The position numbers and the translations under genes were made by a program. Below are positions 1 through 64,000 of a DNA stretch of 64,000 nucleotides, in pieces. The notes beneath the pieces are model-generated. The model was not told where the DNA came from. It saw only the letters and a program-made list of their open reading frames with translations, and did not search any database. Source of the stretch: Pseudomonas nitroreducens TX1 (GTDB lineage Bacteria; Pseudomonadota; Gammaproteobacteria; Pseudomonadales; Pseudomonadaceae); the NCBI RefSeq assembly GCF_000313755.1, contig NZ_AMZB01000134.1, forward strand, positions 1-64,000, in the 5' to 3' direction. The stretch's first letter is position 1. The number at the start of each line of letters is the position of its first letter.

Positions 1-24
1 GTAGGAGCGAGCTTGCTCGCGAAC
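1..24. repeat. REP-like half element at window edge
   Basis: The first 24 bases are the same GTAGGAGCGAGCTTGCTCGC unit that recurs as inverted pairs at 7245-7305 and 17198-17263. Its partner arm probably lies to the left of the window. Elements of this kind are common between Pseudomonas genes; here it sits downstream of the cls stop codon. Confidence 0.75.
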
Positions 25-41
25 ATCGCCGCTCCGAACCT

Positions 42-1475
42 TCAGAGAATCGGCGACACCAACCGCGCCACCCGCATCCCCAACTGTTGCAACCGGTGCA
101 CGCGCTTGCGGTCGTCCAGGGTCATCTCCACCGATTGCGCGAAATCCTCTTCCAGCATGCTTTCCACGTCGCGGGCGAAGCCTTCGTCGACGGTGATCAC
201 CATGATCTCGAAGTTCAGGCGGAAGGAGCGGTTGTCCAGGTTGGCGCTACCCACGGCGGCGCTGTCGTGGTCGATCAGCACCACCTTCTGGTGCAGGAAC
301 CCCGGCTGGTAGCGGAACACCCGTACGCCGGCGCGCACGGCCTCCAGCGCATACAGGCTGGATGCGGCGTAGACCGTCTTGTGGTCCGGCCGCGAGGGCA
401 GCAGGATGCGCACGTCGACGCCGCGCAGCACCGCCAGGCGCAGGGCGGCGGCGACGGCTTCGTCCGGGACGAAGTACGGCGTGGTGATCCACACCCGCTC
501 CACCGCCGCGTTGATCGACTCGACGAAGAACAGCGAGCAGGTTTCCTGGGTGTCCGCCGGGCCGCTGGGCACCACCTGGCAGAGCATCCCGGCGTCGTCG
601 TAGCCGTCGGGCAGGATCAGCGTCGGCAGCGCGTGGGTGGCCCAGAACCAGTCTTCGGCGAAGCACTCCTGCAGGCAGGCCACGGCGGGGCCGTGCAGCT
701 CGATGTGGGTGTCGCGCCAGGGCGCCAGCGGCGGTTTCTCGCCCAGGTATTCGACGCCGACGTTGTGCCCGCCAACGAAGCCGCGCACGCCATCGACCAC
801 CACGATCTTGCGGTGGTTGCGGAAGTTCACCTGGAAACGGTTGATCATTCCGCTGCCGGTGCTGAAGGCATGCACCTGCACACCGCTTTGGCGCAGGCGC
901 TCGATGTAGCGGCGCGACAGCGCATGACTGCCAATGCCGTCATACAGAAGGAACACGTCCACGCCGTTGGCCGCGCGCTCCAGCAGCAACTGTGCGAGTC
1001 GCTGGCCCAGGGCGTCGTCGCGGACGATGAAGAACTGCACCAGGATGACTTTCCGCGCGCTGGAAATGGCCTCGAACATCGCCTCGAAGGAAGCCTTGCC
1101 GTTCACCAGCAGACGCACCTTGTTGTTCGCCAGCGTCGGCATGCGCGCCAGGGCGACCATGGCCTTGAGCGACTTGTAGGCGTGGTACTGGCGGGCGGCG
1201 AGGGCTTCTTCCACCCAGGGCCGCCAGTCCAGTTCGGCGGCGGCCACGTGCATTTCCTCGTTGGCCTGCCGGCGTGCGCCGATGTAGGCGTCGAAGCGGC
1301 TGCGACCGAATACCAGATAGGGCACCAGCGTCAGCAGCGGCATGAACACCAGCGAGGTCGCCCAGGCGATGGCGCCCTGCGCGGTGCGCACGCTGAGCAC
1401 GGCGTGGACGGCAGCGACTATCCCCAGCAACTGGATGACCACCAGCAGGTGTGCGATGTAGGCGGAGTACTGCAT
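42..1475 (-). CDS. cls: Cardiolipin synthase (phospholipase D superfamily)
   Basis: This 477-residue protein should condense two phosphatidylglycerol molecules into cardiolipin and glycerol at the inner membrane. Two N-terminal membrane segments (about residues 8-28 and 36-57) precede the catalytic part. Two complete HKD motifs are visible: HRKIVVVDG at about 221-229 and [10 protein letters not shown] at about 395-404, each with its downstream GG/GS-x-N element. Length and layout match bacterial ClsA-type enzymes. It starts 42 bases after the amidase gene on the same strand, so the two may be co-transcribed, though no functional link is evident. The ATG at 1475 is taken because the hydrophobic segment begins just after it. 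Confidence 0.93.
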
Positions 1476-1517
1476 GGGCGCGCGATCGAGTCCTTGTGGT
1501 CGGCGGTGGGCTTGAGC

Positions 1518-2915
1518 CTAGTTGGCTCCCGGCGGCTGTGGCCAGTTGTGAATGGGCCCGCGCCAATGTTCGTAAGCTTTTCCCAGGCGCAGCACCTCGA
1601 TGTCGGCGAAGCGCGGGCCAACGATCTGCAGGCCGATGGGCATGCCGGCGCTGGTGAACCCGCAGTTGATCGAGAGTGCCGGTTGCTCGGACATGTTCCA
1701 GGGCACGGTGAAGCCGATGTGCTCGAAGGGCTGCGCCGGGTCGTTGGTGGGTGAGGCCCATTCGGCCGGGAAGGCGGCGACCTGGTTGGTCGGCGAGAGC
1801 AGGAAGTCTACTTCATGGAACTGCTCGGCAGCCCGTCGACGTATGTCGAACGTGCGGTTGTAGCCGCGCACCGCGTCGGCCCCGCTGACCGAGGCGCCGG
1901 CTTCGGCCCATTGGTAGATGTAGGGCAGGACCTTGGCCTGGCGTTCGCGCGGCAGGTTTTCCAGCTCGGCCCAGAGGCGTGCGCGCCAGAACTTGTCGAG
2001 GCCGTCGAGCAGCTCGCGGTCGAGGATCGGTTGCACTTCGACTATCTCCGCGCCTGCGTTGGCGAAGCGCCGGGCAACCGCCTCGACGGCGGCACGGACT
2101 TCCGGCTTCGGTTGCAGGCCGCAACCCGGATCGAGTTGCAGGCCGATGCGCAGGCCCTGCACATCCAGCGGCTCGATGTGCCAGTCCAGGTCCGCCGGCG
2201 GCAGGGACGTGGCGTCGCGCCAGTCCGGGCGGGCCAGGTGCTTCATCATCAGCGCCGCATCATCCAGGGTACGGGTCATGGGGCCGGCGCAGCGCCCGGT
2301 GTAGTAAGGATCGATGGGAATGCGCCCGAAGCTCGGCTTGAAACCGACCAGGCCGCACCAGCCCGCCGGCAGGCGCACCGAGCCGCCGATGTCGGTACCG
2401 ATGTGCAGCGGCCCGTAGCCAGCGGCGGCGGCCGAGGCGGCGCCGGCGCTGGAGCCGCCCGGGTTCATGCGCAGGTCCCAGGGGTTGCGCGCCAGTTCGT
2501 GGAAGCTGGAAAGCCCGGAGGAGAGCATGCCGAAGTCCGGCACCGTGGTCTTGCCCAGCAGGATCGCGCCGGCCTCGAACATCCGCGCGGCGGGTGGTGC
2601 ATCGCCGACGGACGGCTGCAGCACGGTGGCTGCGCTGCCCTGGGGAATCGGGTCGCCACGGGTGGCGATCAGCTCCTTGATGGTCACCGGCACGCCATCC
2701 AGCTCGCCGCAGGGCGCGCAGCGAATCCACCGCGCCTCGGAGCGTCGCGCCTGCTCCATCGCCCGCTGCGGGTCGAAGGCGTAGAGCGCGCAGAGCCGGG
2801 GCTCCCAGCGGTCGATGTGGGCGATCAGGTGCTCCAGGTACTCGACGGGGGACAACTGGTGCGAGCGATACAGGGCCAGCAGTTCGACGGCGGACAGGTC
2901 GTGCAACGGTGGCAT
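1518..2915 (-). CDS. Amidase (amidase signature family)
   Basis: A 465-residue member of the amidase signature family, which hydrolyses carboxamides through a Ser-cisSer-Lys triad. Visible catalytic elements are Lys80 in GVPVTIKE, the GGSSAGAA glycine-serine loop at 153-160 (cis-Ser155) and the nucleophile Ser179 in GTDIGGSVRLPAG. The ATG at 2915 has a GGAGA ribosome site five bases upstream; an in-frame GTG at 2945 adds ten residues without a better site. No GatB or GatC gene is nearby, so a role as the glutamyl-tRNA amidotransferase subunit is unlikely. The substrate cannot be told from sequence; aryl or aliphatic amides are typical. Confidence 0.85.
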   Translation of the reverse strand: MPPLHDLSAVELLALYRSHQLSPVEYLEHLIAHIDRWEPRLCALYAFDPQRAMEQARRSEARWIRCAPCGELDGVPVTIKELIATRGDPIPQGSAATVLQPSVGDAPPAARMFEAGAILLGKTTVPDFGMLSSGLSSFHELARNPWDLRMNPGGSSAGAASAAAAGYGPLHIGTDIGGSVRLPAGWCGLVGFKPSFGRIPIDPYYTGRCAGPMTRTLDDAALMMKHLARPDWRDATSLPPADLDWHIEPLDVQGLRIGLQLDPGCGLQPKPEVRAAVEAVARRFANAGAEIVEVQPILDRELLDGLDKFWRARLWAELENLPRERQAKVLPYIYQWAEAGASVSGADAVRGYNRTFDIRRRAAEQFHEVDFLLSPTNQVAAFPAEWASPTNDPAQPFEHIGFTVPWNMSEQPALSINCGFTSAGMPIGLQIVGPRFADIEVLRLGKAYEHWRGPIHNWPQPPGAN

Positions 2916-3010
2916 GGCGGTCTCCGGCGTGGGGCTATGCCTCACCCTAGCCGAATCCGCGCCAGGAGGGGATAGGCGCGGACGTCACACCGCGCGCCTC
3001 ATGGGTGGGA

Positions 3011-3592
3011 TCAGGCGCGCTGGCGCGATTGCTGGTCGATCAGGTACTGCAGGCGATACAGATGACGGTAGCCCGATTCCCAGGCGCCGTGGCCGGATTT
3101 CACGTTGATGTGCCCGGCGGAGGGCAGGATCACCGTCTCGCTGCCCCAGGCACGGCCAAGGATCAGCGCGCGCTGCGGGCTGCAGGCGGCGTCGTTGTCC
3201 GACCCCACCAGCACGGCGGGAAAGGGCAGCGTCTGTGTGGCGATGGGGGCAAAGTTGCGCAGGGCTTCGTGGCAGGTTTCCCGCTCCACGTCGGCCGGGG
3301 CGACCAGCAGGGCACCGGCGACCTGTGCCAGGGTGCGGCGGTCGGCGCGAGCCGCCCAGGAGGCGACGGTGACGCAACCCAGGCTGTGGGCGATCAGCAC
3401 CACGCGGCCCGGTTCCCGGCGGATCTCGCGGTCCAGTTCGGCGACCCAGTCGTTGTGCTGCGGGGTGATCCAGTCCTGCTGCTGCACCCGCGCGGCGTTC
3501 GGCAGGGCGCGCTGCCAGTGGCTTTGCCAGTGCGCGTCGTCGGAACCGTGCCAGCCCGGCACGATCAGGTAGCGGATGCGTTCATTGCGCAT
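3011..3592 (-). CDS. RBBP9/YdeN-family alpha/beta hydrolase
   Basis: A small cytoplasmic serine hydrolase of 193 residues. The nucleophile elbow AHSLG places Ser70; the acid is Asp132 or Asp134 in VGSDND, and the catalytic His161 lies in PSAGHINVKSG. The opening YLIVPGWHGSDDAHWQSHW is typical of the RBBP9/YdeN family. The substrate is unknown for bacterial members. The ATG at 3592 is chosen because GAGAGGG precedes it at good spacing, whereas the ATG at 3616 has no ribosome site. The AT-rich stretch 3617-3710 upstream probably holds its promoter. Confidence 0.82.
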   Translation of the reverse strand: MRNERIRYLIVPGWHGSDDAHWQSHWQRALPNAARVQQQDWITPQHNDWVAELDREIRREPGRVVLIAHSLGCVTVASWAARADRRTLAQVAGALLVAPADVERETCHEALRNFAPIATQTLPFPAVLVGSDNDAACSPQRALILGRAWGSETVILPSAGHINVKSGHGAWESGYRHLYRLQYLIDQQSRQRA

Positions 3593-3710
3593 GGATCGGC
3601 CCTCTCGAATGGTCATGGGAAGACATTCTAGGGAGGGTTTTAATGTGCGTTAAGGAATAAGAAATTCTTTGCTTATGCAGTATCACAACTAAGCAAACGG
3701 CTATAAGCGC

Positions 3711-4364
3711 TTAGTCCTGCACCCGGCGCAGCGGGCAGCAGCGCGCCAGGATGCCTTCCAGGTTGAGGTCGGGCATGGCGTATTCGCGCAGCGCCTTGGC
3801 AGTCTGCTCGACATAGTCGCGGGTGGTACCGAAGTGGCCCTGGGCGCTGGCCAGGACGTGCTCGACGATGTTGTCCGGCAGGGAGCCGGCGTAGCTGGGC
3901 AGGTGGCGTTCGAGGACGAAGCCCAGGGCGCGCACGCGGGTGCCGTCGTCGAGGCGGCAATTCAGCCACTCCGGGCGGTAGGAGGCGTAGGGCATCTCCC
4001 GTTCCCAGAGCGCGTAGAGGTTGGCGTCGAGGTTCTCGTCGGGCAGGCGGAAGGCGAAGCCGGCGCAGGAGCCGCCACGATCCAGGCCGAGCACCAGGCC
4101 CGGCGCTTCCGGGGTGCCGCGGTGGGTGAGGGACCACAGGTACAGCCCGCGGTGGTAGCCATGCACCCTCGCACGGCGCGCCTCGGCCACCGGGAATTCC
4201 GGGCGCCAGATCAGCGAGCCGTAGGCGAACAGCCACACGGGACCGGCGCCGTGTTCGCTCATGGTGATATCGAGCGAGGCGCGCAGCTGTGCGGGTGTGA
4301 AGCGTTCCGGCACCCCCAGTGTCGGCGGATAGAACGGGCCTTCCGAAGCGGGAGACGATGTCAT
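3711..4364 (-). CDS. chaC: Glutathione-specific gamma-glutamylcyclotransferase ChaC
   Basis: Predicted to cleave glutathione to 5-oxoproline and Cys-Gly in the cytoplasm. The 217-residue protein has the family motif FAYGSLIWRPEF (about 46-57), where the YGSL loop binds the gamma-glutamyl group, followed by the HGYHRGLYLWS strand and a central acidic region expected to carry the catalytic glutamate. The ATG at 4364 is preceded by GAGGGG; longer in-frame starts upstream lie in repeat DNA and are rejected. ChaC is named after an E. coli cation-transport locus. A ChaA-type antiporter occurs in this window at 42.3 kb but is not linked. Confidence 0.88.
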   Translation of the reverse strand: MTSSPASEGPFYPPTLGVPERFTPAQLRASLDITMSEHGAGPVWLFAYGSLIWRPEFPVAEARRARVHGYHRGLYLWSLTHRGTPEAPGLVLGLDRGGSCAGFAFRLPDENLDANLYALWEREMPYASYRPEWLNCRLDDGTRVRALGFVLERHLPSYAGSLPDNIVEHVLASAQGHFGTTRDYVEQTAKALREYAMPDLNLEGILARCCPLRRVQD

Positions 4365-4511
4365 GCGGTACCCCTCAGGTCTCCAGACTGTCCTCAACTT
4401 AGTAGAACTGCGGCGGCCACGGAAGGGCCTGAAAGGCATAGGTTTATTGCCAGGGCGCGGAGGACGACGAACGGCGGGTGATTTGGCCGGCGCAGGGCCG
4501 CTTGCGCTCTC

Positions 4512-4547
4512 GTAGGGCGCATAACGCGCCAGCGTTATCCGCCCTAC
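4512..4547. repeat. Palindromic GTAGGGCG-ATAACGC intergenic repeat
   Basis: An inverted repeat with outer arms GTAGGGC and GCCCTAC and inner arms ATAACGC and GCGTTAT. A related but diverged copy lies at 47188-47214. It is non-coding and sits between chaC and the tonB-exbBD operon. Confidence 0.7.
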
Positions 4548-4571
4548 GGTTCTGTAGGCTGCCCGGCGAAC

Positions 4572-4653
4572 GTAGGAGCGGACTCCGTCCGCGATCGATT
4601 TCCGGCCGCTCGGAACTGGACGATTGGACATCGCGGACGGAGTTCGCTCCTAC
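4572..4653. repeat. REP-like inverted pair (GTAGGAGCGGACTCCGTCCGC type)
   Basis: Two arms in inverted orientation, starting GTAGGAGCGGACTCCGTCCG and ending CGGACGGAGTTCGCTCCTAC, separated by about 30 bases. It is a sequence variant of the AGCGAGCTTGCTCGC type elsewhere in the window; 39015-39093 has one matching half. Confidence 0.75.
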
Positions 4654-4695
4654 GCGATCGGTAAATATCGGCGTGGGGGCGCGTAGTGTGCGGAT

Positions 4696-4741
4696 AAAAA
4701 AAGGCCGCTCACCCCTGCCTGAGTATTGGGAGAGCGGCCTT
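4696..4741 (-). terminator. Rho-independent terminator of tonB-exbB-exbD
   Basis: On the minus strand AAGGCCGCTC pairs with GAGCGGCCTT around a 26-base loop and is followed by seven T residues. It lies 65 bases past the exbD stop codon and should end the operon transcript. Confidence 0.8.
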
Positions 4742-4806
4742 GAAGCTCGGTACGTTGTGGAGGTCCCTTTCTACACCCGCTCTGTTTCAGGCGTCTTACA
4801 GGTTCC

Positions 4807-5208
4807 TCAGCGCGCGGTGATCACCGCCAGTTTGGTAATGCCCGCCTTCTCGATGGAGGCCATGGCCTTGGCCACCTGGCCGTAGTTCACGGTCTCGTCG
4901 GCCTGCAATTGCACGCGGACCTCGGCATCCTTGGCCTTTGCCGCCGCCAGGTTGCCCTGCAGCAGCTCGGGCTGGATCTCGTCCTTGTTGATGAACCACT
5001 TGCCCGCGCCGTCGATGCTGACCACCAGCGGGTCCTTCTGCTCCGGCGGGGCGACTGCTTCGGTCTTGGGCAGGTTGATCGGGATGGCGTTGGTCAGCAG
5101 CGGCGCGGTGACGATGAACACCACCAGCAGCACCAGCATCACGTCCACCAGCGGGGTGACGTTGATCTCGGAGAGAACCTCGTCGCTGTCCTGGGTCGAG
5201 AAGGCCAT
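4807..5208 (-). CDS. exbD: TonB-system proton channel subunit ExbD
   Basis: A 133-residue inner-membrane protein with one transmembrane helix (about 18-38) and a periplasmic domain. It couples the proton gradient to TonB. The membrane helix carries the essential aspartate, Asp22 in TPLVDVMLVLLV, after the conserved SEINVTPL segment. Length is normal for ExbD. The gene starts one base after the exbB stop, so the two are translationally linked, and a strong terminator follows. It most resembles the exbD of the P. aeruginosa tonB2-exbB1-exbD1 set. Confidence 0.93.
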   Translation of the reverse strand: MAFSTQDSDEVLSEINVTPLVDVMLVLLVVFIVTAPLLTNAIPINLPKTEAVAPPEQKDPLVVSIDGAGKWFINKDEIQPELLQGNLAAAKAKDAEVRVQLQADETVNYGQVAKAMASIEKAGITKLAVITAR

Positions 5209-5209
5209 G

Positions 5210-5926
5210 TCAGCTCGCCTCCTTCACGCTGGCGCCGGCAGCCGGTTTGCGCGCGGCGGTGGGCAGGGTGACGACGCGGAAGGCGCTCTTCTGCGCGAGG
5301 CTGTAGAAGTCGTGGGCGAAGTCGTCGAGGTCGGCCGCGGTGAGCTTCAGGCGACGCAGGAAGTAGTTGTAGACCAGCACCGCTGGCACTGCGACGGCGA
5401 TACCCACGCCGGTGGCGATCAGCGCGCTACCGATGGGGCCAGCCACGGTTTCCAGGCTCGCCGAGCCCGCCGCGCTGATGCCCTTGAGCGCTTCCATGAT
5501 GCCCCACACGGTGCCGAAGAGGCCGATGAAGGGCGAGGTGGAACCGATCGAGGCGAGCACCGCCAGGCCCGATTCCAGGGAGCGGCGCTCGCGCTGGATC
5601 TGCTGGCGCAGGGCGCGTTCGAGGCGGTCCTGGTGATTGATCGATTGGGCGAGGTCCGGCTGGCCGTGGTCCTGCACCTGGATGGCGGCGAAGCCGGCCT
5701 GGGCCACGCGGGCTCCGGCGCCGGGCTTGCCGGCGGCCTGGTCACCGGCCGATTCGAGGCTGGTGGCGCTCCAGAACTGCTTCTGGAAACGCTTGTCCTG
5801 GGATTTCTGGCGGGTGAACTGGACGCCTTTCACCAGGGCCAGGGCCCAGGTGACGACGGAGAAGCCGACCAGCAGCCAGATGACTGCGCCTTCGACGGAT
5901 TCCAGGGGGTTAAGGGGCAGACTCAT
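5210..5926 (-). CDS. exbB: TonB-system proton channel subunit ExbB
   Basis: A 238-residue MotA/TolQ/ExbB-family protein with three membrane helices (about 13-33, 121-147 and 163-186) and a large cytoplasmic loop. With ExbD it forms the motor that energises TonB. The SPFIGLFGTVWGIMEA helix is the family hallmark. The third helix reads GPIGSALIATGVGIAVAVPA, where E. coli ExbB and TolQ have a conserved glutamate (Glu176) at the position of Ser167; this is visible in the codons (AGC) and is listed as a finding. It lies between tonB and exbD in a compact operon. Confidence 0.92.
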   Translation of the reverse strand: MSLPLNPLESVEGAVIWLLVGFSVVTWALALVKGVQFTRQKSQDKRFQKQFWSATSLESAGDQAAGKPGAGARVAQAGFAAIQVQDHGQPDLAQSINHQDRLERALRQQIQRERRSLESGLAVLASIGSTSPFIGLFGTVWGIMEALKGISAAGSASLETVAGPIGSALIATGVGIAVAVPAVLVYNYFLRRLKLTAADLDDFAHDFYSLAQKSAFRVVTLPTAARKPAAGASVKEAS

Positions 5927-5975
5927 GGGTGTTCTCCTTCCGCGATTCTCGTGCGGCTGATCTGGGCAAGTTGAA

Positions 5976-6791
5976 TCAATGCAATTTGAAATCGATGGGT
6001 ACGCTGACCCAGCCGTCCTGGGCGACGTCGCCGCGCTTGGCGGGGACGAAGCTCCAGCGTTTCACCGCGCGCACCGCGGCATCGTCCAGGGCGTCGCGAC
6101 CGCTGCTCTTCTGCACCTGGATTTCGCTCGGGCTACCGCTGGCGAGCACATGCACCCGCAGCAGCACGGTGCCTTCCCAGCCACGGCGCTGGGCCAGCGG
6201 CGGGTATTCCGGCGCCGGGTTCTTCAGGTATCCGGCACTGGCCGAGGGCGGCGTCAGCGGTGCCGGGGCCGGCGCTGGCGGAGCGGGTGGTGCCGGTTGC
6301 GGCGGCGGGGTTTCGGCCTTGGGCGGCGTGGGTTGCTCGACCGGCTTGGGCACGGGTTTGGGCTTGGCCACCGGTTTGGGCTTGGGTTTGGGAATCGGTT
6401 TGGGCGGCGGAGGTTTCACCGCGTTCTCGTCCACCACCGGGGGTGGCGGCTCCTGCACCACCGGCTCGGGAATCGGTTCGGGCGGCGGCGGTTCGACCAC
6501 CGGCGGCGTCGGCGCGGTGAATTCGATGGTCATCGGCGGCACCTGCGGTGGCACCTCCGGCAACTTCGGCGTGGGCTGCTGGCTCAGCCAGTAGATCACC
6601 GCGCCGTGCAACGTCAGGGCGAACAGACCGAGCAGGACGGCTTCGCGGCGGCTCAGCGCGCGGGCTTTTGCCGGCACATGGCGGCCCAGCTCCAGCGCGT
6701 GGCGCAGCGGACGGCCGAGATCGACCAGGTCGCCGCCGGGCACGTGGCGCAGGAAAGCATCCGGCGCGAGGGCATGCTGGGTTTGAGCCAT
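5976..6791 (-). CDS. tonB2: TonB energy transducer (TonB2-like)
   Basis: This 271-residue protein links the ExbBD motor to outer-membrane receptors. It has a cytoplasmic N-terminus of about 48 residues, a membrane anchor at about 50-69 containing His62, a Pro/Lys-rich periplasmic spacer at about 72-190 and a C-terminal TonB domain with EYPPLAQRRGWEGTVLLRV. The ATG at 6791 has AAGGAG seven bases upstream and is preferred over the upstream start at 6848. The N-terminal extension and the ExbBD partners match P. aeruginosa TonB2. A second, unlinked tonB (tonB1) lies at 40.7 kb. Confidence 0.88.
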   Translation of the reverse strand: MAQTQHALAPDAFLRHVPGGDLVDLGRPLRHALELGRHVPAKARALSRREAVLLGLFALTLHGAVIYWLSQQPTPKLPEVPPQVPPMTIEFTAPTPPVVEPPPPEPIPEPVVQEPPPPVVDENAVKPPPPKPIPKPKPKPVAKPKPVPKPVEQPTPPKAETPPPQPAPPAPPAPAPAPLTPPSASAGYLKNPAPEYPPLAQRRGWEGTVLLRVHVLASGSPSEIQVQKSSGRDALDDAAVRAVKRWSFVPAKRGDVAQDGWVSVPIDFKLH

Positions 6792-7100
6792 GAACGATCT
6801 CCTTGCAGGTCTGCGCGGCTCTAAGACGCGCTTGGAACGGACCTGCATGATTGGTGGAGCGTCTTAGCTCTTGAAGTGATTGTTTCTATTATTTAAATAA
6901 CTTTCGGTGCTATATGTTTTTGCCGGATCGCTGCAGGCCCCGGCAGCCGTGGCTTTGCGAGAATCGATGAAAAACCGATGCCTTTGCCGCATGGAAAATA
7001 TGCAAGGAAGGTTGGCGAAAATTTGCTCAAAGCGCTGGGGTGTTGCGCGTCAAGGTAGGAGCAACGGGGTCTTTTCTCTAAAAGTCCGTGCCGAGATATT

Positions 7101-7229
7101 CCCTCTCCCTAACCCTCTCCCTGAAGGGAGAGGGGACCGTTCGGCGCAGGGTGAAACCACTGCGTTAGCCGGCGCGGACAGCTCTCTCCCTTCGGAGCAG
7201 GTGCACAGCCAGGGCAGGGAGAGAGGGCA
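7101..7229. repeat. CCCTCTCCC/GGGAGAGGG bipartite intergenic repeat
   Basis: The left half is CCCTCTCCCTAACCCTCTCC with the pairing GAAGGGAGAGGGG, and the right half is CTCTCTCCCTTCGG...GGGAGAGAGGG. The same two-part element of about 120-140 bases is found at 13662, 38576, 38873, 45212 and 55416. Confidence 0.75.
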
Positions 7230-7244
7230 GGCCCCGCCGCGATA

Positions 7245-7305
7245 GTAGGAGCGAGCTTGCTCGCCGAACAGTGTTGGACGGGTTCGCGAGCAAGCTCGCT
7301 CCTAC
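7245..7305. repeat. REP-like inverted pair
   Basis: GTAGGAGCGAGCTTGCTCGC and its inverted partner GCGAGCAAGCTCGCTCCTAC are separated by about 20 bases. This is a typical paired REP structure able to form a long hairpin. Confidence 0.85.
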
Positions 7306-7364
7306 GAAAAGCCCCAGGCCCACACTCCGGAGCCCACGCGCCGGAAAACGGAACGCCGGAAACG

Positions 7365-7393
7365 AAAAAGCCCAGTCAATCGACCGGGCTTTT
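7365..7393 (-). terminator. Terminator after metQ
   Basis: On the minus strand AAAAGCCC pairs with GGGCTTTTT around a 12-base loop, ending in a T-run. It lies 24 bases past the metQ stop codon. Confidence 0.8.
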
Positions 7394-7416
7394 CTTGAGC
7401 GTCAGCTTCGCGGCGA

Positions 7417-8199
7417 TCAGAACGCCGGAACGACGGCGCCCTTGTACTTCTCGAGGATGAACTGCCTCACCTCGGGGCTGTGCAGGGCGGCGGCCAGCTT
7501 CTGCATGGCGGCACTGTCCTTGTTGTCCGGGCGGGCAACAAGGATGTTCACGTAGGGCGAGTCGGCGCCTTCGATGGCCAGCGCGTCCTGGGTGGGGTTC
7601 AGCTTGGCTTCCAGGGCGTAGTTGGTGTTGATCAGGGCGAGGTCGACCTGGGTCAGCACGCGCGGCAGGGTGGCCGCTTCCAGCTCACGCACCTTGATGT
7701 TCTTCGGATTCTCGACGATGTCTTTCGGGGTGGCGGTGATGGACTTGTTGTCCTTGAGCTTGATCACACCGACCTTGTCCAGCAGCAGCAGGGCGCGGCC
7801 GCCATTGGTGGCGTCGTTGGGGATCACCACGGTGGCGCCCGAGGGCAGCTCTTCGAGCTTCTTGAACTTGGTGGAGTAGGCGCCCAGCGGCTCGATGTGT
7901 ACGCCGGTGACGGCGGTCAGGCTGGTGCCCTTGGTCTTGTTGAACTCATCCAGGTACGGCTGGTGCTGGAAGAAGTTGGCGTCCAGGCGCTTTTCGGCGA
8001 CCTGGGTGTTGGGCTGCACGTAGTCGGTGAATTCCTTCACCTTCAGTTCAACCCCTTCCTTGGCCAGGATGGGTTTGACGAAGTTGAGGATCTCGGCGTG
8101 CGGCACCGGGGTGGCGGCAACGGTCAGGCTGTCGGCGGCCTGGGCCAGCGGGGCGCCGATGACGGCGGCGGCAGCGAACGCGGCGAACAGTTTCTTCAT
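7417..8199 (-). CDS. metQ: Methionine ABC transporter substrate-binding protein
   Basis: A 260-residue NlpA/MetQ-family binding protein for methionine. Residues 1-22 form a signal peptide ending AQA; there is no lipobox cysteine, so unlike E. coli MetQ it is probably soluble periplasmic. Typical motifs are VAATPVPHAEIL near the N-terminus, YVQPNTQVAEK, ANFFQHQPYL and VIPNDATNGGRALLLL. The ATG at 8199 has AAGGAG six bases upstream; the long open frame upstream of it is only the shadow of metI and metN. It is the last gene of metN-metI-metQ and corresponds in position to P. aeruginosa PA5505. Confidence 0.93.
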   Translation of the reverse strand: MKKLFAAFAAAAVIGAPLAQAADSLTVAATPVPHAEILNFVKPILAKEGVELKVKEFTDYVQPNTQVAEKRLDANFFQHQPYLDEFNKTKGTSLTAVTGVHIEPLGAYSTKFKKLEELPSGATVVIPNDATNGGRALLLLDKVGVIKLKDNKSITATPKDIVENPKNIKVRELEAATLPRVLTQVDLALINTNYALEAKLNPTQDALAIEGADSPYVNILVARPDNKDSAAMQKLAAALHSPEVRQFILEKYKGAVVPAF

Positions 8200-8240
8200 G
8201 CTTGGCTCCTTGGTCGGCCCGCATCCGGCGGGCCCTGCGG

Positions 8241-8906
8241 TTATTTGCGGGAATAGTGGACCACCAGCTTGTCGCCGACGGTCTGCAGGATCTGGACGAG
8301 GACCACCAGCATCACCACGGTGAGCAGCATCACGTCGTCCTGGAAGCGTTGGTAGCCGTAGCGGATCGCCAGGTCGCCGAGGCCGCCGGCGCCCACCACG
8401 CCTGCCATCGCGGTGTAGGACACCAGGGTGATGGCGGTGACGGTGATGGCGGCGATGATGCCCGGACGGGCCTCGGGCAGCAGGGCGTTCCAGATGATCT
8501 GGCGGGTGGTGGCGCCCATGGCCTGGGTCGCCTCGATGATGCCCTTGTCCACCTCGCGCAGGGCGGTTTCCACCAGGCGCGCGAAGAACGGCGTGGCACC
8601 GACCACGAGCGGCGGGATGGCCCCGGCGACGCCCAGCGACGTGCCGACCAGGATCACCGTCAGCGGGATCAACACGATCAGAAGGATGATGAACGGCAGC
8701 GAACGCAGCACGTTGACGATGAACGCCAGCACGCCGTAGATGCCACGGTTGGCGAACATCTGCTTGGGCCCGGTGAGGAACAGCAGCACGCCCAGCGGCA
8801 GGCCGAGGATGACGGTGAACAGCAGCGAACCGCCGAGCATCCAGAAGGTGTCGAGGCTGGCCTGGAGGATTTCCGACCAGTCGATATTCACGAAGAAGTC
8901 GTTCAT
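8241..8906 (-). CDS. metI: Methionine ABC transporter permease
   Basis: A 221-residue inner-membrane permease with about five helices. The cytoplasmic EAA loop, [20 protein letters not shown] (about 125-144), is where the ATPase MetN docks. It overlaps the end of metN by four bases and is followed after 41 bases by metQ, the standard order for this importer. Length matches MetI. Confidence 0.94.
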
Positions 8907-9913
8907 GCGCGCAGCACCTCCACATGGACGTCGGCAGCGTTGAGCTGCGCCAGGGCGGCTTCGATGTCACCGCCCACCAGGGACAGGGTGAGCTGGCCGT
9001 AGGGCTGGTCCTTGATGCGGTCGATGCGCCCGGCAAGGATGCTGTAGTCCACGCCGGTCTGGCGCGCAACGGTGCCCAGCAGCGGCGCGTAGGTCGCCTC
9101 GCCACGGAAGGTCAGGCGCAGGATGCGGCCCGGCACGTGGGCGAAGTCATCGTGCTGCTCGTCCTCGTCGACTCGCTCGGCCTCGAAGACGAAACGGCGG
9201 GTGGTGTCGTGCTGCGGATGGAGGAACACGTCGGCGACCTCGCCCTGTTCGACGATGCGCCCGGCATCCATCACCGCCACCTGGTCGCAGACGCGGCGGA
9301 TCACGTCCATCTCGTGGGTGATCAGGACGATGGTCAGCTTCAGCTCGCGGTTGATCTCCGCCAGCAATTGCAGGACCTGGCCGGTGGTCTGCGGGTCGAG
9401 GGCGCTGGTGGCCTCGTCGCAGAGCAGGATGGTCGGTCGGCAGGCCAGGGCACGTGCGATGCCGACGCGCTGCTTCTGGCCGCCGGAGAGCTGCGCCGGG
9501 TATTTGCGGGCGTGGTCCTTGAGGCCGACGCGCTCGAGCAGTTCGTCCACCCGCGCGCTGATTTCGGTGGCGCTGAAGGTGCCGGCGAGCTTCATCGGCA
9601 TGGCGATGTTGTCGGCGACGGTCTTGGAGGCCAGCAGGTTGAAGTGCTGGAAGATCATCCCGACGCGCTGGCGGAAGCGGCGCAGGCCGTCGGCGTCCAG
9701 GGCGGTGATGTCTTCGCCGTCGATGACGATGCGTCCGCCGCTGGGCTCTTCCAGGCGGTTGATCAGGCGCAGCAGGGTACTTTTACCGGCGCCGGAATGG
9801 CCGATCAGGCCGAACACCTGGCCGCCCTCGATGGACAGGCGGGTCGGCTGCAGGGCCGGGATATCGCGTCCGGCGACGCGATAGGTCTTGTGGACGTCGT
9901 GGAATTCGATCAC
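8903..9913 (-). CDS. metN: Methionine ABC transporter ATP-binding protein
   Basis: A 336-residue ATPase that powers methionine uptake. Walker A is GHSGAGKST (38-46); the signature LSGGQKQR and the Walker [14 protein letters not shown] follow. After about residue 245 a C-terminal NIL domain is present, the regulatory methionine-binding domain found in MetN. First gene of the operon. The promoter should lie in the AT-rich stretch 9914-10077; no methionine riboswitch is apparent. Confidence 0.94.
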
Positions 9914-10077
9914 GTAGCGAACCTTGTGGGTACGGGGAGGCGCCGCTCGCCGCCAGGGCCGTCGGATGAACAGGCGTAGGCAACGAGCGTAGGCGGTCAG
10001 CCAAAACCGCGCATTTTAACCTGCTTTTTTATGGCTGATTAATCTTTGTTCAGCTAAGCACGGAACAAAAGGGAATA

Positions 10078-10102
10078 ACGGGCGCCCCGGGCGGGCGCCC
10101 GT
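10078..10102 (-). terminator. Hairpin downstream of the PA5502-like gene, likely terminator
   Basis: A perfect 10-base inverted repeat, ACGGGCGCCC and GGGCGCCCGT, with a 5-base loop lies 4 bases past the lipoprotein stop codon. The following minus-strand sequence TATTCCCTTTTG is only moderately T-rich. Confidence 0.55.
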
Positions 10103-10106
10103 GGGC

Positions 10107-10490
10107 TCAGGGCGTGCAGTTCGGCTGGGCAGCCGGCGCAGGAATATCGGGCTTCTGCAGGCCGCTCACGTCGGCAGCGACGCCGGGGGCGCGGGGCATC
10201 AGCGAACGGGCGCGGGTCAGGGCGGTGGTGGCGCCGTTGACGTCGCCCTTGGCCAGGGCGGCGCGGCTGCGCTCCAGGTAGGCGTCGGCCAGGCGCTGGC
10301 GGCGCTCGGCGAGCTGGGCGGCGTCTTCCTGTTCGGAACCCAGCGCGAGCTGCGCGGACTCCAGGCGGCCGGCGGCCAGTTCGGTCTCGAAGCCACTGCT
10401 GGCGGGCGGATTGCTCGCGGTGCTCTGGCAGGCCGCAAGGGCCAGCGCCATGGCCATCAGCGCGAACAGGCGGATGACGAACGACTTCAT
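10107..10490 (-). CDS. Hypothetical lipoprotein (PA5502-like)
   Basis: A 127-residue protein with a lipoprotein signal peptide; the lipobox LALAAC puts the lipidated cysteine at 21. The mature part is helical, with charged segments (ETELAAGRLESAQLAL, LAERRQRLADAYLERSRAAL) reminiscent of a tetratricopeptide-like helical pair, and a Pro-rich end. Function unknown. It lies after znuB on the same strand with 37 bases between, so it may be read with the zinc import operon; the same neighbour is found in P. aeruginosa. Confidence 0.75.
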   Translation of the reverse strand: MKSFVIRLFALMAMALALAACQSTASNPPASSGFETELAAGRLESAQLALGSEQEDAAQLAERRQRLADAYLERSRAALAKGDVNGATTALTRARSLMPRAPGVAADVSGLQKPDIPAPAAQPNCTP

Positions 10491-10527
10491 GCGTCAGGGT
10501 CTCTTTTGATCAAAAAATCGCCAAATT

Positions 10528-11316
10528 CTACACCGTCCGGCGCGGCAGGACAAAACTCAGCAGGAACAGGGCCGCCGCACTGACGACTATGGAGGGGCCG
10601 GCGGGGGTGTCCTTGAACCAGGACAGCGAGAGCCCGGCGCACACCGCCACCAGGCCGATCAGACTCGCGCCGAAGGCCATTTGTTCAGGGCTGCGCGCAT
10701 GCCGCTGGGCGGCGGCGGCGGGGATGATCAGCAGCGAGGTGATCAGCAGCACGCCGACGATCTTCATGGCCACGGCGATGACGATGGCGATCAGCAGCAT
10801 CAGCGCCAGGCGGATGGCGGTCACCGGCAGGCCTTCGACCCGCGCCAGTTCCTCGTGCACGGTGATCGCGAGCAGCGGCCGCCACAGCCAGCAGATCAGC
10901 CCCAGCACCAGCGCGCTGCCGGCGACGATCCACAGGAGGTCGGTCTGGCTGACGGCGAGCAGGTCGCCGAACAGGTAGGCCATCAGGTCGACGCGCACTT
11001 CCTTCATGAAGCTCAGGGTCACCAGGCCCAGCGACAGCGTGCTGTGCGCGAGGATGCCGAGCAGGGTGTCGGCGGCCAGTGGCTGGCGCTGCTGCAGGGT
11101 GACCAGCAGGACGGCGAGCAGCACGCAGCCCACGGTCACCGCCAGCGTCGGGCTGACGTCCAGCAGGAAGCCCAGGGCCACGCCGAGCAGGGCGGCGTGG
11201 GACAGGGTGTCGCCGAAATAGGCCATGCGTCGCCAGACGACGAACGAACCCAGGGGCCCGGCGACCACCGCCAGGGCCAGCCCGGCGAGGAGGGCGTTGA
11301 GCAGGAAATCAGCCAT
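10528..11316 (-). CDS. znuB: Zinc ABC transporter permease ZnuB
   Basis: A 262-residue integral membrane protein of the metal-ion ABC-3 permease family, which forms the zinc channel with ZnuC and ZnuA. Family features are the [20 protein letters not shown] segment near residues 20-39, the [20 protein letters not shown] helix and the [20 protein letters not shown] segment. It overlaps the end of znuC by eight bases. Expression should be under Zur through the znuA/zur divergent promoter. Confidence 0.94.
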
Positions 11317-12109
11317 GGTTGCAGTCGGGGCCGTGCTGGTGGACCGGAGTGAAGCGGGTGCCGGCGGGGAAGGCAGGTTTCACCACCTCGCCGTGCAGGT
11401 CGTGGGAATGGTCGTGGTGGTGGTGATAGACCGCGAGGCTGCGGGCGTCCTGGCCGAACAGTTCGACGAAGGCCGGGTCGCCGCTGACCTGTTCCGGATG
11501 TCCGGAGCAGCAGACGTGGCGGTTCAGGCAGACCACCTTGTCGGTGGCGCTCATCACCAGGTGCAGGTCGTGGGAAACCATCAGCACGCCGCAGCCGAGG
11601 CGGTCGCGCAGGCGACCGATCAGGCGGTACAGCTCGGCTTGCCCGGCGACGTCGACGCCCTGCACGGGCTCGTCGAGCACCAGCAGCTCCGGCTTGCGCA
11701 GCAGGGCGCGGGCCAGCAGCACACGCTGCAGCTCACCGCCGGAGACGCTCTGCAAGGGCTTGTCGATGACGTGGGCGGCGCCGACTTCCTTCAGTGCATC
11801 AAGCGCGTGGGAGCGCTGCACACCGGGAACGAGACGCAGGAAACGGAAGACGGTCAGCGGCAGGGTCGGGTCGACGTGGAGCTTCTGCGGCATGTAGCCG
11901 ATGGACAGCTTGGGCGCCCGCCAGACGCTGCCGGTGTCGGGCTTGAGCAGGCCGAGCACGCTGCGCACCAGGGTCGTCTTGCCGGCGCCGTTTGGGCCGA
12001 TCAGGGTGACGATCTCGCCCGGCGCGATGGTCAGGTCGACATTCTGCAGTACCGCCTGGCCGGCGTAACTGACGCCGACACCTTGCAGGCGGATCAAGGT
12101 GTCGCCCAT
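11309..12109 (-). CDS. znuC: Zinc ABC transporter ATP-binding protein ZnuC
   Basis: A 266-residue ATPase for zinc uptake. Walker A is GPNGAGKT (38-45), the signature VSGGE lies at 121-125 and Walker B LLVLDEP at 141-147. A histidine-rich tail ([10 protein letters not shown] at about 227-236, with more His before the end) is typical of ZnuC and may bind zinc. The ATG at 12109 overlaps the zur stop codon (TGATG) with GGGAGG upstream at proper spacing; the in-frame GTG three bases earlier is too close to that site. Second gene of zur-znuC-znuB. Confidence 0.94.
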
Positions 12110-12615
12110 CACGCCTCCCGCTGGCCGGGAGCGCAGGCGCCACAGAGGCCGACGATCTCGACGGTCTGGGTTTCCACGGCGAAGCCGACGCCCTTGGCGC
12201 CGGCGACGATGGCCTCGCTGATGGCCGGCTGCTCCAGCTCGATGGCGGTATGGCAGGCACGGCAGATCAGGAACTGGCCTTCATGGGCGTGCTCCGGATG
12301 CGCGCAGCCGATGAAGGCGTTGAGCGAGGCGATGCGGTGCACCAGGCCGTTTTCCAGGAGGAAGTCCAGCGCGCGGTAGACCGTCGGCGGTGCTGCCTTG
12401 CGGCCGTCTTCCTCGCTCAGCACGGCGAGGATGTCGTAGGCGCCCAGCGGCTTGTGGCTCGCCCAGACCAACTCCAGCACGCGCCGGCGCAGTTCGGTCA
12501 GGCGTACGCCCTGGCGCGCGCACAGCGCGTCGGCGTCGGCCAGGGCACTGGCCACGCAGTTGGCATGGTCGTGCGGACGGCAGGCGAGGGGAGTCTTCGG
12601 GGCGATCTTGTACAT
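12109..12615 (-). CDS. zur: Zinc uptake regulator Zur (Fur family)
   Basis: A 168-residue zinc-responsive repressor. The N-terminal winged helix contains [12 protein letters not shown] and [18 protein letters not shown]. Zinc sites include the HPEHAH segment and the paired cysteines C118-x2-C121 and C158-x2-C161, which form the structural site. It is the first gene of its operon and is divergent from znuA, with one Zur box between them, so it should autoregulate and repress both directions when zinc is plentiful. It corresponds to P. aeruginosa np20/zur (PA5499). Confidence 0.93.
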
Positions 12616-12641
12616 GCGCGGCGACGCTCGGGGTCAGAGAC

Positions 12642-12654
12642 GTTATTATATTAC
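12642..12654. promoter_or_regulatory. Zur box in the zur/znuA divergent promoter
   Basis: GTTATTATATTAC differs at two positions from the perfect GTTATA-A-TATAAC palindromes found before folE2 and dksA2 in this window. It lies 27 bases upstream of zur and 32 upstream of znuA, right where a repressor would block both promoters. Confidence 0.8.
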
Positions 12655-12685
12655 TCTTTCATATCTCCTCTGTGTGAGTGCCGCC

Positions 12686-13624
12686 GTGTCCTTCCGTCCC
12701 GTCGCCCTGCTGACCGCTGCCTGCGCGCTGCTGCTCAGCCTCCCCGTGCGTGCCGAGGTCAGCGTGCTGACCAGCATCAAGCCGCTGCAACTGATCGCCG
12801 CCGCCATCCAGGACGGCGAGGGCACGCCGGACGTGCTGCTGCCGCCGGGCGCCTCGCCGCACAGCTACTCGCTGCGCCCGTCCGATATCCGCCGTGTGCG
12901 TGACGCGCAGTTGTTCTACTGGGTCGGCCCGGACCTGGAGAACTTCCTGCCCAAGGTGCTGGACAGCCGCAAGGGCCCGAGCGTCGCCCTGCAGGACCAG
13001 GCCGGCATGCACCTGCGCAAGTTCGCCAACTTCAGTGAGTCCAACCACCCGGACCATGGCGATGACCACGATGACCTGGGTCACGACCACGATCACCGCC
13101 CCGGCATGATCGACGCACATTTGTGGCTTTTGCCGAGCAATGCGCAGGTCATCGCGGCGCGCATGGCGGAGGATCTGGCGATCGCCGACCCGGCCAACGC
13201 CAGCCGCTACCAGGCCAACCTGAAGGCCTTCGATGAGCGCATGGAGACCCTGGATGCCCGCCTGAAGCAGCGCATCGACCCGCTCAAGGGCAAGCCATTC
13301 TTCGTCTTCCACGAGGCCTTCGACTACTTCGAGGAGGCCTACGGGCTGCGCCATGCCGGCGTCTTCGCCGTGTCCGCCGATGTGCAGCCGGGCGCCCGCC
13401 ATGTGGCGGCCATGCGCGCGCAACTGCAGAAGGCCGGCCCGTCCTGCATCTTCAGCGAACCGCCGATCCGCCCGCGCCTGGCCGACACCCTGAGCCAGGG
13501 CCTGCCGGTGCGCCTGGCCGAGCTGGATGACCTGGGCCTGGGCGTGACGGTGGATGCCCAGGGCTACGAGAAGCTGCTGGGCAACCTGGCGAATGAATTC
13601 GCGGGGTGCCTGGAGAAGCTCTGA
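12686..13624 (+). CDS. znuA: Periplasmic zinc-binding protein ZnuA
   Basis: A 312-residue substrate-binding protein that delivers zinc to ZnuBC. Residues 1-23 form the signal peptide. Predicted zinc ligands are His59 (SPHSYS), His145 (DAHLW) and His209 (FHEAFDYF). The histidine/aspartate-rich loop between about 121 and 137 (HPDHGDDHDD, GHDHDH) is the usual ZnuA zinc-trapping loop. No ATG fits; the GTG at 12686, with weak GAG upstream, starts the protein directly at the signal peptide, and an in-frame GTG at 12674 is the alternative. It is transcribed alone, away from zur-znuCB. Confidence 0.9.
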   Translation: MSFRPVALLTAACALLLSLPVRAEVSVLTSIKPLQLIAAAIQDGEGTPDVLLPPGASPHSYSLRPSDIRRVRDAQLFYWVGPDLENFLPKVLDSRKGPSVALQDQAGMHLRKFANFSESNHPDHGDDHDDLGHDHDHRPGMIDAHLWLLPSNAQVIAARMAEDLAIADPANASRYQANLKAFDERMETLDARLKQRIDPLKGKPFFVFHEAFDYFEEAYGLRHAGVFAVSADVQPGARHVAAMRAQLQKAGPSCIFSEPPIRPRLADTLSQGLPVRLAELDDLGLGVTVDAQGYEKLLGNLANEFAGCLEKL

Positions 13625-13661
13625 GTTGGGGTTCTCGGGGAACTCCTCTGCCTGGGTTTCC

Positions 13662-13799
13662 GCTCTCCCAGCCCTGGCTACACGCCCCGCTCCGAAGGGA
13701 GAGGGAGCCGTTCGGCATGCTTTGAAACTGCAGGGTTAGCCGGCAAACGTTGAGCTGCCAGCTCGCACAGGACAGTCCCCTCTCCCTTCAGGGAGAGGG
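13662..13799. repeat. CCCTCTCCC/GGGAGAGGG bipartite intergenic repeat
   Basis: The gap 13625-14087 after znuA contains this copy, with halves CTCTCCCAGCCCTGGC...GAAGGGAGAGGGAG and CCCCTCTCCCTTCAGGGAGAGGG about 90 bases apart. The remainder (13800-14087) shows no gene and should include the nrdJa promoter. Confidence 0.72.
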
Positions 13800-14087
13800 T
13801 GCCTCCGCTCGCACCTGAGTTCCCTGATGGCGCGGCACAACGCCATCCCCGCGCCTGATCGCCGCACCTTCTCTGTCCGAAATTTCCCGCCCTTTCCTCC
13901 CCTGGCTCCCCGCCAATCGTCGGCTTTACGCATCTTTTCCTACGCCTTCGGCTCAACCGTCTATCGTTTCCGTCTGGGGGCTCCTGGCACAACATATTGA
14001 TGGTGATCAGGAATCTATGCCTACATATGGGGTCTACTCGCGCTCCATTTGCGCCTGCCAACCAACCGACAGGAGGTTATTTCCCGG

Positions 14088-16235
14088 ATGGCCAAGACCG
14101 ATGCGCGCCAACGCGGCGCCAACCCAGGAGTTCTCGCCCTGCAGCCTGCCTCGCAGGACATCTGGGACAGCAAGTACCGCCTCAAGCAGAAGAGCGGAGA
14201 CCCCATCGACGGCAGCGTCGACGAGACCTGGCAGCGCGTCGCCCGCGCCCTCGCCGACGTCGAGGCCAACAAGGCCCTGCGCGAGCACTGGTACGAGCGC
14301 TTCCTCTGGGCCCTGCGCAACGGCGCCATCCCGGCCGGACGGATCATTTCCAACGCCGGCGCCCAGGGGCACAAGCCGGCCACCTCGACCATCAACTGCA
14401 CCGTCTCCGGGATCATCCGCGACTCCATGGACGACATCCTGGAGAAGGTCCACGAGGCCGGGCTGACGCTCAAGGCCGGCTGCGGCATCGGCTACGAATT
14501 CAGTACCCTGCGCCCGCGCGGCGCCTACGTCTCCGGTGCCGGCGCGCATACCAGCGGGCCGCTGTCGTTCATGGATATCTACGACAAGATGTGCTTCACC
14601 GTCAGTTCCGCCGGCGGGCGGCGCGGCGCGCAGATGGGTACCTTCGATGTCAGCCATCCGGACGTGCGCGAGTTCATCCGCGCCAAGCGCGAAGACGGCC
14701 GCCTGCGCCAGTTCAACCTCAGCCTGCTGATCACCGACGGCTTCATGAACGCCGTGGAGGACGACGAGGACTGGCCACTGGTGTTCCCGATTCACCAGAA
14801 GGAGCGCGACGAGGTCGACCTGGCCAACGCCGATGAAGTGGTCTGGCGCGACTGGCCGCTGCACGACGACTACCTGGTGGGCGACGACGGCCGCGTGGCC
14901 TGCAAGGTCTACGGGCGGGTCAAGGCGCGGCACCTGTGGGACATGATCATGGTATCCACCTACGACTACGCCGAACCCGGCTTCATCCTCATCGACCGGG
15001 TCAACGAGATGAACAACAACTGGTGGTGCGAGGCGATCCGCGCCACCAATCCCTGCGGCGAGCAGCCATTGCCGCCCTACGGCTCCTGCCTGTTGGGCTC
15101 GGTGAACCTGACCAGCTTCGTGATCGACGCCTTTGGTGACAACGCACGCTTCGACTGGGAGCGCTACCGCGAAGTGGTCCGGGTGTTCACCCGCATGCTC
15201 GACAACGTGGTGGAGATCAACGGCCTGCCGCTGGAACAGCAGCGCGCGGAAATCCTCGGCAAACGCCGCCACGGCATGGGCTTCCTCGGGCTGGGCTCGG
15301 CGCTGACCCTGCTCAAGCTGCGCTATGGCAGCGCGGAAGCCTGTGTGTTCACCGAGGAAGTGGCGCGTGAGATGGCCCTGGTGGGTTGGGAAATGGCGCT
15401 GGAGCTGTCCCGCGAGAAAGGTCCGGCGCCGGCCCTGGTCAAGGAATACGAAGTCACTGCCGAGATGCTGCGCAAGCGCCCGGAAATGAAGGCCGACGGC
15501 ATCAAGGTCGGCGACAAGGTCGCGGGCCGTGTGCTGCACGCCAAGTATTCGCGCTACATGCAGCGTGTCGCCGAGCATGCACCGCAGCTGATCGAGGAAC
15601 TGGCCGAGCACGGCGCGCGCTTCACCCACCACAGCTCCATCGCGCCCACCGGCACCATCAGCCTGAGCCTGGCCAACAACGCCTCCAACGGCATCGAGCC
15701 GAGCTTCGCCCACCATTATTCGCGCAACCTGATCCGCGCGGGACGCAAGACCAAGGAGAAGATCTCGGTCTTCAGCTACGAGCTGCTGGCCTACCGCGAC
15801 CAGGTGGACAACCACGCCGTACCCGGCGCCGAGGAAGAAAAGCACCGCCTGCCGGACTACTTCATCACCGCCGACGACATCACCCCGCAGCAGCACGTGG
15901 ACATCCAGGCCGCCGCGCAGAAGTGGATCGACTCGTCGATCTCCAAGACCGCCAACGTCCCCACCGACTACCCGTTCGAGGACTTCAAGGACATCTACCT
16001 CTACGCGTGGCGCCAGGGCCTGAAAGGCTGCACCACCTTCCGCTTCAACCCGGCGGCCTTCCAGGGCGTGCTGGTGAAGGAATCGGACCTGGAGAAGACG
16101 CTGTACCGCTTCGAGCTGGAAGATGGCAGCGTGGTGGAACTCAAGGGCAACGAGGAAGTGGAGTACGACGGCGAGATCCATACCGCCGCCAACCTCTTCG
16201 ACGCCTTGAAAGAAGGTTATTACGGCAAGTACTGA
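14088..16235 (+). CDS. nrdJa: Adenosylcobalamin-dependent (class II) ribonucleotide reductase, large part NrdJa
   Basis: A 715-residue catalytic part of the B12-dependent reductase, which makes deoxyribonucleotides with or without oxygen. Key cysteines are visible: Cys104 in INCTVSG and Cys323 in NPCGEQPLPPYGSC, the thiyl-radical/finger-loop region with its Glu. The RNR barrel motif VNLTSFV follows. The ATG at 14088 lies 11 bases from AGGAGG, slightly long but the best choice; an in-frame ATT nearer is unlikely. As in P. aeruginosa PA5497/PA5496 the enzyme is split in two, and NrdJb is encoded 17 bases downstream. Confidence 0.92.
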   Translation: MAKTDARQRGANPGVLALQPASQDIWDSKYRLKQKSGDPIDGSVDETWQRVARALADVEANKALREHWYERFLWALRNGAIPAGRIISNAGAQGHKPATSTINCTVSGIIRDSMDDILEKVHEAGLTLKAGCGIGYEFSTLRPRGAYVSGAGAHTSGPLSFMDIYDKMCFTVSSAGGRRGAQMGTFDVSHPDVREFIRAKREDGRLRQFNLSLLITDGFMNAVEDDEDWPLVFPIHQKERDEVDLANADEVVWRDWPLHDDYLVGDDGRVACKVYGRVKARHLWDMIMVSTYDYAEPGFILIDRVNEMNNNWWCEAIRATNPCGEQPLPPYGSCLLGSVNLTSFVIDAFGDNARFDWERYREVVRVFTRMLDNVVEINGLPLEQQRAEILGKRRHGMGFLGLGSALTLLKLRYGSAEACVFTEEVAREMALVGWEMALELSREKGPAPALVKEYEVTAEMLRKRPEMKADGIKVGDKVAGRVLHAKYSRYMQRVAEHAPQLIEELAEHGARFTHHSSIAPTGTISLSLANNASNGIEPSFAHHYSRNLIRAGRKTKEKISVFSYELLAYRDQVDNHAVPGAEEEKHRLPDYFITADDITPQQHVDIQAAAQKWIDSSISKTANVPTDYPFEDFKDIYLYAWRQGLKGCTTFRFNPAAFQGVLVKESDLEKTLYRFELEDGSVVELKGNEEVEYDGEIHTAANLFDALKEGYYGKY

Positions 16236-16252
16236 TACCCCTGGAGAATGCT

Positions 16253-16939
16253 ATGAGCGTCAAGATCAACCAGAAGATCAAAGGCTTCCAGGTGGTGGAC
16301 GTGGCCGAGGAAAAGGCCCGCGTGGAAGCCGCCGCGGCCGCCGCCGTGGTGAAGATGGACGAAACCCTGCAGCGCCCCGAGCTGCTGGTGGGCGCCACCT
16401 ACAAGATCAAGTCGCCGCTGTTCGAGCATGCGCTGTACGTGACCATCAACGACGTGGTGCTCAACCCCGACACCCCGTACGAGCAGCGCCGGCCCTTCGA
16501 GATCTTCATCAACTCGAAGAACATGGACCACTTCCAGTGGATCGTCGCACTCACCCGGATCATGTCCGCGGTATTCCGCAAGGGCGGTGACTGCACCTTC
16601 CTGGTGGAAGAGATGAAGGCGGTATTCGACCCGCGCGGCGGCTACCTCAAGCGCGGCGGCATCTATATGCCGTCGATCGTGGCCGAGATCGGCGCGGTGG
16701 TGGAGCGTCACCTGGTCGCCATCGGCCTGATGGAAGGCCCGCAGCTGGACGAGGAGCAGCGCCTGTATCTGGCCGAAAAACGCGCTGCCTACGAAGCCGC
16801 CCAGGGCACCAACAAGGCCGAACCCGGCGAAGGCTTCCCCGCCGGCGCCCAGTTGTGCGGCAAGTGCAACACCATGGCGGTGGTGCAGATGGATGGCTGC
16901 GCCACCTGTCTCAACTGCGGGCATTCGAAATGTGGGTGA
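16253..16939 (+). CDS. nrdJb: Class II ribonucleotide reductase, C-terminal part NrdJb
   Basis: A 228-residue protein equal to the C-terminal part of single-chain NrdJ enzymes. It includes a TSCPD-type domain (about 45-150; FEIFINSKNMDHFQWIVAL, FRKGGDCTFLVEEM) and a cysteine-rich tail with Cys202, 205, 216, 219, 222 and 227, which may bind zinc and carry the pair that re-reduces the active site. It is translated from the ATG at 16253, directly after nrdJa in one operon. Both parts are needed for activity in P. aeruginosa (family knowledge). Confidence 0.9.
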   Translation: MSVKINQKIKGFQVVDVAEEKARVEAAAAAAVVKMDETLQRPELLVGATYKIKSPLFEHALYVTINDVVLNPDTPYEQRRPFEIFINSKNMDHFQWIVALTRIMSAVFRKGGDCTFLVEEMKAVFDPRGGYLKRGGIYMPSIVAEIGAVVERHLVAIGLMEGPQLDEEQRLYLAEKRAAYEAAQGTNKAEPGEGFPAGAQLCGKCNTMAVVQMDGCATCLNCGHSKCG

Positions 16940-16945
16940 GCCCGC

Positions 16946-16965
16946 TCAAAACGCATGCGTTTTGA
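16946..16965. repeat. Perfect 20-base palindrome after nrdJb
   Basis: TCAAAACGCATGCGTTTTGA is its own reverse complement and is flanked by GCCCGC and AGGGC, which extend the pairing. It starts six bases after the nrdJb stop and could act as a transcript-end hairpin in both directions, although no T-run follows. Confidence 0.6.
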
Positions 16966-16970
16966 AGGGC

Positions 16971-17170
16971 GAACGACCGGCCATGGATGGCAGGGCCGGG
17001 GTTGACCTTGAGCAGGGGCGCAACGGCAGGGATGCCAGCTCCGAATTAGATCTTTATGCCCGCATGCGGCGTCGCCCCGCGAACGACCGGCCATGGATGG
17101 CAGGGCCGGGGTTGGCCTTGAGCAGAGGTGCAACGGCAGGGATGCCAGCTCCGAGCTAGATATTTACGCC
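16971..17170. repeat. Two direct copies of a 90-base intergenic repeat
   Basis: Copy 1 (16971-17060) and copy 2 (17081-17170) both begin GAACGACCGGCCATGGATGG and stay nearly identical through AACGGCAGGGATGCCAGCTC, with a period of 110 bases. They differ by a handful of substitutions. No coding function is apparent. Confidence 0.85.
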
Positions 17171-17197
17171 CCCCGCTTCACACCGGACTGCTCTTCT

Positions 17198-17263
17198 GTA
17201 GGAGCGAGCTTGCTCGCGAACGGCCCCGGAGTGGAGTTGGTTCGCGAGCAAGCTCGCTCCTAC
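17198..17263. repeat. REP-like inverted pair
   Basis: GTAGGAGCGAGCTTGCTCGC and GCGAGCAAGCTCGCTCCTAC flank about 26 bases. It lies between the direct repeat and the thrB stop codon, so it may terminate or stabilise the converging nrdJ and thrB transcripts. Confidence 0.85.
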
Positions 17264-17291
17264 AGGTCCCGCGTCGCGATAAAATCCAGGG

Positions 17292-18242
17292 TCACAACGC
17301 AAACGGCAAATGAATCTCCACCTTCTGCCGCTGCTCCAGCCGCCGCTCGAATTCGCTCGGGTCGTGGATCAGCACGTCCTGCCCGGCAAACGCCTCGGCC
17401 GCAATCAGCCGTGACAGCCAGAAACGCACGCATGCCACCCGCAGCATCTCTGGCCACAGCTCGGCCTCCAGCGCGGTGAACGGCCGCTTGGCCGCATAGG
17501 CGGCCAGCAGGGCGCGGGCGCGCGGGCCATCGAGGGTGCCGTCGTCCGTCGAGCACCAGTCGTTCACGGTGATCGCCAGGTCGTAGAGCATCCAGCCGGA
17601 GCTGGCGTTGTAGAAGTCGATCACCCCCGCCAGGTGCGGACCGTCGAACAGCACATTGTCGCGGAACAGGTCGGCGTGCAGGTTGGCGCGGGGCAGGGCC
17701 GGTTGTTCGGCGAGCAGGCGGGCGATTTCTTCCAGGGCATCGCCGAGCAGGGTCGCGGCGTTGCCGGACAGGTGCGATTGCATCGCCTCGCCTTCATGCA
17801 GCATCCAGCTCAGGCCACGGTCGCTGGGGCGCTCGATGATCCGCTCGCGGGTGGCGAGGTGCAGGCGCGCCAGCAGGTCGCCGACTTCCTGGCAATGATG
17901 GTTGTTCGGCGAGCGTTCGTGGCGGCCAGCCAGGCGCGGCTGCAGCAGCGCCGGCTTGCCTTCGAGCTGGCGCAACGCCTCGCCATCCTTGGTGCGCAAG
18001 GCATAGGGCACCGGCAGGTTGGCCTCGTGCAGCACGTCCAGCAGTTCGATGAAGAACGGCATCTCCTGCACCGGCCCGCGCTCCACCAGGGTCAGTACGA
18101 ATTCGCCGCGCTCGAGGCTGACGAAGAAATTGCTGTTCTCCGAACCTTCGGCGATGCCGCGAAAGTCGCGCAGGCGGCCGAGGCCGTAGGGGGCGAGGAA
18201 GTCTTCCAGGGCCGGACGTTCCAGAGGGGTGAATACCGACAT
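17292..18242 (-). CDS. thrB: Homoserine kinase type II (ThrB)
   Basis: A 316-residue kinase of the aminoglycoside phosphotransferase fold that phosphorylates L-homoserine in threonine synthesis. The Brenner-type catalytic loop is NLHADLFRDNVLF with His189, Asp191 and Asn196, and the metal-binding Asp209 is in GVIDFYN. The opening VFTPLERPALEDFLAPYGLG matches the Pseudomonas enzyme, unrelated to the GHMP kinase of E. coli. The ATG at 18242 has AGAGGA seven bases upstream; a TTG six bases earlier is rejected. It is followed on the complementary side by repeats; DUF2782 precedes it on the same strand. Confidence 0.9.
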   Translation of the reverse strand: MSVFTPLERPALEDFLAPYGLGRLRDFRGIAEGSENSNFFVSLERGEFVLTLVERGPVQEMPFFIELLDVLHEANLPVPYALRTKDGEALRQLEGKPALLQPRLAGRHERSPNNHHCQEVGDLLARLHLATRERIIERPSDRGLSWMLHEGEAMQSHLSGNAATLLGDALEEIARLLAEQPALPRANLHADLFRDNVLFDGPHLAGVIDFYNASSGWMLYDLAITVNDWCSTDDGTLDGPRARALLAAYAAKRPFTALEAELWPEMLRVACVRFWLSRLIAAEAFAGQDVLIHDPSEFERRLEQRQKVEIHLPFAL

Positions 18243-18276
18243 GCTCAATCCTCTGGAGCGTCGTGGAGGGGAGGGT

Positions 18277-18564
18277 TTACCAGCTGAAGATCTGCCACTG
18301 CGGGATCAGCTTGTCGGGCTGGTCCGAGCGGATGAAATTGCCATCGCTGCCGTCCTGGCGCACCAGGAAGTACGGCTTGCCATGCTTGGGGATGACCTTG
18401 ATGGCGTAGAGAAAGCCGTTCACGCGGTATTCCTGGATGGTCTTGTCGCCTTCCTGGCGGATGGTCACATCCGGTTCCGGCGTCGGGGCATCGTCCGCCG
18501 CCAACACGGTGGTCGCGCCAAGACCCAGCAGCGCGGCGAGCAACAGGCGGTTCAACGTACGCAT
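18277..18564 (-). CDS. DUF2782 periplasmic protein
   Basis: A 95-residue protein with a cleavable signal peptide (about 1-22, ending VLAA) and the DUF2782 core, including DVTIRQEGDKTIQEYRVNGF and YAIKVIPKHGKPYFLV. The function is unknown. Its place between polA and thrB is conserved in Pseudomonas (PA5494). It lies 34 bases upstream of thrB and is divergent from polA, so both share the short promoter region 18565-18638. Confidence 0.85.
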   Translation of the reverse strand: MRTLNRLLLAALLGLGATTVLAADDAPTPEPDVTIRQEGDKTIQEYRVNGFLYAIKVIPKHGKPYFLVRQDGSDGNFIRSDQPDKLIPQWQIFSW

Positions 18565-18638
18565 GATAACCTTGTCCCTTTGTCGAATTGGCTACGGACA
18601 TTTTAGCCCGAGCCCTTCTGAAAAGGTTGATTCCCCTC

Positions 18639-21380
18639 ATGAGCCAAGCACCCCTCGTCCTCGTGGACGGCTCGTCCTACCTGTATCGCGCTTTCCATGC
18701 CCTGCCGCCGCTGATGACCTCCACCGGCATGCCCACCGGCGCGGTGAAGGGCGTGCTGAACATGCTCAAGAGCCTGCGCAAGCAATACCCGGACAGCCCC
18801 TTCGCGGTGGTCTTCGATGCCAAGGGGCCGACCTTTCGCGATGCGCTGTTCGCCGAGTACAAGGCCAACCGCCCGTCGATGCCGGATGATCTGCGCGTAC
18901 AGGTCGAGCCGCTGCACGCCAGCGTGCGGGCGCTGGGCCTGCCGCTCTTGTGCGTGGACGGCGTAGAGGCGGACGACGTGATCGGCACCCTGGCCCGTCG
19001 CAGCGCGGCGCTGGGGCGCGCGGTGGTGATCTCCACCGGCGACAAGGACATGGCGCAGCTGGTCGACGGCCACATTACGTTGGTCAACACCATGACCGGA
19101 AGCGTGCTCGACCCCGATGGCGTAAAAGAGAAATTCGGTGTCGGTCCTGAGCTGATCATCGATTACCTCGCGCTGATGGGCGACAAGGTGGACAACATTC
19201 CCGGCGTGCCCGGCGTCGGCGAGAAGACCGCGCTCGGCCTGCTGGTGGGCGTCGGCGGCGGCCTGGACGTGCTGTATGCCAGCCTCGACAAGGTCCCCGA
19301 ACTGCCGATCCGCGGCGCCAAGGGCTTGCCGGCCAAACTGGAAGAACATCGCGCGATGGCCTTCCTCTCCTATGAACTGGCGACCATCAAGACCGACGTC
19401 GAGCTGGACGTCGAAATTGACGCGCTGCACCCCGGCGAGCCGCAGCGCGAGGCGCTGATCGGCCTGTATCGCGAACTGGAGTTCAAGAACTGGCTGGACG
19501 ACCTGCTGCGCGAAGCCAAGGAGGAGGGCGGCGGCGATGCCGAGACCGTGTCCATCCAGGCCACTGCGAAGTACGACACCGTTCTTGAGCAGGCGCAATT
19601 CGATGTCTGGCTGAAGAAGCTGGAAGCCGCCGAGCTGATCGCCTTCGACACCGAGACCACCAGCATCGACGCCCAGCAGGCGCAGGTGGTGGGGGTCTCC
19701 TTCGCCGTGCAGGAAGGCGAGGCCGCCTACGTGCCACTGGCCCACAGCTATATGGGCGTGCCCGCCCAGCTGGACCGCGACACCGTGCTGCGCGCGCTAA
19801 AGCCGCTATTGGAAGACCCGGACAAGCGCAAGATCGGCCAGCATGCCAAATACGACATGAACGTCCTGGCCAACGCCTCGACGCCCATCGCCGTGCAGGG
19901 GATCGCCTTCGACACCATGCTCGAGTCCTACGTGCTGGACTCCACCGCGACCCGCCACGACATGGACAGCCTGGCGCTGAAGTACCTCGGCCACGGCACC
20001 ATCCGTTACGAGGACATTGCCGGCAAGGGCGCCAAGCAGCTGACCTTCGACCAGATCGCCCTGGAACAGGCCGGCCCCTACGCCGCCGAGGATGCCGACG
20101 TCACCCTGCGCCTGCACCAGACACTGTGGCAGAAGCTGGAGGCGATCCCGTCGCTGGCCAGGGTCCTCACCGAGATCGAGATGCCGCTGGTGCCGGTGCT
20201 GGCGCGTATCGAGCGCAACGGCGCACTGGTCGACGCCAACCTGCTCGGCAAGCAGAGCGTCGAGCTGGGCGAGAAGATGGTCGAGTTGCAACGCCAGGCC
20301 TATGACCTGGCGGGTGAGGAGTTCAACCTCGGCTCGCCCAAGCAGCTGGGCGCCATCCTTTATGAAAAGCTGGGCCTGCCGGTGCTCTCCAAGACCGCCA
20401 CCGGCCAGCCGTCCACCGCCGAGAACGTTCTTGCCGAGCTGGCCGAGCAGGACTACGAGCTGCCCAAGGTGATCATGCAGTATCGCTCCATGAGCAAGCT
20501 CAAGAGCACCTACACCGACAAGCTGCCCGAGCAGATCAATCCGCGCACCGGACGCATCCACACCAGTTACCACCAGGCGGTGGCCGCAACCGGTCGGCTG
20601 TCCTCCAGCGACCCGAACCTGCAGAACATCCCGATCCGTACCGCCGAGGGTCGTCGCATCCGTCAGGCCTTCGTCGCGCCTAAGGGCTACAAGCTGCTGG
20701 CGGCGGACTACTCGCAGATCGAACTGCGCATCATGGCTCACCTGGCCAAGGACGAAGGCCTGCTGGACGCCTTCCGCCACGACCGCGACGTACACCGTGC
20801 CACCGCCGCCGAAGTCTTCGGCGTGCCGCTGGACGAGGTGACGGGCGACCAGCGCCGCAGCGCCAAGGCGATCAACTTCGGCCTGATCTACGGCATGAGC
20901 GCCTTCGGCCTCGCCAAGCAGATCGGTGTCGACCGCAAGGAGGCCCAGGCCTACATCGATCGCTACTTCGCCCGCTACCCGGGCGTGCTGGCGTACATGG
21001 AGCGCACCCGCGCCCAGGCTTCCGAGCAAGGCTTCGTCGAGACGCTGTTCGGCCGCCGCCTGTACCTCCCGGAGATTGCCTCGAAGAACGGCGCCATGCG
21101 CAAGGCGGCCGAGCGCACCGCGATCAACGCACCGATGCAGGGCACGGCCGCGGACATCATGAAGCGCGCCATGGTGGCTGTGGATAACTGGCTGCAGGAC
21201 AGCGGCATCGATGCCCGCGTCATCCTCCAGGTACACGACGAACTGGTGCTGGAAGTGCGCGAGGATCTGATCGATCAGGTCCGGGACGCGATCCGCCCGC
21301 TGATGAGCGGCGCGGCCCAGCTGGACGTACCGCTGGTCGTCGAAGCGGGCGTCGGTGCGAACTGGGACGAGGCGCACTGA
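18639..21380 (+). CDS. polA: DNA polymerase I
   Basis: A 913-residue repair and Okazaki-fragment polymerase. The 5'-3' exonuclease domain (about 1-290) opens with [16 protein letters not shown]. The 3'-5' proofreading domain (about 325-515) keeps its acidic motifs FDTETTS and AAEDADVTL. The polymerase domain follows, with motif A Asp690 in DYSQIELRI, motif B in [14 protein letters not shown] and motif C His866-Asp867 in [10 protein letters not shown]. All three activities therefore look intact. The ATG at 18639 begins directly at the nuclease domain; the longer frame upstream is rejected. Confidence 0.96.
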
Positions 21381-21398
21381 CGACCGGACGAACGGTCA

Positions 21399-21424
21399 AA
21401 GGGCCCGCCTGCCGGGCCTTCTGG
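21399..21424 (+). terminator. Probable polA terminator
   Basis: AAGGGCCCG and CGGGCCTT form a GC-rich hairpin ending in TTCT, 20 bases after the polA stop codon. The T-run is short. Confidence 0.5.
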
Positions 21425-21478
21425 CACGATTGTTCGGGTCCTTTGGCGTGAGCCCGGAAAAAACTTCCGTGACCCGCT

Positions 21479-21506
21479 GAACTTTCCCGCGAAGAGCCGA
21501 GTCAGA
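21479..21506 (+). promoter_or_regulatory. AlgU (sigma-22)-type promoter for ersA
   Basis: GAACTT, 17 bases, then TCAGA matches the AlgU/RpoE consensus GAACTT-N16/17-TCTGA with one difference. It lies just before the ErsA RNA, which is AlgU-dependent in P. aeruginosa. Confidence 0.75.
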
Positions 21507-21511
21507 ACTCG

Positions 21512-21642
21512 TGAATGGCTGGTGAAGCCCTTCGATGCTCCTTTGCAGTGTTTAGTGTTGGCAGATTACTGGACCCCGCCCTAGCGGTCCGGACTTAAAC
21601 CCCGAACTTCCCCCTCCCCATACGAAGCTCGGGGTTTTTTTT
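21512..21642 (+). ncRNA. ersA: ErsA small regulatory RNA
   Basis: The polA-engB gap is where Pseudomonas encodes ErsA, the positional counterpart of enterobacterial Spot 42. The candidate starts about six bases after the AlgU-type promoter and ends at a strong terminator (AACCCCGAACTTC pairing with GAAGCTCGGGGTT, then eight T residues). The length of about 131 bases is close to the described ErsA of P. aeruginosa. The unpaired pyrimidine stretch CCCCCTCCCCATAC within the terminal loop is a likely seed. In P. aeruginosa ErsA works with Hfq on envelope and exopolysaccharide targets such as algC. The 5' end is inferred. Confidence 0.82.
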
Positions 21643-21657
21643 GCCTGCGATTTGGCC

Positions 21658-22320
21658 TCAGGCCTCCTCGGCGGCCTCCTCTTCTTCCTCGTCCAGCAGG
21701 CCCAGCCAGCCGGCCAGGACCAGCTGCGCCTCTTCCACGCCCTGGCGCTTGGGTGCCGAGAACAGCTGCAGGGTGGCGACATCGCCCCAGCCGTCGAGAA
21801 TTTCCTTGCGGGTCTTGAGCAGCGCGTTCTTCGCCGCGCCATAGGCCAGCTTGTCGGCCTTGGTCAGCAGCACGTGGATCGGCAGCTGGCTGGCCTGGGC
21901 CCAGTCGAGCATCAGGCGGTCGAAATCGGTCAGCGGGTGGCGGATATCCATCAGCAGCACCACACCGGCTAGCGCATTGCGGCTGGAGAGATAAGCTTCC
22001 AGGTGCTGCTGCCAGTGCAGCTTCAGTGGAATCGGCACCTTGGCGTAGCCGTAGCCGGGCAAATCGACCAGGCGGCGTTCGTCATCCAGGCGGAAGAAGT
22101 TCAGCAGCTGGGTGCGGCCGGGAGTCTTGGAGGTGCGCGCGAGGTTCGCGTGGGTCAGCGCATTCAGCGCGCTGGACTTGCCCGCGTTGGAGCGGCCGGC
22201 GAAGGCGACTTCCAGGCCGGAGTCTTCCGGGCACTGGTTCACCTTGGCGGCGGAAATAAGGAAAGTGGCCTGTTGGCAGAGGCCGAGAATCGGGTTTTTC
22301 GTAGCGTTCTTCGAGGACAT
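21658..22320 (-). CDS. engB: Ribosome biogenesis GTPase EngB (YihA/YsxC)
   Basis: A 220-residue GTPase required for 50S subunit assembly. Nucleotide motifs are G1 GRSNAGKS (42-49), G3 DLPG (86-89) and G4 TKAD (153-156), with a short SAP-type G5 near the C-terminus. The protein ends in an acidic tail, [10 protein letters not shown]. The ATG at 22320 matches the family start ([15 protein letters not shown]); longer frames upstream run into the promoter shared with the divergent cytochrome gene. It converges with ersA, 15 bases from the RNA's T-run. Confidence 0.94.
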
Positions 22321-22500
22321 GAGTGACTTCGCAGCGGGTGCGACGCGGTGTCGCGGGGGGCGGTTTCGTTTCCGTTTGGGCATCGGAAGTATATAATGCC
22401 GCGGATTTTGTGTGCGCTTTATCCCCCAGGGTCGAGCCACACGGGAACGTTGGAGTCCGCGCAAACAAGAACGCGGATGTTCCCTGCGATGAGGATAATC

Positions 22501-22791
22501 ATGAAGAAACTGCTGTTCGCAGCCATCGTTGCCGCGCTGGCATCCAGCGCCCTGGCGGCCCAGGATCCGGAAGCCGTTTTCAACAGAGCCTGTGGCGCCT
22601 GCCACAATGGTCAGTTGCCAATGGCGCCGAAGAAGGGCGACGCCGCCGCCTGGAAGCCGCGTCTGGACAAGGGCATGGACACGCTGGTGCAACACGTGAC
22701 CAACGGTTTCAACGCGATGCCGCCTCGCGGCCTGTGCACCGACTGCAGCGCCGAGGATTACCAGACAATTATCCAGTGGATGTCGAAGTAA
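22501..22791 (+). CDS. Cytochrome c5-like periplasmic monohaem protein
   Basis: A 96-residue electron carrier with a signal peptide (about 1-20). The haem is attached at C31-x2-C34-H35 (CGACH), the likely axial methionine is Met73 in AMPPRG, and Cys79/Cys82 form the extra disulfide typical of cytochrome c5. GAGGAT stands five bases before the ATG. It is followed 46 bases later by the dihaem cytochrome c4 gene, so the two probably act in the same respiratory branch. It matches P. aeruginosa PA5491 in position. Confidence 0.88.
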
Positions 22792-22837
22792 CTCCCAGGC
22801 CTTACTCTTTCACCCTTAGCCGTTATTGGATTAGCTG

Positions 22838-23443
22838 ATGAACAAATTGATCGTGAGTCTGCTGTTGACCCTGGGTCTTGTCGGTGTCGCGCACGCCGCT
22901 GGCGATGCCAAGGCCGGTCAGGCGAAAGCTGCTGTCTGTGGGGCCTGCCACGGCGCCGATGGCAACAGCATGGCGCCCAACTTCCCGAAACTGGCCGGGC
23001 AGGGTGAGCGTTACCTGCTCAAGCAGATGCACGACATCAAGGATGGCAAGCGTACCGTGCTGGAAATGACCGGCCTGCTGACCAACCTGAGCGACCAGGA
23101 CCTGGCAGACATCGCCGCCTACTTCTCCAGCCAGAACGGCAGCGTCGGCGCCGCCGATCCCAAGCTGGTCGCCCAGGGCGAAGCCCTGTTCCGTGGCGGC
23201 AAGCTCGCCGAAGGCATGCCGGCCTGCACCGGTTGCCACAACCCGGCTGGCCAGGGCAACGCCGAAGCCGGCTTCCCGCACCTGGGTGGCCAGCACGCGG
23301 CCTACACTGCCAAGCAGCTGACCGCCTTCCGCGAAGGCGAGCGCACCAACGACGGCGACGCCATGATCATGCGCAGCATCGCCGCCAAGCTGTCCAACAA
23401 GGACATCGCCGCGATCTCCAGCTACATCGAAGGCCTGCACTAA
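22838..23443 (+). CDS. cc4: Dihaem cytochrome c4
   Basis: A 201-residue periplasmic cytochrome with a signal peptide (1-20) and two similar haem domains: CGACH at 34-38 and CTGCH at 130-134, with methionine ligands expected in the later part of each domain. Cytochrome c4 passes electrons from the bc1 complex to cbb3-type oxidases in Pseudomonas (family knowledge). Same strand as the c5-like gene and followed by a strong terminator. Confidence 0.93.
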   Translation: MNKLIVSLLLTLGLVGVAHAAGDAKAGQAKAAVCGACHGADGNSMAPNFPKLAGQGERYLLKQMHDIKDGKRTVLEMTGLLTNLSDQDLADIAAYFSSQNGSVGAADPKLVAQGEALFRGGKLAEGMPACTGCHNPAGQGNAEAGFPHLGGQHAAYTAKQLTAFREGERTNDGDAMIMRSIAAKLSNKDIAAISSYIEGLH

Positions 23444-23483
23444 GCAGCCATCTGGCGCAAACGCCGGAACGAAAACTGCTTCG

Positions 23484-23514
23484 AAAAAAAGGGTGGCTTC
23501 GGCTGCCCTTTTTT
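23484..23514 (+). terminator. Terminator after cytochrome c4
   Basis: AAAAAAAGGGTGGC and GCTGCCCTTTTTT pair around a TTCG tetraloop. It is symmetrical enough to work in both directions but only the plus-strand operon ends here. Confidence 0.9.
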
Positions 23515-23621
23515 GCATCCGCCCCCACTACAATGCTTCGAACCGTGTCTGGCCCCTGCGGTCAAACCGCTTCATCCCGCCTCGCACAGCGTGGCGGTTC
23601 CGCTCAGCCAAGGAGTGAACC

Positions 23622-24263
23622 ATGCGTAACCTGATTTTCACCGCCGCTCTTGCCTTCGCCGGCCTGTTCGCCGTCAACGCGAACGCCGCCGACTTCGAAG
23701 CGGGCAAGAACTACACCGAGCTGAACCAGGCCGTCCCGGTCTCGCAGCCCGGCAAGATCGAGGTGGTGGAGCTGTTCTGGTACGGTTGCCCGCACTGCTA
23801 TGCGTTCGAACCGACCATCAACCCGTGGGTCGAGAAGCTGCCGGCCGACGTTCACTTCGTGCGTATCCCCGCCATGTTCGGCGGTCTGTGGAACATCCAC
23901 GGCCAGCTGTTCCTGACTCTGGAATCCATGGGCGTGGAGAAGAAGGTGCACCACTCGATCTTCGAGAAACTGCACAACAACCCGAAAGCCCTGACCACCC
24001 CGGAAGAAATGGCTGACTTCGTCGCCGAACAGGGCGTGGACAAGGCCAAGTTCCTCAGCACCTACAACTCCTTCGCCATCAAGGGCCAGATCGAGAAGGC
24101 CAAGAAGCTGGCGATGGCCTACCAGATCAGTGGCGTGCCGACCCTGGTGGTCAATGGCAAGTACCGTTTCGACATCGGCTCGGCCGGTGGCCCGGACGAG
24201 GCGCTGCAGCTGGCTGACCAGCTGATCGCCAAGGAACGCGCCAGCGCCAAGGCTGCTCAGTAA
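23622..24263 (+). CDS. dsbA: Thiol:disulfide interchange protein DsbA
   Basis: A 213-residue periplasmic oxidase that forms disulfides in exported proteins. Signal peptide at about 1-22; active site C56-P-H-C59 in WYGCPHCY; the cis-proline loop is SGVPTLVV in the last third. A strong AAGGAG precedes the ATG. Its position next to the cytochrome genes is as in P. aeruginosa (PA5489). Confidence 0.95.
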   Translation: MRNLIFTAALAFAGLFAVNANAADFEAGKNYTELNQAVPVSQPGKIEVVELFWYGCPHCYAFEPTINPWVEKLPADVHFVRIPAMFGGLWNIHGQLFLTLESMGVEKKVHHSIFEKLHNNPKALTTPEEMADFVAEQGVDKAKFLSTYNSFAIKGQIEKAKKLAMAYQISGVPTLVVNGKYRFDIGSAGGPDEALQLADQLIAKERASAKAAQ

Positions 24264-24275
24264 GGTCCGACGACG

Positions 24276-25148
24276 ATGCTGCGCCGGCGGACTCGTGATC
24301 GTGTCGCAGGGGCCTGTGTCCCGCGGGTGAACGCCGCCCATGGCGCTCCCGCTGGCCTGCCCGACGACGGCCGGCTACGCCTGCTCAGCTTCAATATCCA
24401 GGTGGGTATCAGTACCGAAAGGTACCGCCACTACCTGACCCGCGGCTGGCAGCACCTGCTGCCGGCCGCTGGACGCGCCAGCAACCTGCAGCGCATCGGC
24501 GAGCTGCTCCACGACTACGACGTGGTCGCCCTGCAGGAAGCCGATGGCGGCAGCATCCGCTCCGGCAACATCAACCAGGTCGAACACCTGGCCCAGCTCG
24601 GTGCCTTCCCTTACTGGTACCAGCAGCTCAACCGTAATCTCGGGCGCATTGCCCAGCACAGCAACGGCCTGCTCAGCCGTCTGCAGCCCACCGCCCTGGA
24701 AGACCATCCGCTGCCCGGCCCGCCCGGACGCGGCGCGATCCTGATGCGCTTCGGCGAAGGCAAGGACGCGCTGGCCTTGGTGATGATGCACCTGGCACTC
24801 GGCGCGCGGACCCGCACCCGGCAGCTGGCCTACATCCGCGAACTGCTGCAGGACTACCGCCATCATGTGCTGATGGGCGACATGAACACCCATGCCACTG
24901 ACCTGCTGGAAAGCTCGCCGCTGCGCGACCTCCAGCTGATCGCCCCGCAGGTCGAGGCTACTTTCCCCAGTTGGCGCCCGCAGCGCTGCCTGGACCACAT
25001 ACTGCTCAGTTCCGAGCTGGCGCTGGAGCGCGTCAGTGTCCTCCCGCATCCGATTTCCGACCACCTGCCGGTGGCCGTGGAAATCCGCCTGCCGGATGCC
25101 CTGCGTTCGTCCTCGTCGCTCGCCTTGCGCGGCGAGGCCCCTGAATGA
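24276..25148 (+). CDS. Endonuclease/exonuclease/phosphatase family protein
   Basis: A 290-residue EEP (DNase I-like) domain protein. Motifs of the fold are LLSFNIQVG, the metal-binding ALQEAD glutamate, LMGDMNTH (Asp and Asn), LDHILLS and the catalytic SDHLPV histidine. It has no clear signal peptide. Substrate unknown: nucleic acid, lipid or sugar phosphates are all possible in this superfamily. It is 12 bases after dsbA and overlaps the GGDEF gene by four bases (ATGA), so it is probably co-transcribed with both. Confidence 0.85.
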
Positions 25149-27127
25149 GTCGCGACGACGACCAACGCTGGAAGCAGAAATACCTGGATAACCTCGAGCA
25201 GCAGGAAAAGCTCGAGCGCCGCTGGGATGCCCGCCTCGACCTGCTGCGCCGCGGCCTGGTGCGCAGCAGCCTGGCTGCCGAAGGCAGCGACAAGGTGGTG
25301 GATGCCTGCATGAAGGAGCTGCGCGAGGTGCTGCGCCGCGACGACATGGACGCCGGCCTGTCGCGCCTGATCCCCCAGCTGGAGAAGGCCGTGCTCGATT
25401 CCGAGCAGCGCCGCCAGCAGCGCGTCGAACAGAACATCGCCGCCTTGAGCCAGCTTTCCCAGCAGTTGTTGACCGTGGACATGCCGGGCGATGTGCGCAA
25501 GCCGCTCAAGCGCCTGGCCAAGGACATCCCCAGTCGCGCCAGCAGCTCCCGGGAACTGCCGGCGCTGCTGAGCGAGCTGAGCCGCCTGCAGCGCCAGGTG
25601 CTGGACCATTTTGGCGATGGTGGCGGCGAGCAGCGCCCCGGATTCCTGCAGCGGTTGTTCGGCAGCCGAGACAGTGATGACGCGGAAGCGTCCGAAGCGC
25701 CGCGCGCCAAGCCTGCCGCCGCAGCTGCCGCGCTCGGCGCGGAACCGGAACCGGAAGCGGAGCCGGCGCCTGTCTTATCGCAGTCAGCCGCACCCGCACT
25801 GGCCGGGTCCGCTGCGGTTGAAGCGGTGGCTGCGCCCATCGCGATCCCGGCCGAAGCGGTGGCCCCGGCCGTGACGGCAAAGCCCATTGCTGAGCCTTCG
25901 CCGGTCGCGCCTGCAGAATCGCCGACGACGGTGCCCGGCCTGGCTTCGACCTTAGAGCCGGCCGGCCGCGATGAACCGGTGCTGCTGGACAGCCTGCCGC
26001 TCCCGCCCGGCCTGTTCGGTACGCGCGAGGACGCGCAGCAGGCGAATGATCCCTACGCCCTGCCGCCGCGCCCGGAGCCCGGTTACAGCGCCGTGGCGCC
26101 GCACATCGAGGCGAGCCTGCTGCGGCTGCTCGATGAAATGCACCTGCCGGCCGCCCAGCAGATCCAGGCCGAGGCCCTGCGTTCGCGCATCCATGGCAGC
26201 CTCAACTGGTACGAACTGGTGCCGGTGCTGGACGATCTCGGCGTGCTGGTCCTCTCACTCAACGACAGCGGTCAGCGCGAGTTCGAAGGCTACCTGCATC
26301 AGCTCAACGACCGCCTGGGGGCCTTTCTCGACGGCCTGCAGGCGGTGCAGGAAAACCATAGCGGCACCCGTTCCAGCGCCCGCGCGCTGGACGACACCCT
26401 GCGCGAGCAAGTCAGCGGCCTGAAGGAAAGCGTACTGGAGGCCACCGACCTGGAAGGCCTCAAGCGCAACGTCGAGTCGCGCCTGCAGGGGCTGGTCGGC
26501 ACCATGGACCGCTTCCGCGAGGAGCGCGAGGTCCGTGAACGCGAAGTGGGCGAGCGCATCCAGTCGCTGGTGACCCGCGTCGCCAGCATGGAAGAGGAAG
26601 CCCGCACCTTCCAGGCGAACATCGAGGACCAGCGCCAGAAGGCCATGACCGACCCCTTGACCGGCCTGCCCAACCGCGCCGCCCTCACCGAGCGCCTGGA
26701 GCTGGAAGTTTCGCGCTGGCAGCGCCACGGCGGCGACCTGCTGCTGGCGGTGATCGATGTCGACCATTTCAAACGCATCAACGACGACTTCGGCCACCTG
26801 GCCGGCGACAAGGTGCTGAAGATCATCGCCAACGAGCTGGCCAAGCGTGTGCGCAAGACCGACTTCATCGCCCGCTACGGCGGCGAAGAGTTCGTCGTGC
26901 TGCTGCCGGCCACACCGCTGGCGGGCGGACAGCAACTGCTCGACGTGCTGCGTGGCGCCATCGAGGCGTGCCCGTTCCACTTCAAGGGCGAGCGCCTGAG
27001 CATCACCTGCTCGGCGGGGCTGACCGCTTTCCGCGACGGCGAGCGCGCCGAAGCGGTGTTCGAGCGTGCCGACCAGGCGCTGTACCGCGCCAAGCGCGGT
27101 GGGCGCAATCGCCTCGAAGTCGATTGA
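25145..27127 (+). CDS. dgcH: Diguanylate cyclase with C-terminal GGDEF domain (DgcH-like)
   Basis: A 660-residue protein that should make c-di-GMP. The first about 170 residues are helical and charged, followed by an Ala/Pro/Glu-rich linker to about residue 290, a second helical region, a coiled coil at about 420-500 and the GGDEF domain. The active motif is GGEEF at 579-583, and an intact inhibitory site RKTD lies at 570-573, so product feedback is expected. No membrane helix is seen. Order and length resemble P. aeruginosa PA5487 (DgcH). The start overlaps the EEP gene. Confidence 0.88.
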
Positions 27128-27144
27128 GCCCACGGCGCTTCCTC

Positions 27145-27209
27145 TAGGAGCAGGCCTGCTCGCGACCCACGCCGCTGCCGGCAGCCTCGCGGACGAAGTC
27201 CGCTCCTAC
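27145..27209. repeat. REP-like pair (degenerate)
   Basis: CTAGGAGCAGGCCTGCTCGC and GCGGACGAAGTCCGCTCCTA form an imperfect inverted pair of two different REP-like variants between the GGDEF gene and glmR. Confidence 0.65.
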
Positions 27210-27306
27210 AGAAGCTCGCTTCCTTTCGTCCCGGAAATTCTTGACGAACGAAAGAACTTGAGTTTTGATTCGCACGCTTATCTTTCTAATCGAAACTTAA
27301 TCGTTC

Positions 27307-28077
27307 ATGTCGAAACGCAATACTCCCCAACGCCGCCATGACATCCTGGCGCTGCTTGCCGAACAGGGCGAGGTCAGCGTGGACGATCTCGCGCGCCGCT
27401 TCGCCACCTCCGAGGTGACCATCCGCAAGGACCTGGCTGCCCTGGAAGGCAACGGCCTGCTGCTGCGCCGCTACGGTGGAGCGGTGCCGATGCCCCATGA
27501 ACTGATCGCCGAGCCGAGCCAGCCGCTGTCGCGCTACAAGCAGGCCATCGGCCGCGCTGCGGCTGCCTGCATCCGTGAGCACGCGCGGATCATCATCGAC
27601 AGCGGCAGCACCACCGCCGCGCTGATCCCGGAACTGGGCCGCAAGCCCGGCCTGGTAGTGATGACCAATTCGCTGAGCGTCGCCAATGCCCTTCGCGAGC
27701 TTGAGCGCGAGCCGGTACTGCTGATGACCGGCGGCACCTGGGACCCGCACTCTGAGTCGTTCCAAGGCCAGGTGGCCGAACAGGTGCTGCGCTCCTACGA
27801 TTTCGATCAGCTGTTCATCGGCGCCACCGGGCTGGACATCGAGCGTGGCACGACGACTTTCAACGAACTGCTGGGCCTGAGCCGGGTCATGGCGGAGGTC
27901 GCCCGCGAGGTGATCGTCATGGCCGAGGCCGACAAGCTGGGCCGGCGCATTCCCAACCTGGAGCTGCCCTGGAGCAGCGTCCAGACCCTGATTACCGACG
28001 AACGCCTGAGCGATGAAGCGTTCGAACTGATCCAGACGCGCGGCGTGAAAGTGATCCGCGCGCGCTGCGAAGACTGA
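27307..28077 (+). CDS. glmR: DeoR-family regulator GlmR
   Basis: A 256-residue DeoR/GlpR-type regulator. The N-terminal helix-turn-helix spans about 5-57 (RRHDILALLAEQGEVSVDDL, SEVTIRKDLAALE) and the C-terminal sugar-phosphate sensor domain includes IIDSGSTTAALIPEL and LFIGATGLD. It lies 15 bases before glmS. In P. aeruginosa the glmR-glmS pair is arranged the same way and GlmR controls glucosamine-6-phosphate supply. No glmU or ATP synthase gene is next to it here, unlike in PAO1. Confidence 0.88.
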   Translation: MSKRNTPQRRHDILALLAEQGEVSVDDLARRFATSEVTIRKDLAALEGNGLLLRRYGGAVPMPHELIAEPSQPLSRYKQAIGRAAAACIREHARIIIDSGSTTAALIPELGRKPGLVVMTNSLSVANALRELEREPVLLMTGGTWDPHSESFQGQVAEQVLRSYDFDQLFIGATGLDIERGTTTFNELLGLSRVMAEVAREVIVMAEADKLGRRIPNLELPWSSVQTLITDERLSDEAFELIQTRGVKVIRARCED

Positions 28078-28092
28078 CAGGAGACCCAAGCC

Positions 28093-29928
<1,836 letters not shown>

Positions 29929-29970
29929 GCATTAGGGGCCGGAACAGGCGCGCTCAGGCGTGACGACAAA

Positions 29971-29994
29971 GAGGTCCCTTCGGGGGCCTTTTTT
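29971..29994 (+). terminator. glmS terminator
   Basis: AGGTCCC and GGGGCCT pair around TTCG, followed by TTTTTT, 43 bases past the glmS stop codon. Confidence 0.85.
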
Positions 29995-30462
29995 CGTTTC
30001 TGGGACACGGGGGTTCAAAGGGAAGGGGATCAACATTCCCCCGGTGCCTGCACGTCCGGGGGTGTGGACGGGGCACCGAGGCCAGGCGGCTTGAGCCGCT
30101 ACACGAGGGGAATGGAAATCGACCTTGTCTTGTGGACAAGGTCGGGCTCCTGCCCTGCGAGGGGTACCTGACAAGTCTCCCGCAGGGCCGGGAGCGGGCC
30201 AACGATAGAAGCTGGCTACTGGCCGGTCAATCGGAAACGACAAACGCTCGTTCACAACTGTCCGATATTCGAACCGAAAGGCTGCGGAAATCCGCGGAAT
30301 TCGTTAGCCGGCTATCGGAGGTGTCTATACTGTTTCCGAATGTGTCGGCGAAAAATCCCGTCGTTGGGGTCAGATGCAGATACGGGGCGGCAGAGGGATT
30401 TCCGTCCATGGACATCGACGTCGCAAGGACCTGCAAAAGCAATAACTGACAAGAGAATCCCC
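29995..30462. other. Intergenic region upstream of the dicarboxylate transporter
   Basis: No credible gene is seen. It contains a perfect 9-base inverted repeat at 30121-30143 (GACCTTGTC / GACAAGGTC, 5-base spacer) and a weaker CCCTGCGAGGGG...CCCGCAGGG pairing at about 30153-30187. These could be operators or repeat remnants. The transporter promoter should lie within the last 150 bases. Confidence 0.5.
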
Positions 30463-31767
30463 ATGAACACACCTGCCGCACCGCAGTATTCCGCCCACGA
30501 GCGCCGCTCGCGCATCCTTGCCATCGTCGGCGCCTCGTCGGGCAACCTGGTGGAGTGGTTCGACTTCTACGTCTACGCCTTCACCGCGCTGTACTTCGCC
30601 CATGCCTTCTTTCCGTCGGACGATCCGACGGTGCAGTTGCTCAACACCGCCGGGGTGTTCGCTGCAGGCTTCCTGATGCGTCCGATCGGTGGCTGGCTGT
30701 TCGGCCGCATCGCCGACAAGAAGGGCCGCAAGACCGCGATGATGATTTCGGTGCTGATGATGTGCGGCGGTTCGCTGGCAATCGCAGTCATGCCGACCTA
30801 CGCCACCATCGGCGTGGCGGCGCCCGCGCTGCTGTTGCTCGCGCGGCTGTTCCAGGGCCTCTCCGTGGGCGGTGAGTACGGTACCAGCGCGACCTACATG
30901 AGCGAGGTGGCGCTCAAGGGCCAGCGCGGCTTCTTCGCCTCGTTCCAGTACGTGACCCTGATCGGCGGCCAGCTGCTGGCCGTGCTGGTGGTGGTGATCC
31001 TGCAGCAGCTGCTGACCACCGAGGAACTGCGCGAGTGGGGCTGGCGGATTCCCTTCGTGGTCGGCGCCATCACTGCGGTGATCGCCTTCTACCTGCGCCG
31101 CTCGCTGAACGAGACGGCCAAGGAATCCAACCTCAAGCGCAAGGAATCGGGCACGCTCACCGAACTGTTCGCCCACCACAAGCGCGCCTTCTTCACCGTG
31201 CTCGGCTTCACCGCCGGCGGCTCGCTGATCTTCTACACCTTCACCACCTACATGCAGAAATACCTGGTGAACACCGCCGGGATGGACCCGAAGGTGGCCA
31301 GCGGCGTCATGACCTTCGCGCTGTTCTGCTACATGTGCATGCAGCCGCTGTTCGGCGCGCTGTCCGACCGCATCGGGCGCAAGACCTCGATGCTCTGGTT
31401 CGGCGCCCTGGGCATGCTCTGCACCTGGCCGATACTTGCGGCGCTGAAGACCGTCAGCAGCCCCTACGCGGCGTTCGGCCTGATCATCCTGGCGATGGCC
31501 ATCGTCAGCCTGTACACCTCGATCAGCGGCCTGATCAAGGCAGAGATGTTCCCGCCGCAGATCCGCGCGCTGGGTGTGGGCCTGTCCTACGCGGTGGGCA
31601 ACGCGATCTTCGGCGGCTCCGCCGAATACGCCGCGCTGGGCCTGAAGAGCATGGGCATGGAAGAGGTGTTCTATATCTACGTTTCGGTCATGTGCGGCGT
31701 GGCGCTGGTGGTCTGTCTGCTACTGCCGGATCTGCGCAAGGTCAGCTACCTCAACGACGAGGACTGA
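30463..31767 (+). CDS. MFS alpha-ketoglutarate/dicarboxylate:H+ symporter (KgtP/PA5530-like)
   Basis: A 434-residue twelve-helix transporter of the metabolite:H+ symporter (MHS) family. Characteristic segments are [14 protein letters not shown] in helix 1, [18 protein letters not shown] between helices 2 and 3, GLSVGGEYG in helix 4 and DRIGRK between helices 8 and 9. It is closest by feel to P. aeruginosa PA5530, an alpha-ketoglutarate carrier, but proline, citrate and shikimate carriers share these motifs. The ATG at 30463 has AGAGAA upstream; the longer frame covers promoter DNA. It converges with the next transporter with only 15 bases between. Confidence 0.85.
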
Positions 31768-31782
31768 CCTGCGCCGGCAGCG

Positions 31783-33255
31783 CTAGTCGTTGCCGCGGCC
31801 GCGCAGGGCGTGGTCGGGCAGCGACAGGGCGATCAGCAGGGCCAGGGCGCCGAAGCCTGCGTTGATCAGGAACAGGTGGCCGAATACCCCATCCAGCGTG
31901 AGCCGCTGCGCTTCGTGGCCGGCTCCGCTGAGGCTGGCCAGCAGCGCGCTGGCCGACAGCCCGTGACCCGCCTCGCCCGCCAGCGGTTGCAGCATCGCCA
32001 GCAGCAACGCGGACATCAGCGCGATCCCCACCGCCCCGCCCAGTGAGCGGAACAGCGTGATATTGCTGGTCGCCACACCCAGGTGCTTCGCCTCCACGGC
32101 GCTCTGCGCCGCCACCAGGCTGGTGGGGAACTGCGTGCCGGCGGCGATGCCGGTCAGCAGCATGCAGATTCCTGAAACGAGGTAGGCACTCGGTGGTGTC
32201 AGTGCCAGACCGGCAATCGCCAGGGGCATCAGCAAACCGCCACCGACGATCTGCGGCTTGTAGCGGCCGATGATCGCCGTCAACCGGCCGCAACAGTACG
32301 CGCCGATCGGCACGCCCATGGCCAGCGGCAGCAGGTGCAGCGCGGCGCTGTCTGCGCCGGCGCCGGTCACCGACTGGAAGCGCAGCGGCACCAGCACCGA
32401 CAGCGAGATGACCTGGAAGCTGGCGAAGAAACTGATCAGCCAGCTCAGCGTGGCGGCGCGAATGCCGAACAGGTGCATCGGCACCAGCGGTTCAGGCGCG
32501 CGCCGCTCCTGCATGACGAACAAGGCGATCAGCAGCAGCGCGGCAGTGAACAGTGCGAGCATCTGTGGGTCGTTCCAGCGCGCGCCCTGGCCAACCTCCG
32601 TGATCGCCAGCAGCAGGCTGCCCAGGCCGGCGATCATCAGCATCGTGCCGAGGTAGTCGATCACCGGCTTGCGCCCCGGCACTGGCAGGCCGCGCAGGGT
32701 CTGGCGCGACACCGCGAGGGCGACCAGGCCCACCGGCAGGTTGATCAGGAACACCCAGCGCCACGACAGGTACTCGGTGAGCAGCCCGCCCAGCACCGGG
32801 CCGGCGATGCTCGCCACCGCGTACATGCTGCTGAAATAGCCCTGGTAGCGGCCGCGTTCGCGCGGCGGGACGATATCGCCGATGATCGCCTGGCTCACCG
32901 ACATCATGCCGCCGGCGCCGATGCCCTGCAGGACGCGGGCGAGCACCAGCTGCTCCATGCTCTGGGCCGCGCCGCAGAGCAGCGAGGCGAAGGTGAACAG
33001 GCCGATGGCGAAGAGCATCAGCACGCGGCGGCCGTAGAGGTCGCCGAGCTTGCCGTAGATCGGCATGGAGATGGTCATCGCCACCATGTAGCCGGAGATG
33101 ACCCAGGCCAGCAGGTCGAAATCGCCGAAACCTGCGGAAATCGCCGGCAGGGACACGGCGACGATGGTCTGGTCGAGCGCACCGAGGAAGATCGCCAGCA
33201 TCAGTCCCACCAGCACGGTGCGGACCGCTGGACGCGGCGCTGAGAAGGTAGTCAA
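31783..33255 (-). CDS. MFS drug efflux transporter, DHA2 (14-helix) family
   Basis: A protein of about 490 residues with the DHA2 signatures: LDQTIVAVSLPAI in helix 1, GKLGDLYGRR between helices 2 and 3, ARVLQGIGAGGM in helix 4 and the antiporter motif C-like AGPVLGGLL in helix 5, with SWRWVFLINLPVG after it. It probably exports a drug or toxic metabolite by proton antiport. No ATG fits the N-terminus; the TTG at 33255, five bases after AAGGGGG, is the best start, with another TTG at 33324 giving 513 residues. No regulator gene is adjacent. Confidence 0.82.
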   Translation of the reverse strand: MTTFSAPRPAVRTVLVGLMLAIFLGALDQTIVAVSLPAISAGFGDFDLLAWVISGYMVAMTISMPIYGKLGDLYGRRVLMLFAIGLFTFASLLCGAAQSMEQLVLARVLQGIGAGGMMSVSQAIIGDIVPPRERGRYQGYFSSMYAVASIAGPVLGGLLTEYLSWRWVFLINLPVGLVALAVSRQTLRGLPVPGRKPVIDYLGTMLMIAGLGSLLLAITEVGQGARWNDPQMLALFTAALLLIALFVMQERRAPEPLVPMHLFGIRAATLSWLISFFASFQVISLSVLVPLRFQSVTGAGADSAALHLLPLAMGVPIGAYCCGRLTAIIGRYKPQIVGGGLLMPLAIAGLALTPPSAYLVSGICMLLTGIAAGTQFPTSLVAAQSAVEAKHLGVATSNITLFRSLGGAVGIALMSALLLAMLQPLAGEAGHGLSASALLASLSGAGHEAQRLTLDGVFGHLFLINAGFGALALLIALSLPDHALRGRGND

Positions 33256-33414
33256 GACAGCCCCCTTGGACGGCAGAGGTCCTCCGGCCGGAATGCATGC
33301 GGAGGGAGCGTCAGTGTAGTGCAATGGAGCGACGAACTGTCACGCCGGCGTCATCCTTGCTGACCGGGAAAGGCTCTATCTCAGGGGTGGCAATGATGAT
33401 CGACACAGCGGCTG

Positions 33415-33422
33415 CTACGCTT
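33415..33422 (+). promoter_or_regulatory. Possible RpoS-type -10 box for the candidate sRNA
   Basis: CTACGCTT resembles the extended RpoS -10 consensus CTATACTT at six of eight positions and precedes the structured region at 33425-33523. It also begins a small palindrome, CTACGC-TT-GCGTAG. Confidence 0.35.
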
Positions 33423-33424
33423 GC

Positions 33425-33523
33425 GTAGCGAGCTATCGTTCGGCGCGTTCTTTTTGGGAACGCCCTGGGGTTCGCCGGACTCCACTGCAGAGGTATCGGC
33501 GGGCCGAAGCCCGATAGTTTTTT
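33425..33523 (+). ncRNA. Candidate structured small RNA upstream of cfa
   Basis: Within the gap before cfa, GGCGCGTTC pairs with GGAACGCC around TTTTT, and a second hairpin (TATCGGCGGGC with GCCCGATA, loop CGAA) is directly followed by TTTTTT, a typical Rho-independent end at 33517-33522. No gene upstream on the plus strand needs this terminator, since the nearest gene is on the other strand. It may be a free sRNA or a cfa leader attenuator. I do not recognise it as a named RNA. Confidence 0.45.
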
Positions 33524-33562
33524 GCGGACCGGGCCATAGGGGAAGACTATGGAGTAGCTGGT

Positions 33563-33569
33563 CTATAGT
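33563..33569 (+). promoter_or_regulatory. Likely RpoS-type -10 of cfa
   Basis: CTATAGT, 28 bases before the cfa start codon, is close to the RpoS -10 consensus CTATACT. Cyclopropane synthase genes are commonly RpoS-controlled in Pseudomonas. Confidence 0.5.
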
Positions 33570-33597
33570 TTTTCAGCCCTGTGACCAGGAGGTTTGC

Positions 33598-34782
33598 ATG
33601 AAAGCCAATCTGCCCTCTGAGTTGCTGTCCCTGCAGTTGCCGCTGCGCATCCGCATCGGCGAGGCCCAGGCGTTCGACCTGGGCCCCGACCCGCAGGTAA
33701 CTCTCGTGGTTCGCGATCCCACGTTGCTGACCGAGATCACCCATCCCAGCCTCGATATGCTCGGTCGTGCCTACGTCGAGAACCGCATGGACATCGAGGG
33801 GCCGATCGGCGAAGTGATCGCTACCGCCGACGCCCTGAGTGCGGCGCTGGGCGATGACGACAGCGCCGCCGATTTTGTGCGCGAAAGTCACGACAAGGCG
33901 ACGGACGCCGAAGCCATCCATTACCACTACGACCTGTCCAACGCGTTCTACCAGCTCTGGCTCGACCCGGAGATGGTGTACTCCTGCGCCTACTACGAGA
34001 CCGGCAACGAAGACCTCGCCACGGCCCAGCTGGCCAAGCTGCGCCACCTGTGCCGCAAGCTGCGCCTGAAACCGGGTGAGAAGCTGCTCGATGTCGGCTG
34101 CGGCTGGGGCGGGCTGGCGCGTCTGGCCGCCCGTGAATTCGGCGCGCAGGTGCACGGCATCACCTTGAGCGAAGAGCAGCTCAAGCTGGGCCGCGAGCGG
34201 GTCAAGGCCGACGGCCTGGAAGGCAAGGTGACGCTGGAGTTGCTGGACTATCGCGACCTTCCGCGCGATGGCCGCTACGACAAGGTGGTCAGCGTCGGCA
34301 TGTTCGAGCATGTCGGCCATGCCAACCTCGGCCTCTATTTCCAGCATCTGTACGAAGCCGTCCGTCCGGGCGGGCTGGTGATGAACCACGGCATCACCTC
34401 CAGCGATACGGAGGGTCGGCCCGTCGGGCGCGGCGCCGGGGACTTCATCGACCGCTACGTGTTCCCCCATGGCGAGCTGCCGCACCTGTCTCTGGCTGTC
34501 GCGCGGATGAGCGAGACGGGGCTCGAAGTCGTCGACGTCGAAGGCCTTCGACTGCATTACGCGCGTACCCTGGATTTCTGGAGTGCCAATCTCGAGGCGA
34601 AATTGGCCGAGGCAGCGGAACTGGTGCCCGAGCAGGCCCTGCGTATCTGGCGGCTTTACCTCGCCGGTTGCGCCTATGGCTTCAAGAAAGGCTGGATCAA
34701 CCTGCACCAGATCCTTGCCAGCAAGCCGCACGCCGACGGAGGCCACGAGGTGCCCTGGAGCCGTCGCGACCTCTACACCTGA
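33598..34782 (+). CDS. cfa: Cyclopropane-fatty-acyl-phospholipid synthase
   Basis: A 394-residue methyltransferase that adds a methylene group from S-adenosylmethionine across double bonds of membrane phospholipid acyl chains, usually in stationary phase. The SAM-binding motif is LLDVGCGWGGLA (163-174); HYHYDLSNAFYQLWLDP, YSCAYYE and the active-site region MFEHVGHANL follow. AGGAGG precedes the ATG at 33598. An RpoS-like promoter and a candidate small RNA lie upstream. P. aeruginosa PA5546 is the likely counterpart. Confidence 0.9.
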   Translation: MKANLPSELLSLQLPLRIRIGEAQAFDLGPDPQVTLVVRDPTLLTEITHPSLDMLGRAYVENRMDIEGPIGEVIATADALSAALGDDDSAADFVRESHDKATDAEAIHYHYDLSNAFYQLWLDPEMVYSCAYYETGNEDLATAQLAKLRHLCRKLRLKPGEKLLDVGCGWGGLARLAAREFGAQVHGITLSEEQLKLGRERVKADGLEGKVTLELLDYRDLPRDGRYDKVVSVGMFEHVGHANLGLYFQHLYEAVRPGGLVMNHGITSSDTEGRPVGRGAGDFIDRYVFPHGELPHLSLAVARMSETGLEVVDVEGLRLHYARTLDFWSANLEAKLAEAAELVPEQALRIWRLYLAGCAYGFKKGWINLHQILASKPHADGGHEVPWSRRDLYT

Positions 34783-34800
34783 GCCTGTTCAGGGCCTGCC

Positions 34801-34826
34801 ATCGGGCCCGGCTTGCCGGGCCCGAT
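34801..34826 (+). terminator. Strong hairpin after cfa
   Basis: ATCGGGCCCGG and CCGGGCCCGAT form a perfect 11-base stem with a 4-base loop 18 bases past the cfa stop codon. There is no T-run, so it may block 3' exonucleases rather than terminate. Confidence 0.5.
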
Positions 34827-34913
34827 GCATTTCCGGCGTGGAGCAAAAGGCTTGCATCGAGGGGATCGGGAGGCTAAACCCCCTTTTCCCACTGACTCTT
34901 TGGTAAACGAATC

Positions 34914-35390
34914 ATGGTGAATTTCTTCCCGGACCTGTCCCTTGTCGAACTCTCGCCCGCGCAGGCGCCCTGGTCGCTGTTGCTCAAGGCCGATCCCAGC
35001 CGCGAACAGATCGAGACCTACCTGCCTGACTCCCGCCTGCTGGCGCTGAACGAGGCGGACTCCGTCCGTGGCGTACTGACGCTGACGCCCCGCGAGCCCG
35101 GCGTCGCCGAAATCACCAGCGTCGCGGTGGAGGACGAATGGCAGGAGCGCGGCCTGGGCCGGCGCCTGCTGCTGGCGGCCATCGAGCAGGCGCGCGAGGC
35201 CGGCCTGCAGCGCCTGACCATCGCCACCGGCAACTCCAGCCTGGCCCAACTCGGCCTGTACCAGCGCCTGGGCTTCCGCATCGTTGGCATCGAGACGGAT
35301 CACTTCGTGCGGCATTATCCCGAGCCGATCTACGAGAACGGCATCCAGTGTCGCGACCAGATTCGTCTGGCGCTCGACCTCGGCGTCTAG
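34914..35390 (+). CDS. GNAT-family N-acetyltransferase
   Basis: A 158-residue acetyltransferase with the acetyl-CoA motif A, ITSVAVEDEWQERGLGRRLL (about 67-86, pyrophosphate loop QERGLG), and a motif B ending LGLYQRLGFRIVGIE. The substrate is unknown. It converges with folE2 and the two genes share a CTAG: the TAG stop of each is read from the same four bases. Confidence 0.8.
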   Translation: MVNFFPDLSLVELSPAQAPWSLLLKADPSREQIETYLPDSRLLALNEADSVRGVLTLTPREPGVAEITSVAVEDEWQERGLGRRLLLAAIEQAREAGLQRLTIATGNSSLAQLGLYQRLGFRIVGIETDHFVRHYPEPIYENGIQCRDQIRLALDLGV

Positions 35391-36274
35391 TCGCGCCTCC
35401 AGCGACTCACCGCTACCGCATCGTGGGCGTGCAGACTTTCCGCGTGCACCACGCGCACCTCGAAACCTGACACCTCTTCGCGCTGCAGCAGCGCCCGGTG
35501 CAGCCGGCGTGCGGCGTCCTCGCAGAACATCAGGTTCTGCCCGTTGGCCAGGGCGAAGGCCTGTTCGTCGGCGCGTTTCACCGCCGTCTGCACGGCGGTG
35601 CCGAGGGCTGCTTCGGCTTGATCGATCAGCTCGCTGAAGGCGAATGCCTGCGCGGTCGGGCCGAGTTGCACCTGCAACTGTGCCTCGCTGCGCTGGCTAT
35701 GCGGCGTGGCGACTATGCCCTGCGGGCTGCCTAGCCAGGCGCGGACCTCGCTCGCCTTCAGCGGGCGGCCCGCGAAGTCGCTGTCGAAGCGCTCCTGGAT
35801 CAACTGCCGAGCGAGTGCCGCCGAGCACGGGCAGGTCGAGGAATAGGGCAGGCTCAGACGCAACTCCAACTGCAGCGCATCGTCCTCAAGCTGCGCATGG
35901 ATCTCGCAGGGATAGCGCTTCCAACCGCTCAGCGGACTCACCAGTGCCGGCCGTCGCAGCAGCAGTTCGAAACGCAGTGCCAGGCGCGCGCGGCGGGAGA
36001 GCTGCGCGTGGCTGCGGAGAAACTGCTTGAGCAGGTCACGCAGCAGGGCGGGTGAAAGCTCCGCTTCCGCCAGCGCCTCCAGCGCCAGGTACAGACGTGA
36101 CATGTGAATGCCGCGCGCCTCCGCTTCGTCGAGGCTGACGCTGGCATCGGCATAGGCGGCAACGCGCTCGCCGGCGATACGCAGCGGCACGGCGATGCCG
36201 TGCATGCCGACCCAGTCGAGCGGGATGGGCAGGCGGGTGGATTGGCAGGCGATATCGGGAAGCAGCGCGGTCAT
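35387..36274 (-). CDS. folE2: GTP cyclohydrolase IB (zinc-independent FolE2)
   Basis: A 295-residue COG1469-type enzyme that makes dihydroneopterin triphosphate from GTP for folate synthesis. It can use other metals and so stands in for zinc-dependent FolE when zinc is scarce. Family motifs are the cysteine-containing YSSTCPCSAALA segment and the FCEDAARR region near the C-terminus. The ATG at 36274 is chosen because the family start follows it; the longer frame would read through the promoter. A perfect Zur box lies 23 bases upstream, so it should be derepressed by zinc starvation, as for P. aeruginosa PA5539. Confidence 0.92.
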   Translation of the reverse strand: MTALLPDIACQSTRLPIPLDWVGMHGIAVPLRIAGERVAAYADASVSLDEAEARGIHMSRLYLALEALAEAELSPALLRDLLKQFLRSHAQLSRRARLALRFELLLRRPALVSPLSGWKRYPCEIHAQLEDDALQLELRLSLPYSSTCPCSAALARQLIQERFDSDFAGRPLKASEVRAWLGSPQGIVATPHSQRSEAQLQVQLGPTAQAFAFSELIDQAEAALGTAVQTAVKRADEQAFALANGQNLMFCEDAARRLHRALLQREEVSGFEVRVVHAESLHAHDAVAVSRWRRD

Positions 36275-36296
36275 GGGCGGGTCACGATTGGAAATT

Positions 36297-36309
36297 GTTA
36301 TAATATAAC
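36297..36309 (-). promoter_or_regulatory. Zur box of folE2
   Basis: GTTATA-A-TATAAC is a perfect palindrome with one central base, 23 bases before the folE2 start codon. It is identical to the box at 36816-36828. Confidence 0.9.
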
Positions 36310-36341
36310 GTATTTGCTTCCCGACCATCCCGCAAGAGTCT

Positions 36342-36743
36342 TCAGCGCGGCTGCTGCTTGCAGCCGCTGACCCGGCCGCAGGTCAACCGTGCGCTGTCAC
36401 CCGAAGAGCTGCTGAAGCGGCTGATATGGGTCCAGCCGATGCCGCGGCTGGTGCCGACCCACACCTGGCCGTCGTTGGTCACTCCGCTGAAGAAGGTCAG
36501 GCTGCCGTACCGCGTGCCCGTCTGCGCCCAGCGCCGTCCGCTGCTGGCCTCGAAACCTCGCAGGTACGTGTCATGGCCCTGGGTGGCGACGCTGTAGAGA
36601 TTCCCTGAATCGTCCATGCAGGCCAGAACCGACGCCGACCAGGCACAGCGCGCCGGTTCCTCGCCGGGGAAGGGCAGTGGCGCGGCACCGCTGGCGTGGG
36701 CGAGGGGTGCGAACAGGCAGAACAACAGGGCGCGGCGCAGCAT
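36342..36743 (-). CDS. Hypothetical secreted protein, Zur-promoter neighbour
   Basis: A 133-residue protein I do not recognise. Residues 1-20 look like a signal peptide (MLRRALLFCLFAPLAHASG). The mature part has short Gly/Ser/Tyr-rich strands such as GNLYSVATQGHDTYL, RGFEASSGRRWAQTG and GQVWVGTSRGIGW, resembling one or two blades of a beta-propeller. Four cysteines may pair. The ATG at 36743 lacks a clear ribosome site; the upstream ATG at 36830 would put the Zur box inside the gene. It is divergent from dksA2 and shares its Zur-box promoter region, while ending 32 bases from the folE2 Zur box. Confidence 0.55.
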   Translation of the reverse strand: MLRRALLFCLFAPLAHASGAAPLPFPGEEPARCAWSASVLACMDDSGNLYSVATQGHDTYLRGFEASSGRRWAQTGTRYGSLTFFSGVTNDGQVWVGTSRGIGWTHISRFSSSSGDSARLTCGRVSGCKQQPR

Positions 36744-36815
36744 CGGAGGTCTCGGGAGGCGGGTGGAGCAGCGTTTCGGTATCGCATGTCGGCAGGCTAT
36801 TGTCGAGTTCGAATT

Positions 36816-36828
36816 GTTATAATATAAC
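36816..36828 (+). promoter_or_regulatory. Zur box of dksA2
   Basis: A second perfect GTTATA-A-TATAAC palindrome, 30 bases before the dksA2 start codon. It may also repress the divergent hypothetical gene. Confidence 0.9.
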
Positions 36829-36858
36829 ATAAAAGATCACTCCCTTCCGGAGACGGTC

Positions 36859-37263
36859 ATGACCGAACAGGAACTGCTCGCCCAGCCTGGCGAGGCCTAC
36901 ATGAGCGAGGCACAACAGGGCTATTTCCGCGCACTGCTGCTGGACCAGCGCGACGAGCTGCAGGTCCGCATCGAAGAAGAATTCCAGGCACTTCAGGACC
37001 CCGAGCAGGCCAGCGACGAAGCCGATGTCGCCAGTCGCGAGGAGTCGCGCCTGTGGCAACTGCGCCTGCTGGAACGCGAGAAGAAGCTGCTCGACAAGAT
37101 CGACCAGTCGCTGGAGCGCCTGGCCCGCGGCGATTACGGCTGGTGCGAGGAAACCGGCGAACCGATCGGCCTGCGCCGCCTGCTGCTGCGCCCCACTGCC
37201 TCGCTGTGCGTCGAGGCCAAGGAGCGCCAGGAACGGCGCGAACTGCACATCCGCGAAGCCTGA
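36859..37263 (+). CDS. dksA2: DksA2, zinc-independent DksA paralogue
   Basis: A 134-residue RNA polymerase secondary-channel factor acting with ppGpp. The coiled-coil tip motif DxxDxA is present (Asp53, Asp56, Ala58). The C-terminal finger has Cys96, Thr99, Cys117 and Ala120 where DksA has four zinc-binding cysteines, so it cannot hold zinc in the usual way. This Cys-Thr-Cys-Ala pattern is that of P. aeruginosa DksA2, which supports the stringent response in zinc starvation. A perfect Zur box lies upstream. The G3E GTPase gene follows after 20 bases. Confidence 0.94.
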
Positions 37264-37283
37264 CATCCTTGGAGAAGCCCACC

Positions 37284-38486
<1,203 letters not shown>

Positions 38487-38575
38487 TGCTCATTTGGATT
38501 GTCCGACAAGCGCTTCGGGCCCGGTTTTTGGATCGAGAGCCACCGTCCGCATCTGTTGCCCTGTACCAGGAATCT

Positions 38576-38712
38576 CCCTCTCCCTGACCCTCTCCCTGAA
38601 GGGAGAGGGGACTGGTTCGGAGCAGGATTGAAACCTTAGCGTCAGCCGGCACGGACGGCTCCCTCTCCCTTCAGGGAGAGGGCGGGGGAGAGGACGTGCC
38701 TCATTGCGATAT
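38576..38712. repeat. CCCTCTCCC bipartite repeat, copy A
   Basis: It starts CCCTCTCCCTGACCCTCTCC and contains the internal conserved string GGAGCAGGATTGAAACCTTA, then the second half CCCTCTCCCTTCAGGGAGAG. It is almost identical to copy B at 38873-39012. Confidence 0.85.
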
Positions 38713-38872
38713 TCCGCGTAGGAGGGCTCTTTCGCGCTGGTCGTGCCCATGGCGCGCTACATCGTGAACGGGATTGCTCCTGCGGGTGGGTGATTATCCC
38801 TTCTGGAGTGCCAAGTGGCTGTGAGTGATCGCGGGCATCGCCCGCTTACGTCAACTCCTGCGTGGTGGCTTG

Positions 38873-39012
38873 CCCTCTCCCTAACCCTCTCCCTGAAAGG
38901 AGAGGGGACTGGTTTGGAGCAGGATTGAAACCTTAGCGTCAGCCTGCACGGACGGCTCCCTCTCCCTTCAGGGAGAGGGCGGGGGGAGAGGGCGTGCCCC
39001 AGTGCGATATTT
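38873..39012. repeat. CCCTCTCCC bipartite repeat, copy B
   Basis: It matches copy A over its whole length with only scattered changes, including the internal AGGATTGAAACCTTAGCGTC. The closeness of the two copies suggests recent local duplication. Confidence 0.85.
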
Positions 39013-39014
39013 CG

Positions 39015-39093
39015 GTAGGAGCGCCTTTTTCCGCGCGGGCCCTTCTGGAACGCGAAGTGGCTGTGAGCGATCGCGGACGGAGTCCGCTCCTAC
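39015..39093. repeat. REP-like element following copy B
   Basis: GTAGGAGCGCC opens and GCGGACGGAGTCCGCTCCTA closes this stretch; it is a variant of the pair at 4572-4653. Confidence 0.65.
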
Positions 39094-39110
39094 GCAAGGT
39101 TTCGTGCGGC

Positions 39111-39142
39111 AAAAAAAATGGGCCACCCCGAGAGAGCGGCCC
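39111..39142 (-). terminator. Terminator of the small Cys-rich protein gene
   Basis: On the minus strand GGGCC and GGCCC enclose a 13-base loop with additional pairing, followed by an A-T pair and eight T residues. It lies about 90 bases past the stop codon at 39235. Confidence 0.7.
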
Positions 39143-39234
39143 GATTCACCAAGATCATGTCCGGCGTGGGGTGCCGGGAGGGTGTGAGGTACCCGTCGAC
39201 AGTAAGCCCGAGCTGTGTGACAGGGCGATGACCG

Positions 39235-39591
39235 TTACTCGCCCTTGCGCCAGTGGCCGTTGCTCTGGCTCTCGCAGAACGGCTGGAGGATGCGCGCGTC
39301 ACTCGCCACGCCGTAGTAGTGGATGTCCTGGCGGTAGGGCACGCCCTGGGTCTGGGCATTCTCGCAGACGCCGAAGGCGCCGCTGGGGCAGTTCTCGGCG
39401 TAGGCCACCTCGACCTTCTGGTCCTTGAGCTGCGGCTGGCAGAAGCCCTCGCGGAAGAGTTTTTCCGGGATGGTGCGGTTTTGCTGGCAGACCTTCACGT
39501 CGACGTCCTTGCCCTGGGTGTGCACCACGCAGGCCTCGCCGTGGGCGAGCAGGGGCAGGCAGGCGAGGGCAAGAGGCATGAGCAGGCGCAT
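39235..39591 (-). CDS. Hypothetical small periplasmic cysteine-rich protein
   Basis: A 118-residue protein with a clear signal peptide (about 1-18, MRLLMPLALACLPLLAHGEA). The mature part has six cysteines, suggesting disulfides, with short recognisable runs such as ACVVHTQGKDVDVKVCQQN and ENCPSGAFGVCEN. I do not recognise the family. It is divergent from the CobW-like gene with 76 bases between, so they may share regulation. Confidence 0.65.
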   Translation of the reverse strand: MRLLMPLALACLPLLAHGEACVVHTQGKDVDVKVCQQNRTIPEKLFREGFCQPQLKDQKVEVAYAENCPSGAFGVCENAQTQGVPYRQDIHYYGVASDARILQPFCESQSNGHWRKGE

Positions 39592-39667
39592 GGTCGATCC
39601 GGGGTGGCGTGACGAAGCCGCGACTCTAGCGCTTTTCCCGGCGAGCGTCAGGCGGCACCATGGGCGA

Positions 39668-40630
39668 ATGTTGAAGCAGATCCCGACTCATCTCATCGCC
39701 GGCCCCCTCGGAGCGGGCAAGACCAGCCTGCTGCAGGCCCTGCTGGCGCAACGTCCGGCGGGCGAGCGCTGGGCCGTGCTGGTCAACGAATTCGGCCAGG
39801 TCGGTCTGGACGCCGCGCTGCTGTCCCGCGACGACCATGGCATCGCCCTGGGCGAAGTCGCCGGCGGCTGCCTGTGCTGCGTGAACGGCGCGCCGTTCCA
39901 GGTCGGCCTGGGCCGGCTATTGCGCAAGGCCCGGCCGCAGCGGCTGTTCATCGAGCCCTCCGGCCTCGGTCACCCCGCGCAGTTGCTGGCGCAACTGCGC
40001 GCGGCGCCCTGGCAGGGCGTGCTGGCCGTTCAGCCGTTACTGATGGTGCTCGACGCCGCCGCGCTGGCCGCCGGGCAACCGCTGCCCGAGGCGCAGCGTC
40101 AGGCGCTGGGGGAGGCGGCCGTGTTGCTGATGAACAAGTCCGAGGGGCTGGACGACGAAGCGCGTGCGGCCCTGGCAGCGCATTTGCCGGCGCTGTCGCT
40201 GCGCTGGACCAGCCAGGGCCAGCTGTCGCTGGACGAGCTGCCGCAGACCCCCGTCGAGGCCGCCGGCGCTGATTTGCCGCAGGGCGCCTCCTCTGGCGAA
40301 CCTGCGATGCTGTTGCGCCGCGAATCGCCGCTGCGCCAGGTGCGCGTCGAAGAGGGAAGACAGGCGGTCGGCTGGCGCTTCCACCGCGACTGGCGCTTCC
40401 ATACGTCCGAGCTGGACGCCTGGCTGGCCGGGCTTCCCGGCCTGTTGCGGGCCAAGGCGGTGCTGCACGCCGAGGAGGCCTGGCTGGCTTGCAACCGTAC
40501 TGTCGATCCGGCGCCCTGGACGCCCAGCGCCTGGCGCAAGGACAGCCGGATAGAGCTGATCCTGGCCGCCGAGCTCGATCCACAGGCCTTGCAGGACGGC
40601 CTTTTGCGCTGCGCCATCGCACCCGGCTGA
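39668..40630 (+). CDS. G3E-family GTPase (CobW-like, PA5532-type)
   Basis: A 320-residue COG0523 protein, shorter than the ZigA-like one. Walker A is GPLGAGKTS (12-20), the metal motif is C68-L-C70-C71, NEFGQVGLD follows the P-loop domain and NKSEGLDDE corresponds to the guanine-binding region. The C-terminal CobW domain begins at about residue 205. A role in metal insertion or trafficking is inferred from family and neighbourhood. No Zur box is seen in the 76-base upstream gap. The ATG at 39668 is chosen since it starts at the P-loop strand. Confidence 0.85.
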   Translation: MLKQIPTHLIAGPLGAGKTSLLQALLAQRPAGERWAVLVNEFGQVGLDAALLSRDDHGIALGEVAGGCLCCVNGAPFQVGLGRLLRKARPQRLFIEPSGLGHPAQLLAQLRAAPWQGVLAVQPLLMVLDAAALAAGQPLPEAQRQALGEAAVLLMNKSEGLDDEARAALAAHLPALSLRWTSQGQLSLDELPQTPVEAAGADLPQGASSGEPAMLLRRESPLRQVRVEEGRQAVGWRFHRDWRFHTSELDAWLAGLPGLLRAKAVLHAEEAWLACNRTVDPAPWTPSAWRKDSRIELILAAELDPQALQDGLLRCAIAPG

Positions 40631-40656
40631 CAGATAAGGTTGCCCTCCCGCGGCGA

Positions 40657-40675
40657 GTGAATGATAATAATTATC
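40657..40675 (+). promoter_or_regulatory. Fur box of tonB1
   Basis: GTGAATGATAATAATTATC matches the core of the GATAATGATAATCATTATC consensus in 14 of 15 central positions. It is 41 bases upstream of tonB1, where the ferric uptake regulator would repress transcription. Confidence 0.9.
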
Positions 40676-40715
40676 AGAAGATATTGCTTCGTGAACTCTT
40701 CCCGCAGGCTTTCTC

Positions 40716-41741
40716 ATGTCGTTACCCCAACCGCGCAAAGCGGCGGACGCGAGTCCCGCCGTGGACGCTGAGGAACAGCTGTTCACTTCCGCCACGGCGG
40801 ATGACGGCGTCCATTTGCCCAGCGTGAACGCCCAGCGCGCCAATGAGGCCAACCTGCGGCTGGTCAGTTGTGCCGGCCCCCGACGCGACGAGGAAGTGAT
40901 TCCCGAAGAGGTCCTGATTCCCTACGCCGCGCCGGTCGAAGGCGTGGACGACGGCGAACAGCCGCCGCCTCCCGGTGGCTGGTGGAAGTCTTCCGGCCTG
41001 GCGATCGCCATGCATGTGGCCATCGTCGCCGCGCTGGTCTGGGTGATGCCCACCCCGGCTGAGCTGAATCTGGGGGCCGGCGAAATGCCCAAGGCCATGC
41101 AGGTCAGCGTCGTTACCCTGCCGCCCAAGCCCGAAGTGCAGCAGCCGCCCGCCGCCGCGCCTACCCCGCCGCCGCCGGAGCCCGAGCCACCGAAACCGGT
41201 CGAGCCGCCCAAGCCGGTGGAGAAGCCCAAGCCCAAGCCCAAGCCGGTCGAGAAGGCCGTGCCCAAGGTATCGCCCAAGCCCAAGCCGAAACCCAAGCCG
41301 GAGCCGGATCCTGAGCCTGCCGAGGAAGCCGCCGCGCCGCCGACCCCGGCTGCACCGCCGCCGCCCGCTGCGCCGACCGTTGGCCAATTCACCCAGGGCG
41401 CCCAGGCCGCACCGACCGGCTCGCAAGGCCCCGCCGGCCTGCCCACCGGCAGCCTGAACGACAGCGACATCAAGCCGCTGCGCATGGACCCGCCGGTCTA
41501 CCCGCGCATGGCGCTGAACCGTGCCATCGAGGGCCGGGTGAAGGTGCTGTTCACCATCACCAGCGATGGGCGCATCGCTGACATCCAGGTGCTGGAGTCC
41601 ACGCCGCCGCGCATGTTCGACAACGCCGTGCGCGACGCCATGGAAAAATGGCGCTTCGAGCCCCGCGTCAGCGGTGGCCGGATCGTCGCGCGGCAGGCGA
41701 CCAAGGTGTTCTTCTTCAAGCTCGAGGGCCGTCGCCGCTGA
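40716..41741 (+). CDS. tonB1: TonB energy transducer (TonB1-like)
   Basis: A 341-residue TonB with the long N-terminal cytoplasmic extension (about 90 residues) characteristic of P. aeruginosa TonB1. The membrane helix is at about 92-111 with His100 in AIAMHVAIV. A long Pro-Lys/Pro-Glu spacer (about 136-220) follows, and the C-terminal domain has the conserved MDPPVYPRMALNRAIEGRVK and MEKWRFEP segments. A strong Fur box lies upstream and no exbB/exbD genes are adjacent, so it must use ExbBD made elsewhere, perhaps from the 5 kb operon. Confidence 0.93.
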   Translation: MSLPQPRKAADASPAVDAEEQLFTSATADDGVHLPSVNAQRANEANLRLVSCAGPRRDEEVIPEEVLIPYAAPVEGVDDGEQPPPPGGWWKSSGLAIAMHVAIVAALVWVMPTPAELNLGAGEMPKAMQVSVVTLPPKPEVQQPPAAAPTPPPPEPEPPKPVEPPKPVEKPKPKPKPVEKAVPKVSPKPKPKPKPEPDPEPAEEAAAPPTPAAPPPPAAPTVGQFTQGAQAAPTGSQGPAGLPTGSLNDSDIKPLRMDPPVYPRMALNRAIEGRVKVLFTITSDGRIADIQVLESTPPRMFDNAVRDAMEKWRFEPRVSGGRIVARQATKVFFFKLEGRRR

Positions 41742-41756
41742 AGGCGGCGAGCCAAT

Positions 41757-41785
41757 GAAAAACGCGCCCGTGGGCGCGTTTTCTG
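41757..41785. terminator. Terminator between tonB1 and the deoxyribosyltransferase gene
   Basis: AAAACGCGCCC and GGGCGCGTTTT form a perfect 11-base stem with a 2-base gap, flanked by A and T residues on both sides. It can serve both converging genes. Confidence 0.88.
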
Positions 41786-41806
41786 TTTCCGGCGAATGGT
41801 TCGCTC

Positions 41807-42313
41807 CTACAACTGCAGCAGCTCCGCGCGTAGCAGTTGCAACGCTTCCCTGGGCCCACCCACGGCGATGCGCACCGGCACGCCGAGCATCAGGTTCAGC
41901 GGCAGGCCGAAGCTTTCGATCTGGTTGCCGTCGCGGTCGCGGCCCGGTTCCTCGCCCCGCCATTCACAGGGCAGGCGCTCGGCGCAGTTGCCGCCTTCCT
42001 CGATATAGCCATACAGCGGCTTGCCCAGCGCGGCGGCATAGCCCAGCTCGAAGGCCGTGCCGCTGTCCGGCTCGGCGCCGCGGAAGGGGTTGAGGTTGGC
42101 CAATACCGCGTCCGCCTCGGCAATCAGGTTGAGGTTGGCCTGGTAGATCCACAACGCCTGCTCCGGCGGATTGGCGATGCCTTCGGGCACCGAGTGATCG
42201 AGCGGGTAGAGGCCCTGCAGCTCCAGCTCGGCGCATAGGGCCTTGAGCCGCTCGCCCTGCGCGAACGCGTCGGGACGGAACACATCGGGGCCGGCGAGGT
42301 AGATCTTGAGCAT
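41807..42313 (-). CDS. Nucleoside 2-deoxyribosyltransferase family protein
   Basis: A 168-residue protein of the PF05014 family, which cleaves or transfers 2'-deoxyribose between bases. Motifs are IYLAGPDVF at the N-terminus, ADAVLANLNPFRGAEPDSGT with the catalytic-type acid, and TAFELGYAAALGKPLYGY. Two bases separate its ATG from the chaA stop, so it is in an operon with the antiporter, though the functional link is unclear. Confidence 0.85.
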   Translation of the reverse strand: MLKIYLAGPDVFRPDAFAQGERLKALCAELELQGLYPLDHSVPEGIANPPEQALWIYQANLNLIAEADAVLANLNPFRGAEPDSGTAFELGYAAALGKPLYGYIEEGGNCAERLPCEWRGEEPGRDRDGNQIESFGLPLNLMLGVPVRIAVGGPREALQLLRAELLQL

Positions 42314-42315
42314 GG

Positions 42316-43464
42316 TCAGAGTCCCATGAACGACAGCATCAGGAAGGTGGCGAACAGCACGAAGTGGGTCATGCCTTCGATGGCGTTGGTCTTGCCGTCA
42401 TGCAGGTTGTAGCCGGCGACCATCAGGGTGATGAACATCATGCCAGTCTGCAGCGGCGTCATCGCCATCTGGATCGGCTGACCCTTGAACAGCGCCAGGG
42501 CCTCGATCACCGGGACGGTAAGGATCACGGTGGACAGCGAGGCGCCCAGGGCGATGTTGACCACCGGTTGCATGCGGTTGGCCATCGCCGCGCGCAGGGC
42601 GGTGAGGATTTCCGGGCTGGCGGAGATCGCCGCCACCAGCAGTGCCGGCACGATGGGCGGCACGCCGCTGCCTTCCAGGCCGACGTCCAGGGCCTTGGAC
42701 ATCACCTCGGCCAATGCGCCGATCAGCACGACGCCGACCACCAGCAGGGCCATGGACTGCTTGCTGCTGCCGGCGGCCTCGTGGCCTTCTGCATGCTCGC
42801 CGTGGGTGGCGTAGTTGTAGCTGAAGAAGTAGCTGTGCTGGCCGGTCTGCATGCGCAGGAACAGGGCATAGAGCATGACCATGCAGCCGATGGTGAAGAA
42901 GGAGTAGAGCTTCCACTGTTGGGCGGGGATCAGCTCCGGCACCACCATGGAGATGCCTACGGCGGTGAGGATCATGGTCACGTAGGTCTTGCCCGAGTCG
43001 TCGTTGTACGACTGCTCGCCGTGCTTGAGGCCCCCCAGCAGCGCGGCGAGGCCGAGGATGCCGTTCATGTCCAGCATCACCGCGGCGTAGATGGTGTCGC
43101 GGGCCAGGGTCGGGGAATGGTTGTGGCCCATCATGATCGCCAGGATCACCACCTCGACCAGCACCGCCGCCAGGGTCAGGATCATGGTGCCGTAAGGCTC
43201 GCCGACCTTCTCTGCGAGGATTTCGGCGTGGTGCGCGACGCGCAGCGAGACGCCAATGATCACCGCCAGCAGTGCGCTGGCGGTGATCCCCGCGAGCAGC
43301 TTGCCGCCGCCCAGCAGGCTGTGCTCCAGCGGATAGACCGCGATGGCCACCAGCAGGGCCAGGAGGAGGAATTTTTCTTCTTTGAGCGCGCGTAGCATCG
43401 AGGGGATGTCCATTCCGTGGGAGGGCGAGTGCGCCATCTTAGGCAATCGCCGCGGGGAATTCAT
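42316..43464 (-). CDS. chaA: Calcium/proton antiporter (ChaA-type, CaCA family)
   Basis: A 382-residue membrane protein with about eleven helices. Two opposed alpha-repeat motifs carry acidic residues: GEPYGTMILTLAAVLVEVVI in the first half and AALLVAAISASPEILTALRA in the second, as in ChaA/y4hA ionic transporters. A histidine-rich loop (THGEHAEGHEA) lies near the middle. It exchanges Ca2+ or Na+/K+ for protons. The start at 43464 has no clear ribosome site; 43437 and 43413 are alternatives. Confidence 0.85.
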   Translation of the reverse strand: MNSPRRLPKMAHSPSHGMDIPSMLRALKEEKFLLLALLVAIAVYPLEHSLLGGGKLLAGITASALLAVIIGVSLRVAHHAEILAEKVGEPYGTMILTLAAVLVEVVILAIMMGHNHSPTLARDTIYAAVMLDMNGILGLAALLGGLKHGEQSYNDDSGKTYVTMILTAVGISMVVPELIPAQQWKLYSFFTIGCMVMLYALFLRMQTGQHSYFFSYNYATHGEHAEGHEAAGSSKQSMALLVVGVVLIGALAEVMSKALDVGLEGSGVPPIVPALLVAAISASPEILTALRAAMANRMQPVVNIALGASLSTVILTVPVIEALALFKGQPIQMAMTPLQTGMMFITLMVAGYNLHDGKTNAIEGMTHFVLFATFLMLSFMGL

Positions 43465-43499
43465 TTGCCCATCGACGTCGGCGTGTCGGATCGGCCATG

Positions 43500-43523
43500 A
43501 AAAAGGCGCCGAAGCGCCTTTTT
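43500..43523. terminator. Terminator after the DUF1090 gene
   Basis: AAAAGGCGC and GCGCCTTTTT pair around CGAA. It lies 20 bases past the DUF1090 stop on the minus strand and also separates that gene from chaA. Confidence 0.85.
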
Positions 43524-43542
43524 CCGTGTGGCGACGTTACGA

Positions 43543-43974
43543 CTAGCCGGTGAGGTCCGCTCGGGCTCTTTGCAGCTCCTCGGCGATTTCATTCGCCTCG
43601 GCTTGTTTGTCGCGTAGCTTGTTCTGCGCCTTGGTCACTTTCCGGGGATCGCCTTTGGCTTGGGCTTTACGCAGGTCGGCTTGCGCATCCCAGATGTCTT
43701 CCTGCTTGTCGCGCAGCTTGTCTTCGAGCTTTTCTACCCAACGCTGCGCACCGCTGTTGCGGTCGGTGGTGCTGTAGTCAAGACAATAGGCGTTGGTCTT
43801 GCTCAGTGCTCTTTTCAGCCCGGCGACACGATGAGTATTGCCGTATTGCTGGGCTTTCTGAAGTTGGTATTCCAGCGCCGCACGCTTGTGCGCACAATCT
43901 GCCGATGCCAATGAGGTGAATCCCGCTGAAACGGCCAGCAGCAGGGAAATCGCGGAGAGTTTCGCGGTGGTCAT
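43543..43974 (-). CDS. DUF1090 periplasmic protein
   Basis: A 143-residue protein with a signal peptide (about 1-25, ending SLASA) and the DUF1090 core: CAHKRAALEYQLQKAQQYGN, then a long helical coiled coil rich in Lys, Asp and Arg (VEKLEDKLRDKQEDIWDAQ). Related to E. coli YqjC. Function unknown. GAGGAG stands eight bases before the ATG at 43974; the longer frame upstream is rejected. Confidence 0.88.
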   Translation of the reverse strand: MTTAKLSAISLLLAVSAGFTSLASADCAHKRAALEYQLQKAQQYGNTHRVAGLKRALSKTNAYCLDYSTTDRNSGAQRWVEKLEDKLRDKQEDIWDAQADLRKAQAKGDPRKVTKAQNKLRDKQAEANEIAEELQRARADLTG

Positions 43975-44103
43975 GGTGAAGCTCCTCAAATGATTCAGAG
44001 GTGATTTAGATGTTTCTCCATGACTCGATGTTGGACGTTGGTGCCAGGTTGCGGTACCGCCTGAAGGCCAAGATGTCGCCTGAAACCATCCCGAACTCTG
44101 TAG

Positions 44104-45186
<1,083 letters not shown>

Positions 45187-45211
45187 TGAGGTCCGGCGTC
45201 GGCCTGTAACA

Positions 45212-45352
45212 CCCTCTCCCTAGCCCTGGCTGCGCGCCCCGCTCCGAAGGGAGAGGGGACTGTTCAGAGTGCTCTGACAGTCCCGAGCTCTCCGGTGAGT
45301 ATCGCTGCTCCCCTTCATGCCATACGGCCCCCTCTCACTTCAGGGAGAGGGC
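45212..45352. repeat. CCCTCTCCC bipartite intergenic repeat
   Basis: Left half CCCTCTCCCTAGCCCTGGCT...GAAGGGAGAGGGG and right half CCCCTCTCACTTCAGGGAGA, filling most of the gap between the deaminase and SDR genes. Its left half contains the GCTCCGAAGGGAGAGG variant also seen at 13662. Confidence 0.72.
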
Positions 45353-45481
45353 ATCGCCCAGCGCCAGATTCTGAACTGGAAACCCCGTCCCGATCCGTCC
45401 CCCCGTCTGGCGCCCGCGACCTTTCCCGCAACCCCTGCTACCCCTATAAGAACGCCTCTCCCACCGTCACGAGGTAGCAGC

Positions 45482-46162
45482 ATGAACAGAATCGTCGCCA
45501 TCACCGGCGGCTTCGGCCATCTGGGCAGCGTGGTCGGCCAGGCGTTCGCCGATGCCGGCTGGAAGGTCGCCCTGCTCGACCGCGCCGTCGGCCCGCGTTA
45601 TCCACAGGCCGGCGCGCTGTCCGTCGGCGGCATCGACCTCACCGATCCGGCCGCCGCCCGCGCCGCGCTGGAGCAGGTCAACGAGCATTTCGGCGGCCTG
45701 GACGCGCTGATCAACGTGGCCGGCGGCTTCCACTGGGAAACCCTGGGGGATGGCGACATCGACACCTGGGACCTGATGTACCGCATCAACCTGCGCACCG
45801 CGGTGGTATCCAGCCAGGCCGCGCTGGCGCACCTGAAGGCGCGCGGGCATGGGCGCATCCTCAATATCGCCGCCGCGGCCGCCAACCGCGCGGCCCTGGG
45901 CATGGGCGCCTATGCGGCGTCCAAGGCCGGCGTCATGCGCCTGACCGAAGCGTTGGCGGAAGAACTCAAGGATGCGCGCATCACCGTCAACGCCCTGATG
46001 CCCAGCATCATCGATACTCCGCAGAACCGCGCCGACATGCCCACCGCGGAATTCGACCGTTGGGTAAAGCCGGAGCAGCTGGCGGCCACCTTGCTGTTCC
46101 TCGCCTCGGAAGCGGCGGCGGCCATTACCGGCGCTTGCATTCCAGTCACCGGGCGCGTCTGA
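45482..46162 (+). CDS. Short-chain dehydrogenase/reductase family protein
   Basis: A 226-residue Rossmann-fold protein. The nucleotide motif is TGGFGHLG (8-15); NVAGGF is the second signature; Tyr144 and Lys148 form the YxxxK of the active site (GAYAASKAG). The catalytic serine expected 13 residues before the tyrosine is Ala131, within a run of alanines, so activity may be altered. GAGGTAG precedes the ATG. Substrate unknown. Confidence 0.82.
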   Translation: MNRIVAITGGFGHLGSVVGQAFADAGWKVALLDRAVGPRYPQAGALSVGGIDLTDPAAARAALEQVNEHFGGLDALINVAGGFHWETLGDGDIDTWDLMYRINLRTAVVSSQAALAHLKARGHGRILNIAAAAANRAALGMGAYAASKAGVMRLTEALAEELKDARITVNALMPSIIDTPQNRADMPTAEFDRWVKPEQLAATLLFLASEAAAAITGACIPVTGRV

Positions 46163-46242
46163 ACCCCGACCGAGGTCGCATTGGACTGTGGCGGCCTCGG
46201 CCCCTATGCTCGCCAGCTGTCCCGTAGTCCGGTTCTGTTGTC

Positions 46243-47175
46243 ATGCCCCACGTCCTGTCCGTCGTCCTGCCGATCTTCGCGCTGATTCTGGTCGGCTGGC
46301 TGTGTCGGCGCAGCAACCGCCTCGGCCCGCAGGCGGCCTCGGAGATCAACAAGCTGGTGGTCTGGCTGTGCCTGCCGGCGCTGCTGTTCAAGGTCACCGC
46401 CACCGCGACCTGGGCGGAAATCTGGCAGCCGGGCTTCCTCGCCGCCTTTACCGGCGGCTGCCTGCTGGTGTTTTTCGCCACGCTGATCTGGCGTCTGCTG
46501 CAGGGCCGCCCGCTGCCGGCGGCGAGCATCGACGGGCTCAGCGCGTCCTACGCCAACACCGGCTACATGGGCATCCCGCTGTGCCTGCTGGTGTTCGGCC
46601 AGGACGGCCTGGAGCCGGCGCTGATCGCCTCCCTTCTGGTGGTCTGCGTGCTGTTCGCCATCTCGGTGGTCTTCATCGAAGTCGGCCTGCAGACCGAAAA
46701 GCACATCGGCCGTGCCGTGTGGGTGGTGACCAAGGCCCTGGGCAAGAACCCGCTGGTGGTCTCGCCGATCATCGGCGGGCTGTGGGCGGCCAGTGGCATC
46801 GGCCTGCCGACGCCGCTGCTGCATTTCCTCGACATGCTGGCGGCTGCCACCACGCCCTGCGCGCTGGTGTCGCTGGGCCTGTTCCTGGCGCAGCGCCAGG
46901 AGGGCGGCGAGCAGATCGGCGCCTGGCCGCTGGTGATGATCAAGCTGGTCGGCCAGCCGCTGCTCACCGGCTACCTCGCCTACAAGGTGTTCGACCTGCC
47001 GCCGCTGTGGGCGGACTCGGCGCTGCTGCTCAGCGCGCTGCCCACCGGCACCGGGCCGTTCATGCTCGCCGAGTACTACCAGCGCGAGGCGGCGGTGGTG
47101 TCGCGGAGCATCCTGGTGTCTACCCTGGGCTCGTTGGTGACGCTCTCCCTGTGCCTGCTGTGGATTGCCCGCTGA
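46243..47175 (+). CDS. AEC-family (auxin efflux carrier-like) transporter
   Basis: A 310-residue membrane protein with about ten helices of the AEC/malonate transporter family. Typical parts are VVLPIFALILVGWLCRR at the start, NKLVVWLCLPALLFK, the broken-helix motif SYANTGYMGIPLC and SALPTGTGPFMLAEYY. Bacterial members move malonate, malate or similar acids; the substrate cannot be named. It is 80 bases after the SDR gene on the same strand. Confidence 0.83.
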   Translation: MPHVLSVVLPIFALILVGWLCRRSNRLGPQAASEINKLVVWLCLPALLFKVTATATWAEIWQPGFLAAFTGGCLLVFFATLIWRLLQGRPLPAASIDGLSASYANTGYMGIPLCLLVFGQDGLEPALIASLLVVCVLFAISVVFIEVGLQTEKHIGRAVWVVTKALGKNPLVVSPIIGGLWAASGIGLPTPLLHFLDMLAAATTPCALVSLGLFLAQRQEGGEQIGAWPLVMIKLVGQPLLTGYLAYKVFDLPPLWADSALLLSALPTGTGPFMLAEYYQREAAVVSRSILVSTLGSLVTLSLCLLWIAR

Positions 47176-47187
47176 CACCGAACGTAG

Positions 47188-47306
47188 GGCGTATAACGCT
47201 CCGCGTTATACGCTGATTGACCATGGCCTCAGAGCACTCCGAGGTCGACCTCGGAGCGAGCCTATGGACGAGGTGTAGCGGCGTACAACCGCGAACGGTT
47301 GTACGC
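47188..47306. repeat. Three stacked palindromes between AEC and APC transporter genes
   Basis: In succession: GCGTATAACGC/GCGTTATACGC (47189-47213), a perfect palindrome CTCCGAGGTCGACCTCGGAG (47237-47256) and GCGTACAACC/GGTTGTACGC (47281-47306). The first relates to the element at 4512. They form a block of hairpins but code for nothing visible. Confidence 0.65.
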
Positions 47307-47331
47307 CTTACGGCTGCTTCTTCGCGGACAT

Positions 47332-47370
47332 AAAAAAACGGACCGACCATCGCGGGGATGGTGGTCCGTT
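47332..47370 (-). terminator. Terminator of the APC permease/N-demethylase operon
   Basis: On the minus strand CGGACC-ACCATC pairs with GATGGT-GGTCCG and runs into seven T residues. It is 90 bases past the permease stop and should end the 51.7-47.4 kb operon. Confidence 0.85.
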
Positions 47371-47460
47371 GCGCAAACGCAGGGGTCCGTCACGGGGAAG
47401 ATAATGACGGACCAGACGCAGCCCCTCAGGCGTATGGCCCGAATTGCGTCAACGTTGCGA

Positions 47461-48990
47461 TCAAGCCGGTTCGGTCAGCGCGCCCGGAGCGCGCTCGGAT
47501 CGTTGGCGGCCGGAGATCCGGTGGGCGTCGCCCGCCGGTGCGGTGCCCTTGTCGTAGGGCTTGGCCAGCAGCATGTAGACCAGGCCCGCGCCGATCACCA
47601 CGACGGTGGTGAGGATCATCGAGTAGTTCATGTACCAGGGCGCGTCCGGAGTGCGCGGCCAGACCATGTTGGTGATCGCCGCCACGCCGTAGATCAGTGC
47701 CGCGACGTTCACCGGCACGCCCCACTTGCCGAGGGTGAACTGGCCGCCGGGCACCCAGCCCTTGGCCCGGGCGATCAGCGAGGCGATGACGATCAGCTGG
47801 AAGGACACGTAGATGCCGATCGCGGCGAAGCCGACGATGGTGGCCACGGCGTCGCCCATGAACAGGCCCAGGCAGACGATGGCCGCCGGCATCACCCCCG
47901 CCACCACCAGCGCGACGGCCGGCACGTGGTTGGTGTTGAGCCTGGACAGCGCCTTGCTGCCGACGATCATCTCGTCACGGGCATAGGCGAACAGCAGGCG
48001 GCTGGCGGCGGCCTGCAGGCTCAGCACGCAGGACACGAACGACACCATCACCACCGCCATCACCAGTTTCGACCCCACCGGGCCGAAGGCATTGGCGAGG
48101 ATGGTCGTCACCGGGTCGGTGTCTTCGCCGTTGATCACACGCTGGATGTCCGGCACCGAGAGGATCAGCGCCAGGCACGCGAACATCGCGGCGGCGCCGC
48201 CGATGTAGATGGTCATGCGCATGGTCTTGGGGATCATCTTGCCGGGGTTCGGGGTTTCCTCGGCGACGTCACCACAGGCCTCGAAGCCGTAGTACTGGAA
48301 CAGTCCCGCCAGGGATGCGGCGAGGAAGGCCGGCCAGTAGCTGCCGTCGACCTTGATGTCGAAGGTGTTGAACAGCACGCTGAAATCGTTGTGACGCTCG
48401 AAGATCAGCAGGTAGCCGCCCACCAGCAGCGCACCGCCCAACTCGCAGATGAAGCCGAACATGGCAACACGCGCCAGCAGCTTGGTGCCGGAGAGGTTGA
48501 GCACGGTGGACAGCGCGATCAGCGCCAGGGCGATGCCGATGGCAGCGTTGCCGTGCATCTCGAAGCCGAGCATGGCGGCCATATACGGACTGGCGCCCAC
48601 GGCGATGCCGGCAATGGAAGTGCACAGGGCCCAGGCATACACCCAGCCCACCATCCACGCCCAGCGCTTGCCCACCAGGCGACGCGCCCAGGGATAGACG
48701 CCGCCGGAGATCGGAAATTGCGAGACCACCTCGCAGAACACCAGGCACACCAGCATCTGGCCCAGGCCGATCAGCAGGTAGGTCCAGAACATCGGCGGAC
48801 CGCCGGCGGCCAGGCACAGGCCGAACAGGGTGTAGACGCCCACGACAGGCGACAGGTAGGTGAAGCCCAGGGAGAAGTTCTCCCACAGGCTCATGCTGCG
48901 TTCGAAGTTGGAGCTGTAGCCGAGGGCGGCGAGCTGCTCGGCATCTTGATCGGTAACGCCAGCGGCACGCTTGGCAGGGGACCCACTCAT
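47461..48990 (-). CDS. APC-superfamily amino acid/amine permease
   Basis: A 509-residue permease with about twelve helices, resembling amino acid/choline transporters of the APC family. The N-terminus SLWENFSLGFTYLSPVVGVY, the ISGGVYPWARRLVG helix and FEACGDVAEETPNP in the middle are characteristic. It is the last gene after the N-demethylase genes, 107 bases behind the DUF3445 gene, where it has its own GAGG site; an inverted repeat (CCGGCGGGC/GCCCGCCGG) lies in that gap. Import of the methylated amine substrate is the natural inference. Confidence 0.85.
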   Translation of the reverse strand: MSGSPAKRAAGVTDQDAEQLAALGYSSNFERSMSLWENFSLGFTYLSPVVGVYTLFGLCLAAGGPPMFWTYLLIGLGQMLVCLVFCEVVSQFPISGGVYPWARRLVGKRWAWMVGWVYAWALCTSIAGIAVGASPYMAAMLGFEMHGNAAIGIALALIALSTVLNLSGTKLLARVAMFGFICELGGALLVGGYLLIFERHNDFSVLFNTFDIKVDGSYWPAFLAASLAGLFQYYGFEACGDVAEETPNPGKMIPKTMRMTIYIGGAAAMFACLALILSVPDIQRVINGEDTDPVTTILANAFGPVGSKLVMAVVMVSFVSCVLSLQAAASRLLFAYARDEMIVGSKALSRLNTNHVPAVALVVAGVMPAAIVCLGLFMGDAVATIVGFAAIGIYVSFQLIVIASLIARAKGWVPGGQFTLGKWGVPVNVAALIYGVAAITNMVWPRTPDAPWYMNYSMILTTVVVIGAGLVYMLLAKPYDKGTAPAGDAHRISGRQRSERAPGALTEPA

Positions 48991-49097
48991 CGTTGTTTCC
49001 TCTCAGGGGGTTGATGGGCAGAAGGCAATCGCCGGCGGGCCTCACGACGCCCGCCGGTTCCCTTTTCGGGTTTCTAGTTGTGTGTGATGGCGCGGCG

Positions 49098-50114
49098 TTA
49101 CTGGCCGTCGTCGTACTGCGAGAGCCACTCCACGGCCTGGTCGCGGTATCGGGTGAAGCCCTTGTAGTCGACCAGTTCCTGGTTGAGGGTCTTGAGCACG
49201 CGGTGCATGCGCTTGGCCCACGCCGGGTGGGTGGCGATGTCTTCCAGGCTCAGCAGGTAGGTGCGGATCGGGAACACGATGGCGTTGCTGCGCGGCAGAC
49301 GGTGCAGCGGCTGCAGCTCGATGCGCAAGTAGACCTTTTGACCGGCGTTCTCGGCGGTCACCGTGGTGCGGTCCGGCGCCCATTCGGGCAGGGATTCGGC
49401 GGAGACGTCCAGCCGCGGGTTGACGGTCAGCGACCAGTTCAGTCGGCGCACCGGGTGGCCGTTGCGCAGGCGCAGGAGGAACTTCAGCGCGCGGTCGAGC
49501 ATGCCGGTTTCCTTCACCAGCGGCACCGGGCCGTGGAATTCGTGCCAGGCCATGCCCAGGTTGAAGCGCAGCGAGTAGTCGGCGCGCTGGGTGGCGATGC
49601 CCGCGCCCCAGTACAGGGTGCCGTCGCGCTCCTCCTGCAGGACCCAGTCGCCCTGGGCCTGGCGGGTGACGTACTCCATCGGTTCAAAGGGCAGCGTCGA
49701 CGGATCGCCGAAGGTGAAGGTGTCGTCGATGTTCAGCAGCTTGTTGGTCCAGTGCCAGCGGGTGCCGTCCTTCTCCAGGGAGAAGTACTCCGGGTAGTCC
49801 TTGGCGTAGGACTCCATGATCAGTTCGAGCAGGTCCCACTGCGCCTCCATCATGTGCGGTGCGGAGACGTAGTGCATGCCCGGGTCCTTCTCCAGGGTGA
49901 TCGCACGGTCGCGGCACTCGCTGATGTAGTGCTCGTCGATGTCGAACACCGCGCGGAAGGCGCCGTCGCCCACGCTGACGTGCGGCTCCAGGTTCATCGA
50001 GTACATGTACTCGTCGTCCGGGAAGGGCCAGGGCGCGCGGTCGATGCATTCCTGGCTGTTGGCGTAGGTGTAGTCGTCGCGGTAGGTTTCGTCGGGGCGG
50101 AATTGGATGGTCAT
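49098..50114 (-). CDS. DUF3445 haem-dependent oxidative N-demethylase subunit
   Basis: A 338-residue protein of the DUF3445 family. The characterised member, from P. mendocina, is the haem-binding PAS-fold subunit of an oxidative N-demethylase that removes a methyl group from secondary amines such as dimethylamine, releasing formaldehyde. Recognisable runs include YRDDYTYANSQECID, LFNIDDTF-like LLNIDDTFTFGDPSTLPFE and LNWSLTVNPRLDV. GGAGA stands six bases before the ATG at 50114. The reductase and DmmA-family genes lie directly upstream, giving the full electron path. Substrate assignment is inference from family. Confidence 0.85.
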   Translation of the reverse strand: MTIQFRPDETYRDDYTYANSQECIDRAPWPFPDDEYMYSMNLEPHVSVGDGAFRAVFDIDEHYISECRDRAITLEKDPGMHYVSAPHMMEAQWDLLELIMESYAKDYPEYFSLEKDGTRWHWTNKLLNIDDTFTFGDPSTLPFEPMEYVTRQAQGDWVLQEERDGTLYWGAGIATQRADYSLRFNLGMAWHEFHGPVPLVKETGMLDRALKFLLRLRNGHPVRRLNWSLTVNPRLDVSAESLPEWAPDRTTVTAENAGQKVYLRIELQPLHRLPRSNAIVFPIRTYLLSLEDIATHPAWAKRMHRVLKTLNQELVDYKGFTRYRDQAVEWLSQYDDGQ

Positions 50115-50128
50115 GGTCGTTCTCCGGC

Positions 50129-51097
50129 TCAGCAGTCGATGACCAGCCGCGAGCACTTGGCACGCGACACGCAGGGCATGATTTTCTTGTTGGCGGCCTT
50201 GTCCTCGTCGGACAGCCAGTCGTCGGTGTGGAGGATTTCTCCATCCAGTTCGAGGACGTGGGTCTCGCACATGCCGCAGGCGCCGCCGCGGCACAGGTAC
50301 GGGATCTCGTGGCCGGCGGCCTCGGCGGCCTCCAGCAGGCTCTGGTCGGGCGAAACCTGGATGGTCGCGCCGCTGCGCGCCAGGGTGACCTGGAACGCCT
50401 CGCCGACGCTGCCCTGCTCGAGGAATCGCTCGTAGTGGATGTGGCTGTCGGTCCAGCCGTGGGCGTGGGCGGCGTCGATCGTCGCCTGGATCATCCCCTC
50501 GGGACCGCAGACATAGACGTCGCTGCCCAGCGGCCGGTCCGCCAGCACGGCGGCAATGTCCAGGCGCTCGCCGCGGTCATCGCGGTACAGCCGCACGGCA
50601 TCGCCGTATTCGTGCCGCAGTTCTTCACCCAGGCGTGCATGGGCGTCGCCGCGCACCGCCAGGTGGACTTCGAAGGGCGTGCCGCGCAGGCGCAGCTCGG
50701 CCAGCTGCGAGCACACCGGGGTGATGCCCACGCCGCCGGCGATGAACAGGTGCAGGCGCGCGTGCTTGCTCAGCGGGAACAGGTTCACCGGGCGGAGGAT
50801 TTCCAGCTCGTCGCCTTCCTTCACCACGTCGTGCATGTACTTCGAGCCGCCACGGCCGTCTTCCACGCGGCGCACGGCAATCTGGTAGGCGCTGGCGTCG
50901 TAGGGCGAACTCATCAGCGAGTAGGCGTTGCGGTAGGTGCCGGTCGCGTGGGGCATCAGCACCACGACGTTGCTGCCGCCGGAGAAGGGCGTCAGGTGCG
51001 CGCCATCGGTGGAGGCCAGGGTGAAGCGCTTGATCTCCGGGGTCACCTGCTCGATGCGGGTGACACGGACATTCAGGGTTCCGTTGGACTGACTCAT
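50129..51097 (-). CDS. Ferredoxin-type oxidoreductase (Dmm/phthalate dioxygenase reductase family)
   Basis: A 322-residue reductase. The FAD/FMN domain (RNAYSLMSSPYD) is followed by the NAD(P) domain (FIAGGVGITPVCSQL) and a C-terminal plant-type [2Fe-2S] domain with C269-x4-C274-x2-C277-x31-C309. It should pass electrons from NAD(P)H to the haem N-demethylase subunit. The ATG at 51097 overlaps the DmmA-family stop codon (ATGA) and the DUF3445 gene begins 14 bases later, so the three are translated as a unit. Confidence 0.88.
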   Translation of the reverse strand: MSQSNGTLNVRVTRIEQVTPEIKRFTLASTDGAHLTPFSGGSNVVVLMPHATGTYRNAYSLMSSPYDASAYQIAVRRVEDGRGGSKYMHDVVKEGDELEILRPVNLFPLSKHARLHLFIAGGVGITPVCSQLAELRLRGTPFEVHLAVRGDAHARLGEELRHEYGDAVRLYRDDRGERLDIAAVLADRPLGSDVYVCGPEGMIQATIDAAHAHGWTDSHIHYERFLEQGSVGEAFQVTLARSGATIQVSPDQSLLEAAEAAGHEIPYLCRGGACGMCETHVLELDGEILHTDDWLSDEDKAANKKIMPCVSRAKCSRLVIDC

Positions 51098-51693
51098 GTG
51101 TCGAGCTCCTCGGCTTCGGGCAGTTCGCCGGGCACTTCGGCGTCGGCCTTCACCGCCTGGAAGGCGGCGAGGCGGCGGGAGTAGTGGTCGCGAACCACCA
51201 GGGTGCGGGCGCAGTGCGGGCAGTCGAAGACGCGCTGGGTGACGTTCTCGGTGTAGCCATCGCAATGCACGCACCAGACACGACGCACGAAGGAGCCGGC
51301 GTGCTCGCGCAGCACTTCGTCCTTGTTCAGGTTGATCGCGTCGGCGGCCTGCATGGCGGTGCCGATGAAGCTCTCGGAGCCGGCCAGGTACAGGCGGGTG
51401 CCCATGCGCGACTGGCCCAGCAGCGCGTGCAGGTCATCCACCAGCGCGCGGTTGCTCGGGTAGATCGAAAGCTCGACGTCGGTAATGTCGCGCAGCGCGG
51501 CGAGGTGATCCTTGCCGGAGAAAGTCTCGGTGGAATACAGCACGCGGATAGGCGCGGTGCGCGGCATGTCGGCGAGCAGGCGGAGCATGGCGGCGCCGCC
51601 GCTGCCCTGGCCGGCGATGATGTGGTGGTGTCCACCAGCGAGCGGGCGCAACTGGTCGTAGACCGGCCGGCTCTTGATACCTGTGATGAGCAT
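51094..51693 (-). CDS. DmmA-family subunit of dimethylamine monooxygenase
   Basis: A 199-residue protein of the DmmA family found with DUF3445 N-demethylases. The first about 130 residues look like a Rossmann-type ferredoxin-reductase fragment (AGQGSGGAAMLRLL, TRLYLAGSESFIG). A small C-terminal metal knuckle follows, C141-x2-C144 and C158-x2-C161 (CVHCDGY, CPHCART). It is the first gene of the operon; a sigma-54-like promoter lies about 95 bases upstream, and GGAGG precedes the ATG at 51693. Confidence 0.78.
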   Translation of the reverse strand: MLITGIKSRPVYDQLRPLAGGHHHIIAGQGSGGAAMLRLLADMPRTAPIRVLYSTETFSGKDHLAALRDITDVELSIYPSNRALVDDLHALLGQSRMGTRLYLAGSESFIGTAMQAADAINLNKDEVLREHAGSFVRRVWCVHCDGYTENVTQRVFDCPHCARTLVVRDHYSRRLAAFQAVKADAEVPGELPEAEELDT

Positions 51694-51786
51694 TGTTCTT
51701 GTGCCTCCAGAACTGCCGGCTCTCTTAAGTCAGGAGCGCCGGCGCGATTCGAGGACCCGTGCACGGTCACGGGTCGCAGGAGAACA

Positions 51787-51804
51787 GGGCACAGACTGTG
51801 CCAG
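51787..51804 (-). promoter_or_regulatory. Putative sigma-54 (-24/-12) promoter of the N-demethylase operon
   Basis: On the minus strand CTGGCACAGTCTGTGCCC has GG and GC separated by ten bases and matches TGGCAC of the -24 consensus fully; the -12 box is weaker (GTGC for TTGC). The core is also a palindrome, GGCACAG-A-CTGTGCC. The adjacent regulator is a sigma-54 activator, which supports the reading. Confidence 0.6.
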
Positions 51805-51984
51805 ATATCTAAGTATTTGAAATTTAAAGTAAAAGTAAAAATACGAGATCAGAGGTGTAAGCAGAAATGACAACGCCTGTAGGCAAGCTTGCAGCGGTGG
51901 ATTGTCGCAGGGGTGTTTCTGCAGGAGAGGCGCAAGCCGCGTGACCCATCAGTCGCGCGCAGGCGAGAAAGGAGAATGGATCTT

Positions 51985-52077
51985 GTAGGAGCGGATCTTA
52001 TCCGCGATTCGGCCGACAGGCCGGTGATCGAGGCATTGCACCGTGTCGCGTTGATCGCGGAGAAGCTCCGCTCCTAC
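51985..52077. repeat. REP-like pair in the regulator/demethylase gap
   Basis: GTAGGAGCGGATCTTATCCG opens and GCGGAGAAGCTCCGCTCCTA closes. It lies just past the sigma-54 activator stop codon, within the 400-base gap 51694-52095, whose other half is AT-rich promoter DNA (51800-51860). Confidence 0.7.
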
Positions 52078-52095
52078 AAAAGCAGCGGCAAGCGC

Positions 52096-53532
<1,437 letters not shown>

Positions 53533-53542
53533 GCTTCTTTGC

Positions 53543-54664
53543 TCATGGATGCAGCTCCGTCGCCTTGTTCGCCTGGCGCAGCACGAAGACGCGCCAGGCC
53601 ACGCCCTCGCGGATGAGGATGCGCGAGCAGTGGCTGTTGAAGGACTGGTAGTTGCCGAACTGGTCGGGCAGGTCGAGCACCTGCCAGGTGCGTTCGGGCA
53701 GCGGCATGCGGTTCAGCGTCGAGGCCAGCCCGGCCGCGCGGGTGATGCCGAAGGTCTGCTCGAAGGCCGCATTGCGCCATTGCGGTTGGGCCGCCTCGTC
53801 GATCACCAGCACGGCGTCGGGCACCGCGTCGAACACCCGGCGCAGCGCTTCGATGCGCTGCTCGGCGTCGTGCTGCATGCGCAGCTCCTGGCTGACGTCG
53901 CGCAGACTGCCCCACATGCGCAGCAGGCGGCCGTTGTGGATGCTGGCGCGCACGTCGTTCTCCACGTAGGCCGGCGAGCCGTCGTGACGACGATCCACCG
54001 ACAGCGCACCGTCGACGTGGAATTCCGCCTCGATCAGGCGCCGCACGAATTCTTCGTTGGCCGGGCTGCGCGGCCAGTACAGGCGCACCGGCTGCTCGCT
54101 GAAATCGACGTCGGCGGGCATCTCGTAGATGTTGGCCATGGCGCGGTTGCACATGCGCCAGTAGGAGCGGTTCTCGAACACCTGGCGGACGATCTCGTCG
54201 GGGGTCTCACGCACATCCACGGACTCGGCGAACTCGATGCACCAGTAGGCCACCCGTGCGCTGAAGAGCATCTGGCTCATCACTTCGTTGGCGCTCTGCA
54301 GTTCGCCCAGGCGGCGGCTGATCGGCCCCAGCGGCATCTTCACCAGGTGCAGGCGCGCCGGCTCGCCGTCGCGCCACTGCAGTACGCCGCTGGCGAGCAC
54401 TGGCAGCAGGCCGCCGTTGTGGCGGATCAGCGTCAGCTCCAGGTCCTGTACACGCTCGTCCGCCGGCGGGCTGGCGAACAGTTGCATCAGCGCATTCAGC
54501 GAGTCGGCGGTGTAGATGAGCTCGGCGGCCTGGCCATCGAGGGAGCCGGGCGCGTAGCCGAGCTGGTCGGTCTGTTCGGCGGAAACTTCGATGAAGCGTC
54601 CCTGGGACGTCAGGCTGTCGGACAGCAGCAGGCCCCTGTCCAGCAGCAGTTTCAGCGGGTCCAT
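53543..54664 (-). CDS. PAS-domain sensor protein without output domain
   Basis: A 373-residue protein built of PAS-like modules: the first about 10-105 (LTSQGRFIEVSAEQTDQLGY), a central region with the PAC-type VDRRHDGSPAYVENDVRA, and a third at about 275-373 (FDAVPDAVLVIDEAAQPQWR). No kinase, GGDEF, ATPase or DNA-binding domain follows. It probably senses a ligand or redox state and acts on the sigma-54 activator encoded 10 bases downstream. GGAGGG precedes the ATG at 54664. Ligand unknown. Confidence 0.72.
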   Translation of the reverse strand: MDPLKLLLDRGLLLSDSLTSQGRFIEVSAEQTDQLGYAPGSLDGQAAELIYTADSLNALMQLFASPPADERVQDLELTLIRHNGGLLPVLASGVLQWRDGEPARLHLVKMPLGPISRRLGELQSANEVMSQMLFSARVAYWCIEFAESVDVRETPDEIVRQVFENRSYWRMCNRAMANIYEMPADVDFSEQPVRLYWPRSPANEEFVRRLIEAEFHVDGALSVDRRHDGSPAYVENDVRASIHNGRLLRMWGSLRDVSQELRMQHDAEQRIEALRRVFDAVPDAVLVIDEAAQPQWRNAAFEQTFGITRAAGLASTLNRMPLPERTWQVLDLPDQFGNYQSFNSHCSRILIREGVAWRVFVLRQANKATELHP

Positions 54665-55026
54665 TTGTCCCTCCAAGGCAGATCTCCGATGCAAATTTCC
54701 AACAGGACGGTGCGGCCGCCAGGCGGCCCGCGGGATGAGCAAGGCATGTTGCATGCCAGCCGGAAACGCCCAGGCCCCGTGGGGTGGCGCGGAGGGGTGT
54801 ATGCAAAATCGCAGCACCCTGCGCATTCGCGCAGCGCATCGGCGCAGATTACCTGCTGCGCGATTGCAGCAGCGCGCCGGGCGATGGAAGGCGCGGCGAT
54901 TTCCGGCCAAATACTGGCCATTTGATAGCTTTTGAGTTCGTTTGAGCCGCTGTCGCTGCTAGGATGCGCGCGCGTTTCGTTCCCCGAGGCGCCCGCCCCA
55001 GAGCCCGTTCCCTACAAGAGGCCGCC
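54665..55026. other. Divergent promoter region between the PAS gene and the PilZ gene
   Basis: About 360 bases without a gene. No strong palindrome or -24/-12 element is evident. The stretch TTTGATAGCTTTTGAGTTCG near 54920 is AT-rich and may be part of the PilZ promoter. Confidence 0.5.
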
Positions 55027-55389
55027 ATGCGCAAGCACCGTCGTTTGACCTTCCGCCACATCGGCCAGATCAACGTGACCAACCGCCTGAGCGGCGACCC
55101 CATGGGGGTGGTCCTGGACGTCTCGATGGGCGGCCTGCGGCTGGTGACCGAGGAGCCGCTGGCGCCGGGCAGCTGCTACGACATGCGCCTGGAGATTCCG
55201 GTGCGCGAGGATCACACCCGTTCGGTGGATATCACTGCGATCTGCCAGTGGTCGAAGAAGGATGCCAAGAACGCGCGCTTCGAGCAGGGCTTCAAGCTGG
55301 ACCGACCGAGTGCGGCGTTTACCGAACTGGTGACGTCGATGTCGGTGAGTTTCAATCGCAGTCTGCTGGGGCGGGCGCGGTTGTCGTGA
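55027..55389 (+). CDS. PilZ-domain c-di-GMP-binding protein
   Basis: A 120-residue single-domain PilZ protein. Both parts of the c-di-GMP motif are present: an RxxxR-type run RKHRR near the N-terminus (residues 2-6) and DVSMGG at 31-36 matching D/NxSxxG. AAGAGG precedes the ATG at 55027; the frame upstream is not needed. It stands between the N-demethylase regulators and the flagellar operon, on the opposite strand to both. A link to flagellar motility is possible from position but not shown. Confidence 0.82.
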   Translation: MRKHRRLTFRHIGQINVTNRLSGDPMGVVLDVSMGGLRLVTEEPLAPGSCYDMRLEIPVREDHTRSVDITAICQWSKKDAKNARFEQGFKLDRPSAAFTELVTSMSVSFNRSLLGRARLS

Positions 55390-55415
55390 TGGGTTGGCTT
55401 GGGTGCCGTCTGATG

Positions 55416-55546
55416 CCCCCTCTCCCTGAAGGGAGAGGGGGCCGTTCTGCGTCCGCGCCAACCACAGTGGTAGCCGGCGAGCGCTGAACTTCCAACTCGC
55501 TCAGGACAATCCCCTCTCCCTTCAGGGAGAGGGTTAGGGAGAGGGC
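55416..55546. repeat. CCCTCTCCC bipartite intergenic repeat
   Basis: CCCCTCTCCCTGAAGGGAGA and CCCCTCTCCCTTCAGGGAGA lie about 75 bases apart, filling the gap between the converging PilZ and flhA genes. Confidence 0.75.
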
Positions 55547-55577
55547 AACGCCCAGCTCCCGAATCTCCCGAAACGCC

Positions 55578-57674
55578 TTACCCCAACGTCCCCAATATCT
55601 GCACCCCCACCCGCTCCGGAATCTCGTTCTGCGACAGCACGTGCAACCCCGGGCTGAACACCCGTGCGTAACGCGCCAGCAGCGGCCGCAGCTGTGGCAT
55701 CACGGTGAGGATCGGCGGGTGGCCTTCCTTGCGCAGCTTTTCCTTCACTACCGGCATGCTGTGCTGCAGCTGGTTGAGCAGGCTGGGCTCCACCGGGATG
55801 TTGTCCAGGCTCACCGGGCCGGCCTGCTGGGCGATGCTCAGGGCGCCGAGCAGGGTGTTCTCCAGGGCGTTCTCCAGGACGAACACGGTCAGCTCGGGGC
55901 GGTCGCCGGCAATCGATGAGACGATGCTGCGGCGCAGCGCATAGCGCACGTCGGAGGCCAGCAGCACCGGGTCCTTGGTGGTCTCGCTGCCTTCGAGCAG
56001 GGCGCTGGCGATGGTGACGATGTCCTTCAGCGGCACTTCCTCCTGCAGCAGCTGGCGGAACACCCGGTGCTGCTGCGAATAGGTCAGTTGCGCCTTCAGC
56101 GATTCGGCGAGCTTGGGCGCCTGCAGGGTCAGGCGCTGCATCAGGTGCTCGACGTCGTCGTGCTTGAAGATGTCCGGCAGGTGCTCGCGTACCACCTTGT
56201 TCAGGTGCGTGGCGACCACGCTGGCGCAGTCGATCACCTGGTAGCCCAGGTTCAGCGCGCGGGACTTGTCCGCCGGGAGAATCCACACCACCTGCATGCG
56301 GTACGCCGGGTCGACGCCGAGGATGCCGTCGATCTCGCCGTAGAGTTCCGGCGAGGGAATCGCCATCAGCCGGTCGGCGTGGATTTCCGCGCCGTCGATG
56401 CGCTCGCCGTTGATGTGGATGGCGTACTGCGAGGCCTTCAGGCGCAGGCTGTCGCGGATCTGCACTTCCGGCAGGAGGAAGCCGAGGTTCTCCGAGAGCG
56501 TCTGGCGCACCCCGCGAATCCGCTGCGGCAGCGGCGCGCCGCTGGCCTCGTTGACCAGGCTGACCAGCTTGTAGCCCAGCGAGATCGACAGCCGCTCCAC
56601 CAGCGGGATGTCTTCCCAGCCCAGTTGCTGGGCGCGCTCCTGGTCCATGGCATGCGTCAGCGCCTGGGTCTGCTCCAGGGTCTGCGCCTCGATCGGCGGG
56701 CCGGCCAGCGACAGGCGCCAGGCAATGAAGGCCACCAGCGCGGCGAAGGCGAAGAACGCCACGTGCGGCATGCCCGGTACCAGGCCGAGCACCACGAGTA
56801 TGCCGGCGACGGTATACAGCAGTGACGGCGAGGCGAGCATCTGCTTGCGCACCAGGCTGGTGATTTCCGCCGACTCGTTGACCCGCGTGACGATGATCGC
56901 CGCCGCGGTGGACAGCAGCAGCGCCGGGATCTGCGCCACCAGGCCGTCGCCGATGGTCAGCAGGGCGTAGCGCTGGAAGGCTGCGCCCGCCGGCAGGTCG
57001 TAGACGAACACGCCGATGGCCAAGCCGCCGAACAGGTTGATCAGCAGGATCAGGATGCCGGCGATGGCATCGCCGCGGACGAACTTCGACGCACCATCCA
57101 TCGCGCCGTAGAAGTCGGCTTCCTTGGCCACTTCCGCACGGCGGCGCTTGGCTTCGTTCTGGTCGATCAGTCCGGCGTTGAGGTCGGCGTCGATGGCCAT
57201 CTGCTTGCCGGGCAGGGCGTCCAGGGTGAAGCGTGCGGTCACCTCGGAGATGCGCTCGCCACCCTTGGTGATGACCATGAAGTTGATGATCATCAGGATC
57301 ACGAAGACGATCAGGCCGACGATGAAGTTGCCGCCGATCACCACGTGGCCGAAGGCTTCGATCACCTTGCCCGCCGCGCCCGTGCCGGTGTGTCCGTCGA
57401 GCAGCACCACGCGGGTGGAGGCGACGTTCAGCGTCAGGCGCAGCAGCGTGGTGACCAGGATCACCGTGGGCAGCAGCGAGAAGTCCAGCGGGCTCTTGGA
57501 CGACACGCTGACCAGCAGCACCAGGATCGCCACCACGATGTTGAAGGTGAACAGGGCGTCCAGCACCAGCGGCGGCAACGGCAGGATGATCATCGAGAGG
57601 ATCGACAGGATGATCAGCGGGATGCCGATGCGGCCGCTCTGGAAGGTCGGCAATAGTGACTGCAATAGGCGCAT
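55578..57674 (-). CDS. flhA: Flagellar export gate protein FlhA (lateral system)
   Basis: A 698-residue export-gate subunit. About eight membrane helices fill residues 15-325; the cytoplasmic connector includes the conserved FHIPEP-family stretch KGGERISEVTARFTLDALPG (about 137-156). The C-terminal domain binds chaperone-substrate complexes. It is the last gene of the fliM-flhA operon, two bases after flhB. No flhF or fleN follows, unlike the polar Pseudomonas locus. Confidence 0.93.
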   Translation of the reverse strand: MRLLQSLLPTFQSGRIGIPLIILSILSMIILPLPPLVLDALFTFNIVVAILVLLVSVSSKSPLDFSLLPTVILVTTLLRLTLNVASTRVVLLDGHTGTGAAGKVIEAFGHVVIGGNFIVGLIVFVILMIINFMVITKGGERISEVTARFTLDALPGKQMAIDADLNAGLIDQNEAKRRRAEVAKEADFYGAMDGASKFVRGDAIAGILILLINLFGGLAIGVFVYDLPAGAAFQRYALLTIGDGLVAQIPALLLSTAAAIIVTRVNESAEITSLVRKQMLASPSLLYTVAGILVVLGLVPGMPHVAFFAFAALVAFIAWRLSLAGPPIEAQTLEQTQALTHAMDQERAQQLGWEDIPLVERLSISLGYKLVSLVNEASGAPLPQRIRGVRQTLSENLGFLLPEVQIRDSLRLKASQYAIHINGERIDGAEIHADRLMAIPSPELYGEIDGILGVDPAYRMQVVWILPADKSRALNLGYQVIDCASVVATHLNKVVREHLPDIFKHDDVEHLMQRLTLQAPKLAESLKAQLTYSQQHRVFRQLLQEEVPLKDIVTIASALLEGSETTKDPVLLASDVRYALRRSIVSSIAGDRPELTVFVLENALENTLLGALSIAQQAGPVSLDNIPVEPSLLNQLQHSMPVVKEKLRKEGHPPILTVMPQLRPLLARYARVFSPGLHVLSQNEIPERVGVQILGTLG

Positions 57675-57676
57675 GG

Positions 57677-58810
57677 TCAGACTCTGTTCAGCAGTTCTTC
57701 GGGAATGGGGACGTTGCGTATCAGTTCCGGCCGCTCACGGCGCCCGGAGCGCCAGGCCTTGAGCTGGAGGATGTAGGTCAGGACATGGGCCACGGCCTTG
57801 TACAGCTGCGCGGGAATCTGCTGGTTCACCTGGGTGGTGGCGTAGATGGCGCGGGCCAGCGGCGGCAGCTCGAGCACTTCCAGGTCGTGGGTCTTGGCCA
57901 GCGTGCGGATGTACAGCGCGGTCTCGTCCAGGCCCTTGGCGACCACGTAGGGGGCCTGGGCCTTCTTCGGGTCGTAGCGCAGCGCGACGGCAAAATGCAC
58001 CGGGTTGACGATCACCACGTCGGCGCTCCTGATGCTCTTGCTGATCTGCCGGTGCACCAGCTGGCGCTGCAACTGGCGGATGCGCGCCTTCACTTCCGGC
58101 CGGCCTTCCTGGTTCTTGTGCTCTTCCTTGCGCTCCTGCTTGGTCATGCGCAGCTTCTTCTTGAAGAAGAAGTACTGGATCGGGATATCGATGACCGAGA
58201 ACAGGATGAACACCACCAGCAGCGACAGGGTGATGTCGTAGAAGGTGCCGAAGGCGGCGGCGATGGCGCTGTGCACGTTGCTGCGCTGCAGTGCCAGCAG
58301 GCCGGGCAGGGCGCCGTGCAAATGGTAGACGGCGACGACGATGAGCACGGCGATCTTCAGCAGCGACTTGGCCAGCTCGGTCCAGTTCTGCAGGGAGAAT
58401 ATGCGCCCCAGCCCGGTGATCGGGTTGAGCTTGGACAGCCTGGGCATGAAGTTCTTGCTGGAGAAGATCCAGCCGCCGGGGATCATCGAGAACAGCACCA
58501 CCAGCAGCGGCGTGACCAGCAGCGGGAGCAGCGTGGTGATGAACAGCACCAGGTGATGGCCGAGCACCAGCGGCAGGTCGTCCAGGCCGATCTCGCTGTG
58601 CCTGAAGTCGATGAAGGACAGGGCGAAGCCTTGCTTCAGGCCGTCATAGAAATGCTCCACGCAGAACTTCAGCGCGACGAGCGTGGCCAGCAGCGAGAGG
58701 GTCGTGGAGAGGTCCTTGGAACGACTGACCTGGCCATCCTCGCGGCTCTTCCTGAGCTTCTGCTCGGAGGCCTCTTCCGTTTTCTCCTGGGCGCTGTGCT
58801 GGTCAGCCAT
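57677..58810 (-). CDS. flhB: Flagellar export switch protein FlhB (lateral system)
   Basis: A 377-residue protein with four membrane helices and a cytoplasmic domain that undergoes self-cleavage to change export specificity. The cleavage motif reads N269-P270-V271-H272 instead of the usual NPTH; Asn and Pro, between which cleavage occurs, are kept. The N-terminus (EKTEEASEQKLRKSREDGQV) and the end IPEELLNRV are typical. It overlaps fliR by eight bases. Confidence 0.92.
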   Translation of the reverse strand: MADQHSAQEKTEEASEQKLRKSREDGQVSRSKDLSTTLSLLATLVALKFCVEHFYDGLKQGFALSFIDFRHSEIGLDDLPLVLGHHLVLFITTLLPLLVTPLLVVLFSMIPGGWIFSSKNFMPRLSKLNPITGLGRIFSLQNWTELAKSLLKIAVLIVVAVYHLHGALPGLLALQRSNVHSAIAAAFGTFYDITLSLLVVFILFSVIDIPIQYFFFKKKLRMTKQERKEEHKNQEGRPEVKARIRQLQRQLVHRQISKSIRSADVVIVNPVHFAVALRYDPKKAQAPYVVAKGLDETALYIRTLAKTHDLEVLELPPLARAIYATTQVNQQIPAQLYKAVAHVLTYILQLKAWRSGRRERPELIRNVPIPEELLNRV

Positions 58811-59603
58811 GACGCCCCTCGCGGAAGATCACGCCGATGGCATCGAGCACCTGGCGGGTGAGCTTGAGGTAGTTCTCGGGGATGTCCGGCAGGGTCAGCC
58901 AGATGCACGCAAGACCGGCCAGCACCGCCATGGGAAAGCCCAGGGAGAACAGGTTGAGCGCCGGCGAGATGCGGTTGAGCAGGCCGAAGCAGAACTGCAC
59001 CAGGGTCATGCAGAACACCACCGGCAAGGTGATCAGCACCGCGGCGGAAAACACCCAGGCGAGGCTGCCGGCCACCGACGCCAGCCCCAGGTAATGCAGT
59101 CCGCTGCCCACCGGCCAGTGGACGAAGCTCTGGTAGAGGATGCTCACCACCAGCAGGTGACCATCGATGGAGAGGAACAGGAACACCAGCAGGATGAAGT
59201 ACAGCTGGTAGAGGATCGAGGACGACGACACGCCATTCATGGGGTCGTTGTACACCGCCATGCTCAGGCCCAGCTGGGTGGAGATCACGTCGCCCACCAG
59301 GGTGAACACGGTGAACACCAGCATCAGCGCAAGCCCCAGCATCAGCCCGAAGATCACCTGCTCCAGCGCCACCAGCAGGCCCTGCGCGGACAGTGGATCG
59401 ATGGCTGGCGGGCGCGGCAGCGCGGCGCCCAGGGCGACGGTCAACGCCAGCCCGAGGAGGATGCGCAGGCGCGCCGGGATGGCCTTGTGGCTGAAGATCG
59501 GCGCCAGCGCGAACACCGCCATGATCCGGCAGAAGGGCCACCACCAGGCCTGCAGCGCTTGCAGGTAGTCGAAGGCCTGCAGGAGGGATGCGCCTTGCTG
59601 CAT
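58803..59603 (-). CDS. fliR: Flagellar export protein FliR (lateral system)
   Basis: A 266-residue membrane protein with about six helices, part of the FliPQR export pore. The motif LGDVISTQLGLSMA-like VGDVISTQLGLSMAVYNDPM (about 103-122) is characteristic of FliR. It is four bases after fliQ and overlaps flhB, as expected for co-translated export genes. Confidence 0.92.
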   Translation of the reverse strand: MQQGASLLQAFDYLQALQAWWWPFCRIMAVFALAPIFSHKAIPARLRILLGLALTVALGAALPRPPAIDPLSAQGLLVALEQVIFGLMLGLALMLVFTVFTLVGDVISTQLGLSMAVYNDPMNGVSSSSILYQLYFILLVFLFLSIDGHLLVVSILYQSFVHWPVGSGLHYLGLASVAGSLAWVFSAAVLITLPVVFCMTLVQFCFGLLNRISPALNLFSLGFPMAVLAGLACIWLTLPDIPENYLKLTRQVLDAIGVIFREGRHG

Positions 59604-59607
59604 GGCA

Positions 59608-59880
59608 TCAGCCGACCAGGCGGCCTGCCTGGTGGAACGACTCGATGAACAGCTCGGACAGGGTGCGCAGGATCCAGTGGCCGGCGAACACCAGCATCCC
59701 CAGGGTGATCAGCAGGCGCGGCAGGAAGCTGAGCATCTGCTCGTTGATCTGCGTGGCAGCCTGGAAAATGCTCACCAGCAGGCCGCCGATCAGGCTCGGC
59801 AGGATCAGTACGCAGACGATCAGCGCGGTGATGTGCACGGCGTTGGAAACGATATCGACGGCGCTTTCCGGCGTAAGCAT
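59608..59880 (-). CDS. fliQ: Flagellar export protein FliQ (lateral system)
   Basis: A 90-residue protein with two membrane helices, a component of the export pore. The start MLTPESAVDIVSNAV and the middle GLLVSIFQAATQINEQMLSF are diagnostic. AGGAG lies seven bases before the ATG at 59880; the longer frame is rejected. Ten bases after fliP. Confidence 0.92.
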   Translation of the reverse strand: MLTPESAVDIVSNAVHITALIVCVLILPSLIGGLLVSIFQAATQINEQMLSFLPRLLITLGMLVFAGHWILRTLSELFIESFHQAGRLVG

Positions 59881-59890
59881 CGCAGGGCTC

Positions 59891-60658
59891 CTAGAACGGC
59901 TGCACACTGCTGGTCAGCGTGCCCATCATCAGGGCCCAGCCGTCCACCAGCACGAAGATCATCAGCTTGAACGGCAGCGAGATCATCATTGGCGAGAGCA
60001 TCATCATGCCCATCGCCATGAGCACACTGGCCACCACCAGGTCGATCACCAGGAATGGGATGAAGATCATGAAGCCCAGCTGGAACGCCGTCTTCAGCTC
60101 GCTGAGCACGAACGACGGCAGCAGCAGGGAGAAGTCCAGGTCTTCCAGTTTCTCCGGCACGGTTTCGCCGGCCAGGCTGACCATGGTTTCCAGCGAGGTG
60201 CGGTTGGTCTGCGCCAGCATGAAGCGGCTCAGGGTCTGCTTGGCGCGGCCCAGGCCGTCCTCCAGGCTGATCTGGTCGGCCTCGAAGGGCTGGTAGGCAT
60301 TGCTGTAGATGTCCTGCCAGACCGGGCGCATCACCATCAGCGTCATGATCAGCGCGATACCCACCAGCACATTGTTCGGCGGGCTCTGCTGCAGGCCGAT
60401 GGCCTGGCGCAGGATGGCGAGCACGATGACGAAGCGGGTGAAGCAGGTCATCAGCATGAGCATGGCGGGCAGGAAGCCCAGCAGCGTCATGACGATGAGG
60501 ATCTGCAGCTTGACGCTGAAGGCCTGGCCGTCCGCCGTGTCGTGCAGGTTGAACAGCGTGACCTCGCCGCCGGCCGCCTGCGCGTGGAGCGGGCAGAGCG
60601 CGGTGATGAGCAGGCCAAGTGCGGCCAGCGATCTGCCGGTCAGGAAGCGGTGCAGCAT
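59891..60658 (-). CDS. fliP: Flagellar export protein FliP (lateral system)
   Basis: A 255-residue protein with a cleavable signal peptide (about 1-28) and four membrane helices, forming the core of the export pore. Motifs are MTCFTRFVIVLAILRQAIGL and PFKLMIFVLVDGW near the end. The ATG at 60658 is two bases after the fliN stop. No fliO gene precedes it, a difference from the polar Pseudomonas system. Confidence 0.93.
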   Translation of the reverse strand: MLHRFLTGRSLAALGLLITALCPLHAQAAGGEVTLFNLHDTADGQAFSVKLQILIVMTLLGFLPAMLMLMTCFTRFVIVLAILRQAIGLQQSPPNNVLVGIALIMTLMVMRPVWQDIYSNAYQPFEADQISLEDGLGRAKQTLSRFMLAQTNRTSLETMVSLAGETVPEKLEDLDFSLLLPSFVLSELKTAFQLGFMIFIPFLVIDLVVASVLMAMGMMMLSPMMISLPFKLMIFVLVDGWALMMGTLTSSVQPF

Positions 60659-60660
60659 CT

Positions 60661-61032
60661 TCAGGCCGTCAGGGCGTCGAGGCTGGCGCCGCACAGCTCG
60701 AGCACGCGCAGGCCGTAGTTGCCGTTCATCACGACCACCTCGGCCTTGGCGAACAGTGCGCCATTGACCTTCACGTCCAGCGGCTCGCCGGCGAGCTTGT
60801 CGAGGATGATCACGCTGTTGGCATCGACGTCCATCAGTTCCTTCAGGGAGATTTCCACCGAGGCGACTTCCAGGGTGACGTTCACCGGGATCTTGCCGAA
60901 GAAAGCCAGGTCCTGCTGCGGCAGCGGCGCGCGTGCAGGCTCGGCGGGGATGTCGGTGACGTCCTGGGTGAGGCCCAGGTCGCCGTCGTTGATCAGCGAC
61001 TCGAACTCGGAGTCGGAGAGAGAACCGGTCAT
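60661..61032 (-). CDS. fliN: Flagellar motor switch protein FliN (lateral system)
   Basis: A 123-residue C-ring protein with the SpoA domain in the last about 75 residues (VNVTLEVASVEISLKELMDV, NGNYGLRVLEL). The N-terminus contains LSDSEFESLI at residues 5-14, which looks like the CheY-P-binding EIDALL-type peptide usually found at the start of FliM. The ATG at 61032 overlaps the fliM stop (ATGA). This is discussed as a finding. Confidence 0.9.
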   Translation of the reverse strand: MTGSLSDSEFESLINDGDLGLTQDVTDIPAEPARAPLPQQDLAFFGKIPVNVTLEVASVEISLKELMDVDANSVIILDKLAGEPLDVKVNGALFAKAEVVVMNGNYGLRVLELCGASLDALTA

Positions 61033-61868
61033 GGGTTTTTCACGCTTTCCAGGGAGGAGAGGAAGAGGGTGCCGTCGTCTTCGAAGATGGCGCCGCGGAA
61101 CAGCTTCTGCTGGTTGACCCGCACTTCGACGCGCTCCAGCGGGCGGATGGTCAGCACGTCGCCGGGCTCCAGGGCCAGCACCTGCGACAGCGGCAGGCGC
61201 GCGGCGGCGACCACGCAGTCCAGGCGCAGCGGCAGGTGCTTGATGTGCTCCACCGGGTTGCCGGTCAGGCGCGGCGGCGGAGGGCCGGCGAGGCGGCGGG
61301 TCAGTTCGTCCGCCAGCGGGTTGTCCAGGTAGAGGTAGAGCGAGGAGCGCTCGCCGGTCAGGTGGCTGACGTAGCTGAACTCGGCCACGTACTCCCACTG
61401 CACCTCTTCATAGGTGGGGTCGATCTGCTGCAGTCGGCCCACCGATTCGCCCATCAGCAGGGCGCGGCCGAACAGGTCCACCACGTCCAGGCCGAGGCGG
61501 TCGAGCATGCGCTGCTCGGAACTGCTGATCGGCGGCGTGTCGCGATTGGCGACCACGGTACCGCCGTAATAGCACTCGATGACTTCGGTGAGCAGGGCAC
61601 GGTCCATGGCGAAACCGAACTTGCCCAGGGGCGAATCGAATAAACATTCCAGTTCACGGGGAAGTTCCTCGTGAACGGTCAGGTTGTTCAGCTCGAGATT
61701 GATTCGATAATGCCGCAGGAAATAGTCGCTGATGATTCGCGGATATTTTCCGGAGATCTCTTTGATGTACTGCGGGATCTTGTGATAATGCCGGCCGAGT
61801 TTCTGCGGTTTCAGTCGAATCAGACTGTCGGCGGGCACGCCATGGTGGACTTTTGATTTACCAGTCAT
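61029..61868 (-). CDS. fliM: Flagellar motor switch protein FliM (lateral system)
   Basis: A protein of about 279 residues that with FliN forms the C-ring. The middle domain (FGFAMDRALLTEVIECYYGG, VVDLFGRALL) and the C-terminal SpoA domain are present. The N-terminus (MTGKSKVHHGVPADSLIRLK) lacks the LSQDEIDALL peptide that binds phosphorylated CheY in usual FliM. An upstream ATG at 61928 would add 20 residues and also gives no such peptide; neither start has a strong ribosome site. First gene of the fliMNPQR-flhBA operon. Confidence 0.88.
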   Translation of the reverse strand: MTGKSKVHHGVPADSLIRLKPQKLGRHYHKIPQYIKEISGKYPRIISDYFLRHYRINLELNNLTVHEELPRELECLFDSPLGKFGFAMDRALLTEVIECYYGGTVVANRDTPPISSSEQRMLDRLGLDVVDLFGRALLMGESVGRLQQIDPTYEEVQWEYVAEFSYVSHLTGERSSLYLYLDNPLADELTRRLAGPPPPRLTGNPVEHIKHLPLRLDCVVAAARLPLSQVLALEPGDVLTIRPLERVEVRVNQQKLFRGAIFEDDGTLFLSSLESVKNP

Positions 61869-62040
61869 GCTCAGCGTCGTACTTCCAGGTTCGATCTGCC
61901 ATCTGCCCAAGGACACGGGAGGTGTCATGACCGCCGGGATCGGCTGATCGTTGCTCGCGGCATGCTCTGTCTGTCAGGAAGCCCGTGACTGCTGCGTCGC
62001 AGGCTGCTGAAGTGGCGCAATGATAGCGTTCTGAGGTCGC

Positions 62041-62110
62041 CCGATTAAATCAATAGATATCAAATGCTGTTTTTGACGGAACTTTTTGTCTATTGATTTA
62101 AATTAATCGG
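62041..62110. promoter_or_regulatory. Long inverted repeat in the fliM/lafK divergent promoter
   Basis: CCGATTAAATCAATAGA (62041-62057) recurs inverted as TCTATTGATTTAAATTAATCGG (62089-62110); the arms are the same except for a five-base insertion, and the inner 11 bases AAATCAATAGA/TCTATTGATTT match perfectly. The core between is AT-rich and includes a TTGACG box. It lies between two divergent flagellar operons and is a strong candidate operator. Confidence 0.6.
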
Positions 62111-62263
62111 CGCGAAGCTATGGCGAAGTGCTGGCACTTGTTAGTGTGGGTGGGTTAGTTACAGGTTGCAGCACTTCAATCATGACGAAGTTGTTGCAAT
62201 GCCACCCGTGAGAGAGCCCTTCCCTGAAGAAGTTCCGCAATCGCCGATGGAAAGATTCGGCCG

Positions 62264-63721
<1,458 letters not shown>

Positions 63722-63744
63722 TTTCGTTTCCGCAGGGGACTTCC

Positions 63745-64000
63745 ATGAGTTCGATCATGCAGGTGCAGCAGGACATGCTGGACCGGATGAACCGTTACGC
63801 CGACCTCGCCAGTGGCCCGGCCGTGCGGCCCGCCGCGCAGCTCGCCGGCAATACGCCGACGCAGGGCATCGGCGCCAGCTTCGAGCAGGCGCTGCGTTCG
63901 GTGGACGCCGAGCAGCACAAGTCCAGCGCCGCCATGGCCGCGGTGGACAGCGGCCAGAGCGACGACCTGGTCGGCGCCATGATCCAGAGCCAGAAGGCCA
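63745..64000 (+). CDS. fliE: Flagellar hook-basal body protein FliE (lateral system, partial)
   Basis: The window ends inside this gene after 85 residues. The protein begins MSSIMQVQQDMLDRM and contains ASFEQALRSVDAEQHKSSAA and DDLVGAMIQSQKA, matching the FliE pattern in which a conserved Gln-Lys-Ala follows the VmiaxQ stretch. FliE joins the MS ring to the rod. It starts 23 bases after lafK and probably heads a fliEFGHIJ operon outside the window. Confidence 0.85.
   Translation, partial: MSSIMQVQQDMLDRMNRYADLASGPAVRPAAQLAGNTPTQGIGASFEQALRSVDAEQHKSSAAMAAVDSGQSDDLVGAMIQSQKA

Follow-up and report, generated by a model that had tools for sequence, protein, structure and literature searches.

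The FleQ type of flagellum is the one covered by a review of Pseudomonas flagella, in the portion of its text drawn on here, with P. fluorescens F113 named as the exception (PMC8036289). F113 carries a second complete flagellar set as an island, which, according to excerpts of two papers, is FlhDC-controlled and has its nearest relatives in Azotobacter (PMC5031763, PMC8036289). The lateral flagella of Vibrio parahaemolyticus, as excerpted, are wired through LafK and a sigma-28 factor of their own (PMC8630636). Partial texts also mention lateral flagella of Pseudomonas sp. M1, where LafA and other lateral proteins were detected by proteomics (PMC13111069), and, in a comparison, a lateral flagellin of P. 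stutzeri (PMC5773237). Lateral flagella in Pseudomonas are, as a kind, already known from open-access papers. The M1 and P. stutzeri reports very likely concern the same system as the one described here, although the available portions of these papers are silent on the anatomy of the locus, its regulator, its distribution and its promoter. The wiring described below, a sigma-54 site before fliD together with a YTTAAK-N15-GTCGCC element, was not found in print.

The window analysed here is a stretch of 64,000 nucleotides from P. nitroreducens TX1. Its positions 55578–64000 make up the end portion of a second flagellar gene set, which is complete. To the right of 64000, where an earlier note on this DNA had suggested looking, the set continues along the contig up to roughly 99.1 kb. 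It comprises flhABfliRQPNM, lafK, fliEFGHIJ, flgMN, fliDSTKL, a second fliA and motAB, along with a winged-HTH regulator, fliC, flgA, flgBCDEFGHIJKL and a LafW-like protein. The translated lateral genes contain no internal stops. A sigma-28 factor and an FlgM belong to the set itself (Pfam sigma-70 regions and FlgM), the lateral FliA being 50% identical to Flag-2 FliA and 39% to the polar FliA of the same genome.

Within the window, the lateral run from flhA to fliM lies entirely on the minus strand: flhA, the export gate (55578..57674, named from identities and tree), flhB (57677..58810, TIGR00328 above cut-off), fliR (58803..59603, TIGR01400 above cut-off), fliQ (59608..59880, TIGR01402 at 79.8 bits, slightly below the cut-off of 88.9, and 54–56% identical to lateral FliQ), fliP (59891..60694, TIGR01103 above cut-off, and tree), fliN (60661..61032, Pfam FliMN_C at 70 bits) and a diverged fliM (61029..61868, Pfam FliMN_C at 41.9 bits). 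Successive gaps of 2, -8, 4, 10, -34 and -4 bases, together with order and strand, agree with the tight packing by overlaps or gaps of 10 bases or fewer that had been claimed for this run. Its divergence from a sigma-54 activator followed by fliE was also borne out. A 395-bp divergent promoter region (61869..62263) separates fliM from a plus-strand lafK-like activator (62264..63721, Pfam Sigma54_activat at 220.8 bits), and the 5' part of fliE (63745..64000, plus strand) crosses the window end, the stop being at contig base 64080 (Pfam FliE at 72.2 bits on the whole gene). Matches to NCBIfam and Pfam models and to E. coli Flag-2 proteins back the gene names. FlhA, FliQ, FliM and the partial fliE fall below NCBIfam's own cut-offs; in FliM, divergence has left just the C-terminal domain recognisable (36.8 bits in NCBIfam, against 219.6). 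The fliP gene is listed with a GTG start, and an ATG is present further inside the frame. The start of fliM is most likely the ATG at 61868, giving 279 amino acids, since conservation among 11 aligned homologues begins there and a TGA in the longer reading of two relatives is absent from the shorter one. The apparently broken fliM of these relatives was accordingly dismissed, the TGA belonging to the longer reading.

The layout departs from that of known polar loci, as had been proposed: fliO is missing from the fliMNPQR run, and fliL has its place in another part of the lateral set. A separate polar locus, which the earlier note had wanted sought, was found on contig C123 as an ordinary Pseudomonas polar set, with fliL and fliO within the fliMNPQR run, flhF-fleN after flhA and fleQ-fleSR before fliE, an arrangement absent from the window locus. 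The genome holds two FlhA genes, 51% identical to each other, and the window FlhA is 63% identical to both E. coli Flag-2 FlhA and V. campbellii lateral FlhA. In trees of FlhA and FliP, the second check that had been proposed, the window proteins join the lateral proteins of Vibrio campbellii and those of E. coli Flag-2, and the polar ones stand apart. The FlhA tree splits the lateral side from the polar and FlhDC-type side at 100/100 with a branch of 1.16. In the FliP tree, which had no more than two non-lateral FliP rows to draw on, the lateral group has a support of 100/99; the FliP homologue search gave three matches with a stop, a kind excluded from this tree, and none of the rows chosen for the tree was dropped for a stop. 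The FlhA encoded on a Vibrio breoganii plasmid (L221) clusters with lateral FlhA of Vibrio at the end of a very long branch; the FlhDC-type label given to it was ill-chosen, and under that label the lateral group needs two changes. That the locus is an ordinary polar Pseudomonas locus in rearranged form, as could be suggested by every gene being flagellar and sigma-54 linked, is hardly credible given the ordinary polar locus elsewhere in the genome and the position of the window proteins in both trees.

An FlhDC-controlled second flagellum, as in P. fluorescens F113 and its relatives, would likewise be a complete second set in Pseudomonas, as the available part of that report describes (PMC5031763). 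The contrast that had been drawn with this type held up. A search of the genome for FlhD, the only subunit searched, gave no match, the E. coli control being positive. FlhD-bearing genomes, 11 among 398 in the family, are absent from the 84 FliM-positive ones. In one FlhD-bearing genome (G353) the second FlhA falls with E. coli K-12 and Cupriavidus, as do the single FlhA proteins of three others. The FlhDC kind of FlhA thus lies on a separate branch, as judged from FlhD-bearing genomes of the family and not from F113 itself, and an origin of the F113 type is extremely improbable for the locus. The sequence instead argues strongly for a complete second flagellum of lateral type (Vibrio LafK / E. 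coli Flag-2), in a host near P. nitroreducens / P. nicosulfuronedens.

The resemblance to E. coli Flag-2 extends over the same modules, with matches at 1e-3 or better for 37 of the 39 lateral genes, the exceptions being flgM and fliT. Both have fliDSTKL-fliA-motAB, a winged-HTH gene adjoining lafA and, after flgL, a gene for the hook-associated protein LafW; identities reach 63% for FlhA, 69% for FliI and 64% for MotA. The Pseudomonas locus differs in placing flgMN behind fliJ, in an attached PilZ gene and in an FlgJ with an SLT transglycosylase domain, whereas the E. coli protein is a short rod-binding protein. Further, the Pseudomonas host also retains a polar flagellar set. With the Vibrio laf system (LafK, RpoN, FliAL) the locus shares the sigma-54 activator adjoining fliE and divergent from fliM, and a sigma-28 factor of its own, with identities to V. 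campbellii of 63% for FlhA and 56% for flagellin.

The lafK-like protein contains AAA+ and Fis-type HTH domains and a receiver-like domain that lacks the phospho-acceptor Asp. A Pfam search of the protein gave no receiver-domain match; its structural model has the receiver-like order of strands and helices, with a pLDDT of 80–93 over residues 41–150 in a model that reaches only 69.5 as a whole. Among the proteins compared from outside this branch, the closest to the activator is V. campbellii LafK (54% over 371 residues, 378 bits), and the E. coli piece is 60% identical over 180 residues. FleR is 50% identical to the activator and is not separated from LafK by the tree, in which a constraint holding all LafK together gives an AU p of 0.322; one match of the LafK homologue search had a stop, and the tree was built without a stop filter. 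Of the LafK-controlled arrangement claimed earlier, position and best similarity stand, and on these the name LafK would rest; the tree, however, cannot tell LafK orthology from FleR kinship.

The lateral FliM lacks an N-terminal EIDALL, the CheY-binding motif, which the polar FliM of the same genome has. The lateral MotA is 64% identical to Flag-2 MotA and 22% to the polar MotA of the genome, in which FlhF has a single match above cut-off, at the polar locus. With no CheY-binding motif in FliM and no FlhF besides the polar one, the lateral motor is predicted to be non-chemotactic and non-polar. Lateral motors are described as non-chemotactic in the part of a published account consulted (PMC8042155). 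Adjoining flhA is a gene for a PilZ-domain protein (54964..55389, plus strand; Pfam PilZ at 32.8 bits, cut-off 22.5). A PilZ match adjoins flhA in 13 of 18 mapped genomes, with 31–100% identity, two of the 13 containing a stop in the matched stretch; for four of the five genomes without a match, the fetched stretch stops in or at flhA. Because many relatives have it within the lateral locus, the PilZ protein is a likely c-di-GMP effector of the lateral flagellum.

Carriers of the lateral set amount to 18 of the 25 genomes of the genus, P. nitroreducens TX1 counted, and to 81 of 398 genomes in the family, spread over 8 of 19 genera. The lateral set is widespread in the family, hence not new to Pseudomonas as such. 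Weak matches in a class-wide FliM search carry no weight for absence, given that Flag-2 FliM itself shares no more than 26% identity. Of 11 relatives mapped in full, 9 keep the gene order unchanged and 2 have it partly inverted. A silent or decaying remnant that makes no flagellum, of the kind that E. coli K-12 retains of Flag-2, is improbable. The E. coli record used as a yardstick has no annotated lafK, nor was a full-length open frame seen there; by contrast, the lateral genes translated here are free of internal stops, lateral FliM is retained in 18 of the 25 genomes of the genus, promoters are conserved across loci, and lateral LafA, MotA, FlgE and others are among the proteins measured in Pseudomonas sp. 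M1, according to the available text (PMC13111069).

A sigma-54 site lies 43 bases before fliD in this genome, and sites of at least 10/12 precede fliD in 48 of 51 loci against 0 of 51 shuffled. Upstream of lafK and fliM there is no site of 10/12 or better, and over the whole lateral locus sigma-54-like sites are not enriched (28 against 32.5 shuffled).

Further, a conserved, non-canonical candidate sigma-28-type element, YTTAAK-N15-GTCGCC, precedes lateral flgM, fliC, flgK and fliD, and often pilZ and fliM. Matches of at least 11/12 were found before flgM (67/68), flgK (8/8), fliC (11/12, by construction, the element having been derived from fliC upstream sequences including that of this genome), fliD (43/51), fliM (49/77) and pilZ (33/59), with 0 throughout in shuffled sequence. 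In this genome, no match of at least 11/12 lies before pilZ or fliM. The spacer is nearly invariant: exact matches in 88 loci numbered 129 at 15 bases, 4 at 16 and none at 9–14 or 17–21. All three exact matches in this genome fall inside the lateral locus. The case for the element is carried by location and not by number, because the reversed pattern is about as frequent genome-wide (9 against 3 in this genome; 62 against 71 summed over 16 lateral-bearing genomes). Fourteen of the 71 element matches fall outside lateral loci; those outside known loci that were fetched were the clustered ones and both of genome G330. In four genomes with the second part missing beside fliM, element matches pointed to detached lateral parts. 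In the V. campbellii stretch, matches of at least 11/12 differ in placement: they stand ahead of fliD, within motA and, in one case, at a distance from these genes, and none precedes fliC. Apparent GCCGAT sites near lafK occur mainly in the species group of this genome and gave no lead.

Polar fliC is preceded by a perfect canonical sigma-28 site, and the lateral stretch contains no canonical site of at least 11/12. It is conceivable, though rather unlikely, that GTCGCC is bound by a different regulator, for example the winged-HTH protein whose gene adjoins fliC in all 11 fully mapped loci, the element being unlike a canonical -10. The fixed 15-base spacer and two-box form, the position 57–68 bases before fliC and the divergence of lateral sigma-28 from polar FliA in the stretch taken for region 2.4 speak for a sigma factor instead, as do the targets of the element, which correspond to the class III genes. 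It is probable, with a fair margin of doubt, that Pseudomonadaceae with two flagella use non-overlapping sigma-28 alphabets, polar TAAA-N15-GCCGATAA and lateral TTTAAG-N15-GTCGCC, with each sigma-28/FlgM pair serving its own genes only, lateral control extending to a PilZ brake in many species, and a lateral code that is old in this branch.

Under such a scheme, some signal would switch on the divergent operons fliMNPQRflhBA and lafK-fliEFGHIJ. LafK and RpoN would then activate fliDSTKL-fliA-motAB from the fliD sigma-54 site, and flgB-L from a weaker one. Once the hook is finished, lateral FlgM would be exported and lateral sigma-28 would read its own element before flgMN, fliC, flgKL and fliD; polar FliA would read its usual site, so that the two programmes would be separated at the promoter. 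The resulting motor would be CheY-blind and driven by its own MotAB, with no second FlhF for polar placement, and would probably be braked by the PilZ protein.

If this reading is true, the lateral code in this branch persists through splitting, moving and re-insertion of the locus. About a fifth of the surveyed family genomes (81/398) carry a further, lateral type of flagellum with regulators of its own, a possible genetic basis for surface motility in environmental pseudomonads. How one cell separates two flagellar assembly programmes thereby becomes a direct promoter-swap question.

The earlier note had proposed that a second, lateral-type flagellum is encoded by a run from flhA to fliE that includes a LafK-like activator. 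Gene coordinates and gaps confirmed this tightly packed run, and the genes expected to its right lie past the window end on the same contig, C134 (215,849 bases in a genome of 6.69 Mb). After fliE come fliFGHIJ (64090-69274), flgM (start 69358), flgN (start 69669), fliD (start 70459) with fliS, fliT, fliK and fliL, a second fliA (start 74207), motA (start 74982) and motB (75851-77194), and then, on the strand opposite to fliE-motB, a winged-HTH regulator (77676-78569) and fliC (78805-79644). A non-flagellar stretch (79965-87001) separates fliC from flgA (reverse strand). Next are the genes from flgB through flgL (88233-97909), and the LafW-like gene at 98030-99076 closes the set. The gene names are backed by Pfam, NCBIfam or E. 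coli Flag-2 matches, except for fliT, which matched none of these and is named from its position.

The set resembles the lateral-type Flag-2 locus of E. coli, to which 37 of the 39 lateral genes match (identity up to 69%), with no match for flgM and fliT. One difference is FlgJ (94571-95608), in which the rod-binding domain is joined to an SLT transglycosylase domain, whereas the Flag-2 annotation has a short rod-binding protein in its place. At its C-terminus the lateral MotB carries alternating Pro-Gln over about 111 residues, making it 447 aa long versus 351, 332, 332 and 343 aa in relatives, where the run is short or absent; this may be a repeat expansion or an assembly error.

Phylogeny placed the window proteins with lateral sets and apart from polar ones. 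The FlhA tree has 42 rows, and in it a 100/100 branch of length 1.16 separates every row labelled lateral from the polar and FlhDC-type rows, the single exception being a diverged V. breoganii plasmid FlhA, labelled FlhDC beforehand, which falls beside V. campbellii. The FliP tree splits likewise (100/99) with only two non-lateral rows. Two named species or strains are close relatives: P. nicosulfuronedens, whose FlhA is the nearest in the tree, and P. nitroreducens 381H (FliM 99%). Passages of PMC5031763 describe the second flagellum of P. fluorescens F113 as an FlhDC system, and the contrast that the earlier note drew with it holds, as FlhD was absent from a search of the TX1 genome.

The genome also carries a separate polar locus, on contig C123, in the usual Pseudomonas order (fleQ, fleSR, fliEFGHIJ, fliKLMNOPQR, flhB, flhA, flhF, fleN, fliA and che genes), most names being assigned by order and look. 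Lateral and polar proteins of TX1 share 51% identity for FlhA, 31% for FliG and 22% for MotA, and no match to the lateral FliM was found at 1e-3 among its own polar proteins. A check of 24 genomes showed two FlhA genes in every one of the 15 family genomes that carry lateral FliM, and also in G671, a genome of another family; the four genomes of the same genus that lack lateral FliM have a single FlhA gene.

In an AlphaFold model of middling whole-model confidence, the N-terminus of the AAA+ regulator shows a receiver-like order of strands and helices. Its best Foldseek matches were NtrX and NtrC1, aligned over the full length but poorly superposed (TM about 0.4). Alignment with FleR shows that it lacks the phospho-acceptor aspartate, which makes control by phosphorylation unlikely; V. 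campbellii LafK lacks this residue too.

A putative sigma-28-type element, YTTAAK-N15-GTCGCC, was derived from the common pattern in fliC upstream regions. TX1 has three exact matches, before flgM (69325), fliC (79727, reverse strand) and flgK (95489), and matches of 11/12 before fliD (70258) and outside the lateral set (106269). Over 88 loci there were 129 exact matches versus 0-2 in shuffles, 3 for the reversed pattern and 0-2 for scrambled boxes; altered spacers gave none, except for 4 at spacer 16. Matches of at least 11/12 lie upstream of flgM, flgK, fliC, fliD, fliM and pilZ and of no further tabulated gene, the flgN count (73 of 74) being the flgM site counted again and flgL having one in 8. 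Genome-wide, 57 of 71 matches in 16 lateral-bearing genomes fall within lateral loci (fliC matches counted, and those of G008 assigned by distance from fliM alone), and 10 genomes without a lateral set, G671 being kept separate, have 6 in total. As the reversed pattern is about as frequent in the same 16 genomes (62 matches), it is the placement of the element that carries the evidence.

In four genomes (G223, G293, G235 and G330) the fliD-to-fliC part was initially missing near fliM. When stretches with clustered element matches, and both G330 matches, were fetched, this part was found whole or largely in one or two of them in each genome, as was the flg part in G223 and G330. Neither the second G330 stretch, picked by its element match, nor an adjoining G293 stretch without a match held a lateral gene. 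A stretch of G235 (L274, C1:225000-244999) has three element copies about 1 kb apart near fliC, possibly marking tandem lateral flagellin genes. The polar fliC is preceded by a perfect canonical TAAA-N15-GCCGATAA site, of which no match of at least 11/12 occurs in the lateral stretch. Further, 48 of 51 loci have a putative sigma-54 site of at least 10/12 upstream of fliD (shuffled, 0), at a distance of 43 bases in TX1; that of flgB is weaker (9/12 in TX1, at least 10 in 4 of 9 loci), and no site scoring 10 or more was found in the upstream regions of lafK and fliM.

Within the genus, 18 of 25 genomes, TX1 counted, have lateral FliM; in the family 84 of 398 do, 3 matches being weak and 81, in 8 of 19 genera, having at least 50% identity. 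FlhD occurs in 11 of the 398, none of them FliM-positive. In the class, 12 genomes and TX1 match among 369, all 12 so weakly that the figure is no gauge of absence. Scanning named genomes brought 68 loci to light, including those of P. citronellolis, P. indica, P. thermotolerans, P. mendocina, many Stutzerimonas stutzeri, Cellvibrio mixtus, a Saccharophagus and the betaproteobacterium Parazoarcus communis. The last (L126) has the Pseudomonadaceae kind of set (FlhA 75%, FliM 54%), with the element likewise before flgM, fliD and fliM, which is a likely case of transfer.

Of 18 mapped genomes, 11 hold the whole set within fetched stretches, nine in the order seen here, while in G018 and G024 part of it is inverted; the remaining seven are partly covered or have a split set. 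Between gbcAB and the lateral locus lie a PAS/sigma-54 regulator and a PAS protein (52096-54910), which belong to the gbc side, since they are present in all five examined genomes whose gbcAB site is without the set. In G021 and G022, of the same genus and without a lateral set, the sigma-54/PAS genes beside gbcAB are followed by genes of the 79965-85766 stretch (three tested) and after these by the right-hand neighbours; flagellar genes are absent from the site. By this gene order, the stretch is the older resident, inverted here and flanked on both sides by flagellar genes. The whole non-flagellar stretch from fliC to flgA (79965-87001) encodes a CDP-alcohol transferase, an acyltransferase, a cytidylyltransferase, a methyltransferase/hydrolase and an ATP-grasp protein. 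The gbcAB site of G005 and G010 also has no flagellar genes; the lateral set of G005 lies 2.3 Mb from it and that of G010 on a separate contig, and the lateral FlhA of both is only 84-85% identical to that of TX1. Two independent arrivals in the genus fit these data best, although a single set may have moved by transposition and then diverged fast.

Lateral flagella of P. stutzeri were reportedly seen by microscopy decades ago. In the passages drawn on, PMC13111069 describes lateral flagellar proteins of Pseudomonas sp. M1, PMC5773237 names a lateral flagellin from P. stutzeri within a comparison, PMC8042155 deals in general terms with the lateral motors of Gammaproteobacteria, and the review PMC8036289 does not treat the lateral type. 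The YTTAAK-N15-GTCGCC promoter code was not found in the portion of the open-access full-text literature covered. As the lateral system is already in print and the code was not found there, the flagellar system itself is of a known kind, and it is only the regulatory detail, the promoter code, that may be new.
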